A stretch of DNA of 48,075 bases, taken from the NCBI GenBank assembly GCA_007695195.1, contig REEG01000130.1:1-48075 (forward strand). The letters are read 5' to 3'. Source of the stretch: Gemmatimonadales bacterium. GTDB taxonomy: Bacteria; Gemmatimonadota; Gemmatimonadetes; Longimicrobiales; Gaopeijiaceae. Made by a program: the position numbers and the translations under genes. Of the stretch, positions 1 to 48,075 are shown piece after piece. Numbering within the stretch: position 1 is the first letter of the stretch; each line of letters starts with the position of its first letter. Below the pieces are notes generated by a model. It saw nothing but the letters and a program-made list of their open reading frames with translations, did not search any database and had not been told where the DNA came from.

Positions 1-924
1 CTGGGGAAGCTGCCGGCCATCATCCAGCCCGGGCTGGTGGCCTCGGAGCGGGTGTTCGAGTTCCTGGATGCCCCGGTGGAGATCCGGGATCAACCCGGGG
101 CCAGGACCCTGGGGGTGATCAGGGAGGGGATTCAGTTCAATGGGGTCTCCTTTGCGTACCGGCCGGGCGAGCCGGTCCTGAATCAGATCAACTTCAGTGC
201 ACCGGTGGGGAGTGTCACCGCCTTGGTGGGACCCAGCGGAGCCGGGAAGACCACACTGGTGGATCTCCTGGGTCGGTTCTACGAGGCCACCGATGGGGTG
301 ATCCGTATCGACGGCGTCGACATCCGGGAGTTCACCCTGGCCTCCCTTCGGAACAAGCTGGGGATCGTTTCCCAGGAGACGGTCCTCTTCCACGATACCG
401 TCCGGGCAAACATTGCCTACGGCCTGGACGACGTCCCGGACGAGGATCTCCATCAGGCGGCGCGGGCGGCCCACGCCGATGGGTTCATCGACCGGCTCCC
501 CCGGGGGTACGACACCGTCGTGGGTGAGCGGGGAACCCAGCTCTCAGGTGGGCAGCGACAGCGCATCGCCATCGCCCGGGCCATCCTCCGGGATCCGCCC
601 ATCCTGATCCTGGACGAGGCCACCTCCGCCCTGGATTCGGAGTCGGAGCGGTTGGTGCAGGTGGCCATGGAGCGGCTCCTGAGGGGCCGGACGGTCTTCG
701 TCATCGCCCACCGGCTGTCCACGGTCCAACAGGCGGACCAGATCCTGGTCATGGCCGAGGGTGAGATCGTCCAGCGAGGGACCCACGCTGACCTTCTCGC
801 CGAGGGCGGGCTCTACCGGCATCTCCATGACCTTCAGTTGAGCGGGGATGGAGATGGGGCGGAAGCGTCCGGGATGGGGACCATGGTTCGAGGGCGGGAT
901 GAGCGGCGCCCGACGCTGCCATGA
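1..924 (+). CDS. ABC transporter ATPase domain, MsbA-like exporter (5' truncated)
   Basis: C-terminal part (307 residues visible) of a fused permease-ATPase exporter; the reading frame runs off the left edge, so the membrane domain is outside the window. Visible are Walker A GPSGAGKTT (about residues 77-85), the Q-loop in VSQET (about 125), the ABC signature LSGGQ (181-185), Walker B ILILDE (201-206) and the H-loop histidine in IAHRLS (237). The sequence before the domain (LPAIIQPG...ASERVFEFLD) is the usual junction of MsbA/type IV exporters. The 3' end overlaps the next gene, an LpxL-like acyltransferase, by 4 bp (ATGA), which favours a role in exporting lipid A or a related glycolipid. Substrate is inferred from the neighbour only; a multidrug exporter would look the same in this domain. 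Confidence 0.92.
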   Translation: MGKLPAIIQPGLVASERVFEFLDAPVEIRDQPGARTLGVIREGIQFNGVSFAYRPGEPVLNQINFSAPVGSVTALVGPSGAGKTTLVDLLGRFYEATDGVIRIDGVDIREFTLASLRNKLGIVSQETVLFHDTVRANIAYGLDDVPDEDLHQAARAAHADGFIDRLPRGYDTVVGERGTQLSGGQRQRIAIARAILRDPPILILDEATSALDSESERLVQVAMERLLRGRTVFVIAHRLSTVQQADQILVMAEGEIVQRGTHADLLAEGGLYRHLHDLQLSGDGDGAEASGMGTMVRGRDERRPTLP

Positions 925-1853
925 GCACGGATTCGTCTCCCACCCTGGCCCACCGGCTCGAGAACGCCGTCGTGGGGACACTATACCGGGTGCTGCGAGC
1001 CCTTCCGGAGCCACTGGCGCTGGCGTTGGGGTGGGGACTCGGATGGTTTATCGGGTCCGTGCTCCGGATCCGCCGCTCCACCGTGGAGCGGAATCTGGCC
1101 ATGGCCTTTCCGGAACGGGACGCGAAGTGGCGGAAGCGGGTTGCCGCCCGGGTGCTGCCCCATATCGCCCGGGAGTCGGTGATGCTCCTGCGCCTGGGCG
1201 GTATGTCGGCCGAAGAGTTGCACCGACGCACGGAAGTAGATGGACTTGAGGCGATGGTGGAGGCGACTCGCACCGGCCAGGGGGTGATTATCGTCACCGG
1301 CCATCTGGGGAACTGGGAGATCGCAGGCGGAGCGGTGGCGGTTCGGGGGTTGCCCCTGGACGTCGTGGCGAAGATCCAGAAGAATCCCCTTGTGGAAGAG
1401 CGTATCCGGCGGATGCGGGAGGCTCTGGGAATGCAGGTCATCCACCGACACCAGGCACCGCGGGAAGTCCTCCGGTCACTGCGAAAGGGGCGAGCGGTGG
1501 CCCTGGTGGCGGACCAGGATGCGCGGTCCAGCGGTATCTTCGTGGATTTCTTCGGAGTTCCGGCCAGCACCGCCAGGGGGCCGGGGCTCTTCGCGGCGCG
1601 GACCGGGAGTCCGGTGTTCCTGGCGGTGCCTGAGCGACTCCCGGGACTCCGGGGGCGATACCGGGTAACGTTCGAGCCCATGGATCTGCCCATGCACCCC
1701 GACCGGGACGAATTCGTCGAGGCCTTCACCCGGCGCTACATGAGCCAGTTGGAGGCGGCGATACGGCGGATCCCCGAACAGTACTTCTGGGTCCACCGTC
1801 GGTGGAAGACGTCGCCGCCACCCTCGATTTCCCATTCATCTCCAAACGGCTGA
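921..1853 (+). CDS. Lysophospholipid/lipid A acyltransferase, LpxL/HtrB family
   Basis: 310-residue member of the bacterial lipid A acyltransferase family, which adds a fatty acyl chain to a lipid A precursor at the inner membrane. An N-terminal hydrophobic segment (about residues 28-50, PLALALGWGLGWFIG) would anchor it. The catalytic HX4E motif is present as HLGNWE with His128 and Glu133, and VADQDARSSGIFVDFFG matches the second conserved block of the family. Length is normal (about 300). The ATG overlaps the stop of the MsbA-like gene by 4 bp and the next gene starts 3 bp after its stop, so the three genes form one envelope-lipid operon. Which acyl position it modifies cannot be told from sequence; confidence in the family is high. 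Confidence 0.9.
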   Translation: MSTDSSPTLAHRLENAVVGTLYRVLRALPEPLALALGWGLGWFIGSVLRIRRSTVERNLAMAFPERDAKWRKRVAARVLPHIARESVMLLRLGGMSAEELHRRTEVDGLEAMVEATRTGQGVIIVTGHLGNWEIAGGAVAVRGLPLDVVAKIQKNPLVEERIRRMREALGMQVIHRHQAPREVLRSLRKGRAVALVADQDARSSGIFVDFFGVPASTARGPGLFAARTGSPVFLAVPERLPGLRGRYRVTFEPMDLPMHPDRDEFVEAFTRRYMSQLEAAIRRIPEQYFWVHRRWKTSPPPSISHSSPNG

Positions 1854-1856
1854 CCC

Positions 1857-2597
1857 GTGATCTACGTCAACATTCCCGTGCACAACGAAGCCGGTACCAT
1901 CGGCGTTCTTCTCTGGAAGATCCGGAAGGTACTTCTGGAATCGGGGCGGGACTTCCGCATCCAGGTCCTGGACGACGCCTCCACCGATCGCACGGGCGAG
2001 GTGCTCGAGCGCTATGCGAAGCGCTTGCCGCTCCGGATCCTCCGCTCCGACCAGCGACTCGGATACGGCCCGGCCACGGAACGCCTGTTGAGGGAGTCGG
2101 TGGACCGGACGCGCTACCCCAAGCGGGATGTAGCGGTGGTGCTGCAAGGGGACTTCACCGAGGACCCGGAGATCCTGGTGGAGATGGTCAAGCGGGTGGA
2201 GGGCGGGAGCGATCTGGTGGCCGGATGCATTCCGCGGGAGGATCTGCCCAGGGACCAGCGGCGCTCCCGCTGGCTGGCCGGCCTTCTTCTGGGCCGGGTT
2301 CTCAAGAAGGCGCCGGTGTCGGAACCCCTCTCCGGCCCCCGGGCGTTCCGGATCATTGTTCTCCGGAAAGCCTTTCGGGGGCGGGGGCAGGGAGCGCCAC
2401 CCCTGATCCGGTCCGACGGCTGGGCGGCGAATCTCGAATTGCTGGTGGGAACGTCGCCCCATGCCCGACGGATCGAAGAGGTACCCCTGAAGCCGCGGCA
2501 GATTGAGCGAGGCCGCGAATCCCGATTCCGTCCCTGGCGGACGGTCCGGACCCTACTGCCCCTTCGACGGGTGGCGTGGCCCGTGGCTCAGCCCTGA
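1857..2597 (+). CDS. Family 2 glycosyltransferase
   Basis: 246-residue GT-A fold glycosyltransferase. The N-terminus IPVHNEAGTIGVLL and the nucleotide-binding LDDASTDRTGE (DD at about 39-40) are the standard GT2 signatures, and the region LQGDFTEDPE (about 97-104) sits where the metal-binding DXD-type motif of dolichyl-phosphate-mannose-synthase-like enzymes lies. The C-terminal R-x-x-G-x-x-S-R pattern (IERGRESRFRPW) is also typical. No transmembrane segment is visible. The start is GTG, only 3 bp after the acyltransferase stop. Context suggests sugar transfer to a lipid carrier or lipid A-like molecule, but donor and acceptor are unknown. Its last 10 bp overlap the convergent gene that follows. 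Confidence 0.85.
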   Translation: MIYVNIPVHNEAGTIGVLLWKIRKVLLESGRDFRIQVLDDASTDRTGEVLERYAKRLPLRILRSDQRLGYGPATERLLRESVDRTRYPKRDVAVVLQGDFTEDPEILVEMVKRVEGGSDLVAGCIPREDLPRDQRRSRWLAGLLLGRVLKKAPVSEPLSGPRAFRIIVLRKAFRGRGQGAPPLIRSDGWAANLELLVGTSPHARRIEEVPLKPRQIERGRESRFRPWRTVRTLLPLRRVAWPVAQP

Positions 2598-3007
2598 GCC
2601 TCGCCTTCCGGCGACTCGGCCTCCATCACGAAGAGGGATGGCCCGGGCAGGCGCTTTCCCTTGACCCGGATCTCGAACCGATACTCGCCAGGCCGGGGGA
2701 AAACCACCTCCTCCAGGGGCAGGACCAACCGCGTTCTGGGAGGCGGACGATGCGCCGGGCGGGGATCCACATCGGTATGCCCATCCACCGTCAGGGAGGG
2801 ACGTCCATCGGGCCCCACCAGATCCACCTTGAACTTGTTGCGTCCCTGGTCGGTTCGGTCCCAGGATATGGTGGTCACCAGAACCATTCGCTCCTGCTTC
2901 GCCGGGAAGCCGGGGGCGATGAGGTCGTTGAAGATTCCGTGGATATCCATCTTTCCGTCTTCCCGGACGCGGGCGTCGTCGCAGACGAGCGCAAGTTGAA
3001 CATACAT
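2588..3007 (-). CDS. DUF6941-type protein, function unknown
   Basis: 139-residue protein beginning with the pattern LALVCDDARVREDGKMDIHGIFNDL, which I recognise as the N-terminus of the DUF6941 group of small uncharacterised bacterial proteins. The body alternates short hydrophobic beta-like stretches (MVLVTTISW, FKVDLVG, YRFEIRVKG) ending in FVMEAE, so a compact beta-sandwich is likely; there is no signal peptide or membrane segment. Two in-frame ATGs lie close together; the outer one is used. It is convergent with the glycosyltransferase (10-bp tail overlap) and has its own 400-bp upstream region. The family name is from memory and would need a profile search; no function is proposed. Confidence 0.72.
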   Translation of the reverse strand: MYVQLALVCDDARVREDGKMDIHGIFNDLIAPGFPAKQERMVLVTTISWDRTDQGRNKFKVDLVGPDGRPSLTVDGHTDVDPRPAHRPPPRTRLVLPLEEVVFPRPGEYRFEIRVKGKRLPGPSLFVMEAESPEGEAQG

Positions 3008-3408
3008 GTGGGTCGGGGGTTCTGGGGCGTTGAGGAAGTCGAGGGTTCGGCCCGTTCAGCATAGGAAGAAGTGGGAAGAACCCCCGTTAGGCAATGCCTC
3101 CCTTGGAAAGACCCTGAGCAGGGTCTGCACACAAGGGGGCATTTCCGTTATCATGATTCGTTACAAAATACCCCCTCACCCTCGTGCCTTCGCCATCGGA
3201 CCGTTCATCCGGTGCGGAACCAGTTCGGACTTCCGTGCCGGGGGCTCGACGTTCGGCAAGGCCGCTCGCCCTCTGAAGTCCCCTTGGGGCTCGGTGAACG
3301 AGACGTTGGATGACGCCCGCGGGGGTTGCGCCACTGGCTCAACCCGGGCAACCACTCGTCCAGCAGGGCACCTCGTGAGGTGACCAACCCAAGCCAGATG
3401 GAGGTTTC
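3008..3408. other. Divergent intergenic region, about 400 bp
   Basis: Lies between two divergent genes. It holds a perfect hairpin-forming repeat AGACCCT-GAGC-AGGGTCT (3109-3126), a relatively AT-rich patch at about 3145-3170 that could carry a promoter, and an inverted repeat CACCTC-GT-GAGGTG (3369-3382) just upstream of the GGAGG ribosome binding site of the 3409 gene. An open frame crosses it on the plus strand but has no recognisable protein character. I see no tRNA or known riboswitch in it. Confidence 0.5.
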
Positions 3409-3729
3409 ATGACCAATAAGGGCAAGTTGAAGGACCGCGCGCGCGACGAACTTTTCAGCCATATTAACCGTTGCGCCGTCCTCCAAGCCGCTGAAGAAGA
3501 CCAGCAGCACTGGATGGAAGAGACCATGGAGTACCTGGCCGAGCGGTATCCCGATCTTGCGGATACCGATCTGCAGGAACTCTACACGGTGGGAATGCGG
3601 TTCTGCCGCCCGGCGATCCCCCACGGTCGTCCCGGTACCCAGGCTCAGGATGACGTCCAGGAAGACTCCGTCGAGACCGAGCAGGAGCCGGCCGCAGTCG
3701 GATCCGCCGGCGAGTCGGACGCAGCCTGA
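3409..3729 (+). CDS. Small acidic protein, unknown function
   Basis: 106 residues, no family recognised. The first 70 residues look like a helical domain (KLKDRARDELFSHINRC, then EEDQQHWMEETMEYLAERYPDL, then LQELYTVGMRFC) with two cysteines, and the last 35 are a disordered acidic tail rich in E, Q, D and A. A good ribosome binding site (GGAGG, about 5 bp spacing) precedes the ATG. The gene is monocistronic: it has its own long leader and is followed by two palindromes and a strong terminator. A coiled-coil or adaptor protein is possible, but nothing in the sequence decides it. Confidence 0.7.
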   Translation: MTNKGKLKDRARDELFSHINRCAVLQAAEEDQQHWMEETMEYLAERYPDLADTDLQELYTVGMRFCRPAIPHGRPGTQAQDDVQEDSVETEQEPAAVGSAGESDAA

Positions 3730-3742
3730 ATCTTTCGCAGTC

Positions 3743-3780
3743 CCTGCGGGCGCCCGCAGGCCGGCCCGGTTTGGGCCGGG
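3743..3780. repeat. 18-bp perfect palindrome followed by a second hairpin
   Basis: CCTGCGGGCGCCCGCAGG at 3743-3760 is its own reverse complement. Directly after it CCGGCCC...GGGCCGG (3761-3779) folds into a 7-bp stem. Both lie in the 3' untranslated region of the small acidic protein, upstream of its terminator. Confidence 0.7.
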
Positions 3781-3814
3781 GCTTCAATCGGAGGCGAAGA
3801 GGAAGAAATAGCTG

Positions 3815-3853
3815 AAGGGGGCGGAGGGTCCATACGGGTCCTCCGCCCCCTTT
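3815..3853 (+). terminator. Rho-independent terminator
   Basis: Stem AAGGGGGCGGAGG / CCTCCGCCCCCTT with a loop of about 11 nt and a short T-run (TTT). It ends the transcript of the 3409-3729 gene. Confidence 0.85.
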
Positions 3854-4019
3854 AGCGTACCCTCCAGTGTATCCTCCACCCTCAGGCACCCGGGCTCATC
3901 GGTAGCGAAGCACTTTCCCGCCGGGAGCCTGCCCTCTACATTCCCAGCCGGATGGAACAGACTCGCCGGGGAGTGTGCGCTGCACCCCCGATGCGAGGTC
4001 TGGAGCCCGGTACCCTCCC

Positions 4020-4025
4020 TATCTT
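4020..4025 (+). promoter_or_regulatory. Possible -10 box of a leaderless transcript
   Basis: TATCTT lies 5 bp before the ATG of the TPR gene, which has no Shine-Dalgarno sequence. A TANNNT box at this distance is the usual layout of leaderless genes. No good -35 is visible. Confidence 0.35.
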
Positions 4026-4030
4026 CGCGG

Positions 4031-5179
4031 ATGTCGCCCTGGATGCACGAGGAGTTCTGGAGTTCCGAAGAGTACGACGAGCAGGCCCATTCGCTCTACA
4101 ATGCCGGTGACTTCGACGGCGCGTTGGAAACCCTGAGGGAGGGCTTGACCCGCTTCCCCGACGCCGTCGAATTGATGGTGGGGATGGGGTACGCTCGACT
4201 CGCCAGGGAAGAGGTGGCCTGGGCTGGAGCTGCCTTCCGACGGGCTCTCGCCATGGACCCCTCCCACGAAGACGCCATGGTGGGGATGGGAGAGGTGCTC
4301 CTGCGCACCGGAGATCGGGAAGGGGCGCTGGATCTCTTCCGTGCAGTTCAACAGATGGGGTTCCAGGGCGACGTGGAACTCATGCTCACCATGGGGCGCG
4401 CCCTGTATCGCGAGGGGCTGCTGGCCTATGCGCTGGATGTTTTCCTCCGTCTGGCGGCCTCGCGGCCCGACGTGGGCGACGCCATGGCCGGAGCGGCGTA
4501 CTGCCTGCACCGGATGGGGGACGAAGTGCGTGCGGCACGGTATCTTCGCCGGGCCCTGCGCGTGGATCCCTCGCTTAACGACGTCCGTATCTACCTTGGC
4601 CATCTCCTGTACGACCGGGGGGAGTGGGAGGCCGCGCTGGACCAGTTCGAGCAGGTGCCGCCGGAAGAGCATTGGGACCCGCTGGCCGTCTGGCGGCTCA
4701 TTGAGCTGAAGCGGTCACTGCGAGATCTGGGAAGGAGCGACCTGAGTATTCGTCCCTGGCGTCGCCGGCTACGGGAGCTTGAGGTGATGGAGGACGACCC
4801 AGTGGAGCGGCTCCTGGCCGAGGTGGAGTCGCGGTTCTCCCCGGGAAGTGATTGGCCTCTCCACGACGAGGCTCAGTTGGAACTGTTCGAGGCCCTCGCT
4901 CCTCCGGATCAGTCGCATGTTCCCAGCGGCGGGTTGATTCAGGTCCGTACGGCAGGGGGGCGGGTGTTCCGGGGCGAGTGGGATGAGGTGGTGCGGTGCC
5001 TTCGGGACTCCGCCGGCCTTCCCTCGGAGCCCATCGCCGGGGCCGTGCGTCGCCTCGCACGGAGGTGGCGGGATCAGTTCGGGGTGGAGATCGCCCCGCT
5101 CGATAGCGAGACCCTCATTCGAGGCGCTGCCAGCGCGGGAATCCTGGCCCTCGAGATCTTCCCCGACTCCCCTCGCTGA
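4031..5179 (+). CDS. Tetratricopeptide repeat protein
   Basis: 382-residue protein whose N-terminal 200 residues are tandem TPR units with the usual W/L-G-Y-A-F-A-P pattern (YNAGDFDGALETLREGLTRFP, AWAGAAFRRALAMDPSHEDA, LRTGDREGALDLFRAV, DEVRAARYLRRALRVDPS, YDRGEWEAALDQFEQVP). The C-terminal half (from about residue 260) lacks repeats and is not recognised. There is no signal peptide, so it is probably a cytoplasmic scaffold. The start has no ribosome binding site, only a -10-like box 5 bp upstream; a second ATG 12 bp downstream is no better. A 67-bp gap separates it from the next gene. Partners are unknown. Confidence 0.88.
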   Translation: MSPWMHEEFWSSEEYDEQAHSLYNAGDFDGALETLREGLTRFPDAVELMVGMGYARLAREEVAWAGAAFRRALAMDPSHEDAMVGMGEVLLRTGDREGALDLFRAVQQMGFQGDVELMLTMGRALYREGLLAYALDVFLRLAASRPDVGDAMAGAAYCLHRMGDEVRAARYLRRALRVDPSLNDVRIYLGHLLYDRGEWEAALDQFEQVPPEEHWDPLAVWRLIELKRSLRDLGRSDLSIRPWRRRLRELEVMEDDPVERLLAEVESRFSPGSDWPLHDEAQLELFEALAPPDQSHVPSGGLIQVRTAGGRVFRGEWDEVVRCLRDSAGLPSEPIAGAVRRLARRWRDQFGVEIAPLDSETLIRGAASAGILALEIFPDSPR

Positions 5180-5246
5180 CCTGCGCCTTGGCCCAGCTGT
5201 TGTCCGTCCCACTCTCCTTCTTCTCCACTATTGCGAATAGCTTCCC

Positions 5247-6227
5247 ATGACGATGAACCCGTCCCTGGTCGATCGATTCTTCTCCGTTCTGGTCCAGGAG
5301 ATTCGGAATCGGGTGCCTGCCTACCTGGAGTCCTCCTTTACCGTAGCCGAGATCTATCAGACACTCGTGCCCTACCGGACCCATCGGGACCGGATCGGAG
5401 CCGAGATGAACGGGGATTACGAAGACGCGTTGTTACGTCTTCTGGCGGGGGAAGGCGACTACCTGGCTCTGGAGTCGGATGCGGCCCGGCAGCGGCTACG
5501 GCGGGAAGCAGATTCTTCCCACCCCAACACCGGCCTCTACCGTGAGTACGCTGCGGTCGGGGTCCGCCTGAATGCTCGTAAGGCATCGGAGGTGTCGATG
5601 CGACGGGAGACCTCCGGGGCACAGGGAGGCCGAGAGGGTTCCGGGGTGAGCGACGAAGAACTGGATGCCCTGGTCGGCCGGGCTCTGGACTCTGCCGATG
5701 AGGAGCTTCGCCTCGACGCCTTACTGGGGCAGGCCCTGGGGGAGGGGGCCGTGTCCCCGCCGGCCCGGAAACACGAAACCCCAAGAGCTCCGGCGCGCTC
5801 GGCCGGGAAACATAAGCCGGCAGCGGGCGCAGACGCCACTCCGTCCGGGGGCGCGCAGAGAGAGTTCGGCTCGCCTTCCCGGTCAGATTCGGAGCCCGAA
5901 CCCAAGGTGTCTGCGGAGCCGGTGCAACCAAGTGAGGTCCAGTCCACCGTCACCGCTCCCTCGGCGCCGCCGGTGGAGTCACCGTCCGTCAGTGCCGGGG
6001 ATCCCGTGGTCAGGTCACGTCGGGTTCTCCGGATACCGGACGGGATCAAGCTGGGGACGCCGCCTCGGGAGTGCCCGGAATGTCAGGCGGAGCTTCCCGA
6101 CCGGGATAATCTCCGATTCTGCCCCTTTTGTGGAGCCAACGTGTTCCTCCTCCCCTGCGGCGCCTGCGGTGAGGTTCTGGAGAGGGGATGGAACTACTGC
6201 GTGGCCTGTGGGACCGGAGTGGAGTGA
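5247..6227 (+). CDS. Zinc-ribbon protein with conserved N-terminal domain, unknown function
   Basis: 326 residues in three parts. The N-terminal 110 residues form a folded-looking helical domain (VDRFFSVLVQEIRNRVPAYL, FTVAEIYQTLVPYRTHRDRIG, YEDALLRLLAGEGDYL). The middle, about residues 120-265, is a low-complexity Ser/Pro/Glu/Ala linker. The C-terminus carries a double zinc ribbon: CPECQ...CPFCG followed by CGACG...CVACG, eight cysteines in all. No catalytic motif is visible. Such proteins often bridge nucleic acid or protein partners, but the function here is unknown. It shares its stop codon region (GTGA) with the following lipoprotein gene, implying translational coupling. Confidence 0.84.
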   Translation: MTMNPSLVDRFFSVLVQEIRNRVPAYLESSFTVAEIYQTLVPYRTHRDRIGAEMNGDYEDALLRLLAGEGDYLALESDAARQRLRREADSSHPNTGLYREYAAVGVRLNARKASEVSMRRETSGAQGGREGSGVSDEELDALVGRALDSADEELRLDALLGQALGEGAVSPPARKHETPRAPARSAGKHKPAAGADATPSGGAQREFGSPSRSDSEPEPKVSAEPVQPSEVQSTVTAPSAPPVESPSVSAGDPVVRSRRVLRIPDGIKLGTPPRECPECQAELPDRDNLRFCPFCGANVFLLPCGACGEVLERGWNYCVACGTGVE

Positions 6228-6664
6228 GGAGGGGCTGCCTTCCCCTGGTTGCGGCCGGTATTCTGCTTCTGGGTGGATGTGACCGGTCCGGCCCACCCTC
6301 GGATCCGGAACTCCGGGCCGAACTTGGCCTCGGCGATGCCGCGTCCATCCATCGGATCACCATCACAGGCCAGGCCGACCGGACCCGCTTGCTTCCGGCC
6401 TACCTCGAGGTAGTCAGGGGAGATGTGGTGCAGTTCGAGGTGCGAGACCGAAGGGTGCATCAGGTGATCTTTCCTTCCGACGACCTCACGGGCGATGTGA
6501 GGAGTTTCCTGGAAGGCACCGGACAAATGGCTCCCCCGCCCCTGACGTCTCCCGAGGTCCGACTGGTTCTTTCCTTCGAAGGAGCGCCCTCTGGGGCCTA
6601 TCCCTTCCGGGTTGATGGGTATGCCCCGTCCGTATCGGGACGTATCATGGTGCGGGACCCCTGA
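6224..6664 (+). CDS. Cupredoxin-like lipoprotein
   Basis: Small exported lipoprotein: a short basic start, a hydrophobic core (LPLVAAGILLLGG) and a lipobox LGGC give a signal peptidase II site. The rest is beta-rich: YLEVVRGDVVQFEVRDRRVHQVIFP resembles the first half of the plastocyanin/EfeO-like cupredoxin fold, and the protein ends YPFRVDGYAPSVSGRIMV as in that fold. A histidine is present in the first region, but the Cys-x(n)-His copper motif at the C-terminus is missing, so copper binding is doubtful. The GTG at 6224 overlaps the previous stop (GTGA) and gives an ideal signal peptide, so I prefer it over the ATG at 6188, which would add 12 residues and deepen the overlap. Confidence 0.75.
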   Translation: MRRGCLPLVAAGILLLGGCDRSGPPSDPELRAELGLGDAASIHRITITGQADRTRLLPAYLEVVRGDVVQFEVRDRRVHQVIFPSDDLTGDVRSFLEGTGQMAPPPLTSPEVRLVLSFEGAPSGAYPFRVDGYAPSVSGRIMVRDP

Positions 6665-6736
6665 TCTTCAGCCGGCTCCGTGACGATTCTAAAGTCAGCG
6701 GTTATCACATCGCCCCAAGGACGGGAGGCAGTCCTG

Positions 6737-8095
6737 ATGGATCGAGAGCGTACCGAGAAGAACATCGGCCGCATCCTCTTCGACGCCGGGCGGATCACCG
6801 AGTCCGACGTCGGTCGAGCATTGGCCCACCAGCGCCAGGAGGGTGGGCTCTTTGGTGAGGCCCTGGTCGCCTTGGGGCTGGTTCGGCCCTCCGAGGTCGA
6901 TTGGGGCCTCGCGTCCCAATACAACCTTCCCTATGTGTTCCCGGATGCGTCGGCTGTGGACCCGAGTCTGGCGCGGCTTGTGACGGTGGACTGGGCTCTG
7001 GCCCATACGGCCCTCCCCATTGCCCGCTCGGGCGAGCGGATCACCCTGGTGGTGGACTCGCCTCTGAAGACAGAGGCGGCGAGAGAACTGGAGGCGCGGG
7101 CCGGTATGCCGGTGGACCTGGCCCTGGGACCTGCAGAGCAGATCCGGCAGGCGATCCGGCAGGTCTTCGGGGGAGAAGGGCAGGGAGGGGGGAGTTTGAT
7201 CGCGACTCGGGCCCTGTCTCTGGACGAACTTGGTTCACTGGCCCGCATGACCCAGTCTCCGAGGTGGGGGATCTCGGTCCGGGAGGGGCAGGGGATCGGC
7301 TGGTACCAGGATGACCTGGAGGTCAGGCGATACCGTCTGAAGCCCGATTGGGAGGCTGTGCTCGAGCGCATCCTCTCCCCCTCTCCGGGGGAGCGGCTTC
7401 CGGCGAGGGGTGAAGGGGCGTGGCTTGCGCAGATTCGACAGGGTGGGCAGTCGGGGGTGGTGGAGGTGCGGGGTATCTCCACATCACTGGGCTTCGAACT
7501 ACTGCTCACGCCAAGGGAAACTCACAGTCGCGAGGCGGACGAGGTTCCTGGGCCGGATCGGTCGACCCTGACCGAACTTCGGCTGCTGCTGGCTGCCGGC
7601 GCCCTGGTTCTACAGATCCGCAGTCGACCGGAGCGGATGGCCAGGGAACTCCTTCCGCGTCTCCCGGGGCTTGTGCTGGCGGAGGGACACCGCTCCCTGC
7701 ACCTGAGCCGGCGTGAAGTCTCTTCCACCCCCCTTTCCGGTGTCCTGACTCTGCCTCTGGAAGGGCCCGAGGGAGCCACGGCGCGGCGTCTCAAGGAACT
7801 GGAAGAGTTCTGCTTCGACGCGGTATCCGTTGAGGTGGCATCGGACTATCCCGTGGTCTGGCCTGCGGCCCGGACGCTCGCTCCTGCCGTGTTCGTGTGG
7901 GCCGCCCGGTCGGCTGGGAATGCCTCCGGAGAGTACCCGCCGCCTCTACCGGGCGTTGAGTGGACGTTGGACTGGGTGGGGAAGAGGGGAGGACGTTGGG
8001 GCTGGTCGCTGCAACGAGTGGTCGCCTCGTCCGACTTGGCTCCGGTGGAGCCTCAGTCCACACCTGCGGCGGAGGAGAATGATGTCCCGAATTGA
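6737..8095 (+). CDS. MshEN/GspE N-terminal domain protein without ATPase domain
   Basis: About 452 residues. The first 150 match the N-terminal domain of type II secretion/type IV pilus assembly ATPases: IGRILFDAGRITESDVGRAL, FGEALVALGLVRPSEVDWGLASQYNLPYV, then LPIARSGERITLVV. This domain in MshE binds cyclic di-GMP in some members. Where a GspE/PilB protein would continue into an ATPase, this one continues into about 300 residues with no Walker motif that I do not recognise. The start chosen is the ATG with GGGAGG 9 bp upstream; an open frame extends further up without a better start. Its 3' end overlaps the PilT-like gene by 14 bp, so the two are cotranslated and probably act together in pilus or surface regulation. 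Confidence 0.78.
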   Translation: MDRERTEKNIGRILFDAGRITESDVGRALAHQRQEGGLFGEALVALGLVRPSEVDWGLASQYNLPYVFPDASAVDPSLARLVTVDWALAHTALPIARSGERITLVVDSPLKTEAARELEARAGMPVDLALGPAEQIRQAIRQVFGGEGQGGGSLIATRALSLDELGSLARMTQSPRWGISVREGQGIGWYQDDLEVRRYRLKPDWEAVLERILSPSPGERLPARGEGAWLAQIRQGGQSGVVEVRGISTSLGFELLLTPRETHSREADEVPGPDRSTLTELRLLLAAGALVLQIRSRPERMARELLPRLPGLVLAEGHRSLHLSRREVSSTPLSGVLTLPLEGPEGATARRLKELEEFCFDAVSVEVASDYPVVWPAARTLAPAVFVWAARSAGNASGEYPPPLPGVEWTLDWVGKRGGRWGWSLQRVVASSDLAPVEPQSTPAAEENDVPN

Positions 8096-9167
8096 TGACT
8101 TGTTGCGCACCCTGGTGGCCGAGGGTGGCTCGGACCTCCACCTGAGTTCCGGTGTGCCCTCCATGATGCGAAGGGCGGGAGACCTGGAAGAGCTTCCAGG
8201 GGCAGAGGGGGCTCCAGGTGCCGATTGGCTACGGGATGCTATTGCCGAGGTCATGCCGGAACGGGAGGGCCGGGAGTTCGGCGAGCGCTTCAGTCTTGAT
8301 TTTGCCTACGCAATTCCGGATCTCGCCCGCTTCCGGGTCAACGCTTTCCTCCACCACGGAGGGGTAGGAGCTGCCTTCCGGGTAATCCCCAACCGTGTTC
8401 CGGAGTTTGCGGAGCTGGGATTGCCTGCAGCCGTCAAAGACTTTGCACGTCTGAGCCGAGGGCTGGTCCTGGTGACGGGGCCTAAGGGCGCGGGCAAGTC
8501 CACCACCCTGGCCGCTCTTCTCCAGGAGATGGCGAGAAGTCGGGCTCTCCACATCCTGACCTTGGAAGATCCGGTGGAATTCGTCGTTCCCGCAGGGCGC
8601 TCCATCGTTCAGCAGCGCCAGGTCGGCCATTCGGTGGGCTCCATCGCTTCGGGGATTCGTGAAGCTCTTCGCGAAGACCCGGACGTGCTCATGATTTCAG
8701 ACCTTCGGGGGGCGGAGATCTTTGAGTCGGCCCTGGAGGCGGCCGAGGCGGGGGTGTTGGTTCTGGGGGCGTTGCCGACGGCTTCGGCGCGTAAGACCAT
8801 CACCCGGGTCGTGGCTGCCTTTCCTCGCGAGGAAAGGGTACGGATCCTGGGGATGATGGCGGACAGCCTGCGAGGTGTGGTGGGTCAGATTCTCATGAAT
8901 CGAGCGGACGGTGAAGGACGGGTCCTGGGGCTCGAGTTGATGGTGGTGAATGATCCCATTTCCCAACTGATCCGAGAGGAGCGGATCCATCAGATTCCCG
9001 CGCTCATCCAGACCGGTCGCAAGGCCGGCAGCCGTCTGCTGGATCAGCACATCATGGATCTCCTCATGGCAGGAGTGATTCGGGCCGAAGAGGCCCACCG
9101 TTGGGCGCGTCAGAAGGAGGTCTTCAGTGCCTATCTGGAGAGCACGAGCACGGCCTCCCCCGGATGA
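8082..9167 (+). CDS. PilT-like type IV pilus ATPase with altered catalytic boxes
   Basis: 361 residues aligned end to end with PilT retraction ATPases: GGSDLHLSSGVPSMMRRAGDL, the N2 domain (ARFRVNAF, GAAFRVIP), Walker A GPKGAGKSTT, the Asp box LTLEDPVEF, EDPD, and C-terminal TGRKAGSRLLDQ. Two boxes deviate. The Walker B GEMRD of PilT is SDLRG here (Glu to Asp), and the His box TGHLVFGTLHT reads AGVLVLGALPT, losing both histidines. It may therefore be a weak or regulatory ATPase rather than a classical retraction motor. GGAGGAG lies about 5 bp upstream of the chosen ATG (8082; another ATG is at 8079). Coupled to the MshEN gene upstream; no other pilus genes are in the window. Confidence 0.88.
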   Translation: MSRIDDLLRTLVAEGGSDLHLSSGVPSMMRRAGDLEELPGAEGAPGADWLRDAIAEVMPEREGREFGERFSLDFAYAIPDLARFRVNAFLHHGGVGAAFRVIPNRVPEFAELGLPAAVKDFARLSRGLVLVTGPKGAGKSTTLAALLQEMARSRALHILTLEDPVEFVVPAGRSIVQQRQVGHSVGSIASGIREALREDPDVLMISDLRGAEIFESALEAAEAGVLVLGALPTASARKTITRVVAAFPREERVRILGMMADSLRGVVGQILMNRADGEGRVLGLELMVVNDPISQLIREERIHQIPALIQTGRKAGSRLLDQHIMDLLMAGVIRAEEAHRWARQKEVFSAYLESTSTASPG

Positions 9168-9210
9168 GCCACCCTGCCTTACCGGTGTCTTCATACCCGT
9201 GACCTCCACC

Positions 9211-9238
9211 ATTCCATGGGGATGATTCCATGGGGATG
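9211..9238. repeat. Perfect 14-bp tandem duplication
   Basis: ATTCCATGGGGATG occurs twice head to tail (9211-9224 and 9225-9238) in the 3' region after the PilT-like gene, just upstream of the terminator. Confidence 0.85.
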
Positions 9239-9257
9239 GGTGAGGCTGGGAAACGCA

Positions 9258-9288
9258 AAACGCCCCCCTGCAGATGAGGGGGGCGTTT
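9258..9288. terminator. Bidirectional rho-independent terminator
   Basis: AAACGCCCCCC / GGGGGGCGTTT with a 9-nt loop. The A- and T-runs at both sides let it end both the plus-strand PilT-like transcript and the minus-strand rpsU transcript. Confidence 0.92.
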
Positions 9289-9339
9289 GTAGATCGTTCG
9301 CCGAGAACGCCCGGCGAAACCCTGTCGGACCTTAAGGCG

Positions 9340-9543
9340 TCAACGCCGAGGACGACCGTCCCGACGCTGGCGGCGGCGCTCACGGCGAATGGCCGCTTCC
9401 CGCTTCCTCTTCCGCTGTGCGCTGGGCTTCTCGTAGAAGCGGCGCTTGCGCAACTCGGAGTAGAGGCCCGAGCGCTGTACCTTGCGCTTGAACTTCCGAA
9501 GGGCCCGCTCGAGGTTCTCTCCTTCTTGAACGATGACTTCCAA
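9340..9543 (-). CDS. rpsU: 30S ribosomal protein S21
   Basis: 67-residue basic protein with the S21 signature: EVIVQEGENLERALRKFKRKV followed by RKRRFYEKPSAQRKRKR and an Arg-rich tail. It binds the 30S platform near the 16S 3' end and aids initiation. I chose the TTG at 9543, which gives the canonical (M)EVIVQEGE start with GAGGAG 9 bp upstream; the GTG at 9552 would put the ribosome binding site only about 1 bp away. The gene is transcribed alone, ends at the shared terminator, and its upstream region carries overlapping inverted repeats. Confidence 0.95.
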   Translation of the reverse strand: MEVIVQEGENLERALRKFKRKVQRSGLYSELRKRRFYEKPSAQRKRKREAAIRRERRRQRRDGRPRR

Positions 9544-9581
9544 GAGTATCACGCTCCTCGGGTGATTCCTGCAGTATGGTG

Positions 9582-9610
9582 TTTCAAACGACTAGCTTTG
9601 AAAACTAGTC
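9582..9610 (-). promoter_or_regulatory. Interlocking inverted repeats upstream of rpsU
   Basis: TTTCAAA (9582-9588) pairs with TTTGAAA (9597-9603), and GACTAG (9590-9595) pairs with CTAGTC (9605-9610). The two stems overlap and cannot form together, as in switch-type leaders or overlapping operators. The element includes the stop codon of the upstream gene. A weak promoter (TTCAAA-18-CATACT on the minus strand) overlaps it. Confidence 0.45.
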
Positions 9611-10438
9611 AATCCGGCTCTCGTCATCAACGGGCGGCGACGCCGGGGTGCTCATCGGTGGGGACAGAGGCCGATGGTCAGGTGCATCATGACCCGGATC
9701 GAGTCCGGGGGATGGGCCCATCCGATGCAGGGCGTGCGTGTAGATACGATATGCCCCCTCGTTGCGGAGGTAGTCCCGGACCCAGACCTCGAACGGGGGA
9801 AGCGGAAGCATCCCCTCAATCCGCTCGACAACCATCATGGCGAACTGGAGACGGTCCCGGGCGCTGAAGTCGTAGCTCTCTCCTTCCAGGATCCGCTCCA
9901 CCGTGTCCTGAAAAGCCTCCGGATCCACCAGGGAGATGAGGTGGGCTACCTGGTCGATCCGATAGGAGGAGTAGATGGACCTGAGTTCGCCCAGGGTCCG
10001 AGCCGTGACCTCCAGCTCGTCGTCTTCCCACTCGCCGGAGAGTTCCCTGGAATTGGAGCGGAGGACGTCTCGGAACCACTGCCGGAGCTTGGACGGGTTC
10101 CGTTCCCGGCGCTCCCGCGTATGCAGGGCCGATGCAAGGAGGCCTGCCAGGAGTGGACGGCCCAGAGCCCGGGCTTTCCGGTCGATTTCACTCTCGGATT
10201 CCTCCACGAAGATGTCGGCTGTGCGAATCTCCTCACCTCCATCCCCGTCGGCCTCCCTTCGCCTGAACGAAAAGTGCCCCGTCCATCGACCTGTCTGGCT
10301 TCGGTCGGTTACGAGAAAGCAGGCCCAGGATTCACCCTCACGGTTGATGAAACCAACCGAACGCCGGTGTGGCTGTTCTGGACTCAAGGGAATGCCGAAA
10401 ATGGGAGAGGGACGGCGAGACCGGGGACGGAATACCAC
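9605..10438 (-). CDS. Unknown protein with C-terminal LPPFEvWv domain
   Basis: 277 residues, not assigned to a family. The N-terminal 75 residues are beta-like (RSVGFINREGESWACFLVTD, WTGHFSFRRREAD) and include an acidic stretch; the middle is helical and charged; the C-terminal part contains QVAHLISLVDPEAFQDTVERILEGESYDFSARDRLQFAMMVVERIEGMLPLPPFEVWVRDY. That last block resembles the small protein at 12683-13048 (same order: repeat-like helices, F-S/D-region, then LPPFE-[VI]-WV-x2-Y). The tail is Pro/Ser-rich. The GTG start at 10438 is uncertain because no better start exists before the first conserved-looking segment. Function unknown. Confidence 0.72.
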   Translation of the reverse strand: MVFRPRSRRPSPIFGIPLSPEQPHRRSVGFINREGESWACFLVTDRSQTGRWTGHFSFRRREADGDGGEEIRTADIFVEESESEIDRKARALGRPLLAGLLASALHTRERRERNPSKLRQWFRDVLRSNSRELSGEWEDDELEVTARTLGELRSIYSSYRIDQVAHLISLVDPEAFQDTVERILEGESYDFSARDRLQFAMMVVERIEGMLPLPPFEVWVRDYLRNEGAYRIYTHALHRMGPSPGLDPGHDAPDHRPLSPPMSTPASPPVDDESRID

Positions 10439-10755
10439 CGGTAGGACGCTGGAAAGATGTCGGGGAGAGGGATCCGGATCAAGGAAGCCCGCTTCCGGGA
10501 GCGTGCGATGGGGTCGTTCGGCGAGTCGCGTCCCTGGCAGCGTTCTGCTTGCTGGCCCCCGCGCCTCGGGTTATCCTCGCAGGCCGGGTCCGCAACAGGA
10601 AGGGCGTCGCCTCGGAGTCAGTGTGGTCATGTGGCCGCAAGCACCTTCCACCTGCACTCACAGGGCCGCCCACCGGCATTCACAGGGCCGCCCACGTTGA
10701 CACCAGTCTCGCAAACCCTGGCGCCCCGACCAGGCTCAGCCAAGGAGAACCTATC
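10439..10755. other. Divergent intergenic region, about 320 bp
   Basis: Separates two divergent unknown genes. Its right half contains a 20-bp direct repeat (10654-10695, own entry), a TTGACA at 10697-10702 directly behind it, and an AAGGAG ribosome binding site at 10742-10747. No convincing -10 follows the TTGACA. Nothing recognisable in the left half. Confidence 0.5.
10654..10695 (+). repeat. Two 20-bp direct repeats at 22-bp period
   Basis: GCACTCACAGGGCCGCCCAC (10654-10673) and GCATTCACAGGGCCGCCCAC (10676-10695) differ at one base. The 22-bp period equals two helical turns, and the pair abuts a TTGACA element, so it looks like a tandem operator for the gene starting at 10756. Confidence 0.6.
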
Positions 10756-11700
10756 ATGACGCCCGTCCACCACGGTTCCTCGGAGGATCTGGTTCTCACA
10801 GGGGCATGCGAGATTTCACTTGAGCGGGCCATTTTGAGGTATCGTCCCCCAACCCGTGTCCACGGGGCCGAGGGTCAGGGAGAGGACCTGGGCCTGGGTG
10901 TTGTTCTGGCGGCGTCGGCGGGTGGAGGTGGACGTATCCTGGATCTGGGGAGTGGGCGCGTGAACTCCTTCAGCCCAGATGGTCCGGTGGTCCTGCTCGG
11001 GTGGGTCCTGGCCTCAGCCGTCGAACGCATCAAGGCGAATCTAGAGGGAAACCCCCAGGCGATCCGTCGCATGGGCTTTGCCATGGCCATGAAGGTTCTG
11101 GATCGTACCGGTTTCGGGGCCCTCACCCGGCCCCTCTTCCTCCGGCTCGGGTTCAGGGATGTGGTCCAGGACGTAGATCCCCATGAGGGGGCATCGGTCC
11201 GGATCCAGGTAACCGGACAGGGCGTGGTGACTTTGCACATGGATGTGGACTCCGCCGCCGTGGTGGTCCGAGCCCCATGGCCCCATCGGTACCCAGCGCT
11301 GGAGGAGGCGCTGGCTTCGGCGTTCCCATCCGAGGGTGATTCTCCGGTCGAGACGGAGTTGGGTTCTCTGAGCCGATCGGTGGAGATTTCCGGCCGGCAG
11401 ACCTATCGACTCGATCTGCCCTTTCCGGAGAGCGTCCGCGAATCCCGGCTTCTCCTGCGTCGGATTCGAGCTGGAATCATGGGGCTTGTCGCGGTCTTCG
11501 AACCGGAACGGCACGCGGCCATTGCCGAGCGCGTCGAGGTCTTCGGGGCACGCGACTCTCTCCGACAGGTGCGGGAAGGCGGAGGAGCACGGAGGTTTCC
11601 CGTGCTACCGTCCACACGCCTGCGCGGCTCGGCCCGTCCCGCTGCCGCCGGGCCGACCCGTATGTTGGATGCTCCTTCCGGGCCAAATCGGATCCACTGA
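10756..11700 (+). CDS. Unknown protein
   Basis: 314 residues, not recognised. No signal peptide, long hydrophobic segment or metal motif is visible. It has alternating beta-like stretches (LGLGVVLAASAGGGGRILDLGSG, GVVTLHMDVDSAAVVVRAPW, QTYRLDLPFPESVRESRLLLRRIRAG) and a conserved-looking helical centre around AIRRMGFAMAMKVLDRTGFGALTRP. The tail from about residue 270 is basic and low complexity. The ATG has AAGGAG 8 bp upstream; the open frame continues far upstream through the repeat region but without coding character, so this start is preferred. It is preceded by a direct-repeat, operator-like element, suggesting it is regulated. Confidence 0.7.
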   Translation: MTPVHHGSSEDLVLTGACEISLERAILRYRPPTRVHGAEGQGEDLGLGVVLAASAGGGGRILDLGSGRVNSFSPDGPVVLLGWVLASAVERIKANLEGNPQAIRRMGFAMAMKVLDRTGFGALTRPLFLRLGFRDVVQDVDPHEGASVRIQVTGQGVVTLHMDVDSAAVVVRAPWPHRYPALEEALASAFPSEGDSPVETELGSLSRSVEISGRQTYRLDLPFPESVRESRLLLRRIRAGIMGLVAVFEPERHAAIAERVEVFGARDSLRQVREGGGARRFPVLPSTRLRGSARPAAAGPTRMLDAPSGPNRIH

Positions 11701-12160
11701 CCTTCCTGTAACGAAGACCCTGGCGGCGGTGCACTCGGGACTGGGGTCACCCGCCTGTCCCGGGCTGAACTCGAGGGTGGATGGTTTTCCCCGCCAGGCA
11801 GCCCCGATCCCCATTTCAGCAGTCTGTGGTCGCCCTTTGGCGGCCCGAGGTCCCGCCGTCGACGATTCAGGGGCCTTGGGGCATTTTCTGTGGTAAACGC
11901 TTTTTTCCAAAAAGCAGCCCTGCTGCCCATGGGGGTCTTGCCAGTAACTCCATCCCCGAAGTGCTTGCAGTTACAGGGCTGTTTCGTGGTCAATGCAGAA
12001 ACATATGTTTGTTTCCAAGGGTTGGAACAACTGGATTGCTCCTATGGGTGATTCGGTTAAGTGGCGACTGTAGAACGAGTTACCGGGCTCCGCCTTTTCT
12101 TCGGGTTGCCGGGGCTCCTGCTTGCGTCGGGCACGGATCCTCTCTATCATCGAAGTCCCA
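11701..12160. other. Long structured intergenic region, 460 bp
   Basis: Markedly less GC-rich than its surroundings in the part 11875-12060. It contains GCTTTTT-TCC-AAAAAGC (11899-11915), a long-range pair CAGCCCTG (11915-11922) / CAGGGCTG (11974-11981), a 12-bp palindrome AAACATATGTTT (11999-12010) and TTCCAA-GGG-TTGGAA (12013-12027). No protein of recognisable character is encoded on either strand. It could be a promoter region with operators, or encode a small RNA. Confidence 0.45.
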
Positions 12161-12484
12161 ATGACGGAGGATGGCTTCGCCGGGAAGGGTTTGATCCCTC
12201 CGGGGCGTGGCGATTCGACTCCAGCTTCAAAACGCCAAACCCCAAGCCAACCATTGACCAATCCAGCCAGGTGGGAGACGTGTTCAGTCCAGTTGAGTGT
12301 CCGTCTTCCCCGTGATCTCGCGATGCAGGTCGAAGAGGTTCAGCAGACCGATCCTGAATTCCTCAGTCGACTGGTCCGCTACGGTCTGACCCGCCGGTCG
12401 GTTTTCCACCACTTGCGGGATTCCCTGGTAAACCCCCAGGTCCGACCCAAGGACGTTTCGTCCGACTCGCCACTGGCTTTGTAG
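12161..12484 (+). CDS. Possible ribbon-helix-helix DNA-binding protein
   Basis: 107 residues. The second half contains SVQLSVRLPRDLAMQVEEV followed by EFLSRLVRYGLTRRSVFHHLRD, which fits the beta-strand/helix/helix pattern of MetJ/Arc-type regulators: alternating residues in the strand, an LPRDLA turn and an amphipathic helix. The first 45 residues have little protein character, so the true start may be internal (a TTG or later). No toxin gene is adjacent, so an antitoxin role is unlikely. It follows the palindrome-rich region, which could be its operator. Existence as a gene is moderately supported. Confidence 0.5.
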   Translation: MTEDGFAGKGLIPPGRGDSTPASKRQTPSQPLTNPARWETCSVQLSVRLPRDLAMQVEEVQQTDPEFLSRLVRYGLTRRSVFHHLRDSLVNPQVRPKDVSSDSPLAL

Positions 12485-12533
12485 TCCGTCAGGATCGGAT
12501 ATGTCGTCCGTCATGAGACGACGTGTCGACGGC

Positions 12534-12600
12534 CTGTCTCCCTGTGGGACAAACCGGCCCACTTGACGCGAAGCACTTAGTGGACTGAACTTGGAGACAG
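12534..12600 (+). ncRNA. Possible structured RNA or leader element
   Basis: Nested stems: CTGTCTCC (12534-12541) pairs with GGAGACAG (12593-12600), and inside it CCACT (12559-12563) pairs with AGTGG (12579-12583). A T-rich stretch (TTTGTAGG) follows. It lies between the possible RHH gene and the gene at 12683. Only base pairing supports it. Confidence 0.28.
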
Positions 12601-12682
12601 TTTGTAGGTGGAACTCGGTGCACATTCCCGGGTGCGTAACCTACTGCAGGACCTTTGCATCCCTTCATGAGGGGACGGGTTC

Positions 12683-13048
12683 GTGAGCCAGTCCGGAGCG
12701 GCGAAAGAGGGACATACCCCGGCCCCGGAAGATCTGACGATCCTCCGGGCCAAGTATCTGGATTTCTGCTCTGCCCGTGTGGCCGACACCCTCTTACGCC
12801 TGTCTGCCGACGAAATCTACGTGCTGGCTGAGAAGGCTGCTCGCGCCTCCGGAGAAGGAGAGGGGCGGGATTTCTCCTTCGACACGGTGGTGAAACTCGC
12901 CACCGCTCGCCTCACGGAGCAACTGGCCCTTCCACCTTTCGAAATCTGGGTGGCAGCCTACCGTGAAGACCCCACCGGCTTCGATGGGGAACTCCTGGGC
13001 CTCTGGGAGTCCGCGTTCAATCCGGAGTCCGAAGGCAGCGGGGGATGA
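12683..13048 (+). CDS. Small protein with LPPFEiWv domain, unknown function
   Basis: 121-residue, mostly helical protein. After a flexible N-terminus it shows LRLSADEIYVLAEKAARAS, DFSFDTVVKLATARLTEQL and then LALPPFEIWVAAYREDP. The last block parallels the C-terminal block of the protein at 9605-10438 (LPLPPFEVWVRDY), so the two share a domain I cannot name. No catalytic residues or membrane segments are evident. Start is GTG with a GAGGGG-type ribosome binding site. It is followed by the convergent ssb gene after about 130 bp. Function unknown. Confidence 0.72.
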   Translation: MSQSGAAKEGHTPAPEDLTILRAKYLDFCSARVADTLLRLSADEIYVLAEKAARASGEGEGRDFSFDTVVKLATARLTEQLALPPFEIWVAAYREDPTGFDGELLGLWESAFNPESEGSGG

Positions 13049-13176
13049 CGCCGCTCCCGCACGCCACCCCCCTGCAGCCCTGGATGATCCACCTCGATCC
13101 CGCGGTTTCTGGGCATCATCCTCGGCGTCCCGGCGAGAATACGCTGAGGCACCCACGTAAGGCGGAGACGACCGCG

Positions 13177-13638
13177 TCAGAAGGGTAGATCGTCATCCGG
13201 TTCCGAAATGTCGGGCCCCGACCGCGACGATCCACCTCCGAAGTCCCCTCCCGATCGGCTTCCACCCCCGCTGAAGCCGCCGCCCGCACTCCCGCCCGGG
13301 GCCCCTCCCTGGCCCAGCATCACCATCTCCCCCACGACGATGTCGGTGAAATAGCGCACATTCCCTTTGTCGTCCTCGGACTGGGAGTACTCAATTCGTC
13401 CCTCCACGTAGAGCCGGTCTCCCTTCTTGACATACTGCTCCACGATCTCGGCCAAACGTCCGAAGAAGGTGAGGCGATGCCATTCGGTGCGCTCCTGCTG
13501 CTGTCCGGAGCGATCCTGGAAGGACCGGTTGGTGGCCAGGGATATCTTGCCGATGCGCAGGCCGGACCCGGTGCTTCGGATTTCGGGGTCTGAGCCTACG
13601 TTTCCGATGAGCATGACCTTGTTGAGGGAACGACTCAT
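13177..13638 (-). CDS. ssb: Single-stranded DNA-binding protein
   Basis: 153-residue SSB. The OB-fold is complete (SLNKVMLIGNVGSDPEIR, IGKISLATNRSF, TEWHRLTFFGRLAEIVEQYVKKGDRLYVEGRIEY). A Gly/Ser-rich linker leads to the acidic tip DISEPDDDLPF, which recruits replication and repair partners. It coats single-stranded DNA in replication, recombination and repair. The start is the ATG giving MSRSLNKV; the open frame continues about 100 codons upstream without homology. Gene is alone on the minus strand, with a divergent 380-bp region shared with the enoyl-CoA hydratase. Confidence 0.97.
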   Translation of the reverse strand: MSRSLNKVMLIGNVGSDPEIRSTGSGLRIGKISLATNRSFQDRSGQQQERTEWHRLTFFGRLAEIVEQYVKKGDRLYVEGRIEYSQSEDDKGNVRYFTDIVVGEMVMLGQGGAPGGSAGGGFSGGGSRSGGDFGGGSSRSGPDISEPDDDLPF

Positions 13639-14021
13639 GGCGTCTTGTGTCTCCCATCGCGCCGATAGCGCGGGTTGAGCGAAAAGAGGACCCGTGGCTT
13701 GCCGGCACGGGACGGACCATGACGCCTGGTTTGTCCGAACGTACAGGCCCGGTGCTAGGTACACGAAGGTAAACGACGAAATGGGGCGGGGCCATGGCTT
13801 CCCGGGCCAGGCCCCGACACCCGTCCGTCTCCGTTCCCACGCCGGCGAGCCGGTTGGCTGGTGGGCGGTGTCGGGCACAGGAACCCGGCGCCACCTGGTC
13901 CGGGGGAGCTTGGCCCATGGAGCTGGGCCACATACCATTGGAGGGGCGCGTGCCGCCTTCGCGTGCGCCCCTGTTTCTTCAAATCCACCGCTATCTCTTC
14001 AGCCTCCAACGGGAAACCATC
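13639..14021. other. Divergent intergenic region with hairpin, about 380 bp
   Basis: Between ssb and the enoyl-CoA hydratase gene. The clearest element is AGGGGCGC (13942-13949) pairing with GCGCCCCT (13965-13972), followed by GTTTCTT, a terminator-like hairpin about 50 bp before the hydratase start; it could be an attenuator. No gene or known RNA is seen in the rest. Confidence 0.45.
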
Positions 14022-14807
14022 ATGGCCGAAGTCGCACTCGTCACCGTGGGGATCGAGGACCGGATTGCCACGGTCACCATCGACCGACAGAAGAAGCTCA
14101 ATGCCCTGAATCCGGAGGTCCTCGAGGAGCTTGGCGTTGCGTTGCGGTCCGTGGAGACCGACGAGGAGGTACGGGGAGTCATCCTCACCGGCGCCGGAGA
14201 GAAGGCCTTCGTGGCCGGCGCCGACATCGGGGTGTTGTCCGAGATGGATGCTGCCGCCGCTGTCGAGATCAGCCGGCAGGGCCAGGGGATCTTCGACCTC
14301 ATCGAGAGATTCCCCAAGCCCGTACTCGCCGCGGTGGGGGGATACGCGCTGGGGGGAGGGTGCGAGTTGGCTCTGGCATGCCACATGCGCCTGGCCTCGG
14401 AGAATGCCCGATTCGGCCTTCCGGAAGTTGGTCTGGGCCTCATTCCCGGGTACGGCGGAACAGTTCGTCTGGCGCGGCTTGTTGGGCTCGGGCGAGCCGT
14501 GCAGATGACCCTGACCGGGGAGATGGTGGATGCGCTAAAGGCGGAGCGCATCGGGCTGGTGGGTGGTGTTGTGCCCCGGGATGAACTCCAGGTGCGCGCC
14601 CGGGACCTCATGGGGAAGGTGATCAAGAACGGTCCCGTTGCCGTCCGCATGGCATTGGAGTCAGTCTACCATGCCCTGGAAGTCGAGTCCGGTCGGGCAT
14701 TGGACCACGAGGCGGCCCTCTTCGGGCTTCTGGCCGCCACCGACGACATGCGCGAGGGGTTGAATGCATTCCTTGAGAAGCGCCCCCCCCGTTTTCAGGG
14801 CCGCTGA
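14022..14807 (+). CDS. Enoyl-CoA hydratase/isomerase family protein
   Basis: 261-residue crotonase-fold enzyme, the normal length. It has the oxyanion-hole segment AFVAGADIGVL, the second conserved block AAVGGYALGGGCELALACHMRLAS, and the catalytic-glutamate block FGLPEVGLGLIPGYGGTVRLARLVG with Glu in LPEVGLG and a second Glu in the ALGGGCELAL block. These match enoyl-CoA hydratases that add water to trans-2-enoyl-CoA in fatty acid or short-chain degradation. The ATG is preceded by a GGGAAA stretch. It is followed 20 bp later by recF, an unusual neighbour, so metabolic context is not informative. Exact substrate unknown. Confidence 0.93.
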   Translation: MAEVALVTVGIEDRIATVTIDRQKKLNALNPEVLEELGVALRSVETDEEVRGVILTGAGEKAFVAGADIGVLSEMDAAAAVEISRQGQGIFDLIERFPKPVLAAVGGYALGGGCELALACHMRLASENARFGLPEVGLGLIPGYGGTVRLARLVGLGRAVQMTLTGEMVDALKAERIGLVGGVVPRDELQVRARDLMGKVIKNGPVAVRMALESVYHALEVESGRALDHEAALFGLLAATDDMREGLNAFLEKRPPRFQGR

Positions 14808-14827
14808 GCCCCGAGGGACGAGACGAC

Positions 14828-15976
14828 TTGCGCCTGGCTCGACTGGAGCTCCGAGGGTTCCGCAACCTGGTGGACGACACGCTGGAGTTTCCTCCAGAGG
14901 GTGTTGCGGTGGTGGGCCCCAACGCCCAGGGGAAGAGCAACCTCCTGGAGGCCATCCATTACCTTGAGCTTCTCCGATCCTTTCGCGGCGTGTCGGACCG
15001 GGATCTGGTCCGGTTCGGAGAGGATGTATTCCGCCTCGAGGGAAGGGTGGTGGCGGAGGAGGTGGACGCTCCGTTCGAGGGAGGGCTCCGGGACCGCAGC
15101 GTGGCGGCGGCCTGGCAGCGAACCGGGAGCCGGAAGAAGGTGACGTTGGACGGCGTCGAAGTGGATCGACTGGGCGATGGGGTGGGCCATGTGGGCGCCG
15201 TACTCTTCACTCCAGCCGATCTGGCCCTGGTAGATGACGGGCCCCATGTCCGTCGGCGTTACCTCGATATCGTCCTCTCCCTCAGCGAGCCCGGGTATCT
15301 GGCGAGTCTGCAGCGCTACAGGCAGGTACTCTCTCAGCGAAACGCCGCGCTGAAGGCGGGAGGACACCCATCACAGGCCGGGGCCTGGGACGGTCTGCTG
15401 GTGGACGCCGGAAGCCGCGTCACTCTCCTGCGCAGTCGGTGGGTGCAGGCCATGTCCGGGGTCCTGTCGCTCATCCACCAGGAAATCTCGGGGGGAACCG
15501 GGGCTCGCATGACCCTGGAGTCCGGGATCGCCGGGGTGGAAGGCGGCGAACTGGATGAGGAGGGGGTAAGGGAGGTGTTCCGGACGGCGCTGGCGGGATC
15601 GCAGGAGCGGGAGGCCCGACTCGGCACCACCACCGTGGGCCCCCACCGCGACGAGCTTCTCCTCCTGCTGGAGCCGGGGGAGGGTGCCCGGGACGTTCGT
15701 CGGTTCGGCTCCGGCGGACAGCGCCGGAGTGTGGCGCTGTCGCTCCGGCTCCTGGAGGCGGAGACGATCCGGCGCCGGAAGGGGCGGGAACCCCTCCTTC
15801 TCATGGATGATGTCTTCGCCGAATTGGACGAGGCGCGCTCCATTCGCCTCCTTGAACTCCTGGACCGGACCGCTGTGGGCCAGGTCATCCTTACGGCGCC
15901 ACGGAAAGCTGAAATCCGCTTCCGGGACGAGGGGATCGAGCGCTGGGGGATCCGTGAAGGGAAGCTACTCCGATGA
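14828..15976 (+). CDS. recF: DNA replication and repair protein RecF
   Basis: 382-residue SMC-like ATPase that loads RecA at gaps with RecO and RecR. N-terminal LARLELRGFRNL and Walker A GPNAQGKSNLLEAIHYL, the DLALVDDGPHVRRRYLD block, the signature region FGSGGQRRSVALSLRLLEAE and Walker B PLLLMDDVFAELD are all present. Start is TTG with GAGGGA about 10 bp upstream; no ATG/GTG fits the conserved N-terminus. It forms a coupled set with dciA (4-bp ATGA overlap) and then gyrB, a common bacterial arrangement near the replication genes. Confidence 0.97.
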   Translation: MRLARLELRGFRNLVDDTLEFPPEGVAVVGPNAQGKSNLLEAIHYLELLRSFRGVSDRDLVRFGEDVFRLEGRVVAEEVDAPFEGGLRDRSVAAAWQRTGSRKKVTLDGVEVDRLGDGVGHVGAVLFTPADLALVDDGPHVRRRYLDIVLSLSEPGYLASLQRYRQVLSQRNAALKAGGHPSQAGAWDGLLVDAGSRVTLLRSRWVQAMSGVLSLIHQEISGGTGARMTLESGIAGVEGGELDEEGVREVFRTALAGSQEREARLGTTTVGPHRDELLLLLEPGEGARDVRRFGSGGQRRSVALSLRLLEAETIRRRKGREPLLLMDDVFAELDEARSIRLLELLDRTAVGQVILTAPRKAEIRFRDEGIERWGIREGKLLR

Positions 15977-16380
15977 TGAACCGGGAGGTTGGTATGGGTT
16001 CGAGGCGAGATCGTGACGGAGTGGGTGACCGGGATCCCCCGTCCGGCCACGGGCCGGTTCCCCTGGGCGAATTGCTTCCCGGTTTTCTGCGCAAGCACGG
16101 CCTTGAGGGAGAAGTGGAGGCCCAGGAAGCCCTGGCGCGTTGGGATGAGGTGGTGGGGCCTGCCATTGCACGCGTGGCCCATCCCACCGGTGTCTCCCGT
16201 GGCGTGCTTTTCGTGGAGGTTCGATCGTCGGTCTGGATGAGTGAACTGAACCTCATGCGCCGGGATATCCTGGCCCGCCTGAACGCGGGGGAGGGGGGAG
16301 GACGAATCCGACGGATCGTGTTTCGCATTGCTGGTGGGCCCGATCCCGAACCGGTACGGCAGGGACCTTCGGATCCCTGA
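15973..16380 (+). CDS. dciA: DciA-like (DUF721) replicative helicase operator/loader
   Basis: 135-residue protein with the DUF721/DciA core: LGELLPGFLRKHGLEGEVE, then ALARWDEVVGPAIARVAHPTGVSRGVLFVEVRSSVWMSELNLMRRDILARLN. This KH-like fold helps load DnaB in bacteria lacking DnaC/DnaI. The N-terminal 30 residues are charged and probably disordered. The ATG overlaps the recF stop, and gyrB follows after 155 bp. A hairpin with one bulge (GAAGTGGCCCT/AGGGCACTTC, 16379-16400) covers its stop codon but lacks a T-run. Confidence 0.87.
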   Translation: MMNREVGMGSRRDRDGVGDRDPPSGHGPVPLGELLPGFLRKHGLEGEVEAQEALARWDEVVGPAIARVAHPTGVSRGVLFVEVRSSVWMSELNLMRRDILARLNAGEGGGRIRRIVFRIAGGPDPEPVRQGPSDP

Positions 16381-16448
16381 AGTGGCCCTCAGGGCACTTC
16401 TGCATGGACCGGACCGGTCTCCCACCGCCTCCCGGGCCCAGCCGGCAA

Positions 16449-16477
16449 TGGAAAAGCCACACCCAATCCCCTAAATT
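16449..16477 (+). promoter_or_regulatory. Candidate gyrB promoter
   Basis: TGGAAA (16449-16454), 17-bp spacer, TAAATT (16472-16477): 4/6 matches in each box, in the AT-richest part of the dciA-gyrB gap, about 60 bp before the gyrB start. Confidence 0.4.
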
Positions 16478-16535
16478 AGAACGTCTGTCCTTGTCTGATT
16501 CTGCCTGACCCCGCCTGTTCCGGAGACCGTTCCCG

Positions 16536-18479
16536 ATGGCCGAAAGTCCGAGCCCCTCATCCCAGTCCGATTATACCTCTGGTCAGATCCAGGTCCTCAA
16601 GGGCCTGGAAGCCGTCCGGAAGCGCCCGGGAATGTACATCGGATCCACCTCGGCCCGGGGTCTCCACCACCTGGTCTACGAAGTGGTGGACAACTCCATC
16701 GACGAGGCCATGGCCGGGTACTGCACCCACGTGGAGGTGGTCATCCATCAGGACGATTCCATCACGGTGGTGGATGACGGCCGAGGGATCCCCGTGGACA
16801 TCCACCCCACGGAGAGGGTCCCCGGCGTGGAACTGGCCATGACCACCCTCCATGCGGGAGGCAAGTTCGACAAGTCCAACTACAAGGTTTCCGGCGGCCT
16901 TCACGGCGTGGGCGTGAGCGTGGTGAACGCCCTCTCCGAGTGGTTGGAGGTGGAGGTGCGACGAGACGGGCGCCTCTGGCACCAGCGCTACCACCGGGGG
17001 ATCAAGCAGAAGGAACTGGAAGACATGGGGCCGGCCGAAGGGCGGGGAACCCGGGTCTCCTTCAAGCCCGACGCCGAGATCTTTACCGAGACGGTCTACA
17101 ATCTCGACACGCTCACGTCCCGGCTCCGGGAGATGGCCTTCCTGAACCGGGGCCTGCGCATCTCCATCGTGGACGAACGTGCGAAGGAGCCTGAGGAAGA
17201 GGTCTTCCAGTACGAGGGAGGGCTGTCCGAGTACGTCGTCTATCTCCGCGGCGCCCGCCAGGCCCTCCACGAGCCTCCCTTCTACTTCGATGCAGAGAAG
17301 CCCGAGGCCGAGATCGAGCTGGCCATGCAGTACGATGCCGGGTTCAGCGAGAATACCCACACCTTCGTGAACAACATCAACACCCACGAAGGTGGCTCGC
17401 ACCTCACCGGTCTGAAGGCGGCCCTCACCCGCACCATCAACGACTACGCCAAGAAGAACAACCTCCTGAAGAAGGCGGATCATTCCCTCTCCGGCGACGA
17501 TGTGCGGGAGGGGCTTACCTGCGTTCTGTCGGTGCGGGTCATGGAGCCTCAGTTTGAGGGTCAGACCAAGACCAAGCTCGGCAATTCCGAGGTCCGGGGC
17601 GCGGTGGAAGCGGCGGTGAACGAGCACCTGGCCATCTGGCTGGAAGAGAACCCCAAGTCCGCCAAGTCCATCATCGAGAAGTCGCTGCAGGCCGCCCGTG
17701 CCCGGGAGGCGGCCCGCAAGGCCCGGGATCTGGCCCGGAAGAAGAACGCGCTGGAGGGCGGAGTCCTGCCGGGGAAGTTGGCGGACTGCTCCCTCAGCGA
17801 CGCGTCCATGACGGAGATCTTCATCGTCGAGGGAGACTCGGCCGGTGGGTCGGCCAAGCAGGGACGGGATCGATCCTTCCAGGCCATCCTCCCCATCAAG
17901 GGGAAGATCCTCAACGTGGAGCGGGCCCGCATCGACCGGGTCCTGTCCAACGATGAGGTCCGCGCCATGATCACCGCCATCGGTACGGGGATCCGGGACG
18001 ACTTCGACCTGGCGGCGGCACGGTACGGTAAGATCATCATCATGACCGACGCCGACGTGGACGGGGCCCACATCCGGACCCTCCTCCTCACCTTCTTCTT
18101 CCGCCAGATGCGTGAACTCATGGAGGCCGGGTACATCTACATCGCCCAGCCACCCCTCTACCGCGTGGCGAAGGGGAAGGAAGAGTACTACGCCTATTCC
18201 GAGGACCAGCGCCGGGACATCGTGAAGCGGGTGACCAATGGGAAGGGAGAAGAGGCCCGGGGTCTCAACATCCAGCGCTACAAGGGACTGGGTGAGATGA
18301 ACCCGGATCAGCTCTGGGCCACCACCATGGATCCCTCTTCCCGTACGCTGATGCAGGTCACCATGGAGAGCGCCGCCGAAGCCGACTCCATCTTCTCGCG
18401 CCTCATGGGCGACGACGTGGAGCCGCGGCGCCAGTTCATCGAGAAGAATGCCCGGTACGTCCGCAACCTGGACATCTGA
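16536..18479 (+). CDS. gyrB: DNA gyrase subunit B
   Basis: 647-residue ATPase subunit of gyrase, which introduces negative supercoils. The GHKL ATP site is clear ([45 protein letters not shown]), the transducer has [12 protein letters not shown], and the TOPRIM domain has [20 protein letters not shown] and [18 protein letters not shown]. The C-terminus ends [15 protein letters not shown], the usual gyrB end. Length is typical of the short GyrB class without the proteobacterial insert. It closes the recF-dciA-gyrB block and is followed by a strong terminator. Confidence 0.99.
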
Positions 18480-18546
18480 CGCCCTGCCAGCTTAAGGTTC
18501 GCCGTTTCTTCTTCTTGCAGTTTCGTTCGGTTTCCCACGAGTTTGT

Positions 18547-18578
18547 AAAGTCAGAGCGCGCTCGGGCGCTCTGACTTT
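18547..18578 (+). terminator. Terminator after gyrB
   Basis: AAAGTCAGAGCG / CGCTCTGACTTT, a 12-bp perfect stem with an 8-nt loop ending in TTT. The A/T ends make it potentially active in both directions. Confidence 0.88.
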
Positions 18579-18608
18579 CCCCAGTGGATTCCAGAACGGG
18601 AGTGCACC

Positions 18609-21600
18609 ATGTCACCATTCGAGTTCGACGGGCCCCGACGGCAGGGGCCAACCCCGGAGCGCCACGGGCTTCCATGCCCTGGTCCTCGTCTCCGCCTTCC
18701 ATGGTTTCTCATCCCCCTCGGCTTGGCCCTGGTGCTGGGCGTCTCTTCCCAGCCTATGGCCGCCCAGTCCCCTGGCACGGTGGTGGGGACCATCACCGAC
18801 ACCGCGGGCCAGCCGCTGAGCGGCGTGCAGATCGTGGCGGTGGGGACGCAGCGGGGTTCCATCTCCGGCGCCGATGGTCGATACACCATTGCCGGGGTCC
18901 CGGCCGGAGAGCGGCAGATCCGTGCCACTTCGCTGGGCTACCGGGCCGAGACCCGCAGGGTCGAATTGGCGGCCGGAGAGACAGTCACGGTGGACTTCCA
19001 GCTCACCACCTCGGCGGTGGCGCTGGACGAGATCGTGGTAACGGGGACGGCCGGCGGAGTGGAGAGACGGGCCATCGGGAATGTGGTCACCAACATCCGG
19101 GCCTCGGATGTCATGGAACTGGCGCCTGTCCGGGACATGCAATCCCTTCTCAATGCCCGGGCGCCGGGCGTCCTCATCACTCCGGGGACCGGGATGGTGG
19201 GGAGCGGCTCCCAGATCCGGATCCGGGGGTCGTCCTCCATCTCCCTGTCCAACACACCTCTCCTGTACGTGGACGGGGTCCGGGTGGACAACGCCCAGAA
19301 CTCGGGGCCCATCAACCAGGCCTTCGGATCCAGCGTCATTTCCCGGATCAATGACTTCAACCCCGATGACATCGAGAGCATCGAGATCATCAAGGGGCCC
19401 GCCGCCGCCACCCTCTACGGGACGGAGGCGGCCAACGGGGTCATCCAGATCATCACGAAGCGAGGTGCCCAGGGAGCCCCCCAATGGAACCTGACCACCC
19501 GTCAGGGAGCCAATTGGTTCAGCGACGCCATTGGCCGCGTTCCCGTGAACTACTGGAGAAATCCCAACACCGGACAGGTAGAGTCCATCAACTTCGCCCA
19601 GACGGAGAAGGATCGGGGGAATCCCCTCTGGCGCACGGGTCACGTGCAGACCTACAACTTGAGCGTGAGTGGTGGAACCGCAGACTTCCGATACCACATC
19701 TCCGGAAACTGGGACGAGGAACAGGGAGCTGACTGGGACAATTCGGTTTCTCGCCGGGGAGCGAGGGCGAACCTTACCGTGGTGGCCTCCCCCTCCATGG
19801 AGATCACCGGGAACGTGGGCTACACGCGCGGCGACTTCCAGTTGGCGTGCGAGGGTGGATGCGGCGGCACCACCTGGGCCACCTACTTCTCCACCCCGGC
19901 TCACGCCCAGGGTGACGACCGTCGTCGTGGGGCCAGAAGCTTCGTGCCGGAGTATTACTGGGAGGTCACGGACCGGACCCAGGAGTTGGGCCGCTTCACC
20001 GGGAGCATCCAGGTCAACCACACCCCACGGACCTGGTTCGCCCAGCGCCTGACGGCCGGGCTGGATGATACCCGGGAAGACGACCAGATCCTTACCGAGA
20101 TCAGCGCTCTATATAGGGAATGGAGCCCAACCGGTCGGGGCGGAAAGGACGTCACCCGCCGGGACATCACCAACTACACCCTGGACTATAGCGGCACCCT
20201 GACCTTTCCCCTGACCGAGTCCTTTACCTCTCAGACCTCCTTCGGGACCCAGTACTACGACCGGATGCTCCGGGTGGTGAGCGCGTCAGGCCAGGAGTTC
20301 GCCCTGCCGGGGCTCCGGGTCGTGAATGCCACGGCCGAGACCTCGGCCGGCGAGACCTTCATCCAGAGCACGAGTCTGGGGGTCTTCCTGCAGCAGCAGT
20401 TCTCGTGGAACGATCGTCGGTACGTGACGGTGGGGCTCAGGGCCGACGATCATTCGGCCTTCGGCGAGAACTTCGACCTGGTCTACTACCCCAAGATCTC
20501 CGGAGCCTGGGTGCTCTCGGAAGAGGACTTCTGGAACGTGGGCTGGGTCGGGGATTTCCGTCTCCGCACCGCCTTCGGTCGGGCCGGTGAGCAGCCGGGC
20601 GCCTTCGACGCGCTGCGGACCTTCAGCGCCGTGCCGGGTCCCGGAGATGCGGCGACGGTGACGCCGGGAGGGGTGGGGAACCCGGAGCTGGGCCCGGAGC
20701 GGGCGCAGGAGTTCGAAATCGGCTTCGAGGCCGGGCTCCTGGATGACCGTGCCGGTGTGGATTTCACCTTCTATCGGCAGCGGACCCGGGACGCCATCCT
20801 CCTTCAGCCGGTGGCACCTTCTACCGGGTTCCCCGGATCCCGCTTCTTCAATGTGGGAGAGGTCCGGAACTTCGGGTTCGAACTCGCCCTTCGGGCCGAA
20901 CCGGTGGTGCGGGACAATTTCCGGATGGAGACCACGCTGTCCCTGTCCCGAAACGACAGCGAGGTGGTAGATCTGGGAGAGGTGGATGAGATCGGGCTTG
21001 GCTTCGGCATTACCCACAAGGTGGGCTATCCCATGGCCAGTTGGTTCAACCAGCGCATCGTCTCCGCCGAGTTCGACCAGAATGGCCGGCACATCCGCAG
21101 CAGCATGCTCTGCGACGACGGAGCCGGAGGGACCACGCCCTGCTTCAACGCCGCCGGCCAGGTGGCGGCCCCGGCCGTCCACCTCGGGCGGAGCGCGCCG
21201 CTCTACGAGGGCGCCCTCGCTTCCACCTTCACCCTCTTCGACCGGGTTCGCCTCTACGGGCTCGTGGACTTCAAGACCGGGTTCAAGAAGTGGGACCACG
21301 TCACCCGGGTCCGCTGCTCCCTCTTCAACATCTGCGAGGAGAGTGTGGATCCCCTCCAGTTCATCGCGGATCGGCCCGCGGAGATCGCCGCCTTCCAGAA
21401 CGGCGACATCTTCGGGGCCCACTACACCAACAACTCGAGCTTCCTGCGTTTCCGGGAGGTATCGGCCAGCTTCATGGTGCCTACCGACTACGCCCAGCGT
21501 ATCGGCGCCTCCCGGGCCACGGTGACGCTGTCGGCCCGGAACCTGGGGACAATCACGAACTGGACGGGCATGGACCCGGAGGCGCGCTTCCTGGGGGGAG

Positions 21601-21683
21601 GTCGGGGCGGGTTCGGTGGCTTTGAGCAGAACCACCTGCCGCAGCTCACCAGCTTCGTTACCTCCATCAACCTGACCTTCTGA
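18609..21683 (+). CDS. SusC/RagA-family TonB-dependent outer membrane transporter
   Basis: 1024 residues. An N-terminal signal region with a hydrophobic stretch (LIPLGLALVLGVSSQPMAAQ) is followed by a CarboxypepD-like domain (VVGTITDTAGQPLSGVQIVAVGT...GRYTIAGVPAGERQIRATSLGY), a TonB box region (LDEIVVTGTA), a plug domain (SLLNARAPGVLIT, QIRIRGSSSISLSNTPLLYVDGVRVDN, LYGTEAANGVIQIITKRG) and a long beta-barrel ending in an aromatic/hydrophobic strand (SFVTSINLTF). It imports an oligomer in partnership with the SusD-like lipoprotein 14 bp downstream. The region before the signal is longer than usual (about 30 polar residues), so the real start may be an internal one. Substrate unknown; the adjacent amidohydrolase hints at amide-containing ligands, weakly. 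Confidence 0.96.
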   Translation: MSPFEFDGPRRQGPTPERHGLPCPGPRLRLPWFLIPLGLALVLGVSSQPMAAQSPGTVVGTITDTAGQPLSGVQIVAVGTQRGSISGADGRYTIAGVPAGERQIRATSLGYRAETRRVELAAGETVTVDFQLTTSAVALDEIVVTGTAGGVERRAIGNVVTNIRASDVMELAPVRDMQSLLNARAPGVLITPGTGMVGSGSQIRIRGSSSISLSNTPLLYVDGVRVDNAQNSGPINQAFGSSVISRINDFNPDDIESIEIIKGPAAATLYGTEAANGVIQIITKRGAQGAPQWNLTTRQGANWFSDAIGRVPVNYWRNPNTGQVESINFAQTEKDRGNPLWRTGHVQTYNLSVSGGTADFRYHISGNWDEEQGADWDNSVSRRGARANLTVVASPSMEITGNVGYTRGDFQLACEGGCGGTTWATYFSTPAHAQGDDRRRGARSFVPEYYWEVTDRTQELGRFTGSIQVNHTPRTWFAQRLTAGLDDTREDDQILTEISALYREWSPTGRGGKDVTRRDITNYTLDYSGTLTFPLTESFTSQTSFGTQYYDRMLRVVSASGQEFALPGLRVVNATAETSAGETFIQSTSLGVFLQQQFSWNDRRYVTVGLRADDHSAFGENFDLVYYPKISGAWVLSEEDFWNVGWVGDFRLRTAFGRAGEQPGAFDALRTFSAVPGPGDAATVTPGGVGNPELGPERAQEFEIGFEAGLLDDRAGVDFTFYRQRTRDAILLQPVAPSTGFPGSRFFNVGEVRNFGFELALRAEPVVRDNFRMETTLSLSRNDSEVVDLGEVDEIGLGFGITHKVGYPMASWFNQRIVSAEFDQNGRHIRSSMLCDDGAGGTTPCFNAAGQVAAPAVHLGRSAPLYEGALASTFTLFDRVRLYGLVDFKTGFKKWDHVTRVRCSLFNICEESVDPLQFIADRPAEIAAFQNGDIFGAHYTNNSSFLRFREVSASFMVPTDYAQRIGASRATVTLSARNLGTITNWTGMDPEARFLGGGRGGFGGFEQNHLPQLTSFVTSINLTF

Positions 21684-21697
21684 GGGAGGAGCGAACC

Positions 21698-22969
21698 ATG
21701 AACACACGTGAACGCATGATTCTCCCCCTGGGAGTGGCGCTCCTTCTGGCCACAGCGGGATGCGACGGCATTCTGAGCGTGGATGCCCCGGGAGTGGTGG
21801 ATGCTGGAGACCTGGAAAACCCCGAGGTGGCCGAGCTTCTGGTGACCGGCACCATCTCGGACTTCGACTGCGCCCTGGGCGCCTACATCGTGAACGGGGG
21901 TCTCCTGGGGAATGAACTCCAGGACGCGTCGGTAACGGCGGCCCGCTTTCCCCTGGACGCGCGCATCATCACCGAGACCTCACCCTACGGGGTGAACGGG
22001 TGCACCGGGAACCCTCCCGGAATCTACCGACCCCTGTCCACGGCCCGGTGGTCCGCCGACAACGCCCTCCGGAGCCTGGAAGGGTGGACGGATACCCAGG
22101 TCCCGAACCGGACCCGACTCATAGGTCAGGCGGCGGCCTACTCGGGCTACAGCCATCTCCTCATGGGCGAGGGGTTCTGCTCGGTGGTCATCGAGGAGAA
22201 CGGACCCGAGGTCCAACCCGAGGCGGCATTCACGGCTGCCGTCGACCGGTTTACCCGGGCGGTGGAGTCGGCCCGCGCCGGCGGGGACCGTGACACCGAG
22301 GCCATGGCCCTGTTGGGCCGAGCCCGAACCCAACTGAACCTGGGGAATGGAGGTCAGGCCGCAGCCGACGCCCGGGCCGCCCTGGCCTTGGATTCCCGAT
22401 TCGAGGTTGTAGCCACCGCCTCCACCGCTGCCGCTCGACGCTGGAACCGGGTGGGGGATGAGTTCTTCGGCGGGCGTATCACCGTGGCACCCCCCTTCCG
22501 GGCCCTTACGGTGGAAGGGGTTCCCGACACCCGGGTCACGGTCATCGATACCGAAACGGTGGGTCAGGACAGCCAGACTCCGGTCTGGATGGTGACCAAG
22601 TTCGGCCCGGCCCGGACCGCCTCGCTTCGGGAGAATGCTCTTCCCATTGCCACCTGGCGGGAGGCACACCTCATCATTGCCGAGGTTGAGGGTGGGGAGG
22701 AAGCCGTAACGCGGATCAACCTCCTCCGGGAGCACCACGGCCTGCCGGCCTTCGAGGGAGGCAGCCCGGCGGAGGTGGCCGAGCAGGTACGCGTCGAGCG
22801 GGCGCGTGAACTGTATCTGGAAGGGCACCATCTGAACGATATGCGACGTTTCGACCTTCCGCAGATTCCCGCCGCCGGGACCGAGTACCGCCAGGGTGGG
22901 CTCTATGGAAGCGTCCGCTGCTTCCCCCTTCCGGAGGTGGAGCGGAACGCGAACCCCAACGTGTCCTGA
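21698..22969 (+). CDS. SusD/RagB-family surface lipoprotein
   Basis: 423 residues with a lipoprotein signal (ILPLGVALLLATAGC, lipobox TAGC). The body has the helical TPR-like organisation of SusD proteins, including RLIGQAAAYSGYSHLLMGEGFC, ALLGRARTQLNLGN and the C-terminal block VRVERARELYLEGHHLNDMRRFDLPQI, which is a well-known RagB/SusD signature, and it ends with CFPLPEVERNANPNV. It caps the SusC transporter and binds its ligand outside the cell. GGAGG lies about 9 bp before the ATG, and the gene is clearly cotranscribed with susC; a terminator follows. Confidence 0.95.
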   Translation: MNTRERMILPLGVALLLATAGCDGILSVDAPGVVDAGDLENPEVAELLVTGTISDFDCALGAYIVNGGLLGNELQDASVTAARFPLDARIITETSPYGVNGCTGNPPGIYRPLSTARWSADNALRSLEGWTDTQVPNRTRLIGQAAAYSGYSHLLMGEGFCSVVIEENGPEVQPEAAFTAAVDRFTRAVESARAGGDRDTEAMALLGRARTQLNLGNGGQAAADARAALALDSRFEVVATASTAAARRWNRVGDEFFGGRITVAPPFRALTVEGVPDTRVTVIDTETVGQDSQTPVWMVTKFGPARTASLRENALPIATWREAHLIIAEVEGGEEAVTRINLLREHHGLPAFEGGSPAEVAEQVRVERARELYLEGHHLNDMRRFDLPQIPAAGTEYRQGGLYGSVRCFPLPEVERNANPNVS

Positions 22970-23011
22970 TCCCTCGCAGGATCGATCCCGCGGGTCGCGG
23001 GTGCCCATGAA

Positions 23012-23046
23012 CATCCCCCCGGTGGCTATTGGCTGCCGGGGGGATG
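23012..23046. terminator. Terminator between SusD gene and convergent amidohydrolase gene
   Basis: CATCCCCCCGG / CCGGGGGGATG, an 11-bp perfect stem with a 13-nt loop. There is no marked T-run, but position between two convergent genes supports termination. Confidence 0.75.
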
Positions 23047-23115
23047 CACGTTCCAGGGGCCCGGGCGACGGGGTGGGGGAAGCCCGGACAGGTAGAGGTG
23101 ACTGGGGGGGAAGGC

Positions 23116-24894
23116 TCAGCGCCGGTAGCGGACCTCACCGCCCAGGATGGTCAGGTCCACCCGGGCTCCGGGAATCTCTTCTTCCGCGATGCTGAGGATG
23201 TCCCGGTCCAGCACGACGATGTCGGCCAGCTTGCCCGGCGTCAGGCTCCCCACCTCATCCTCGGCGAATCCGGCGAAGGCGCAGTGGATGGTGTAGCTCT
23301 CCAGTGCCTCCATGCGGGTCATGGCCTGCTCCGGGTGGAAGCGCCACCCCTGGGGCGTCATCCGGGACACGGAGGCGTAGAAGGAGGCAATGGGCGAGAC
23401 GGGCTCCACCGGCACGTCGGTTCCGTTGCAGATGGTGGCGCCCGAATCGAGGAGATCGCGCCACACGTAGGCTCCGGTGCGGGTCCGGTCCGCTCCCAGG
23501 CGGGGCTCGACCCAGGGTCCGTCGGACGTTCCGTGGATCCCCTGCATGGAGGCGATGACCCCCAGCTCAGCGAAGCGGGAGATGTCGTCGGGATGGAGGT
23601 GCTGGGCGTGTTCTACCCGCCACCGGTGGTCCGGCGTCACGCCACCATTCACCGAGAGGACCTCCTCGTAGGCATCCAACGTCTCCCGGTTGCCCCGGTC
23701 TCCGATGGCGTGGGTGTTCACCTGGAACCCGTGTTCCAGCGCCAGGCGGGCCACGGCCCGGAGGTCATCGGGATCCGTCTGGGGAAGCCCCGCCGTTTCC
23801 GGATTGTCGGCGTACGGTTCCAGGAACCAGGCCCCGTGGGTGCCCAGGGCCCCGTCAATTACCTGCTTGATGGCGCGAACCGTGAGGAAGTGATTGGCGT
23901 GCCCCACGAACCGGTAGTCCGGTAGCTGCTGGCGCATGGACTCCATGGACTCGCCGCGGATGGCTGAATAGAGCCGGACGGGGAGGTTCCCGGCCTCGGC
24001 CAACTCCCGGAAGAGATCGATCTCGGCGAAGGTGGCGCCGGCGTCGTGGTAGGAGGTGACCCCATGGGCCAGGGCATCTTCACCGGCCAACTCGATCTGG
24101 CGCAGGAGCCGGGCTCGGCGTTCCTGGGCCGTCATTCCCTCTTCGTACCGGGCCAGCGCTGCCCGGACCGGCCCCTGCGCAGCCTGCCGAAGGAAGCCCG
24201 TGGGCTCTCCCTCGTGGTCCCGGATAATGGTGCCGCCAGGGGGATCTTCGGTGTCGGCGTGGATCCCGGCCTCCTCCAGGGCACGGGCGTTGGCAATGGA
24301 GCCGTGCCCGCTGGCGTGGGTCAGGATGACGGGGTTTTCGGGACTGACCTGGCTCAGGGTGTGGTGGCTGGGGAGCCCGTCGAAGAGTTCGTGTCCGGTG
24401 GACTCCCAGCGCTCCTGGTGCCACCCGCGGCCGGTGATCCAGCTTCCGGGTTCTGTGCCGGAGACCGCCTCGGCCACCAACTCGACGAGTTCATCCCAGC
24501 TCCGCGTTCCGGAGAGATCCAGGATCATGCGGGCATTGCCGTGGCCCAGGAAGTGCCCGTGGCCCTCGATGAATCCCGGGATTGTGAGGCGGCCATCCAA
24601 CGGGACGATCTCCGTCTGCGGCCCCACCAGTCCAGAGATCTGCTCCGTGGAACCTACGGCCACGATTCGGTCGCCACGGATGGCCACAGCCTCCACCTCG
24701 CCCCACTCTGGATCCACGGTCACCACGCGCCCGTCCAGCAAGACCATGTCTGCTGTCTCCGTGCCCGATACAGCCCCGGCGTCTCCCGGCGGGGCGGGAT
24801 CACAGCCCGCCGTCGCGGTCAGAGCCAGGACGAGGAGAAGGGGCGCAAGCCCGGCCGGTCTCGAGGTGAGGGCGTTGTGGTGGGGGTTCGTCAT
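23116..24894 (-). CDS. Amidohydrolase family lipoprotein (YtcJ-like)
   Basis: 592-residue exported metal-dependent hydrolase. The N-terminus has a signal peptide with lipobox (LLLVLALTATAGC). Then comes the YtcJ/PF07969-type amidohydrolase: ADMVLLDGRVVTVDPEWGEVEAVAIRGDRIVAVG, the metal motif IPGFIEGHGHFLGHGN, NTHAIGDRGNRETLDAYE, RVEHAQHLHPDDISRFAELGVIASMQ, and GTDVPVEPVSPIASFYASVSR near the end. It likely hydrolyses an amide or related bond outside the cytoplasm. Start is the ATG giving MTNPHHNALTSR; the frame is open further up but the signal peptide fixes the start. No ribosome binding site is obvious; a hairpin lies in its 5' leader. Confidence 0.9.
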   Translation of the reverse strand: MTNPHHNALTSRPAGLAPLLLVLALTATAGCDPAPPGDAGAVSGTETADMVLLDGRVVTVDPEWGEVEAVAIRGDRIVAVGSTEQISGLVGPQTEIVPLDGRLTIPGFIEGHGHFLGHGNARMILDLSGTRSWDELVELVAEAVSGTEPGSWITGRGWHQERWESTGHELFDGLPSHHTLSQVSPENPVILTHASGHGSIANARALEEAGIHADTEDPPGGTIIRDHEGEPTGFLRQAAQGPVRAALARYEEGMTAQERRARLLRQIELAGEDALAHGVTSYHDAGATFAEIDLFRELAEAGNLPVRLYSAIRGESMESMRQQLPDYRFVGHANHFLTVRAIKQVIDGALGTHGAWFLEPYADNPETAGLPQTDPDDLRAVARLALEHGFQVNTHAIGDRGNRETLDAYEEVLSVNGGVTPDHRWRVEHAQHLHPDDISRFAELGVIASMQGIHGTSDGPWVEPRLGADRTRTGAYVWRDLLDSGATICNGTDVPVEPVSPIASFYASVSRMTPQGWRFHPEQAMTRMEALESYTIHCAFAGFAEDEVGSLTPGKLADIVVLDRDILSIAEEEIPGARVDLTILGGEVRYRR

Positions 24895-25199
24895 GATGGC
24901 CCGTCTGATTTGAAGGAGATCGGGACGGCTTCCCGTCCCAGGTCCGCTACCGGAGTTGAAGTCCGCACCGGATGTGAAGTGAGGTGGGTACTGTGAGGCT
25001 GATACATACATCATGTCGCCGGAGAGCAGGGAAAGGCCAGGGGCTGAGGAGCCGGCCGCCTCGGGTGGAACCAGCGCTTCCCACCGGCGTAGATCGAAGG
25101 CTGTACACTGAACCGGCTCCCGGCGGCGCTCTCAATGGCACCTGCTTGGCCAACGACCTCGATCCCGATTCGACTGCGGTCCACCTCGCCTCACCCACT
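24895..25199. other. Divergent intergenic region, about 300 bp
   Basis: Shared upstream region of the amidohydrolase and pyrophosphatase genes. It contains a perfect hairpin GGGACGG-CTTC-CCGTCCC (24922-24939) in the leader of the amidohydrolase gene and an AT-richer patch around 25000-25015 (TGATACATACATCATG). No ribosome binding site is seen before the ATG at 25200. Confidence 0.45.
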
Positions 25200-26864
25200 A
25201 TGCCCCGACCCATCCTGATCTTCGGTCACCGCAACCCCGATGCCGACGCCATCTGCTCGGCCCTGGCCTACGCCGACTACAAGTCGCAGACGGCGGAGGG
25301 AGAGTTCAAGGCGGCCCGGTGCGGCAACTCCAACGCCCGAATCGATGCCATCCTGAACCACTTCGGCGTGGCTCTCCCCCCCTTCATCGGGGACGTCACG
25401 CCCCGTCTCCGGGACACCATGAGCCCCGATCCCATCACGGTTCATCCCGAAGCCACCTGCGCAAACGCCCTGAAGATCATTGAGGAGAACGACTTCCAGG
25501 TGGTCCCCGTCGTGGATGAGGCGTCGGGTCTGCTGGGCCAGGTCTCCGTCTTCCAGCTCGGGCGCTACTTCCTCCCACGGCCGGGTCGGGTCGGGGATAT
25601 GCGTCGGGTCCGGACCTCCATCGCTTCGGTGGTGGATGCCCTCGGTGCCCGCATCCTGCACGTGGAAGACGCGGATCGGGTCCAGGATTTTCACGTTCGG
25701 GTTGGAGCTATGGACATCCGGTCCTTCGACCGGATCCGAAGCGACGAGTACGTGGCTCCGGAGCAGAGCGTCGTGGTGGTGGGAGATCGTTGGGACATCC
25801 AGCAGCGGTCCATTCAGCTCGGCATTCGACTCCTGGTCATCACCGGTGCCATGGAGGTGGAAGCCGATGTGGTGGAGCGCGCCCGTGAGGCCGGCGTCAG
25901 CCTCATCGTCAGTCCCTTCGACTCGGCCACCACAGCCTGGACCATCCGGGTGGCAGCGCGGGTCAGCGATGTGATGACTGATGATCTGGCCGAATTCTCG
26001 CCTGAAGAGACGGTGGCCGACGTCCGGCGTCGCACTGCCACCATGGGTCCCGCCGTCTTCATGGTCACCAACGATGAGGGACGGTTGGTGGGCGTATTCA
26101 CCCGACGCGATCTCCTCCGCCCCAGCTCCACCCGGATCATCCTGGTGGATCACAACGAGCTCACCCAGGCCGTGTCCGGTGCCGATGAGGTGGAGATCAT
26201 CGAAGTGGTGGATCACCATCGGCTCGGGGATCTCCGGACCGCCGATCCCATTCTCTTCCTGAATCGTCCCGTGGGTTCGACCTGCACCATCGTGGCGGAC
26301 CTGTATCAGCAAGCTGGTCTGACGCCGTCCCGGGAAATGGCCGGTGTCATGATGGGAGGGCTGGTGTCCGACACCCTGAACCTCCGGAGTCCAACCACCA
26401 CCGCCCTGGACAAGGAAATCCTGGGCTGGCTTGAGGGGATCGCAGGACTTACCGGGACTGAACTGGCCGACATCATCTTCTCGTCCGGCTCCGTGGTGGC
26501 GAACCACGAGCCTGCTGAGGTCATCGGAATGGATCGGAAGACCTACCTGGAAGACGACTTCACCTTCGCCATCTCCCAGGTTGAGGAGGTGGGCTTCGAA
26601 GGCTTCTGGGATCGCACCGAGGAGCTGCTGGACGCCCTCGAGGCGAGCCGCGTCGAAGATGAATTGGACTTTGCCGCGCTCATGGTGACGAACATCAAGG
26701 AGCAGGATTCGCTCCTTCTGGTCCGAGGATCACAGGGGGTGATCGAGGCCATCAACTATCCGGCGGTGGAAGAGCACGAGATCTACCGGCTGGATGGGGT
26801 GGTGAGCCGGAAGAAGCAGCTGCTCCCCTTCATCACCGGAATCCTCAAGAACGCCCGGGAGTAG
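25200..26864 (+). CDS. ppaC: Manganese-dependent inorganic pyrophosphatase with CBS and DRTGG domains
   Basis: 554-residue family II (DHH) pyrophosphatase. Domain order: DHH N-terminal part (IFGHRNPDADAICSALAYADY, metal residues His10, Asp14, Asp16), first CBS repeat (RDTMSPDPITVHPEATCANALKII...VVPVVDE), a DRTGG domain (about residues 150-250), second CBS repeat (VSDVMTDDLAEFSPEETVADV...GVFTRRDLL), then the rest of the DHH domain (ILVDHNE, EVVDHHRLGD, RPVGSTCTIVADLYQQAG) and DHHA2 with the diagnostic SRKKQLLPFI at the C-terminus. CBS-containing members are regulated by adenine nucleotides, with AMP inhibiting and ATP or diadenosine polyphosphates activating. Start chosen at the conserved MPRPILIFGH. 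Monocistronic in appearance, 50 bp before an SDR gene. Confidence 0.93.
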   Translation: MPRPILIFGHRNPDADAICSALAYADYKSQTAEGEFKAARCGNSNARIDAILNHFGVALPPFIGDVTPRLRDTMSPDPITVHPEATCANALKIIEENDFQVVPVVDEASGLLGQVSVFQLGRYFLPRPGRVGDMRRVRTSIASVVDALGARILHVEDADRVQDFHVRVGAMDIRSFDRIRSDEYVAPEQSVVVVGDRWDIQQRSIQLGIRLLVITGAMEVEADVVERAREAGVSLIVSPFDSATTAWTIRVAARVSDVMTDDLAEFSPEETVADVRRRTATMGPAVFMVTNDEGRLVGVFTRRDLLRPSSTRIILVDHNELTQAVSGADEVEIIEVVDHHRLGDLRTADPILFLNRPVGSTCTIVADLYQQAGLTPSREMAGVMMGGLVSDTLNLRSPTTTALDKEILGWLEGIAGLTGTELADIIFSSGSVVANHEPAEVIGMDRKTYLEDDFTFAISQVEEVGFEGFWDRTEELLDALEASRVEDELDFAALMVTNIKEQDSLLLVRGSQGVIEAINYPAVEEHEIYRLDGVVSRKKQLLPFITGILKNARE

Positions 26865-26914
26865 AAGGAATACGCTCTTCAAGACGTTGAACCCCTTCCC
26901 CCCGGACCCCGCTT

Positions 26915-28381
26915 ATGAACATCCTGGTCACCGGCGCCACCGGATACATCGGGGGCCGGCTGGTCCCGCGGCTTCTGGCCCGCGGGCATCGAATCAGGGT
27001 CATGGTACGGGATCCACGACGGCTCCGGGGGCGGGACTGGGAAGGGCAGGTGGAGGTCTTCCAGGGCGATCTGTCGGATCCCACCTCCCTCGTGGGCTTG
27101 GCGGAAGGGATGGACGCCGCCTATTACCTGGTCCACTCCATGTACGCCGGAGAGGACTTCGCCCGCCGCGATCGGGAGGCGGCTGAGAACTTCGCGTCGG
27201 CGTGTGCCCACCTCCCCCTCACCATCTACCTCGGGGGCATCCTTCCGGCCACGGAGGAATTGACCCGCTCCGAACACCTGCGGAGCCGCGCGGAAGTTGG
27301 ACGGGTCCTGGCCGCCCACCTTCCCACCACCGAATTCCGGGCTGGACCCATCATCGGATCCGGTTCTGCTTCCTTCGAGATGGTCCGGTACCTCACCGAG
27401 CGCCTTCCCTTCATGGTGGCGCCGCGCTGGGTGCGAAATGAGGTTCGTCCCATCGCCGTTCGGGACATCCTGGCCTACCTCATACAGGCGGTGGAACGAG
27501 CCGAGCCCCTGGGTATGTTGGAGGTGGGAACCGAACTCACCACCTTCGCCGGCATGATGCATGGGTACGCCGCGGTCCGCGGCCTCCGCCGGACCCTGAT
27601 CCCCGTCCCAATCCTCGCCCCCCGGGTCGCGTCTCTCTGGGTCGGCCTGGTAACGCCTATTCCTCCGTCCATCGCGAAGCCTCTGGTCAAGGGCGTGGTC
27701 CAACCGGTCATCGGCGACACCACCCGAGCTCGCCGTGAATTTCCGGGGATCGACCCCATCTCCTACCGCCGGGCGGTGGAGCTCGCTCTGCTCCGTATTG
27801 AAACCGGTGCGGTGGCCACCCGTTGGAGCGGCGCCCTTGGTGACGCCAAGACCTATGAACTCCGGGACGTGGAGGGCGTGCTCCGGGAAGTAAGAACCCG
27901 ACGGGTGGATCTTCCGCCTGAGGCTGTGTTCAGGGCCTTCTCCTCCGTGGGCGGAGAACGCGGGTGGTTGGTCTGGACGCCCCTCTGGAAGATCCGGGGT
28001 ATTCTGGACCAATTGGTGGGCGGACCGGGCCTTCGCCGTGGCCGACGCCATCCCTACGAACTCTCGGCCGGAGAGGCCGTGGACTTCTGGAGGGTGGAGG
28101 CGTGGACACCGCCCAAGCGTCTTCGGCTTCGCGCTGAGATGCGGGTACCGGGCCGGGCCTGGTTGGAGTGGGAGGCGATTCCGGAGGGGTCCGGGACGCG
28201 CCTGGTGCAACGAGCCCTCTTTGCGCCCTCGGGGCTCTGGGGAGTCGTTTACTGGTACATGATGTATCCGGCCCACCGCTTCATCTTCTCGGACCTCATC
28301 GATGCCGTGGTTGCGCTGGCTCGGGACGAATTCGCCAGGGAACAGGGGCTGAGTCCTTCCTCACCCTCCGGAGCGGGCTGA
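26915..28381 (+). CDS. SDR-family NAD(P)-binding protein with DUF2867 domain
   Basis: 488 residues. The N-terminal 270 are an extended/atypical SDR: the Rossmann motif VTGATGYIGGRLVPRLLARGH, AYYLVHSMYAGEDF and a quinone-oxidoreductase-like TEFRAGPIIGSGSASFEMVRYLTERLPFM. The C-terminal part (from about residue 330, VFRAFSSVGGERGWLVWTPLWKIRG...LSAGEAVDFWRVEAW...LRLRAEMRVPGRAWLEWEA) is a SRPBCC-like DUF2867 domain. The catalytic YxxxK is not evident, as in other atypical SDRs. Its substrate is unknown. It follows ppaC at 50 bp and overlaps the convergent pdeM gene by 21 bp. Confidence 0.88.
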   Translation: MNILVTGATGYIGGRLVPRLLARGHRIRVMVRDPRRLRGRDWEGQVEVFQGDLSDPTSLVGLAEGMDAAYYLVHSMYAGEDFARRDREAAENFASACAHLPLTIYLGGILPATEELTRSEHLRSRAEVGRVLAAHLPTTEFRAGPIIGSGSASFEMVRYLTERLPFMVAPRWVRNEVRPIAVRDILAYLIQAVERAEPLGMLEVGTELTTFAGMMHGYAAVRGLRRTLIPVPILAPRVASLWVGLVTPIPPSIAKPLVKGVVQPVIGDTTRARREFPGIDPISYRRAVELALLRIETGAVATRWSGALGDAKTYELRDVEGVLREVRTRRVDLPPEAVFRAFSSVGGERGWLVWTPLWKIRGILDQLVGGPGLRRGRRHPYELSAGEAVDFWRVEAWTPPKRLRLRAEMRVPGRAWLEWEAIPEGSGTRLVQRALFAPSGLWGVVYWYMMYPAHRFIFSDLIDAVVALARDEFAREQGLSPSSPSGAG

Positions 28382-29110
28382 CCCTCTCCCTACCTCCACC
28401 ACGGTGCTACCCGCCGCCGCGAAAAGGCGTCGCCGGGACCGGCGCTCCACGGCGTATCCTCCGGTGAAGATGCCGTAGGCGGGCAGGATCATGACCTGGG
28501 GGTCCACCACGAAGCAGGCCGGCCGTGCCCGGATCCCCGGTGCCCTGAGCCGGATCACAGGGTGCAGGTGTCCGCAGATTACGGGCTGCGGGGACTCAGG
28601 TCCGTCGCCGGCGGGGGGCTCGTGCCGGAGGAGGAACCGGCCGCGGTAAGCTTCGTCCTCCACCTCCCGTATCCCCAGGGGGCACGGGGGCGGACCGGCT
28701 GTCCGGTCATGGTTTCCCAGGATCCACCACACCTCTCCTGGAATCCGCGCCCGCCAGCGAAGCAGGGCATCTATGGTCTCCGGCGTCCATGCCTCCGGGC
28801 CGTGCACCAGGTCACCGAGGATCACCACCTCCCGGACGTGGCGGTCCAGGCACGTCCGGGCCAGCCGGTCCAGCGTTTCCGTGCCGGCGCCCTCGGGGAT
28901 GGGGAGCCCCCGGGACCGGAATACCGCCTCCTTGCCCAGGTGGAGATCGGCCACCAGAAGGGTGTTCCCCGTGCAGCGAAGAAGAGCCCCATCACCCAGG
29001 AGCAGGAAGTCTTCCTCCCACCAGGTTAGCGGCAGGGCGCCCGGTGATCCGTCCTCGAGACCTCCGTCGCCGGCGGCACCTCCCCCTGGGCCTTCACCTT
29101 GCCCCCTCAT
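28361..29110 (-). CDS. pdeM: Ligase-associated DNA damage response endonuclease PdeM
   Basis: 249-residue calcineurin-like metallophosphoesterase. All metal motifs are visible: LLVADLHLGKEAVF (Asp55, His57), ILGDLVHG, WILGNHD and CGHLHPVIRL. The FRSRGLPIPEG segment and C-terminal PAYGIFTGGY are specific for the PdeM group, which occurs with the helicase, ligase and exonuclease genes that precede it here. It is the last gene of that operon and its ATG overlaps the helicase stop by 4 bp. The first 25 residues are Gly-rich and unconserved, so a slightly later start is possible. Confidence 0.92.
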   Translation of the reverse strand: MRGQGEGPGGGAAGDGGLEDGSPGALPLTWWEEDFLLLGDGALLRCTGNTLLVADLHLGKEAVFRSRGLPIPEGAGTETLDRLARTCLDRHVREVVILGDLVHGPEAWTPETIDALLRWRARIPGEVWWILGNHDRTAGPPPCPLGIREVEDEAYRGRFLLRHEPPAGDGPESPQPVICGHLHPVIRLRAPGIRARPACFVVDPQVMILPAYGIFTGGYAVERRSRRRLFAAAGSTVVEVGRGSARSGG

Positions 29111-31635
29111 GTCCCGGCCGCCTTTTCAAGTTGCCCCGCCATCCGACGCACCCGATCGATCCAGGCTTCCGACGAGACGGAGGCATGTAGGCGGTCGGCC
29201 CAGAGGGGGAAGGCCAGGGGTGTGAGACGCTCCGTCTCCCGGACCTCGACGGGGAGGCGGTGGAGGCGGATCAGCCCATCGCGAATCCGGCCAATGTTCA
29301 ATTCCCGCTCCATGACCTCCCGCCGGGCCTGGTCCAGGAAGAGGTTCTCGGGGTCGTAGCGCTGTAGCACATCGAAGATCAGCCCACTGGAGGCCTGGAC
29401 CTGCCGGGTTGACTTGCCCTTTCCTGGGTAGCCCGGGAAGACCAGGCCGGCAATCCGGGCGATCTCCCGGAACTGCCTGCGGGCCAACTCCGCCGCGTTC
29501 AGGCACTGGAGAAGTTCTTCCGCGACTCCCTCCGGCGAAAGGAGTTCGCCCCAATCCGCCACTTCCAGGAGGTCGGACGAGAGAAGTTCGAAACCGTAGT
29601 CGTTCACCGAGAACTCCACCGAGCGCGGTTTCTGTCGGGTCAGTCGCCAGGCCAGAAGTGCCGCCAGGCCTTCATGGGCCAGCCGCCCCAGGAAGGGGTA
29701 TACGAAGAGGTGGTGGCCTTCCCGAGTCCGGGTCCTCTCCACCAGGAGGAAGTGGGGAGAGGGGATCCGTGACCAGCGCTGCTGAAGTGCGAGCAGCTCT
29801 TCCAGGGCCGTCTCTTCCGGATCCAGGGGGGATTCCAGGGTGGCCGGAACATGAGGCCGGGAAGACCCCAGACGCTCCCCCCATCGGGGCAGGACCTCCA
29901 ACATGCGTTCTCCCAGCTCGGTTGAGAGGGGCATGCGTCCTCCCATCCACCGGGGCACCGCCCCCTTCCCGCCCCTGGAGCGCCGGACCCAGGCCGTCAT
30001 CTCCCGAACGCGAACCAGTTTGAGCCGTCGGCCGGCGAAGAGGAAGGTCTCGCCCGGGCGAAGGCGGCTCAGGAATGACTCCTCGATGGTGCCGAGGGTT
30101 CGGCCCTTCAGGTACCGGACCGTCAGGGCAGCGTCGGAGGTGATGGTTCCGATGGCCATGCGGTGCCGGCGCCCCGTGCGCAGGTCCGGAACCCGGAACA
30201 CCCCGTCGTCCCCCTCTACCACCCGGCGGTACTGAGGATAGGCCTTGAGCGCCGACCCTCCTCGGGTCACGAAATCCATGACCCAGCGCCATTCCCCGTC
30301 CTTCAGGGTACGGTAGGCCCACGTGGTACGCACCTCCGCCAGGAGGTCGGCAGGTCGGAAACCACCGCCCAGCGCCACCGTCACCAGGTGCTGGGCCAGA
30401 ACGTCCAGGGGGGCCTGGAGAGGTCGGCGTGGCTCCACCTTCTCCTGCCCCATGGCTTCGCGGGCGGCGGCGAATTCCGCCATCTCGAAGGCGTGGGTGG
30501 GTACCGCCACCAGGTGACTCTGTCGTCCCGGCCCATGTCCACTCCGTCCCGCCCGCTGCAGGAGACGACCGACCCCCTTTGGGGAGCCCACTTGCACGAC
30601 CCGATCCACGGCGGGAAAGTCCACGCCCAGGTCCAGCGATGAGGTGCAGACGACGCAGGTGAGGCTGCCCCGGCGGAGCCCTTCCTCCACCTCTTCCCGG
30701 ATCTCCCGGCCCAGGGAGCCGTGGTGGAGGGCGAGTTCGGCTCCCAACTCCGGTCGGGCTCGCTGCAGCGCGTCGTACCAGAGCTCGGCCTGGGAGCGCG
30801 TGTTGGTGAAGAGAAGCGTGGTACCGCCCTGGTCCAGGAGGGGAAGAACCTGATCCAGCAGCTGAAGACCCAGGTGGCCGCTCCAGGGGAAGCGTCCCAT
30901 GGATGGCGGGATCAGAGTGCGGACACGGGCCGGAGGTGCCAGGGGGGCGTCAGCCCGAAGAATGGTCCGTGGCCGCGGTCCGGATCCGCACAGCACGTCC
31001 AGGGCTTCGTCCACATTGGACAGTGTGGCCGAAAGACCCCAGCTCTGCATGTCCGGGTTCCACCGGCGGAGGCGTGCCAGCCCCAACTCCGTCTGCACAC
31101 CGCGCTTCGTTCCCAGGAGCTCGTGCCACTCATCCACCACAACGCCACGGATGCCCCGAAGCTGCCGGGCCCCCTCCCGCCGGGAGAGGAGAACGGAGAG
31201 CGACTCGGGAGTGGTGATGAGCACCGTGGGGAGTCGTTGCAGCTGCCGGGCTTTCCGGGCCGAGGGGGTATCCCCGGACCGGAGTTCCACGGACCAGGGC
31301 AGTCCCAGCGCCTCCACCACTTCGGTGGCCTGCTCCAGGGTGGTGCGGGCCAGCGCCCGGAGGGGAGTGATCCAGAGGTGGCGAAGGGGCGCTGAACCTC
31401 CGTCACCATCCGCCGGCCGCAGGAGCATCTCGGGCTCTGCATCCAGCGAGGCCAGGACGGCCCCCCCCCAGACGGCCAGTGTCTTCCCTACTCCAGTGGG
31501 GGCGTGGAGTACCCCGTCGGCACCGGATCGCCAGGCCTCCCAGCAGGCCTCCTGAAAGACGAAGGGCTCCCATCCGCGCCGGGCCATCCAGTCCCGGAGG
31601 GCGGCTTCAACCGAGGCCACGGAGGGCGGTGTCAC
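29107..31635 (-). CDS. Ligase-associated DNA damage response DEXH helicase (Lhr-core-like)
   Basis: 842-residue SF2 helicase. Motif I HAPTGVGKT (about 44-52), motif Ia WITPLRALARTT, motif Ib LITTPESLSVLL, motif II VVDEWHELLGTKRG (DEWH), motif III GLSATL, motif IV region LLFTNTRSQAELWY, motif V CTSSLDLGVDFPAVDRVVQVGSPKG and motif VI LLQRAGRSGHGPG are all present. A winged-helix and Lhr C-terminal core follow. Lhr-type helicases translocate on DNA and unwind DNA or RNA:DNA hybrids. The GTG start overlaps the ligase stop (GTGA), so translation is coupled. It is the standard companion of the neighbouring ligase. Confidence 0.94.
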   Translation of the reverse strand: MTPPSVASVEAALRDWMARRGWEPFVFQEACWEAWRSGADGVLHAPTGVGKTLAVWGGAVLASLDAEPEMLLRPADGDGGSAPLRHLWITPLRALARTTLEQATEVVEALGLPWSVELRSGDTPSARKARQLQRLPTVLITTPESLSVLLSRREGARQLRGIRGVVVDEWHELLGTKRGVQTELGLARLRRWNPDMQSWGLSATLSNVDEALDVLCGSGPRPRTILRADAPLAPPARVRTLIPPSMGRFPWSGHLGLQLLDQVLPLLDQGGTTLLFTNTRSQAELWYDALQRARPELGAELALHHGSLGREIREEVEEGLRRGSLTCVVCTSSLDLGVDFPAVDRVVQVGSPKGVGRLLQRAGRSGHGPGRQSHLVAVPTHAFEMAEFAAAREAMGQEKVEPRRPLQAPLDVLAQHLVTVALGGGFRPADLLAEVRTTWAYRTLKDGEWRWVMDFVTRGGSALKAYPQYRRVVEGDDGVFRVPDLRTGRRHRMAIGTITSDAALTVRYLKGRTLGTIEESFLSRLRPGETFLFAGRRLKLVRVREMTAWVRRSRGGKGAVPRWMGGRMPLSTELGERMLEVLPRWGERLGSSRPHVPATLESPLDPEETALEELLALQQRWSRIPSPHFLLVERTRTREGHHLFVYPFLGRLAHEGLAALLAWRLTRQKPRSVEFSVNDYGFELLSSDLLEVADWGELLSPEGVAEELLQCLNAAELARRQFREIARIAGLVFPGYPGKGKSTRQVQASSGLIFDVLQRYDPENLFLDQARREVMERELNIGRIRDGLIRLHRLPVEVRETERLTPLAFPLWADRLHASVSSEAWIDRVRRMAGQLEKAAGT

Positions 31636-33329
31636 GGCTCTCCCCTTGAATGGCGCAGCAGGGCTCGTGCCGCCTCCAATGTGTCGGCTTCCTCCGGCGG
31701 CTTGTCCTGGCGCCAGCGAGCCATACGGGGGAAGCGGAGGGCGAGGCCGGAGCGATGCCTCGATGATTCACGGATGCCGTCGAAGGCCAGTTCGAACACG
31801 AGCTCCGGCTCCACGGCCCGGACCGGCCCGAAGCGGTCCACGATGTTGCGCCGGATCCACCGATCCACCTCGCGGATTTCCGCGTCGGTAAGGCCCGAGT
31901 AGGCCTTCCCTACAGGCACCAGTTCGCCGTCGGCCCAGACCCCGAAGGTGTAGTCCGTGTAGAGCGAAGCCCGACGCCCGTGGCCCCGCTGAGCATAGAG
32001 GAGGACGGCGTCCAGGGTGAGGGGATCCACCTTCCACTTCCACCAGGGTCCACGTCGACGTCCAACCCCGTAGGTTGAGGCGCGGGCCTTGATCATGAGG
32101 CCCTCCACGCCCCGGGTCCGGGCCGTATCCCTGAGCGCGTGGGCGATGGCCCAGTCATGGACTGTCACCGGCGGGGAAAGGGCCAGGGGAACGCCGGAAG
32201 CCGGCTCCACCGCTGGATCGCTCCCGATCCCGGCCGCCTCGAGAAGCGCTGACAGTCGCCGCCGTCGCTCCTGGAGGGGTTGCTCCCTCAGGTCACGCTC
32301 CTCGGCCTCCAGGAGGTCGTAGGCCAGAAAGATCACCGGGACCTCACCCCGGAGCCGGGCTCCCACCCGCTTCCTCCCCAGGCGGCGCTGCAGGTCGGCG
32401 AAGGGACGGGGCCCCCCCGGCCCCCACGCCAGGATCTCTCCATCCAGGACGGTGCCCGAGGGTAGGACCCGGGCGGCTTCGGCCAGCTCCGGAAAGGCGG
32501 GGGTCACCAGTTCCTCTCCCCGCGACCAGATCAGGGTCTCGCCCCGGCGGTGAATCAACTGCCCGCGGATGCCGTCCCACTTCCACTCCACCAGCCAGTC
32601 CTCAGGAGGGCCGGGAAGTTCCTCCGGCCCACCATCGAGGGAGTGGGCGAGGAAGAAGGGATAGGGACGGCCCGGGTCCGGAAGGTCGGCATCCGGGGAG
32701 GTGATCTGGAGGAAGGCCTCTGCGGTGGGATCCCAACGTCCGGTCATGCGATGGGCCAGGACCGCCGGATCCATGCCACATGTCTCGGCCAGCGCCCGGG
32801 TCACAAGCTTCTTTCCCACCCCCACCCGGAAGCCACCGGTGAGGAGCTTGTGGAAGACCAGGAGTTCCTGGCCTCGAAGGCGATCCCATGAACGGTTGAG
32901 GCGTTCCTCACGCTCCTGGTCCGTCAGTGACCGAAGGGGGGCGATCCACTCCTCCATCACCTTGTGGAGGGGAGGCGTCTCCTTCTCACCATGGGTGGCC
33001 GCGCGCGCCACCCCAGCCCCCTCAGGCCCGGGCATGGACTTGCCGTCGTCGGGAGGAGGAAGGAGAAGCGCCAGCGTCTCGGCCAGGTCTCCCACCGCAT
33101 CGTAGCACTCCTCCACCAGCCAGAGCGGCGTGTGGGAGCGCCGGGCGACCCACTCCCTGAGGGCCCGGGTCGATACCGAGCGCCTGAGACGCTCTCCGCT
33201 CAGGACCCACAGGGCCCAGGCGGCATCGGCCGGGGGGGCGTCCTGGAAGTAGGCCCTGAGGGCGGCGATCTTCTCCGAGGTCCGGGTGGTGGAGTCCAGG
33301 GCGTTGAAGAGTGTGGTGAACCGTTTCAT
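31632..33329 (-). CDS. ATP-dependent DNA ligase
   Basis: 565-residue ATP-dependent ligase of the bacterial damage-response type. The N-terminal DNA-binding domain (FTTLFNALDSTTRTSEKIAAL, LLTGGFRVGVGKKL) is followed by the nucleotidyltransferase core with motif I EWKWDGIRGQ, whose Lys250 would carry the AMP, motif IV VEGLMIKA and motif V WKWKVDPLTLDAVLLYA, then the OB domain. It seals nicks without NAD+; the main replicative ligase is presumably elsewhere. The ATG overlaps the exonuclease stop by 4 bp and its stop overlaps the helicase start by 4 bp. A linker around residues 90-120 is low complexity. Confidence 0.95.
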   Translation of the reverse strand: MKRFTTLFNALDSTTRTSEKIAALRAYFQDAPPADAAWALWVLSGERLRRSVSTRALREWVARRSHTPLWLVEECYDAVGDLAETLALLLPPPDDGKSMPGPEGAGVARAATHGEKETPPLHKVMEEWIAPLRSLTDQEREERLNRSWDRLRGQELLVFHKLLTGGFRVGVGKKLVTRALAETCGMDPAVLAHRMTGRWDPTAEAFLQITSPDADLPDPGRPYPFFLAHSLDGGPEELPGPPEDWLVEWKWDGIRGQLIHRRGETLIWSRGEELVTPAFPELAEAARVLPSGTVLDGEILAWGPGGPRPFADLQRRLGRKRVGARLRGEVPVIFLAYDLLEAEERDLREQPLQERRRRLSALLEAAGIGSDPAVEPASGVPLALSPPVTVHDWAIAHALRDTARTRGVEGLMIKARASTYGVGRRRGPWWKWKVDPLTLDAVLLYAQRGHGRRASLYTDYTFGVWADGELVPVGKAYSGLTDAEIREVDRWIRRNIVDRFGPVRAVEPELVFELAFDGIRESSRHRSGLALRFPRMARWRQDKPPEEADTLEAARALLRHSRGEP

Positions 33330-34405
33330 GCGTCCTCCTGGCCCTCCGTCTCGTGCTCGCCCGAATCCGACCCGTCCGGCGCTTCGGAGCCGGCTTCCCC
33401 TTCGAAGCGGGTTGGAACGTTCCACGCATCCCACCCCTCCTCCCGTAGGAACCGCACGGCGGGGCCGGTGGTGCCATGGGTCAGCCCGATCCGTTCGGCT
33501 CCCGTGGCCCGGATCGCCGTCAGGAGGCCGGGCCAGTCCACATGGTCCGAGAGAACGAACCCCCGGTCCCCCCCCCGCCTCCGTCGGTGTCCGCGAATTC
33601 GCATCCAGCCCGATGCGAACCCGGTGGAGACCTGGCCGAACTTTCGGATCCAGGGAGTGCCTCCCGCCGAGGGAGGCGCCACCACCAGCGCACGCCCCTC
33701 GGAGGCACGAGCGGACTCCCGGTTGGCTCGGAGTACATCCGGAAGGGGCACACCGGCCCGATGGAAGGGGGGAAGCAGACGATGGACGGCTCCGTGAACA
33801 AGGATGGGGCCGGGGGCCTCCATCCCCTGATCCAGCAATTCCAGATGGATACCGGCCAGGAGGCGCTGCGCCTTTCCCAGCGAGTAGCCGAAGAGGATGG
33901 AGGTTCGACCTCGCTCGGCGTTCCCTGCCCACCACGTCAGGATATCCCCAAAGACGGCCCGGGGGGTGGGCCACCGATAGATGGGGAGCCCGAAGGTACA
34001 TTCAGAGATGAAGGTGTGGCAGGGAACGGGCTCGAAGGCCCGGCAGGTGGGATCGGACTCCAATTTGTAGTCGCCGGATACCACCCAGACCTCGCCACCC
34101 ACTTCCACGCGGATCTGCGCTGCTCCCAGGATGTGCCCGGCGGGGTGGAGCGACAGGTGGGCGGATCCCATCCGGATCCGCTCACCCCAGGGAAGCGTGT
34201 CGATCCGAGCCGTGGAGCCCAGGCGGACCCGAAGGACGTCGTGCCCGGCCTGGGCCGAGAGGTATCGGCCACTTCCTCCCCGGGCGTGGTCGGCGTGGGC
34301 GTGGGTGATGACGGCGCGGTCCACAGGCTTCCACGGATCGATGTACAGGTCTGCCGCCGGCACGAAGAGGCCGTGATCCGTGACCTGAACCAGCGGTTCC
34401 TTCAC
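33326..34405 (-). CDS. Ligase-associated DNA damage response exonuclease (MBL fold)
   Basis: 359-residue metallo-beta-lactamase/beta-CASP-type nuclease. The HxHxDH metal motif is THAHADHARGG (His35, His37, Asp39, His40), followed by LHPAGHILGAAQIRVE, VVSGDYKLE and SECTFGLPIYRW; the C-terminal LSDHVDWPGLL carries another metal histidine. This protein type always keeps company with the ligase, helicase and PdeM genes and is thought to process damaged ends. GTG start with AGGAG about 7 bp upstream. First gene of the four-gene operon; its upstream region is shared with the divergent B12-dependent regulator. The C-terminal 40 residues are an acidic, unconserved tail. Confidence 0.92.
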   Translation of the reverse strand: MKEPLVQVTDHGLFVPAADLYIDPWKPVDRAVITHAHADHARGGSGRYLSAQAGHDVLRVRLGSTARIDTLPWGERIRMGSAHLSLHPAGHILGAAQIRVEVGGEVWVVSGDYKLESDPTCRAFEPVPCHTFISECTFGLPIYRWPTPRAVFGDILTWWAGNAERGRTSILFGYSLGKAQRLLAGIHLELLDQGMEAPGPILVHGAVHRLLPPFHRAGVPLPDVLRANRESARASEGRALVVAPPSAGGTPWIRKFGQVSTGFASGWMRIRGHRRRRGGDRGFVLSDHVDWPGLLTAIRATGAERIGLTHGTTGPAVRFLREEGWDAWNVPTRFEGEAGSEAPDGSDSGEHETEGQEDA

Positions 34406-34486
34406 CGAAGGTCTCCTTTCGAGAGCGGGTCGGGGAGTCGGGAGACACCCTCCGACGGGCCGCAGGGAAACCCTACACAGGGAAGG

Positions 34487-34530
34487 GTGTTCATGGTGTG
34501 TTCACTTCTTGTAGAGATATGGTTGACATG
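34487..34530 (+). promoter_or_regulatory. Tandem 11-bp direct repeats, probable CarH-type operator
   Basis: GTGTTCATGGT (34487-34497) and GTGTTCACTTC (34498-34508) share their first seven bases; TTGTAGAGATA (34509-34519) keeps the TGT and A at the same positions, and TGGTTGACATG (34520-34530) keeps G, T, T and A while containing the -35 box. TGT falls at 34488, 34499 and 34510, exactly 11 bp apart. CarH of Thermus is known to bind tandem 11-bp direct repeats overlapping a -35 element. Assignment is inference from this geometry and the adjacent gene. Confidence 0.6.
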
Positions 34531-34551
34531 AGGGCCAATAACGTGCAAAAT
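34523..34551 (+). promoter_or_regulatory. Promoter of the B12-regulator/carotenoid operon
   Basis: TTGACA (34523-34528), 17-bp spacer, CAAAAT (34546-34551): a perfect -35 and a 4/6 -10. The start of transcription would fall near 34558, about 48 bp before the ATG at 34606. Confidence 0.72.
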
Positions 34552-34605
34552 ACCGGATCAGGTCGAAATCGACCTCCTCGTGCCGATCCCGAACCCAGGA
34601 TAACC

Positions 34606-35568
34606 ATGCAGGGATACAACTCCGACCTTTTCCTGACCACATCCGAGACCGCCGATCTCCTCGGGGTACACCCTTCCACCGTGAAGCGTTGGGCCGATGG
34701 TGATGGCCTCGACGCCGACAAGACGGTGGGTGGGCATCGTCGGATCTACCTCCGGACCGCGCTTTCCTTTGCCGAGGAGCGGGGGATCGACACCTTCCTC
34801 ACCCCCTTCGCACCGTTTGAGTCCCACGTCTGGCTTGCCGTCCGGGATGCCAAGGATCATCAGGACTTCCAGCGGATCCGTTCCCTGGCCCTGGGTTGGT
34901 TGATTCGCGGATACCCCCGTCGGGTCACGGCACTCTTCCAGGAACTCATCTCCCGCCCGGACCTCTCCTTCGCACAGGTATGTGACGAGGCCATCCAGCC
35001 CTTCATGGCCGAAGTGGGTACCGCGTGGCGGGAAGGACGACTTCGCATCGGCGAAGAGCACATGGCCAGTCAGGCCATCCTGGAGGCGCTGATCCAGTTC
35101 AGTCCCCGGAACCGCCTGGAAGATCCCGATGAAGACGCCGGCCGCCGGCATCCGGTGGCGGTGGTGGGAGCCATGGAGGGGGACCATCACCAGATCGGCT
35201 CCATGTGCATCCGCGTCCTGTTGGAGCGCGAAGGGTGGCAGGTCTTCTTCCCCGGAGCCAACACGCCGGTTGAGGAGTTTGCAGCGATCCAGCGGGCTCG
35301 TTCCGCCGATCTCGTTTGCATTTCCACCTCGCCGCCGGCGGCCGGAGCCAATATGCGCCGGGCCACGGAACTGCTCCGGGAGTACTACCGCCCGACCCAT
35401 CCCTACAACCTGGTCTTCGGTGGAAGCCGGATCCGGTCCCAATCGGTATTGTCCGGAGACCTCCCATTCCGTAGCGTAGAGCTTTTCGAATCCGCCCGAG
35501 AATTCACCGACTGGGTCCGCGACCGCTGGGGAGGAGCAGACGACAAGGCATGGATGGAATCCGCGTGA
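34606..35568 (+). CDS. MerR-type regulator with B12-binding domain (CarH/LitR-like photoreceptor)
   Basis: 320 residues. MerR-like DNA-binding domain: LTTSETADLLGVHPSTVKRWAD...KTVGGHRRIY (about 9-48). A four-helix domain contains W141-x9-E151-H152, the Wx9EH signature of light-sensing cobalamin domains. The Rossmann B12 domain has the D-x-H-x2-G motif as DHHQIG, with His195 the likely lower axial ligand, then ISTSPPAAGANM and FGGSRI. In CarH, adenosylcobalamin drives a DNA-binding tetramer in the dark and light breaks it, inducing carotenoid genes. The residue after Trp141 is Arg, where Thermus CarH has the His that forms the bis-His light adduct. Start chosen at ATG with AGGA 5 bp upstream; earlier in-frame codons would lie inside the promoter. 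The gene overlaps cruF. An AerR/PpaA-type role is the alternative. Confidence 0.88.
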   Translation: MQGYNSDLFLTTSETADLLGVHPSTVKRWADGDGLDADKTVGGHRRIYLRTALSFAEERGIDTFLTPFAPFESHVWLAVRDAKDHQDFQRIRSLALGWLIRGYPRRVTALFQELISRPDLSFAQVCDEAIQPFMAEVGTAWREGRLRIGEEHMASQAILEALIQFSPRNRLEDPDEDAGRRHPVAVVGAMEGDHHQIGSMCIRVLLEREGWQVFFPGANTPVEEFAAIQRARSADLVCISTSPPAAGANMRRATELLREYYRPTHPYNLVFGGSRIRSQSVLSGDLPFRSVELFESAREFTDWVRDRWGGADDKAWMESA

Positions 35569-36458
35569 ACACGGCACGGACCGGGGGGATTCGGTCTCCG
35601 GAGGGGATCGGCCTGATCGCCTTCCTGGTTTTCACCTTCATTGCGTTGGCAGGCTACGGGATCTTTGGTCTCCGGCCGTGGAACCTGCCCATGCACATAG
35701 ATCTGGTTGTCTCCTTCTGGGAGATCTCCAACCAGTTCTTCGCCCAACTCCACATCATCCTCGGTTCGGTGGTCCTGGGCATCCTCCTGGTACGCTACGC
35801 CGGTTGGAAGTGGTTTCCAGCCTTCGTTCTCGTCTACGTTTTCTCGTTTCTCAGCGAGTACTTCGGGACCGGCTACGGCATCCCCTTCGGTCACTACACC
35901 TACACTGAGCTTCTGGGCTGGAAGATTGATGACCGGGTCCCCTGGGTGATTCCGCTGAGCTGGTTCCTCATGGCGGTTCCCTCCTATGCGCTGGCCCGGG
36001 TGACCTTTCCGGGGCGCGCGGGGCGTTGGCCCCGGATTCTCTTTGCCGCCGTTCTTCTGACGCTCTGGGACCTGGCGCTGGATCCGGCCATGAGCTATCA
36101 GGCGCCTTTCACCGGTCCCCTCTACTGGGTGTGGGACGACACCACGGCGCCATACTACGGCATGCCCTGGGTGAATCTGGCAGGCTGGGTGGGGACGGGG
36201 ATCGTCCTCATGATCTGTCTTGAGTTCACCGGGGCCGACAACTGGACCGATTCCCTTTCGCTTCCGTGGCTGTCGGCCTACTATGGCATCACCGTGCTCA
36301 TGCCCTTCGGAATGATCATCCTGGAGGGCCTCTGGGTTGCGGTCATCACCACCATCGTTGCCTACATTCTGGCGTACGGGTTGCACGTATGGGTCGCCCG
36401 TCGCCGGTCGTCTCCAGCCCACGAGCTGGAGGATCGACCTGTACAGGAGGTTGCATGA
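35550..36458 (+). CDS. cruF: Carotenoid 1,2-hydratase, CruF family
   Basis: 302-residue integral membrane protein with about seven hydrophobic segments. The signature SEYFGTGYGIPFGHYTYTE, VPWVIPLSWFLMAVPSY and LTLWDLALDPAM are those of the CruF/DUF422 carotenoid family, which hydrates the 1,2 double bond of psi ends (gamma-carotene or bisanhydrobacterioruberin-type substrates). In phototrophic Gemmatimonas the antenna carotenoid is reported as an oscillol diglycoside, which needs such hydration; that link is from memory. Start ATG 35550 overlaps the regulator by 19 bp; GTG 35565 (GTGA overlap) is equally good. The stop overlaps the next ATG (ATGA), so all three genes are coupled. Confidence 0.88.
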   Translation: MDGIRVNTARTGGIRSPEGIGLIAFLVFTFIALAGYGIFGLRPWNLPMHIDLVVSFWEISNQFFAQLHIILGSVVLGILLVRYAGWKWFPAFVLVYVFSFLSEYFGTGYGIPFGHYTYTELLGWKIDDRVPWVIPLSWFLMAVPSYALARVTFPGRAGRWPRILFAAVLLTLWDLALDPAMSYQAPFTGPLYWVWDDTTAPYYGMPWVNLAGWVGTGIVLMICLEFTGADNWTDSLSLPWLSAYYGITVLMPFGMIILEGLWVAVITTIVAYILAYGLHVWVARRRSSPAHELEDRPVQEVA

Positions 36459-38455
36459 CAGGAAGCGAAGAGAGCCATCCAGTGGCGGTTGGGGCCTTGT
36501 TCCGGCCGGACCCCGCTTTCGTGGATGCTCTTCGCGCCACGGCATCCCGGCTCGCCGGCGAGTTGGATCTTCCGGGGCCCTCATTGGAGGGGAAGCTCCT
36601 TCGCCCCACCATCGCCCGAGCCGCCGCCCCCCCCCACCTCCACTCCGATCCTGCGTTCCTGTCCGGAGCGCTGGCCATCCAGATGGTCCACGAGGCGTCC
36701 ATCCTCCACGACGATATCCTGGATGACTCCTCCACCCGCAGGAACTCTCCCTCCGCCATGGCCCGGCACGGGATCGCCCGTTGTCTGGTGGAAGGGGATC
36801 ACCTTCTCACCGCGGCCTACCGGGTTGCCCACGCCACCGGTTCCCTGGCTTTCCTTGGGCGATTCACGCGGGCCGTGGAGCGGACGGTGGCGGGTGAGCG
36901 AGCGCAGCATGCGGCGCGGGGGCGCGTTCTTTCGGAGGCCGAGTATCAGGAGATCACCGCGGCCAAGTCCGGTGAGCTCTTCGGATGCGCCGTGGCCTTG
37001 CCGCGTCTGCTCACATCCCGAGGCGAGGACCATACGGTGGCCTCTGCCTTCGACCTGGGTGTTCGTCTGGGACGGTTCTACCAGATGGTGGATGACTTCC
37101 TGGATCTCTGCCCTCGGGCTAGCCTGGGAAAGTCCCCCCTGCAGGACTATCGACAAGGGAAGTGGACGTGGCCCCTGGCGGAGGCTGGTCTGGACGGTTT
37201 CGAGTTGGATGACCACGCACTCTATGAGCGTCTCTTCAGCCGGATCCAGGGAGGGGAGACACCCATGCGGAGTGCCTTTCGCCGGTTGGAGTTGGAGGGC
37301 GGGCGCCTCCACGACGCATGGGCGCGGGAGTTCGGGTCAGACGAGATCGTCCCCCGGTTGATCGAAAGTTGGATTCGCGCGGCCGAGTCGACGCTGGAGG
37401 TGGAAGAGTCAACGAGCGGCTCTCAGGATGATGGAGGGACTCCGAGCCTCTCCACCCGCGCGGCATCTCCATCGGAAGGTCCGTCCACCCCCGCCGCGGT
37501 GGAGGCGGTGCGTCGCCAGGCTGTGGAACTCGGTGGGGCAGGGGACTGGATCCGTTACTTCGGCCGCCATTCCCGTTCCTTCCGCTTTTCGGCGCGACTC
37601 TTCCCACCTGAAGAGGGACGGCTCGTGTCGGGGATCTACGCCTTCTGCCGGTTCACCGATGATCTGGTGGACGGATCACCCGACGCGGACCCGGCGGAGC
37701 TGGACGCCCGCATCGATGCCTGGCAGGCATTGATCCGGGAGGCCTATGCCACCGGGTCCACGGGGATTTCCCTTCTCGATGAGGTCATGGGAGAGACGGC
37801 TCGCCGCGGGGTCACCTCCCTCTACGCCGAGGAGTTGGTCCGAGGGGTGGCCATGGACATCCGGCCCCAGGAGTACCCCGACCTGGAGGCCCTGCGGCGG
37901 TACTCCTACCGAGTAGCCTCGGTGGTGGGCCTCTGGCTCACCGAACTCTTCGGACGCTCGGACCCCTGGGTGTTGAGACGGGCCGAGGCCATGGGCCAGG
38001 CCATGCAGATGACCAACATCCTGAGGGATGTTGGCGAGGACCTCCGTCGCGGGCGCCTCTACCTGCCCCTGGATCACCTGGATCGGTTCGGCCTTACCCG
38101 CCGCGATCTCGAACGGGCTGCGGCGGGGGAGGGCGACATCCCCTCGGGCTATGGCGAGTTGGTGGAGACCCTCATGCGGCGCGCCGAAGAGGACTACGCG
38201 GCGGCGGCCGCCGCAATCCCGGCCCTCCCCATCTTCTTCCAGCGGCCCGTGGCCGTGGCCGGTCAGGTCTACCGGGGCATCCATCAGGAGATCCGAGCCA
38301 ACGCCTACGATAACCTCCGTCGGCGGGCCTATACCTCCCTGTATCGAAAGGTGGTGCTGGGCGGGCAGGGGCTCTGGGGGCTCCGGGTGGCTCGCCGCAG
38401 CTACGTTCCCGACCGGAGCGTGGGCGTTCTCTTCCGGGATCCTGCCGTCAGCTGA
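36455..38455 (+). CDS. Fused prenyl diphosphate synthase (CrtE-like)-phytoene synthase (CrtB)
   Basis: 666 residues. Residues 1-310 are a trans-prenyl diphosphate synthase: GKLLRP (47-51), first Asp-rich motif LHDDILDD (86-91), EGDHLLTAAY, KSGELFG, second Asp-rich motif QMVDDFLD (213-217) and DYRQGKWTWP. Residues 318-350 are a Ser/Thr/Pro-rich linker. Residues 355-666 are phytoene synthase: SFRFSARLFPPEEG, YAFCRFTDDLVDG (Asp402-406), YAEELVRGVAMDI, QMTNILRDVGEDLRRGRLYLP (Asp525, Asp529), IPALPIFFQRPVAVAGQVYRGIH. Both halves keep their catalytic aspartates, so one protein could make geranylgeranyl diphosphate and condense it to phytoene. CAGGAGG lies 4 bp before the ATG, which overlaps cruF. 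Tail-to-tail 8-bp overlap with hemF. A separate crtE lies 2.3 kb downstream. Confidence 0.93.
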   Translation: MTGSEESHPVAVGALFRPDPAFVDALRATASRLAGELDLPGPSLEGKLLRPTIARAAAPPHLHSDPAFLSGALAIQMVHEASILHDDILDDSSTRRNSPSAMARHGIARCLVEGDHLLTAAYRVAHATGSLAFLGRFTRAVERTVAGERAQHAARGRVLSEAEYQEITAAKSGELFGCAVALPRLLTSRGEDHTVASAFDLGVRLGRFYQMVDDFLDLCPRASLGKSPLQDYRQGKWTWPLAEAGLDGFELDDHALYERLFSRIQGGETPMRSAFRRLELEGGRLHDAWAREFGSDEIVPRLIESWIRAAESTLEVEESTSGSQDDGGTPSLSTRAASPSEGPSTPAAVEAVRRQAVELGGAGDWIRYFGRHSRSFRFSARLFPPEEGRLVSGIYAFCRFTDDLVDGSPDADPAELDARIDAWQALIREAYATGSTGISLLDEVMGETARRGVTSLYAEELVRGVAMDIRPQEYPDLEALRRYSYRVASVVGLWLTELFGRSDPWVLRRAEAMGQAMQMTNILRDVGEDLRRGRLYLPLDHLDRFGLTRRDLERAAAGEGDIPSGYGELVETLMRRAEEDYAAAAAAIPALPIFFQRPVAVAGQVYRGIHQEIRANAYDNLRRRAYTSLYRKVVLGGQGLWGLRVARRSYVPDRSVGVLFRDPAVS

Positions 38456-39548
38456 CCTGCCGGGCCCGAGGGACGGCGAGAGCGAGTGGAATGCCCGAGG
38501 CCCAGTCATGGGGCCGAAGCATGTCCTGGAGACGCGACTCGAAGCTGCCTGCTTCGTAGGTGACGTCGTAGTCCCACCGGGCCACTGGAGGCATGCTCAT
38601 GAGCACGCTCTCGATCCTGGCGTTGGTGAGCAACCCGAAGCGCGTTCCCCGGTCGTGAACGAGGTTGAACTCCACGTAGCGGCCCCGACGGAGCATCTGG
38701 AGTTCCTTCTCACGAGGTCCCCAGGGAAGGTCCCGTCTGGCTTCCACCAATGGACCGTAGGCGGGTGGGAGGGAAAAGCCCACATCCCGGACAAAGGCAA
38801 AGAGTCCTTCGGCTTCCATGGCGCCATCAACCTCCGGTCGGAGATTGTCGAAGAAGATGCCGCCGACGCCCCGGAGTTCTCCGCCCCGGTGGCCATTCAC
38901 GAAATAGTCGTCGCACCAGTCCTTGAACCGGGGATACAGAGAAACGCCCCAGCCGTCGCAGGCCGCCTTCAGTGTCCGGTGGAAGTGGACGGCGTCCTCC
39001 GGGAAGGGATGGGTGGGGGTGAGGTCCAGTCCGCCGCCGAACCAGTGGTCCAGTCGTTCACCGTCCGGTCCCTCCAGTTCGAAGTAGCGCACATTCATGT
39101 GCACGATGGGAACCATGGGACTCAGGGGATGGCACACCACGCTGACCCCGGTGGCGAAGAACCGGATCTCGCCGGGGGGGAGGGATCTCGCCCCCAAGCG
39201 CTCCGCCTCGGCCCGGGCGATGGCACCGCCCCCTGTGTATCGGTTCACTCCCACCTTCTCGAAGGTGTGGCCTTCGGTAAGGACCCGGGAGACACCGGCC
39301 CCTCCTCCAGGACGATCCCACGCATCTTCCCGGAAACGTCCGCCACCATCCGCGTCTTCGAAGAACTGGCTCAGATGCTCCTGGAGCGTTCGCATCCAGT
39401 CAGCCACCCGGGGCCGGAGCGGTCCGGGGGCAGAGCCTCTGCCCAGCAGCGGGATCCGCCGGGTGCGGGGAAGAAGGGGGGTGTCATGGGCGATCCAGTC
39501 CGGAATGAGGACCGGTTCGGGGTTCGGGGTCAGGGGGAATCCCGGCAT
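38448..39548 (-). CDS. hemF: Oxygen-dependent coproporphyrinogen III oxidase
   Basis: 366 residues from the outer start. Core motifs: REDAWDRPGGGAGVSRVLTEGHTFEKVGVN, VCHPLSPMVPIVHMNVRYFEL, DHWFGGGLDLTPTHPF, FKDWCDDYFVNGHRGGELRGVGGIFFDNL and YVEFNLVHDRGTRFGL. It converts coproporphyrinogen III to protoporphyrinogen IX using O2, so the pigment pathway here is compatible with aerobic growth. About 50 unconserved N-terminal residues precede the core; an internal ATG at 39395 would give a standard 315-residue enzyme. It is the last gene of the minus-strand pigment operon and overlaps hemA by 19 bp if the outer start is used. Confidence 0.95.
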   Translation of the reverse strand: MPGFPLTPNPEPVLIPDWIAHDTPLLPRTRRIPLLGRGSAPGPLRPRVADWMRTLQEHLSQFFEDADGGGRFREDAWDRPGGGAGVSRVLTEGHTFEKVGVNRYTGGGAIARAEAERLGARSLPPGEIRFFATGVSVVCHPLSPMVPIVHMNVRYFELEGPDGERLDHWFGGGLDLTPTHPFPEDAVHFHRTLKAACDGWGVSLYPRFKDWCDDYFVNGHRGGELRGVGGIFFDNLRPEVDGAMEAEGLFAFVRDVGFSLPPAYGPLVEARRDLPWGPREKELQMLRRGRYVEFNLVHDRGTRFGLLTNARIESVLMSMPPVARWDYDVTYEAGSFESRLQDMLRPHDWASGIPLALAVPRARQVS

Positions 39549-40789
39549 CCGTTCTCCGTATGGGTTGTGAGGGATGATCCAAACAAGCGCTCGAGGGTTC
39601 GGGCCAGGCCCGTCACCTCATCCTGATCAGCGCCAGATTCCCGGAGGGCGATCATGGGGCGCGCCATGATCTTGGCAGCGACGCGGCGAGCCACGCGCTC
39701 CACCTCCTCGTCTTCCCGACTCGTATACCCGACCTCCCGTCGGGTCACGTCCAGGACCAACTCCCGGAGAGGCCGCAGGGCCTGACTGGCTCCGATGGTG
39801 CTTCTCCACTCCTGGAAACCCCGCAACTCTTCCCGAATCACGATCTCGGCGGCGGGGATCGCACCCTGTCGGGCCGCCTCCACCTGCCCGGCCTCGGGGT
39901 GCACGTCGTCCAGATCTCGGAGTACGACTCCGGGTATGCCGCCCACACCAGGAGCCACATTCCGAGGAAGCGCCACATCCACGAAGACCAGCGGGGTCTG
40001 TCTCCGGTCGCCGGAAGGAATGTGGTTGGGATGCAGGATGGGGGTCGGGGCGCCGGTGGCCACGATGACGCCCGACACCTCACCCAGAAGGCGGTTGAGG
40101 TCGGCGTAGGGCGCCCATTCTATCCCGCACTCCCGCGCTAGCTTTTCGGCACGGGAGTCAGTGCGGTTCACCAGGATCACACGGTGGTGTCCACTCTCCG
40201 CCAACGTCCGAGCGGCGTGCGATCCCACCTTGCCGCACCCCAACACCATGACGGCCGTGCGGGCGGGGAGCCGGCGGATCAGGTAACGAGCGGCCTCGGA
40301 ACCCACGGAGCTACGGCCCGCCATGAGCTCGGTTTCAGTCCGGACCCGCTTACCGGCCCGGATGGCCGTATCGAAGAGACGCCTCAGGTGCGTCCCGGCC
40401 GCCTCGAAGCGAATGGCTTCCCGGTAGGCGCTCCTGACCTGTCCCAGGATGTGGATGTCTCCCAGGACCTGGGATTCAAGCCCTCCACAGACCCTGAGGA
40501 GGTGCCGGACCGCCCCCGTCTCCCGACGGATGACCAGCCGATGTTCCGGGGCGTTTTCCAGGCCGATGGAGGCGGCCCAGAGGGCTGCCAGTGCACTGGG
40601 ATTCGGCTCTTCTTGCGTTCCCCAGGCGTAGAGTTCCGTCCGGTTGCAGGTTCGGACGGCCACAGCCTCCTCGATCTCGGCCCGGCGCATCTCCCGGTAG
40701 AGGTCAGGCACCCGGTCATCGGCAATGACCCAGCGTTCCCGCTCCGCAACGGTCATGGTCCGGTAGTCGAGTCCGATGGAAATCAGCAC
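39530..40789 (-). CDS. hemA: Glutamyl-tRNA reductase
   Basis: 419-residue HemA of the C5 pathway, reducing glutamyl-tRNA to glutamate-1-semialdehyde, the first step of tetrapyrrole synthesis. Catalytic Cys48 lies in RTCNRTELYAWG; further motifs are GGLESQVLGDIHILGQVRSAY, the NADPH-binding VMVLGCGKVGSHAARTL and VDVALPRNVAPGVG, plus the C-terminal dimerisation helix. The GTG at 40789 is chosen: GGGAGG lies 6 bp upstream and it gives the conserved MLISIGLDYRT; it overlaps the crtE stop by 7 bp. Inclusion in the pigment operon couples precursor supply to bacteriochlorophyll synthesis. Confidence 0.96.
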   Translation of the reverse strand: MLISIGLDYRTMTVAERERWVIADDRVPDLYREMRRAEIEEAVAVRTCNRTELYAWGTQEEPNPSALAALWAASIGLENAPEHRLVIRRETGAVRHLLRVCGGLESQVLGDIHILGQVRSAYREAIRFEAAGTHLRRLFDTAIRAGKRVRTETELMAGRSSVGSEAARYLIRRLPARTAVMVLGCGKVGSHAARTLAESGHHRVILVNRTDSRAEKLARECGIEWAPYADLNRLLGEVSGVIVATGAPTPILHPNHIPSGDRRQTPLVFVDVALPRNVAPGVGGIPGVVLRDLDDVHPEAGQVEAARQGAIPAAEIVIREELRGFQEWRSTIGASQALRPLRELVLDVTRREVGYTSREDEEVERVARRVAAKIMARPMIALRESGADQDEVTGLARTLERLFGSSLTTHTENGCRDSP

Positions 40790-41724
40790 GGCATTCCTCC
40801 CGGTTGGAGCTCGGGCACCCGGCCCGGATCGCCTACGATTCGGCATCCCAGCCCCGCCAGAAGCGCCACCCCATCCGGGGAAAGGCCCGGAGCCTGTCTC
40901 AGCCGCCGCCGCGCCCGCCCCAGGAGACGGATGGATTGGGCGGCGGGTCGTCGTCCACCAGGCGCCTTGCCCAGCGCGGCGTCCTCATCCAGATCCCGAG
41001 CATCGTCGGCCAGCTGGTAGGCCCAGCCCAGATCCTCTCCGAATCCCCAGAGCGCTTCCTGAGTGGCTGCGCCCGCTCCCGCGGCCGCGGCCCCACCCCA
41101 GACGGCAAAGGCGGCCAGATCCGTGGTTTTGCGGCGATGGAGGCGTCGGGCACAGCCGCCATGCCGGAAGGTGCCCAGGAGATCCACGGCCTGACCACCG
41201 GCCATCCCGGACAGCCCGAAGCAGCGTCCCCACACCCCGGCCAGCTCTCCCGCGCTACGGGACGACTGGCCCAGGAGCTCGGCGCTCCGTGCCAGGAGGC
41301 CGACGGCAAGGAGGATGGCTCCGGAGAGGCCCACACGGCGGTGGGTCGCCGAGGCGCCCCTGCGCTCGTCGGCGTCGTCCATGCAGGGTAGGTCGTCCAG
41401 GACCAGGGACGCGGTATGGGTCAGTTCAACGGCTACGGCCACGCCCAGGGCGTCCCGTAGGTCACCGCCACAGGCCCGGGCAGCGGCAAGGCTGAGGAGT
41501 GGACGCCAGCGCCGTCCACCACCGCCCGGAATCCCCACGGCCTGCCTCAATTCCTCTTCCAGGCCGGGAGGCAGCCCGGCGTGATGGACGGTGGAACGGT
41601 AGAGTTCGCGTTCCAGGAGCGGGAGGACCTCCGTCGGAAAGGCGACAGCCAGGTCCAGCCCGTCGGGGAGTCGTGTCCGCCGGGGTTTCTTCACCCCCGG
41701 GGGCTTCTCGATGAGGGCGCTCAT
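40783..41724 (-). CDS. crtE: Geranylgeranyl diphosphate synthase
   Basis: 313-residue bacterial-type prenyl diphosphate synthase. First Asp-rich motif VLDDLPCMDD (Asp110-Asp116, the FPPS/GGPPS type with two residues inserted), GLSGMAGGQAVDL, KTTDLAAFAV, and second Asp-rich motif YQLADDARD. The usual GGKR-x-RP is GGRRWRP here, with Arg for Lys. Its product would feed carotenoids and the geranylgeranyl tail that BchG attaches and BchP reduces. ATG overlaps bchP by 4 bp. This is distinct from the synthase domain fused to phytoene synthase at 36455. Confidence 0.9.
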   Translation of the reverse strand: MSALIEKPPGVKKPRRTRLPDGLDLAVAFPTEVLPLLERELYRSTVHHAGLPPGLEEELRQAVGIPGGGGRRWRPLLSLAAARACGGDLRDALGVAVAVELTHTASLVLDDLPCMDDADERRGASATHRRVGLSGAILLAVGLLARSAELLGQSSRSAGELAGVWGRCFGLSGMAGGQAVDLLGTFRHGGCARRLHRRKTTDLAAFAVWGGAAAAGAGAATQEALWGFGEDLGWAYQLADDARDLDEDAALGKAPGGRRPAAQSIRLLGRARRRLRQAPGLSPDGVALLAGLGCRIVGDPGRVPELQPGGMPC

Positions 41725-42908
41725 GCCGATACCAATCCCGTGAGGTGGCCCAGATTCTTGAAGAAGATCCGGGCGTGAGCGAGGGGGCGGGCCTTCACCA
41801 GCTCCTTCTGCATGTATCCCTCGAAGGTCAGTTCCTGGACGTCCCGGTCCCGGCAGATGGCCACGAAGCGCTCTCGGCGCTCGTCGTCCGTGTACCAGAA
41901 CCGCTGCATGAGGCCCAGGACCCAGAAGACCTGCCCATGGGTCTTGAGGAACCGCTTACGAGCCTGCGCCAGAACCTTGACGTTTCCCGTCTGCAGCACT
42001 TCGTCTCCCACCTCCGCCGCCAGGCGTCCGCCGGTCATGGCGTAGAAGATTCCCTCTCCCGAGGAGGGGGCCACCACCCCGGCGGCATCTCCCGCCAGGA
42101 TCACATCTCGCCCATTGTCCCAGTGGGGGAGCGGCTTGAGGGGAATGGGAGCGCCTTCCTTCCGAATGGTGCGGGCTTCGGCGAGTCCCGTCTGTTCCCG
42201 GAGGGTCGAGATGGCGCCGCGCATGTCGAAGCCGCGCATTGAGGTCCCGGTCCCCACCGAGGTGGTGTGGCCGTGGGGAAAGACCCAGGCGTAGAAGTCC
42301 GGTGAGAGGGTGGACCGGTAATAGACGTCGCAGCGCTGCGGCTCGAAGGCCTCGGTGGCCACGTCCGGAGACTCGATGATCTCGTGGTAGGCGAAGACGA
42401 ACTTCCCCTTGTCCGAGTCCGGTACCTCCTGGCGTGCCACCTGGGAGAGGGCCCCATCGGCCCCTACCACGAGGCGTGCCGCGATGCTCTCTTCCTCTCC
42501 ACCGCGGCTGGAGCCGGCGGTGTAGCGCACCACGGCGGAGCCGTCCCGCTGCCGCTCGATGTTCTTGTAGGTCCCCGTGACACGGGTGGCCCCGGCGGAG
42601 GCGGCCCGGGTCCGGAGCCATTCATCGAAGGGACCCCGATCCACCATCCCCACGAACCCATTCCCCACGGGAATGTCCACCTTCTCTCCCCGCGGAGAGA
42701 GGATCCGGGCGGTGTCCACCTGGTTTACCAGGATCGACTCGGGGACGTCAAAGGCCTCCATGAGTCGGGGTGGGACGGCCCCTCCGCACGGTTTTGCCCG
42801 CCCTGCCCGGTCCAGGAGGACCACGTCGTGCCCCTTCTGTGCCAGTTCGTGGGCTGCAGTGGCCCCGGAGGGACCACCTCCAACAACGACGACGTCTACC
42901 TTCTTCAT
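41721..42908 (-). CDS. bchP: Geranylgeranyl reductase (bacteriochlorophyll)
   Basis: 395-residue FAD-dependent reductase that hydrogenates the geranylgeranyl tail to phytyl. FAD motif VVVVGGGPSGATAAHELA (10-19), the strongly conserved KPCGGAVPPRL, VGADGALSQVAR, FYAWVFPHGHTTSVGTGT and the FAD-binding ILAGDAAGVVAPSSGEGIFYAM are present, followed by RFLKTHGQVFWVLGLMQRFWY, which separates BchP from archaeal homologues. GGAGGAG precedes the ATG; the start overlaps the bciB stop by 4 bp. It is in the middle of the pigment operon. Confidence 0.96.
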   Translation of the reverse strand: MKKVDVVVVGGGPSGATAAHELAQKGHDVVLLDRAGRAKPCGGAVPPRLMEAFDVPESILVNQVDTARILSPRGEKVDIPVGNGFVGMVDRGPFDEWLRTRAASAGATRVTGTYKNIERQRDGSAVVRYTAGSSRGGEEESIAARLVVGADGALSQVARQEVPDSDKGKFVFAYHEIIESPDVATEAFEPQRCDVYYRSTLSPDFYAWVFPHGHTTSVGTGTSMRGFDMRGAISTLREQTGLAEARTIRKEGAPIPLKPLPHWDNGRDVILAGDAAGVVAPSSGEGIFYAMTGGRLAAEVGDEVLQTGNVKVLAQARKRFLKTHGQVFWVLGLMQRFWYTDDERRERFVAICRDRDVQELTFEGYMQKELVKARPLAHARIFFKNLGHLTGLVSA

Positions 42909-44167
42909 GATCTCTCCTCCGGTTCCGGCTGCAGTCCGTAAGGGCTGGCGAGGTCCCACACATGGGACGGGATCATCCGCTTGATCCGACGCGGGTGGTG
43001 GCGCCGGAGTTGGATGATGGATTCCACGGCTTTCATCTCGACCCGGGTGCGGGCGAATTCAGTTCCCGCCGGGCCCAGGAGCGGCATGAGGCGTCCCACG
43101 ATGGGACGGGCCCACGACGGCATCTTCCGCAGGGGAAGGCCATCGGCGCTCCGCTGTACGGCTTTCATGAACGACTGGACGGCTCCCTTGCGGCGCCCCC
43201 GACTGGTGGGTTCCTCCAGGGCGAGTTCTTCACCCAGGAGCTCCACCATCTCCCGGCCCCGCTCGTTGCGGATGATGAGCCACTGGTCCCCATCTCCGCC
43301 CATATAGCCCACCGTGAGATCCGAGAGGACGTTCACGTAGTCCACGCAGCTCCGGCAGGTGAGGGGGAAGAAGTCCTGGGGGAGCTCCGAGAGGGGGAGT
43401 TGCAGGAAGGGGATTTCCCGGACTTCTCCATCGCGGAAGCGCACTTCCACGTGGTAGTCCGCCCGGAATTCCAGGTAGGTGATCTCGTCGGGTCGATCCG
43501 AGAGCTTGGCCAGGAAGTGGTGGAAGTTATCGGTGGTGGTGTTGTCGCTGCATGGCGTTCCCACCACCCGGAGTTCATCCAGCTCCAGGGTCTCCTGGAG
43601 AGCCCGGAGGGCATGGACCTGGCAGGGGATCCCCACCACGGCCAGGCGCCGGATGCCCTGGCGTTCCACCTCATCCAGAAGGGCCAGGATGGGGGAGTAG
43701 CCCATCTTCATCCCGCGGCAGCTCTTCATCCCCCCGGCCTCCGTCACCAGCACAGGGCGGGGCCGCCAGCGGTCATCCGGATGGGCGGCGGTGGCCAGGA
43801 CTGCGTCCACCAGGCCCTCTTCCAGAAGTCGCTCCCCGATCCTGGTGGTGATCCCCGTCCACTGGGCCCCGGGGAGGGGCGAGCGGAGCCGGGCCCTGGC
43901 CAGTCTCAGGAAGGGGCCGAAGTGGAGTTCATCGGGCCGATTCGGGTCCCGGGACCGACCATGGACCTGCGCCTCCAACTCGGCGTATCGGGGTCGGATG
44001 AACTGACAGGCCGTCCCACACCGGTGGGGGTCGCTCGTCCGGGAGATGCCGCAGTCGGTGCAGAGGTCCCTGTGTACCGGTTCGGCCAGCGGATACGCCA
44101 TCACCCCTTGGCCCCCGCCGAGGACCGGGAGGGGAGAACGGGTGGGGGACTGCGTCGGGGCGGCCAT
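42905..44167 (-). CDS. bciB: BciB-like 8-vinyl reductase (F420 hydrogenase beta-subunit family)
   Basis: 420 residues of the FrhB/BciB family. The N-terminal cysteine cluster DLCTDCGISRTSDPHRCG...C (Cys36, 39, 50, 54) is followed by ACQFIRPRYAELEAQVHGR, GMKSCRGMKMGYSPILALLDEV, VGIPCQVHALRAL, VVGTPCSDNTTTDNF, YLEFRADYHVEVRF and FPLTCRSCVDYVNVLSDLTVGYMGG. These are the features of BciB, the flavin/[4Fe-4S] enzyme that reduces the C8 vinyl group of divinyl (proto)chlorophyllide with ferredoxin. The context (between bch2 and bchP) supports this over an F420 role. ATG overlaps the pucC stop by one base (TGATG). Confidence 0.9.
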   Translation of the reverse strand: MAAPTQSPTRSPLPVLGGGQGVMAYPLAEPVHRDLCTDCGISRTSDPHRCGTACQFIRPRYAELEAQVHGRSRDPNRPDELHFGPFLRLARARLRSPLPGAQWTGITTRIGERLLEEGLVDAVLATAAHPDDRWRPRPVLVTEAGGMKSCRGMKMGYSPILALLDEVERQGIRRLAVVGIPCQVHALRALQETLELDELRVVGTPCSDNTTTDNFHHFLAKLSDRPDEITYLEFRADYHVEVRFRDGEVREIPFLQLPLSELPQDFFPLTCRSCVDYVNVLSDLTVGYMGGDGDQWLIIRNERGREMVELLGEELALEEPTSRGRRKGAVQSFMKAVQRSADGLPLRKMPSWARPIVGRLMPLLGPAGTEFARTRVEMKAVESIIQLRRHHPRRIKRMIPSHVWDLASPYGLQPEPEERS

Positions 44168-45531
44168 CAACCGGGCTCCGAGAGGGCCAGGCCCCTGGCA
44201 ATGGCCGTCTGGTTGGCCAGTGCCTCACCGCCGGCGGGGCGAGGCGAGGTGCGGGGCATCCCCAGAATGATCCAGGCCGCCACCACGAAGAGGATCCCTT
44301 CGAGGATGAAGACCATGACGTATCCCAGGGTCGGGGAGCCCAGGAGGGTACGGGCCACGTCGGAGAGGATGGCGCCCATGAGTCCTCCGGTTCCGTAGGC
44401 GATGGCCTGTGACGCGCCCCAGAATCCCATACGGAGGCCGGCGCCGCCAACCTTGCCCTGGACGGTGAGGCCCATCATGGCGCCGATGGCGGCGACGGCG
44501 AAGACCCCGTTGGCCACACCAAGGGCGAAGACCGAGAGCTTCATCCCCTCGGTCCACCCCATGACCGGCATGACGGCCAGGGCCATGAGGGCCACCGCCG
44601 AGCCGATGCACCCTGCTGCCGCCCAGCGGGTGAGGGTGCCAAAGCGGGAGGCGCCGAAGGCTCCGATGGCCATTCCCAGCAGCGCCCCGCCATGCTGCAT
44701 CCCGGCGACCCTGGTGGATTCACCCGGCGTCATCCCGAAGACGGACCCGGCGAAGGGCTCCAGGATGATCTCCTGAGCCGAGTAGGCCATCATGGCCACG
44801 AAGATGAAGGTGGCGAACCGCCGGGATTGGGGGTCGCCCCACATGGCCGCGAAGGCCTCCTTGAACGACACCTCTTCCCGGTCACTCCCGCCGGTGCCCC
44901 GGAAGGCGTCCACCACGATTCCATCCCGGCGGCCCCACACCGCCACCACCGTCAGGACCATGGCCGTGCCGCAGACCCCGGCCGTCACCGCCACCATCCG
45001 GCTGTACGAGAAGGGATCCAGGAGGAAGCCGGCGATCATGGCCGTGGCGATCATCCCTGCGATCATCATGATCCAGGTGAGGGCCGCCGCTCCGGCCATC
45101 CGTCGCTCATCAACCCGTTCCGCCAGGTAGGCCAGGAAGGGAGTGGACGAGGCGCTGATCCCGAAGCCCAGGAAGAAGAAGGCCAGGACGGCGGCTCCAA
45201 TCCCGAGCAAGGTGCTCGTCTCCATGAGGGCCGTGGCGGCGGCGGCGCCGATGCCGGCCAGGACCACGATCGCCATTCCCCCCACGATCCAGGTGATTCG
45301 CTTGCCGTCGGTGTCGGACCGGAAGCCCATCCTGGGGCGCAGAAGCTGCACAGCGAAATGAAGGGCAACCAGGGCACCCGGGACGGCCGCCGCCAGGCCC
45401 AACTCCACCACCATCACCCGATTCAGGGTGGAGGTCATGATGACCATGATGGCACCGATGGAGACCTGGATCAGCGCCAGCCGAGCAATACTCGGCCAGC
45501 TCAGGCCCCGGATCTCGCCCGACCCCGTCAT
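44167..45531 (-). CDS. PucC/Bch2/LhaA-family transporter-like assembly factor
   Basis: 454-residue MFS-type membrane protein with about 12 hydrophobic segments. SIGAIMVIMTSTLNRVMVVELGL, LQLLRPRMGFRSDTDGKRITWI-type loops, STPFLAYLAERVDERRMAGAAALTWIMMI, YSAQEIILEPFAGSVFGMTPGESTRVAGMQHGGALLGM and GGAGLRMGFWGASQAIAYGTGGL identify the PucC/LhaA/Bch2 group, which aids assembly of light-harvesting complexes and may deliver bacteriochlorophyll. Its place after bchG matches the bch2 position in purple bacteria. The start overlaps bchG by 4 bp. Confidence 0.95.
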   Translation of the reverse strand: MTGSGEIRGLSWPSIARLALIQVSIGAIMVIMTSTLNRVMVVELGLAAAVPGALVALHFAVQLLRPRMGFRSDTDGKRITWIVGGMAIVVLAGIGAAAATALMETSTLLGIGAAVLAFFFLGFGISASSTPFLAYLAERVDERRMAGAAALTWIMMIAGMIATAMIAGFLLDPFSYSRMVAVTAGVCGTAMVLTVVAVWGRRDGIVVDAFRGTGGSDREEVSFKEAFAAMWGDPQSRRFATFIFVAMMAYSAQEIILEPFAGSVFGMTPGESTRVAGMQHGGALLGMAIGAFGASRFGTLTRWAAAGCIGSAVALMALAVMPVMGWTEGMKLSVFALGVANGVFAVAAIGAMMGLTVQGKVGGAGLRMGFWGASQAIAYGTGGLMGAILSDVARTLLGSPTLGYVMVFILEGILFVVAAWIILGMPRTSPRPAGGEALANQTAIARGLALSEPG

Positions 45532-46379
45532 ACTCCCCCCCTGAGAGCGAACGCGGTGATCATCATGCCGGAGACGTACAGGGGGACACCCAGGGCGCTG
45601 AGCCAGAGAGCTCGCTCACGGGGCGCCGCCAGGAACCGGGCCATCATGGGGATCTGGACCAGCAGGAGGGCACCGACGGCCAGAGCATGGCCCGGGCGGT
45701 CCCAGAAGAGGAGGAGGCCCACCACTACCACCTGGGCCACGGCCATGACGACGGAGGCGACCCAGGCCGCCCGCTTGGGGCCAAGGCGAGCCGGAAGGGA
45801 TCGGATCCCCACCCGGAGGTCGCCCTCGATGGCCTTGTAGTCGTTCAGCGTCATGATCCCGTGAGCTCCGAGGCTATAGATCAGGGCCACCAGGAGAATC
45901 TCTCCCGATGGGAGCGCCCCTCCGAGGAGGACGGCGGCTCCGGTCACCCAGGCCAATCCTTCGTAGGAGATCCCCACCGCCAGGTTGCCTACCCAGCCGT
46001 TCTCCTTGAATCGGAAGGGAGGAGCCGAGTATCCCCAGGCCAGCACCAGGGCCAGGAGGGTCGCGATGAACCCCCACGTTCCCAGGAACCAACCGGCTCC
46101 AGCCGAGACCAGCGTCCATCCGATGGCCAGCCACAGACCCCATCGTCCCGGGATCCGCCCGCTGGGGATGGGCCGATTCGGCTCATTGATTCGATCCACG
46201 TGCCGGTCGAACCAGTCGTTCACCGCCTGGCTGCTGGCGCACACCAGCGGCCCGGCCACGACGATCCCCAGAAGGGTGATGTGCCACCGGTTCCCCAGAG
46301 GGACCCCCGATGAGACCGCTCCGCAGAGGAACGCCCACATGGGGGGGAACCAGGTCACAGGCTTGAAGAGCTCCAGCAC
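45528..46379 (-). CDS. bchG: Bacteriochlorophyll/chlorophyll a synthase
   Basis: UbiA-family prenyltransferase that esterifies (bacterio)chlorophyllide with geranylgeranyl diphosphate in the membrane. Motifs: LELFKPVTWFPPMWAFLCG, the metal-binding SSQAVNDWFDRHVDRINEPNRPIPSGRI, LAWGYSAPPFRFKENGWVGN and the second Asp motif SLGAHGIMTLNDYKAIEGDLRVGIRSLP; about eight membrane segments. I use the GTG at 46379 (283 residues). The only upstream alternative, TTG at 46445 (305 residues), is the -35 box of a good promoter and lies in a PpsR operator, although a few residues before the GTG (PQPGA) resemble other BchG N-termini. First gene of the operon. Confidence 0.93.
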   Translation of the reverse strand: MLELFKPVTWFPPMWAFLCGAVSSGVPLGNRWHITLLGIVVAGPLVCASSQAVNDWFDRHVDRINEPNRPIPSGRIPGRWGLWLAIGWTLVSAGAGWFLGTWGFIATLLALVLAWGYSAPPFRFKENGWVGNLAVGISYEGLAWVTGAAVLLGGALPSGEILLVALIYSLGAHGIMTLNDYKAIEGDLRVGIRSLPARLGPKRAAWVASVVMAVAQVVVVGLLLFWDRPGHALAVGALLLVQIPMMARFLAAPRERALWLSALGVPLYVSGMMITAFALRGGV

Positions 46380-46413
46380 CGCTCCAGGCTGCGGGATCTC
46401 CCCGCCCTTCGAG

Positions 46414-46457
46414 TGTAATTTTGGGATGACGGAATGGTCTGTCAAGAAATTTAGACA
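46414..46457 (-). promoter_or_regulatory. Tandem PpsR/CrtJ-type operator upstream of bchG
   Basis: TGT-N12-ACA at 46440-46457 (TGTCAAGAAATTTAGACA) and TGT-N12-ACG at 46414-46431, one base from consensus, separated by exactly 8 bp. PpsR/CrtJ is known to bind TGT-N12-ACA, cooperatively at pairs about 8 bp apart. The ppsR gene is immediately upstream. Confidence 0.7.
46417..46445 (-). promoter_or_regulatory. bchG operon promoter
   Basis: On the minus strand: TTGACA (46445-46440), 17-bp spacer, AAAATT (46422-46417). Perfect -35 and a 3/6 -10. The -35 overlaps one PpsR site and the -10 the other, as expected for repression. Confidence 0.55.
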
Positions 46458-46466
46458 CTCAGGGTC

Positions 46467-46493
46467 AAAAAAAATGCCGCTCCTCTCGGCCGG
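46467..46493 (-). terminator. Terminator after ppsR
   Basis: On the minus strand a short GC stem (GCCG...CGGC, with an alternative CCGC...GCGG pairing) is followed by an A and eight T (A8 on the plus strand, 46467-46474). The T-run is strong, the stem short. Confidence 0.55.
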
Positions 46494-46499
46494 TGCGGG

Positions 46500-47915
46500 C
46501 TATTTCCGATCCCTGCTCGGTCCCTCCAGGTTGTAGCGACGCAGCTTTGTATAGAGGCTTTGTCGGCTGACCCCCAGGAGTTCAGCCGCCGCCGTCCGGT
46601 TGTCGTCGGTGAGTTCCAGCGCCGATTCGATGAAGTGGGCCTCCACGATGGCCGTGGTGTTCTGGACCAACTCCTTCAGCGAAACCTTGCCCACCTGGTG
46701 GGTAAGCTCGTCCATGGTGCGCGACAGGTCGCGACGCGCTGTGCGGTCCACCGCCAGCCGGCGGCTCACGTTCCGAACCATGATCCCGATTCCCGGCGGA
46801 TCCATCTCCTGGAGGAGGATTCCCGAGAGCTCCACTTCCGTCTCCATGTCCAGCTCTCCCAGGAGTGTGGTGGGGAAGAGTCGGACCACCCCGAACTTCT
46901 GGAGGTTCGCCAGGAGGACCGTGAGGTCGGCGCCGGGCCTTCCGAGCCAACGCCCCAGGCTCTCGCCCACCGCTTCGTCTTCCGACGAGAGCTGCACAAG
47001 GTCAAGGAAGGCCCGGTTCGCCCCCAGTACGCGCGCGTCCATGTCGGTGACGACCCACCCGTCCGGAGCATTGGCCAGGAGCTTCAGGGAGCGAAGGTCC
47101 CGATTCCCCATATCCGACGCCGCCATCTGGATGGGTCGGAGATGGACGAGGAAGACCCGGGATCGGTCTTCCCGGATCAGGGACGCCTCGAACCACCAGG
47201 CGCTGCCGGGCCCCAGGGTGATGGGGACCGGTTCACCCCGGCCCGTGTCGGCCACCGACGCCAGATGGCGCCGCACCTCTTCGGCCTCGTCGTAGTCCAG
47301 GTCCATCCCCTCGGGAATGCGGCTGTCCAGAAGATCGCGGAGGGGGCGTCCGAACGCCTTGCCCGCCGCCTCGTTGGCGTCCACCACCCGGCGGTTGTCC
47401 GCCTCCACCAGAAGCACCGCCTCGGTGGATCGCTGGAAGAGGAGTCGGTAGCGCGTCTCGATCTGGCGGAGTCGCCAGTAGTCACGCTCCAACGCCTGCT
47501 GGGCATCCACCAACTGCTTCTGCAGTTCGGAGAGGGCACGGAGATCCCGACCGAGAGCCAGGAGTCGGCCCTCGTCGTCGTAGCGCACCACCGTGTAGCT
47601 CACCGGGATTTCCACGCCGTCCCGGAAAACCTGGTTCACCTGGCGGTAGCGGGATGCCCCTTCGTCTCGAGCCTCCTGCAGCAGCCCCTTTACCTTGACC
47701 CGGGTCTCGGAGGTGACCGTGTCGATCCAGGCGCGCCCGACCCAGGCATCCGTCCCCTGCTGGGCGAAGGCACGGCCGCGGTGGACCTCCTCCACCGTGC
47801 CGTCGACGCCGATGAGGAGGGCCAGGTCCGAGGACGCCCGAATGAGTCGCTCTATAATGAGCTCGCCGGTGGATCCCTGGGATCCCGGCGCCGTCGTTTC
47901 AAAAATTCTATTCAA
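46500..47915 (-). CDS. ppsR: PpsR/CrtJ-type transcriptional regulator
   Basis: 471 residues. N-terminal PAS-like domain (IRASSDLALLIGVDGTVEEV...WVGRAWIDTV), a coiled Q-linker (LSELQKQLVDAQQALERDYWRL), a second PAS (RYRLLFQRSTEAVLLVEADNRRVVDANEAA), a third PAS (LLANAPDGWVVTDMDARVLGANRAFLDLV) and a C-terminal Fis-type helix-turn-helix (ALELTDDNRTAAAELLGVSRQSLYTKLRRYNL). This is the layout of PpsR/CrtJ, the repressor of photosystem genes. I find no cysteine in the whole protein, so the thiol redox switch described for Rhodobacter homologues cannot operate. Start is TTG with AAGGGG 6 bp upstream. It is followed by a terminator and by the PpsR-type operator of bchG. Confidence 0.95.
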   Translation of the reverse strand: MNRIFETTAPGSQGSTGELIIERLIRASSDLALLIGVDGTVEEVHRGRAFAQQGTDAWVGRAWIDTVTSETRVKVKGLLQEARDEGASRYRQVNQVFRDGVEIPVSYTVVRYDDEGRLLALGRDLRALSELQKQLVDAQQALERDYWRLRQIETRYRLLFQRSTEAVLLVEADNRRVVDANEAAGKAFGRPLRDLLDSRIPEGMDLDYDEAEEVRRHLASVADTGRGEPVPITLGPGSAWWFEASLIREDRSRVFLVHLRPIQMAASDMGNRDLRSLKLLANAPDGWVVTDMDARVLGANRAFLDLVQLSSEDEAVGESLGRWLGRPGADLTVLLANLQKFGVVRLFPTTLLGELDMETEVELSGILLQEMDPPGIGIMVRNVSRRLAVDRTARRDLSRTMDELTHQVGKVSLKELVQNTTAIVEAHFIESALELTDDNRTAAAELLGVSRQSLYTKLRRYNLEGPSRDRK

Positions 47916-48075
47916 CGTGGACCCCTTCTACCTGTCCGGGGGGTCCAGCCCCCGGCTCTGAAGGCGAGGAGGTGAGTGGTCGCAGCGACCAGACGTCACT
48001 GTCTGGACCTTGTCGGACCCTGGATGAAGGTCCGGGCCACTGCCGGTGCCGATTCAGCGTCGTGGGCAGAGCCGT
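47916..48075. other. Region upstream of ppsR at right edge
   Basis: Contains two inverted repeats: TGGTCGC-A-GCGACCA (47977-47991) and CCAGAC...GTCTGG (47989-48006). A minus-strand open frame enters from the right edge and stops at 47996-47998; it could be the end of another gene with these repeats as its terminator, but only 25 codons are visible. No TGT-N12-ACA site is present here. Confidence 0.35.

Follow-up and report, generated by a model that had tools for sequence, protein, structure and literature searches.

A putative tandem PpsR operator at bchG in a photosynthesis gene cluster of the Gemmatimonadota

The bchG Locus and Its Neighborhood

The window, meaning the whole 48,075-nucleotide stretch of DNA analyzed here, is a photosynthesis-cluster contig (G000:C263) from a Gemmatimonadota genome of 3.92 Mb that is 96% complete. 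Its closest named relative is Gemmatimonadetes MAG CSSed162cmA_149 (73% PpsR identity). Two PpsR-like sites lie between ppsR and bchG, both genes being on the minus strand, and the features of this region are as follows.

46500-47915, minus strand: ppsR, 471 aa, with PAS domains and a Fis-type HTH, cysteine-free
46467-46474, minus strand: T8 tract behind a hairpin, candidate ppsR terminator
46440-46457, minus strand: PpsR-like site 1, TGT-N12-ACA, 6/6; forward TGTCAAGAAATTTAGACA, in the bchG direction TGTCTAAATTTCTTGACA
46443-46445, minus strand: TTG, the first bases of TTGACA and the sole canonical start in frame upstream of the conserved BchG N-terminus
46418-46445, minus strand: sigma-70-like TTGACA-N16-CAAAAT, 10/12, of doubtful function
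46432-46439, no strand: 8-bp spacer between the sites, GAATGGTC, its letters poorly conserved and its length constant
46414-46431, minus strand: PpsR-like site 2, TGT-N12-ACG, 5/6; forward TGTAATTTTGGGATGACG, in the bchG direction CGTCATCCCAAAATTACA
45528-46445, minus strand: bchG (bacteriochlorophyll synthase), the 5' end at 46445 assuming a TTG start
44167-45531, minus strand: MFS protein of the PucC/BCD family, its gene sharing 4 bp with the end of bchG
41721-42959, minus strand: bchP (geranylgeranyl reductase)

The 4-bp overlap makes it likely that the PucC/BCD-family gene shares the bchG operon, and bchP likely belongs to the same operon. Between these two lies a gene for an FrhB/F420-dehydrogenase beta-like protein (42905-44170, minus strand), possibly a BciB-type divinyl reductase. 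Elsewhere in the window, a protein with an HTH and two B12-binding domains (34498-35568, plus strand; CarH/LitR-like) is encoded next to a carotenoid-synthesis family gene (35550-36458) and is a possible B12 light sensor for carotenoids.

Hairpins precede the T tract in several relatives, which suggests that ppsR is terminated and that bchG has its own promoter; the folds of loci L109 and L110 are uninformative, the T run taken there being the one inside site 1. A consensus scan called no terminator in the window.

The two sites are 18-bp palindromes separated by exactly 8 bp, or 26 bp from center to center, and they precede a photosynthesis operon in a genome that bears ppsR. An earlier sequence-only reading had described a tandem TGT-N12-ACA/TGT-N12-ACG pair at 46414-46457, and its coordinates proved exact when the letters were read. 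It had also matched the pair to the cooperative binding geometry of CrtJ/PpsR, in a non-proteobacterial cluster and immediately behind ppsR; the sites are indeed of PpsR type, spaced as in Rhodobacter bchC, and have these neighbors. The adjoining gene product belongs to TIGR02040, scoring 447 bits where the cut-off is 275, and has Pfam PAS and HTH_8 domains.

Rarity of Paired Sites and a Second Putative Operator at bchC

Markov-1 shuffles predict 0.01 pairs of at least 11/12 core matches at spacing 8 for 48 kb of DNA, and the 121 bp at the locus gave no such pair when shuffled 20,000 times. In photosynthesis-cluster contigs of five phototrophic genomes, 384 kb in all, the sole peak was at spacing 8, to which 8/14 of the pairs at 11/12 or better belong. 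A scan of the 3.9-Mb genome of the window for 8-bp paired sites, as the sequence-only reading had proposed, returned three places under a looser pattern: bchG, bchC and a GC-rich match at C26:29080 that was taken as chance. Credible tandem sites in this genome are thus restricted to bchG and bchC. The bchC pair (C26:6864-6907) has an O-methyltransferase gene in the crtF position on one side and bchC (TIGR01202) on the other; after bchC come bchY, bchZ, pufL, pufM and pufC.

Further 8-bp tandem sites were seen in other genomes (G288:C125:3180, G400:C206:18844 and G408:C616:6430), each about 0.8-1.1 kb from a B12-binding-domain gene (frames of 670-900 aa) that may be bchE. In R. sphaeroides, PpsR targets bchEJ. 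In the Gemmatimonas genome G039, two 6/6 PpsR-like sites with 17 bp between them lie some 1.5 kb upstream of bchC (G039:C1:1595286-1595338; L151:15486-15538).

Palindromes of the TGTCA-N8-TGACA type are bound by several regulator families, which counts for the view that the sites belong to another dimeric regulator. So do the many TGTAATGT-type repeats in the non-phototrophic relatives G017, G061 and G064, which match the loose pattern of the genome scan although they represent a different repeat or operator family. These repeats, however, differ in sequence from the bchG and bchC sites; the operons at which the latter stand are both classic PpsR targets, one adjoining ppsR, and the PpsR protein retains its Fis-type HTH. 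A regulator other than PpsR is on these grounds very improbable.

Conservation Across the Phylum

The sequence-only reading had staked its claim on the motif being conserved upstream of bchG in related genomes, and it is. All 11 family loci that have both genes, the window counted, carry an 8-bp pair with at least 10/12 core matches, as do many Gemmatimonadaceae loci. Counting against a PpsR operator, several Gemmatimonadaceae have one strong site while the other has decayed. At bchC the pair occurs in 20/23 Gemmatimonadota loci; there it lies in non-coding DNA, at distances that vary from 47 to 201 bp ahead of the start codon. When spacings of 0-30 were scored equally, spacing 8 was among the best in 21/23 bchC and 40/47 bchG upstream regions. 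All of these counts come from related genomes and are not independent. Core letters of the sites carry 1.54 bits, and the spacer averages 0.53 bit per position at bchG and 0.14 at bchC. No AT-rich PpsR-like pair was found in two genomes of the same genus that lack ppsR (G262 and G409).

Promoter or Start Codon?

The sequence-only reading had further proposed that the paired sites embed the bchG promoter, with a TTGACA -35 element in one PpsR site and the -10 in the other. Spelled out in full, such a model resembles Rhodobacter bchC and takes TTGACA (46445-46440) as the -35 and CAAAAT/AAAATT as the -10, with translation of bchG from a downstream codon. The sigma-70-like match is indeed present, but its role as a promoter is doubtful, as TTGACA overlaps the likely TTG start. 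In the BchG frame TTGACA reads as a TTG start plus Thr-2, and homologues have ATG-ACA or GTG-ACA at this place. Site 2 would then cover about codons 5-11 of bchG.

The protein sequences argue for this start. BchG homologues share an N-terminus of the form S-V-x-x-x-L-H ... P-x-P-x-A-V-L, in frame through site 2: that of the window is T-D-H-S-V-I-P-K-L-H...P-Q-P-G-A-V-L and that of relative L107 is T-N-P-S-V-S-Q-R-L-H...P-Q-P-G-A-V-L. Roseobacter ponti BchG (M-S-V-T-Q-I-I-Q...P-E-P-A-A-A-L) has its annotated M-S-V start at the same place. An open frame runs across site 2 in 11/11 loci, with offsets that are all multiples of 3 (63, 72, 78, 84), and third codon positions take 14/19 of the changes in two relative pairs (P=0.0004). 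The sole canonical start downstream is a GTG at about 46379, which was rejected: it is unconserved in the family (GTA in L112, GCC in L111) and falls inside the conserved coding motif P-x-P-G-A-V-L.

In favor of the embedded promoter, the 10/12 match compares with 0.0 in shuffles, and Lamprocystis bchG (L054, L056) has TTGACA in site 1, TATAAT in site 2 and an ATG just behind. Downstream of site 2, the changes between the window and its relative L105 also show no coding pattern (6, 3 and 3 by codon position). A transcript from the TTGACA promoter would, however, start near 46411 and so lack the TTG codon, and together with the open frame, the third-position changes, the R. ponti start and the unconserved GTG this makes the full promoter model unlikely. 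The left half of site 1 offers a candidate leaderless promoter, which reads TCTAAA in the window and TCTAAT in L105 and is unconserved. Since TTG is the only canonical in-frame start upstream of the conserved N-terminus, the operator probably straddles the start of bchG.

If site 2 lies in coding sequence, could the protein alone have kept it? Protein constraint could account for its left half (Y-GT, Ser/Val codons), and a relict motif without function, left by chance and coding constraint, could draw on this overlap with the BchG Ser-Val codons and on the little regulation of the cluster seen in Gemmatimonas phototrophica. The ACA half is a different matter. In the bchG frame it reads TTA-CAx across the family, and the Leu codon at this position is TTA in 10/11 loci, compared with 0/1,122 of the other Leu codons that these genomes have in ppsR and in the core of bchG. 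TTA is kept here against codon usage, and hence selection acts on the DNA itself; a constraint on the protein would not suffice to preserve this codon. With the low chance level (0.01 pairs per 48 kb) and the same 8-bp geometry in the non-coding DNA before bchC, at varying distances from the start, a functionless relict is likewise very improbable.

A PpsR Without the Redox Cysteine

CrtJ is oxidized through a cysteine in its HTH (PMC5362033). This residue, C420 of CrtJ, is replaced by Phe or Leu in 53/53 of the Gemmatimonadota PpsR proteins examined (the window; L010-L039, L093-L115), and the window protein, with zero cysteines, falls outside the redox-sensing PpsR/CrtJ subtype. The cysteine is present in 37/40 purple-bacterial first-copy PpsR, and second-copy PpsR of Chromatiaceae have Tyr at this position. 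Our claims exclude the alignment column meant to hold Cys251 of R. sphaeroides, which is unreliable on account of a single divergent sequence and of a numbering that gave 256. Because the HTH cysteine is absent, classical thiol-redox control of Gemmatimonadota PpsR appears unlikely. A Cys436Ala mutant of Rubrivivax PpsR nevertheless still represses aerobically (PMC4452267), so absence of the residue is no proof that oxygen control is absent. In the part of the literature searched, no mention of the missing cysteine in Gemmatimonadota PpsR was found. As a lead, it is more interesting than the detail of the promoter.

In a quick ppsR tree with long branches, a split with an SH-aLRT of 99 separates the PpsR of the window family, which groups with the Cys-free Chromatiaceae second copy, from other Gemmatimonadota PpsR, which group with the Cys-bearing one; this may reflect two origins or paralogue sorting. 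The ppsR of L115 (G416) is divergent and possibly decaying: it contains a single in-frame TGA, and its branch is very long.

Proposed Mechanism and Input

The pair has the look of a functional PpsR operator of the Rhodobacter bchC/bchG type, which would extend a known kind of control to the Gemmatimonadota. We hold with good confidence that it is a tandem PpsR operator at bchG, inherited with a horizontally acquired photosynthesis gene cluster. PpsR from the adjoining gene would bind both 18-bp palindromes over the bchG start region and block transcription of the bchG-pucC-bchP operon, and the second operator, at bchC, would do likewise for bchCXYZ-puf. We infer that PpsR is the binder, that repression is the effect and that binding is cooperative. 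That two key operons have conserved tandem operators, maintained in spite of codon usage, is an argument for retention of PpsR control in the phylum.

The switch is probably not set by oxidation of PpsR thiols. In relatives, a gene for an AerR/PpaA-type B12-binding protein lies directly upstream of ppsR, a place before which the window contig ends, and this protein would be the likeliest input. Counting against PpsR control, the cluster of G. phototrophica shows no oxygen response and ppsR expression there is unchanged with light; a single PpsR site (bchID-puhE) was reported in the cluster, together with minimal regulation of the transferred photosynthesis genes (PMC11406998). As Gemmatimonas genome G039 (4.72 Mb) has 6/6 sites at both bchG and bchC, the published count may be low. 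The uniform absence of the redox cysteine would account, in a concrete and testable way, for this lack of response to oxygen. It is conceivable, if still tentative, that throughout the phototrophic Gemmatimonadota a Cys-less PpsR acts via selected tandem operators at bchC and bchG, blind to oxygen and switched by an AerR/PpaA-type B12 photoreceptor. If so, this would explain why the G. phototrophica cluster ignores oxygen and dips transiently in strong light, and regulation would have been rewired, not lost, after gene transfer.

Comparison With Known Systems

The closest parallel is bchC of R. capsulatus, for which PMC5362033, citing Ponnampalam 1997 and 1998, gives CrtJ sites at -47/-30 and -21/-4, 8 bp apart. 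Two TGT-N12-ACA sites 8 bp apart cover the core promoter region there, and bchC in the genome of the window has the same arrangement. Unlike that promoter, the pair at bchG probably lies over the start and first codons, and the PpsR of the window lacks the redox cysteine. In R. sphaeroides, ChIP-seq places PpsR at bchG-pucC-bchP and also at bchCXYZ-pufQ, and loss of ppsR derepresses these operons about 8- and 37-fold (PMC4344238). Operon, regulator family and TGT-N12-ACA motif are shared with the window, but a single motif is listed there, the phylum is different and PpsR has the redox cysteine (PMC4344238).

Rubrivivax gelatinosus likewise has an 8-bp pair (crtI), and an ACG-ended site in a bound promoter (pucB), although the genes are different (PMC4452267). 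Its PpsR binds 8-bp pairs regardless of redox state and 9-bp pairs redox-dependently (PMC4452267), so 8-bp spacing alone implies no redox-dependent cooperative binding. The PpsR2 proteins of Rhodopseudomonas palustris and Bradyrhizobium resemble the protein described here in lacking the HTH cysteine, in R. palustris in most strains, and are described as light-controlled, in R. palustris solely so, rather than as redox sensors (PMC6899989). They differ in having a bacteriophytochrome input and a Cys-bearing PpsR1 (PMC6899989), whereas the neighbor in relatives of the window is the AerR/PpaA-type B12 protein. The G. phototrophica cluster belongs to the same phylum and has both ppsR and ppaA; its one reported PpsR site (PMC11406998) contrasts with the 6/6 sites of G039 at bchG and bchC.
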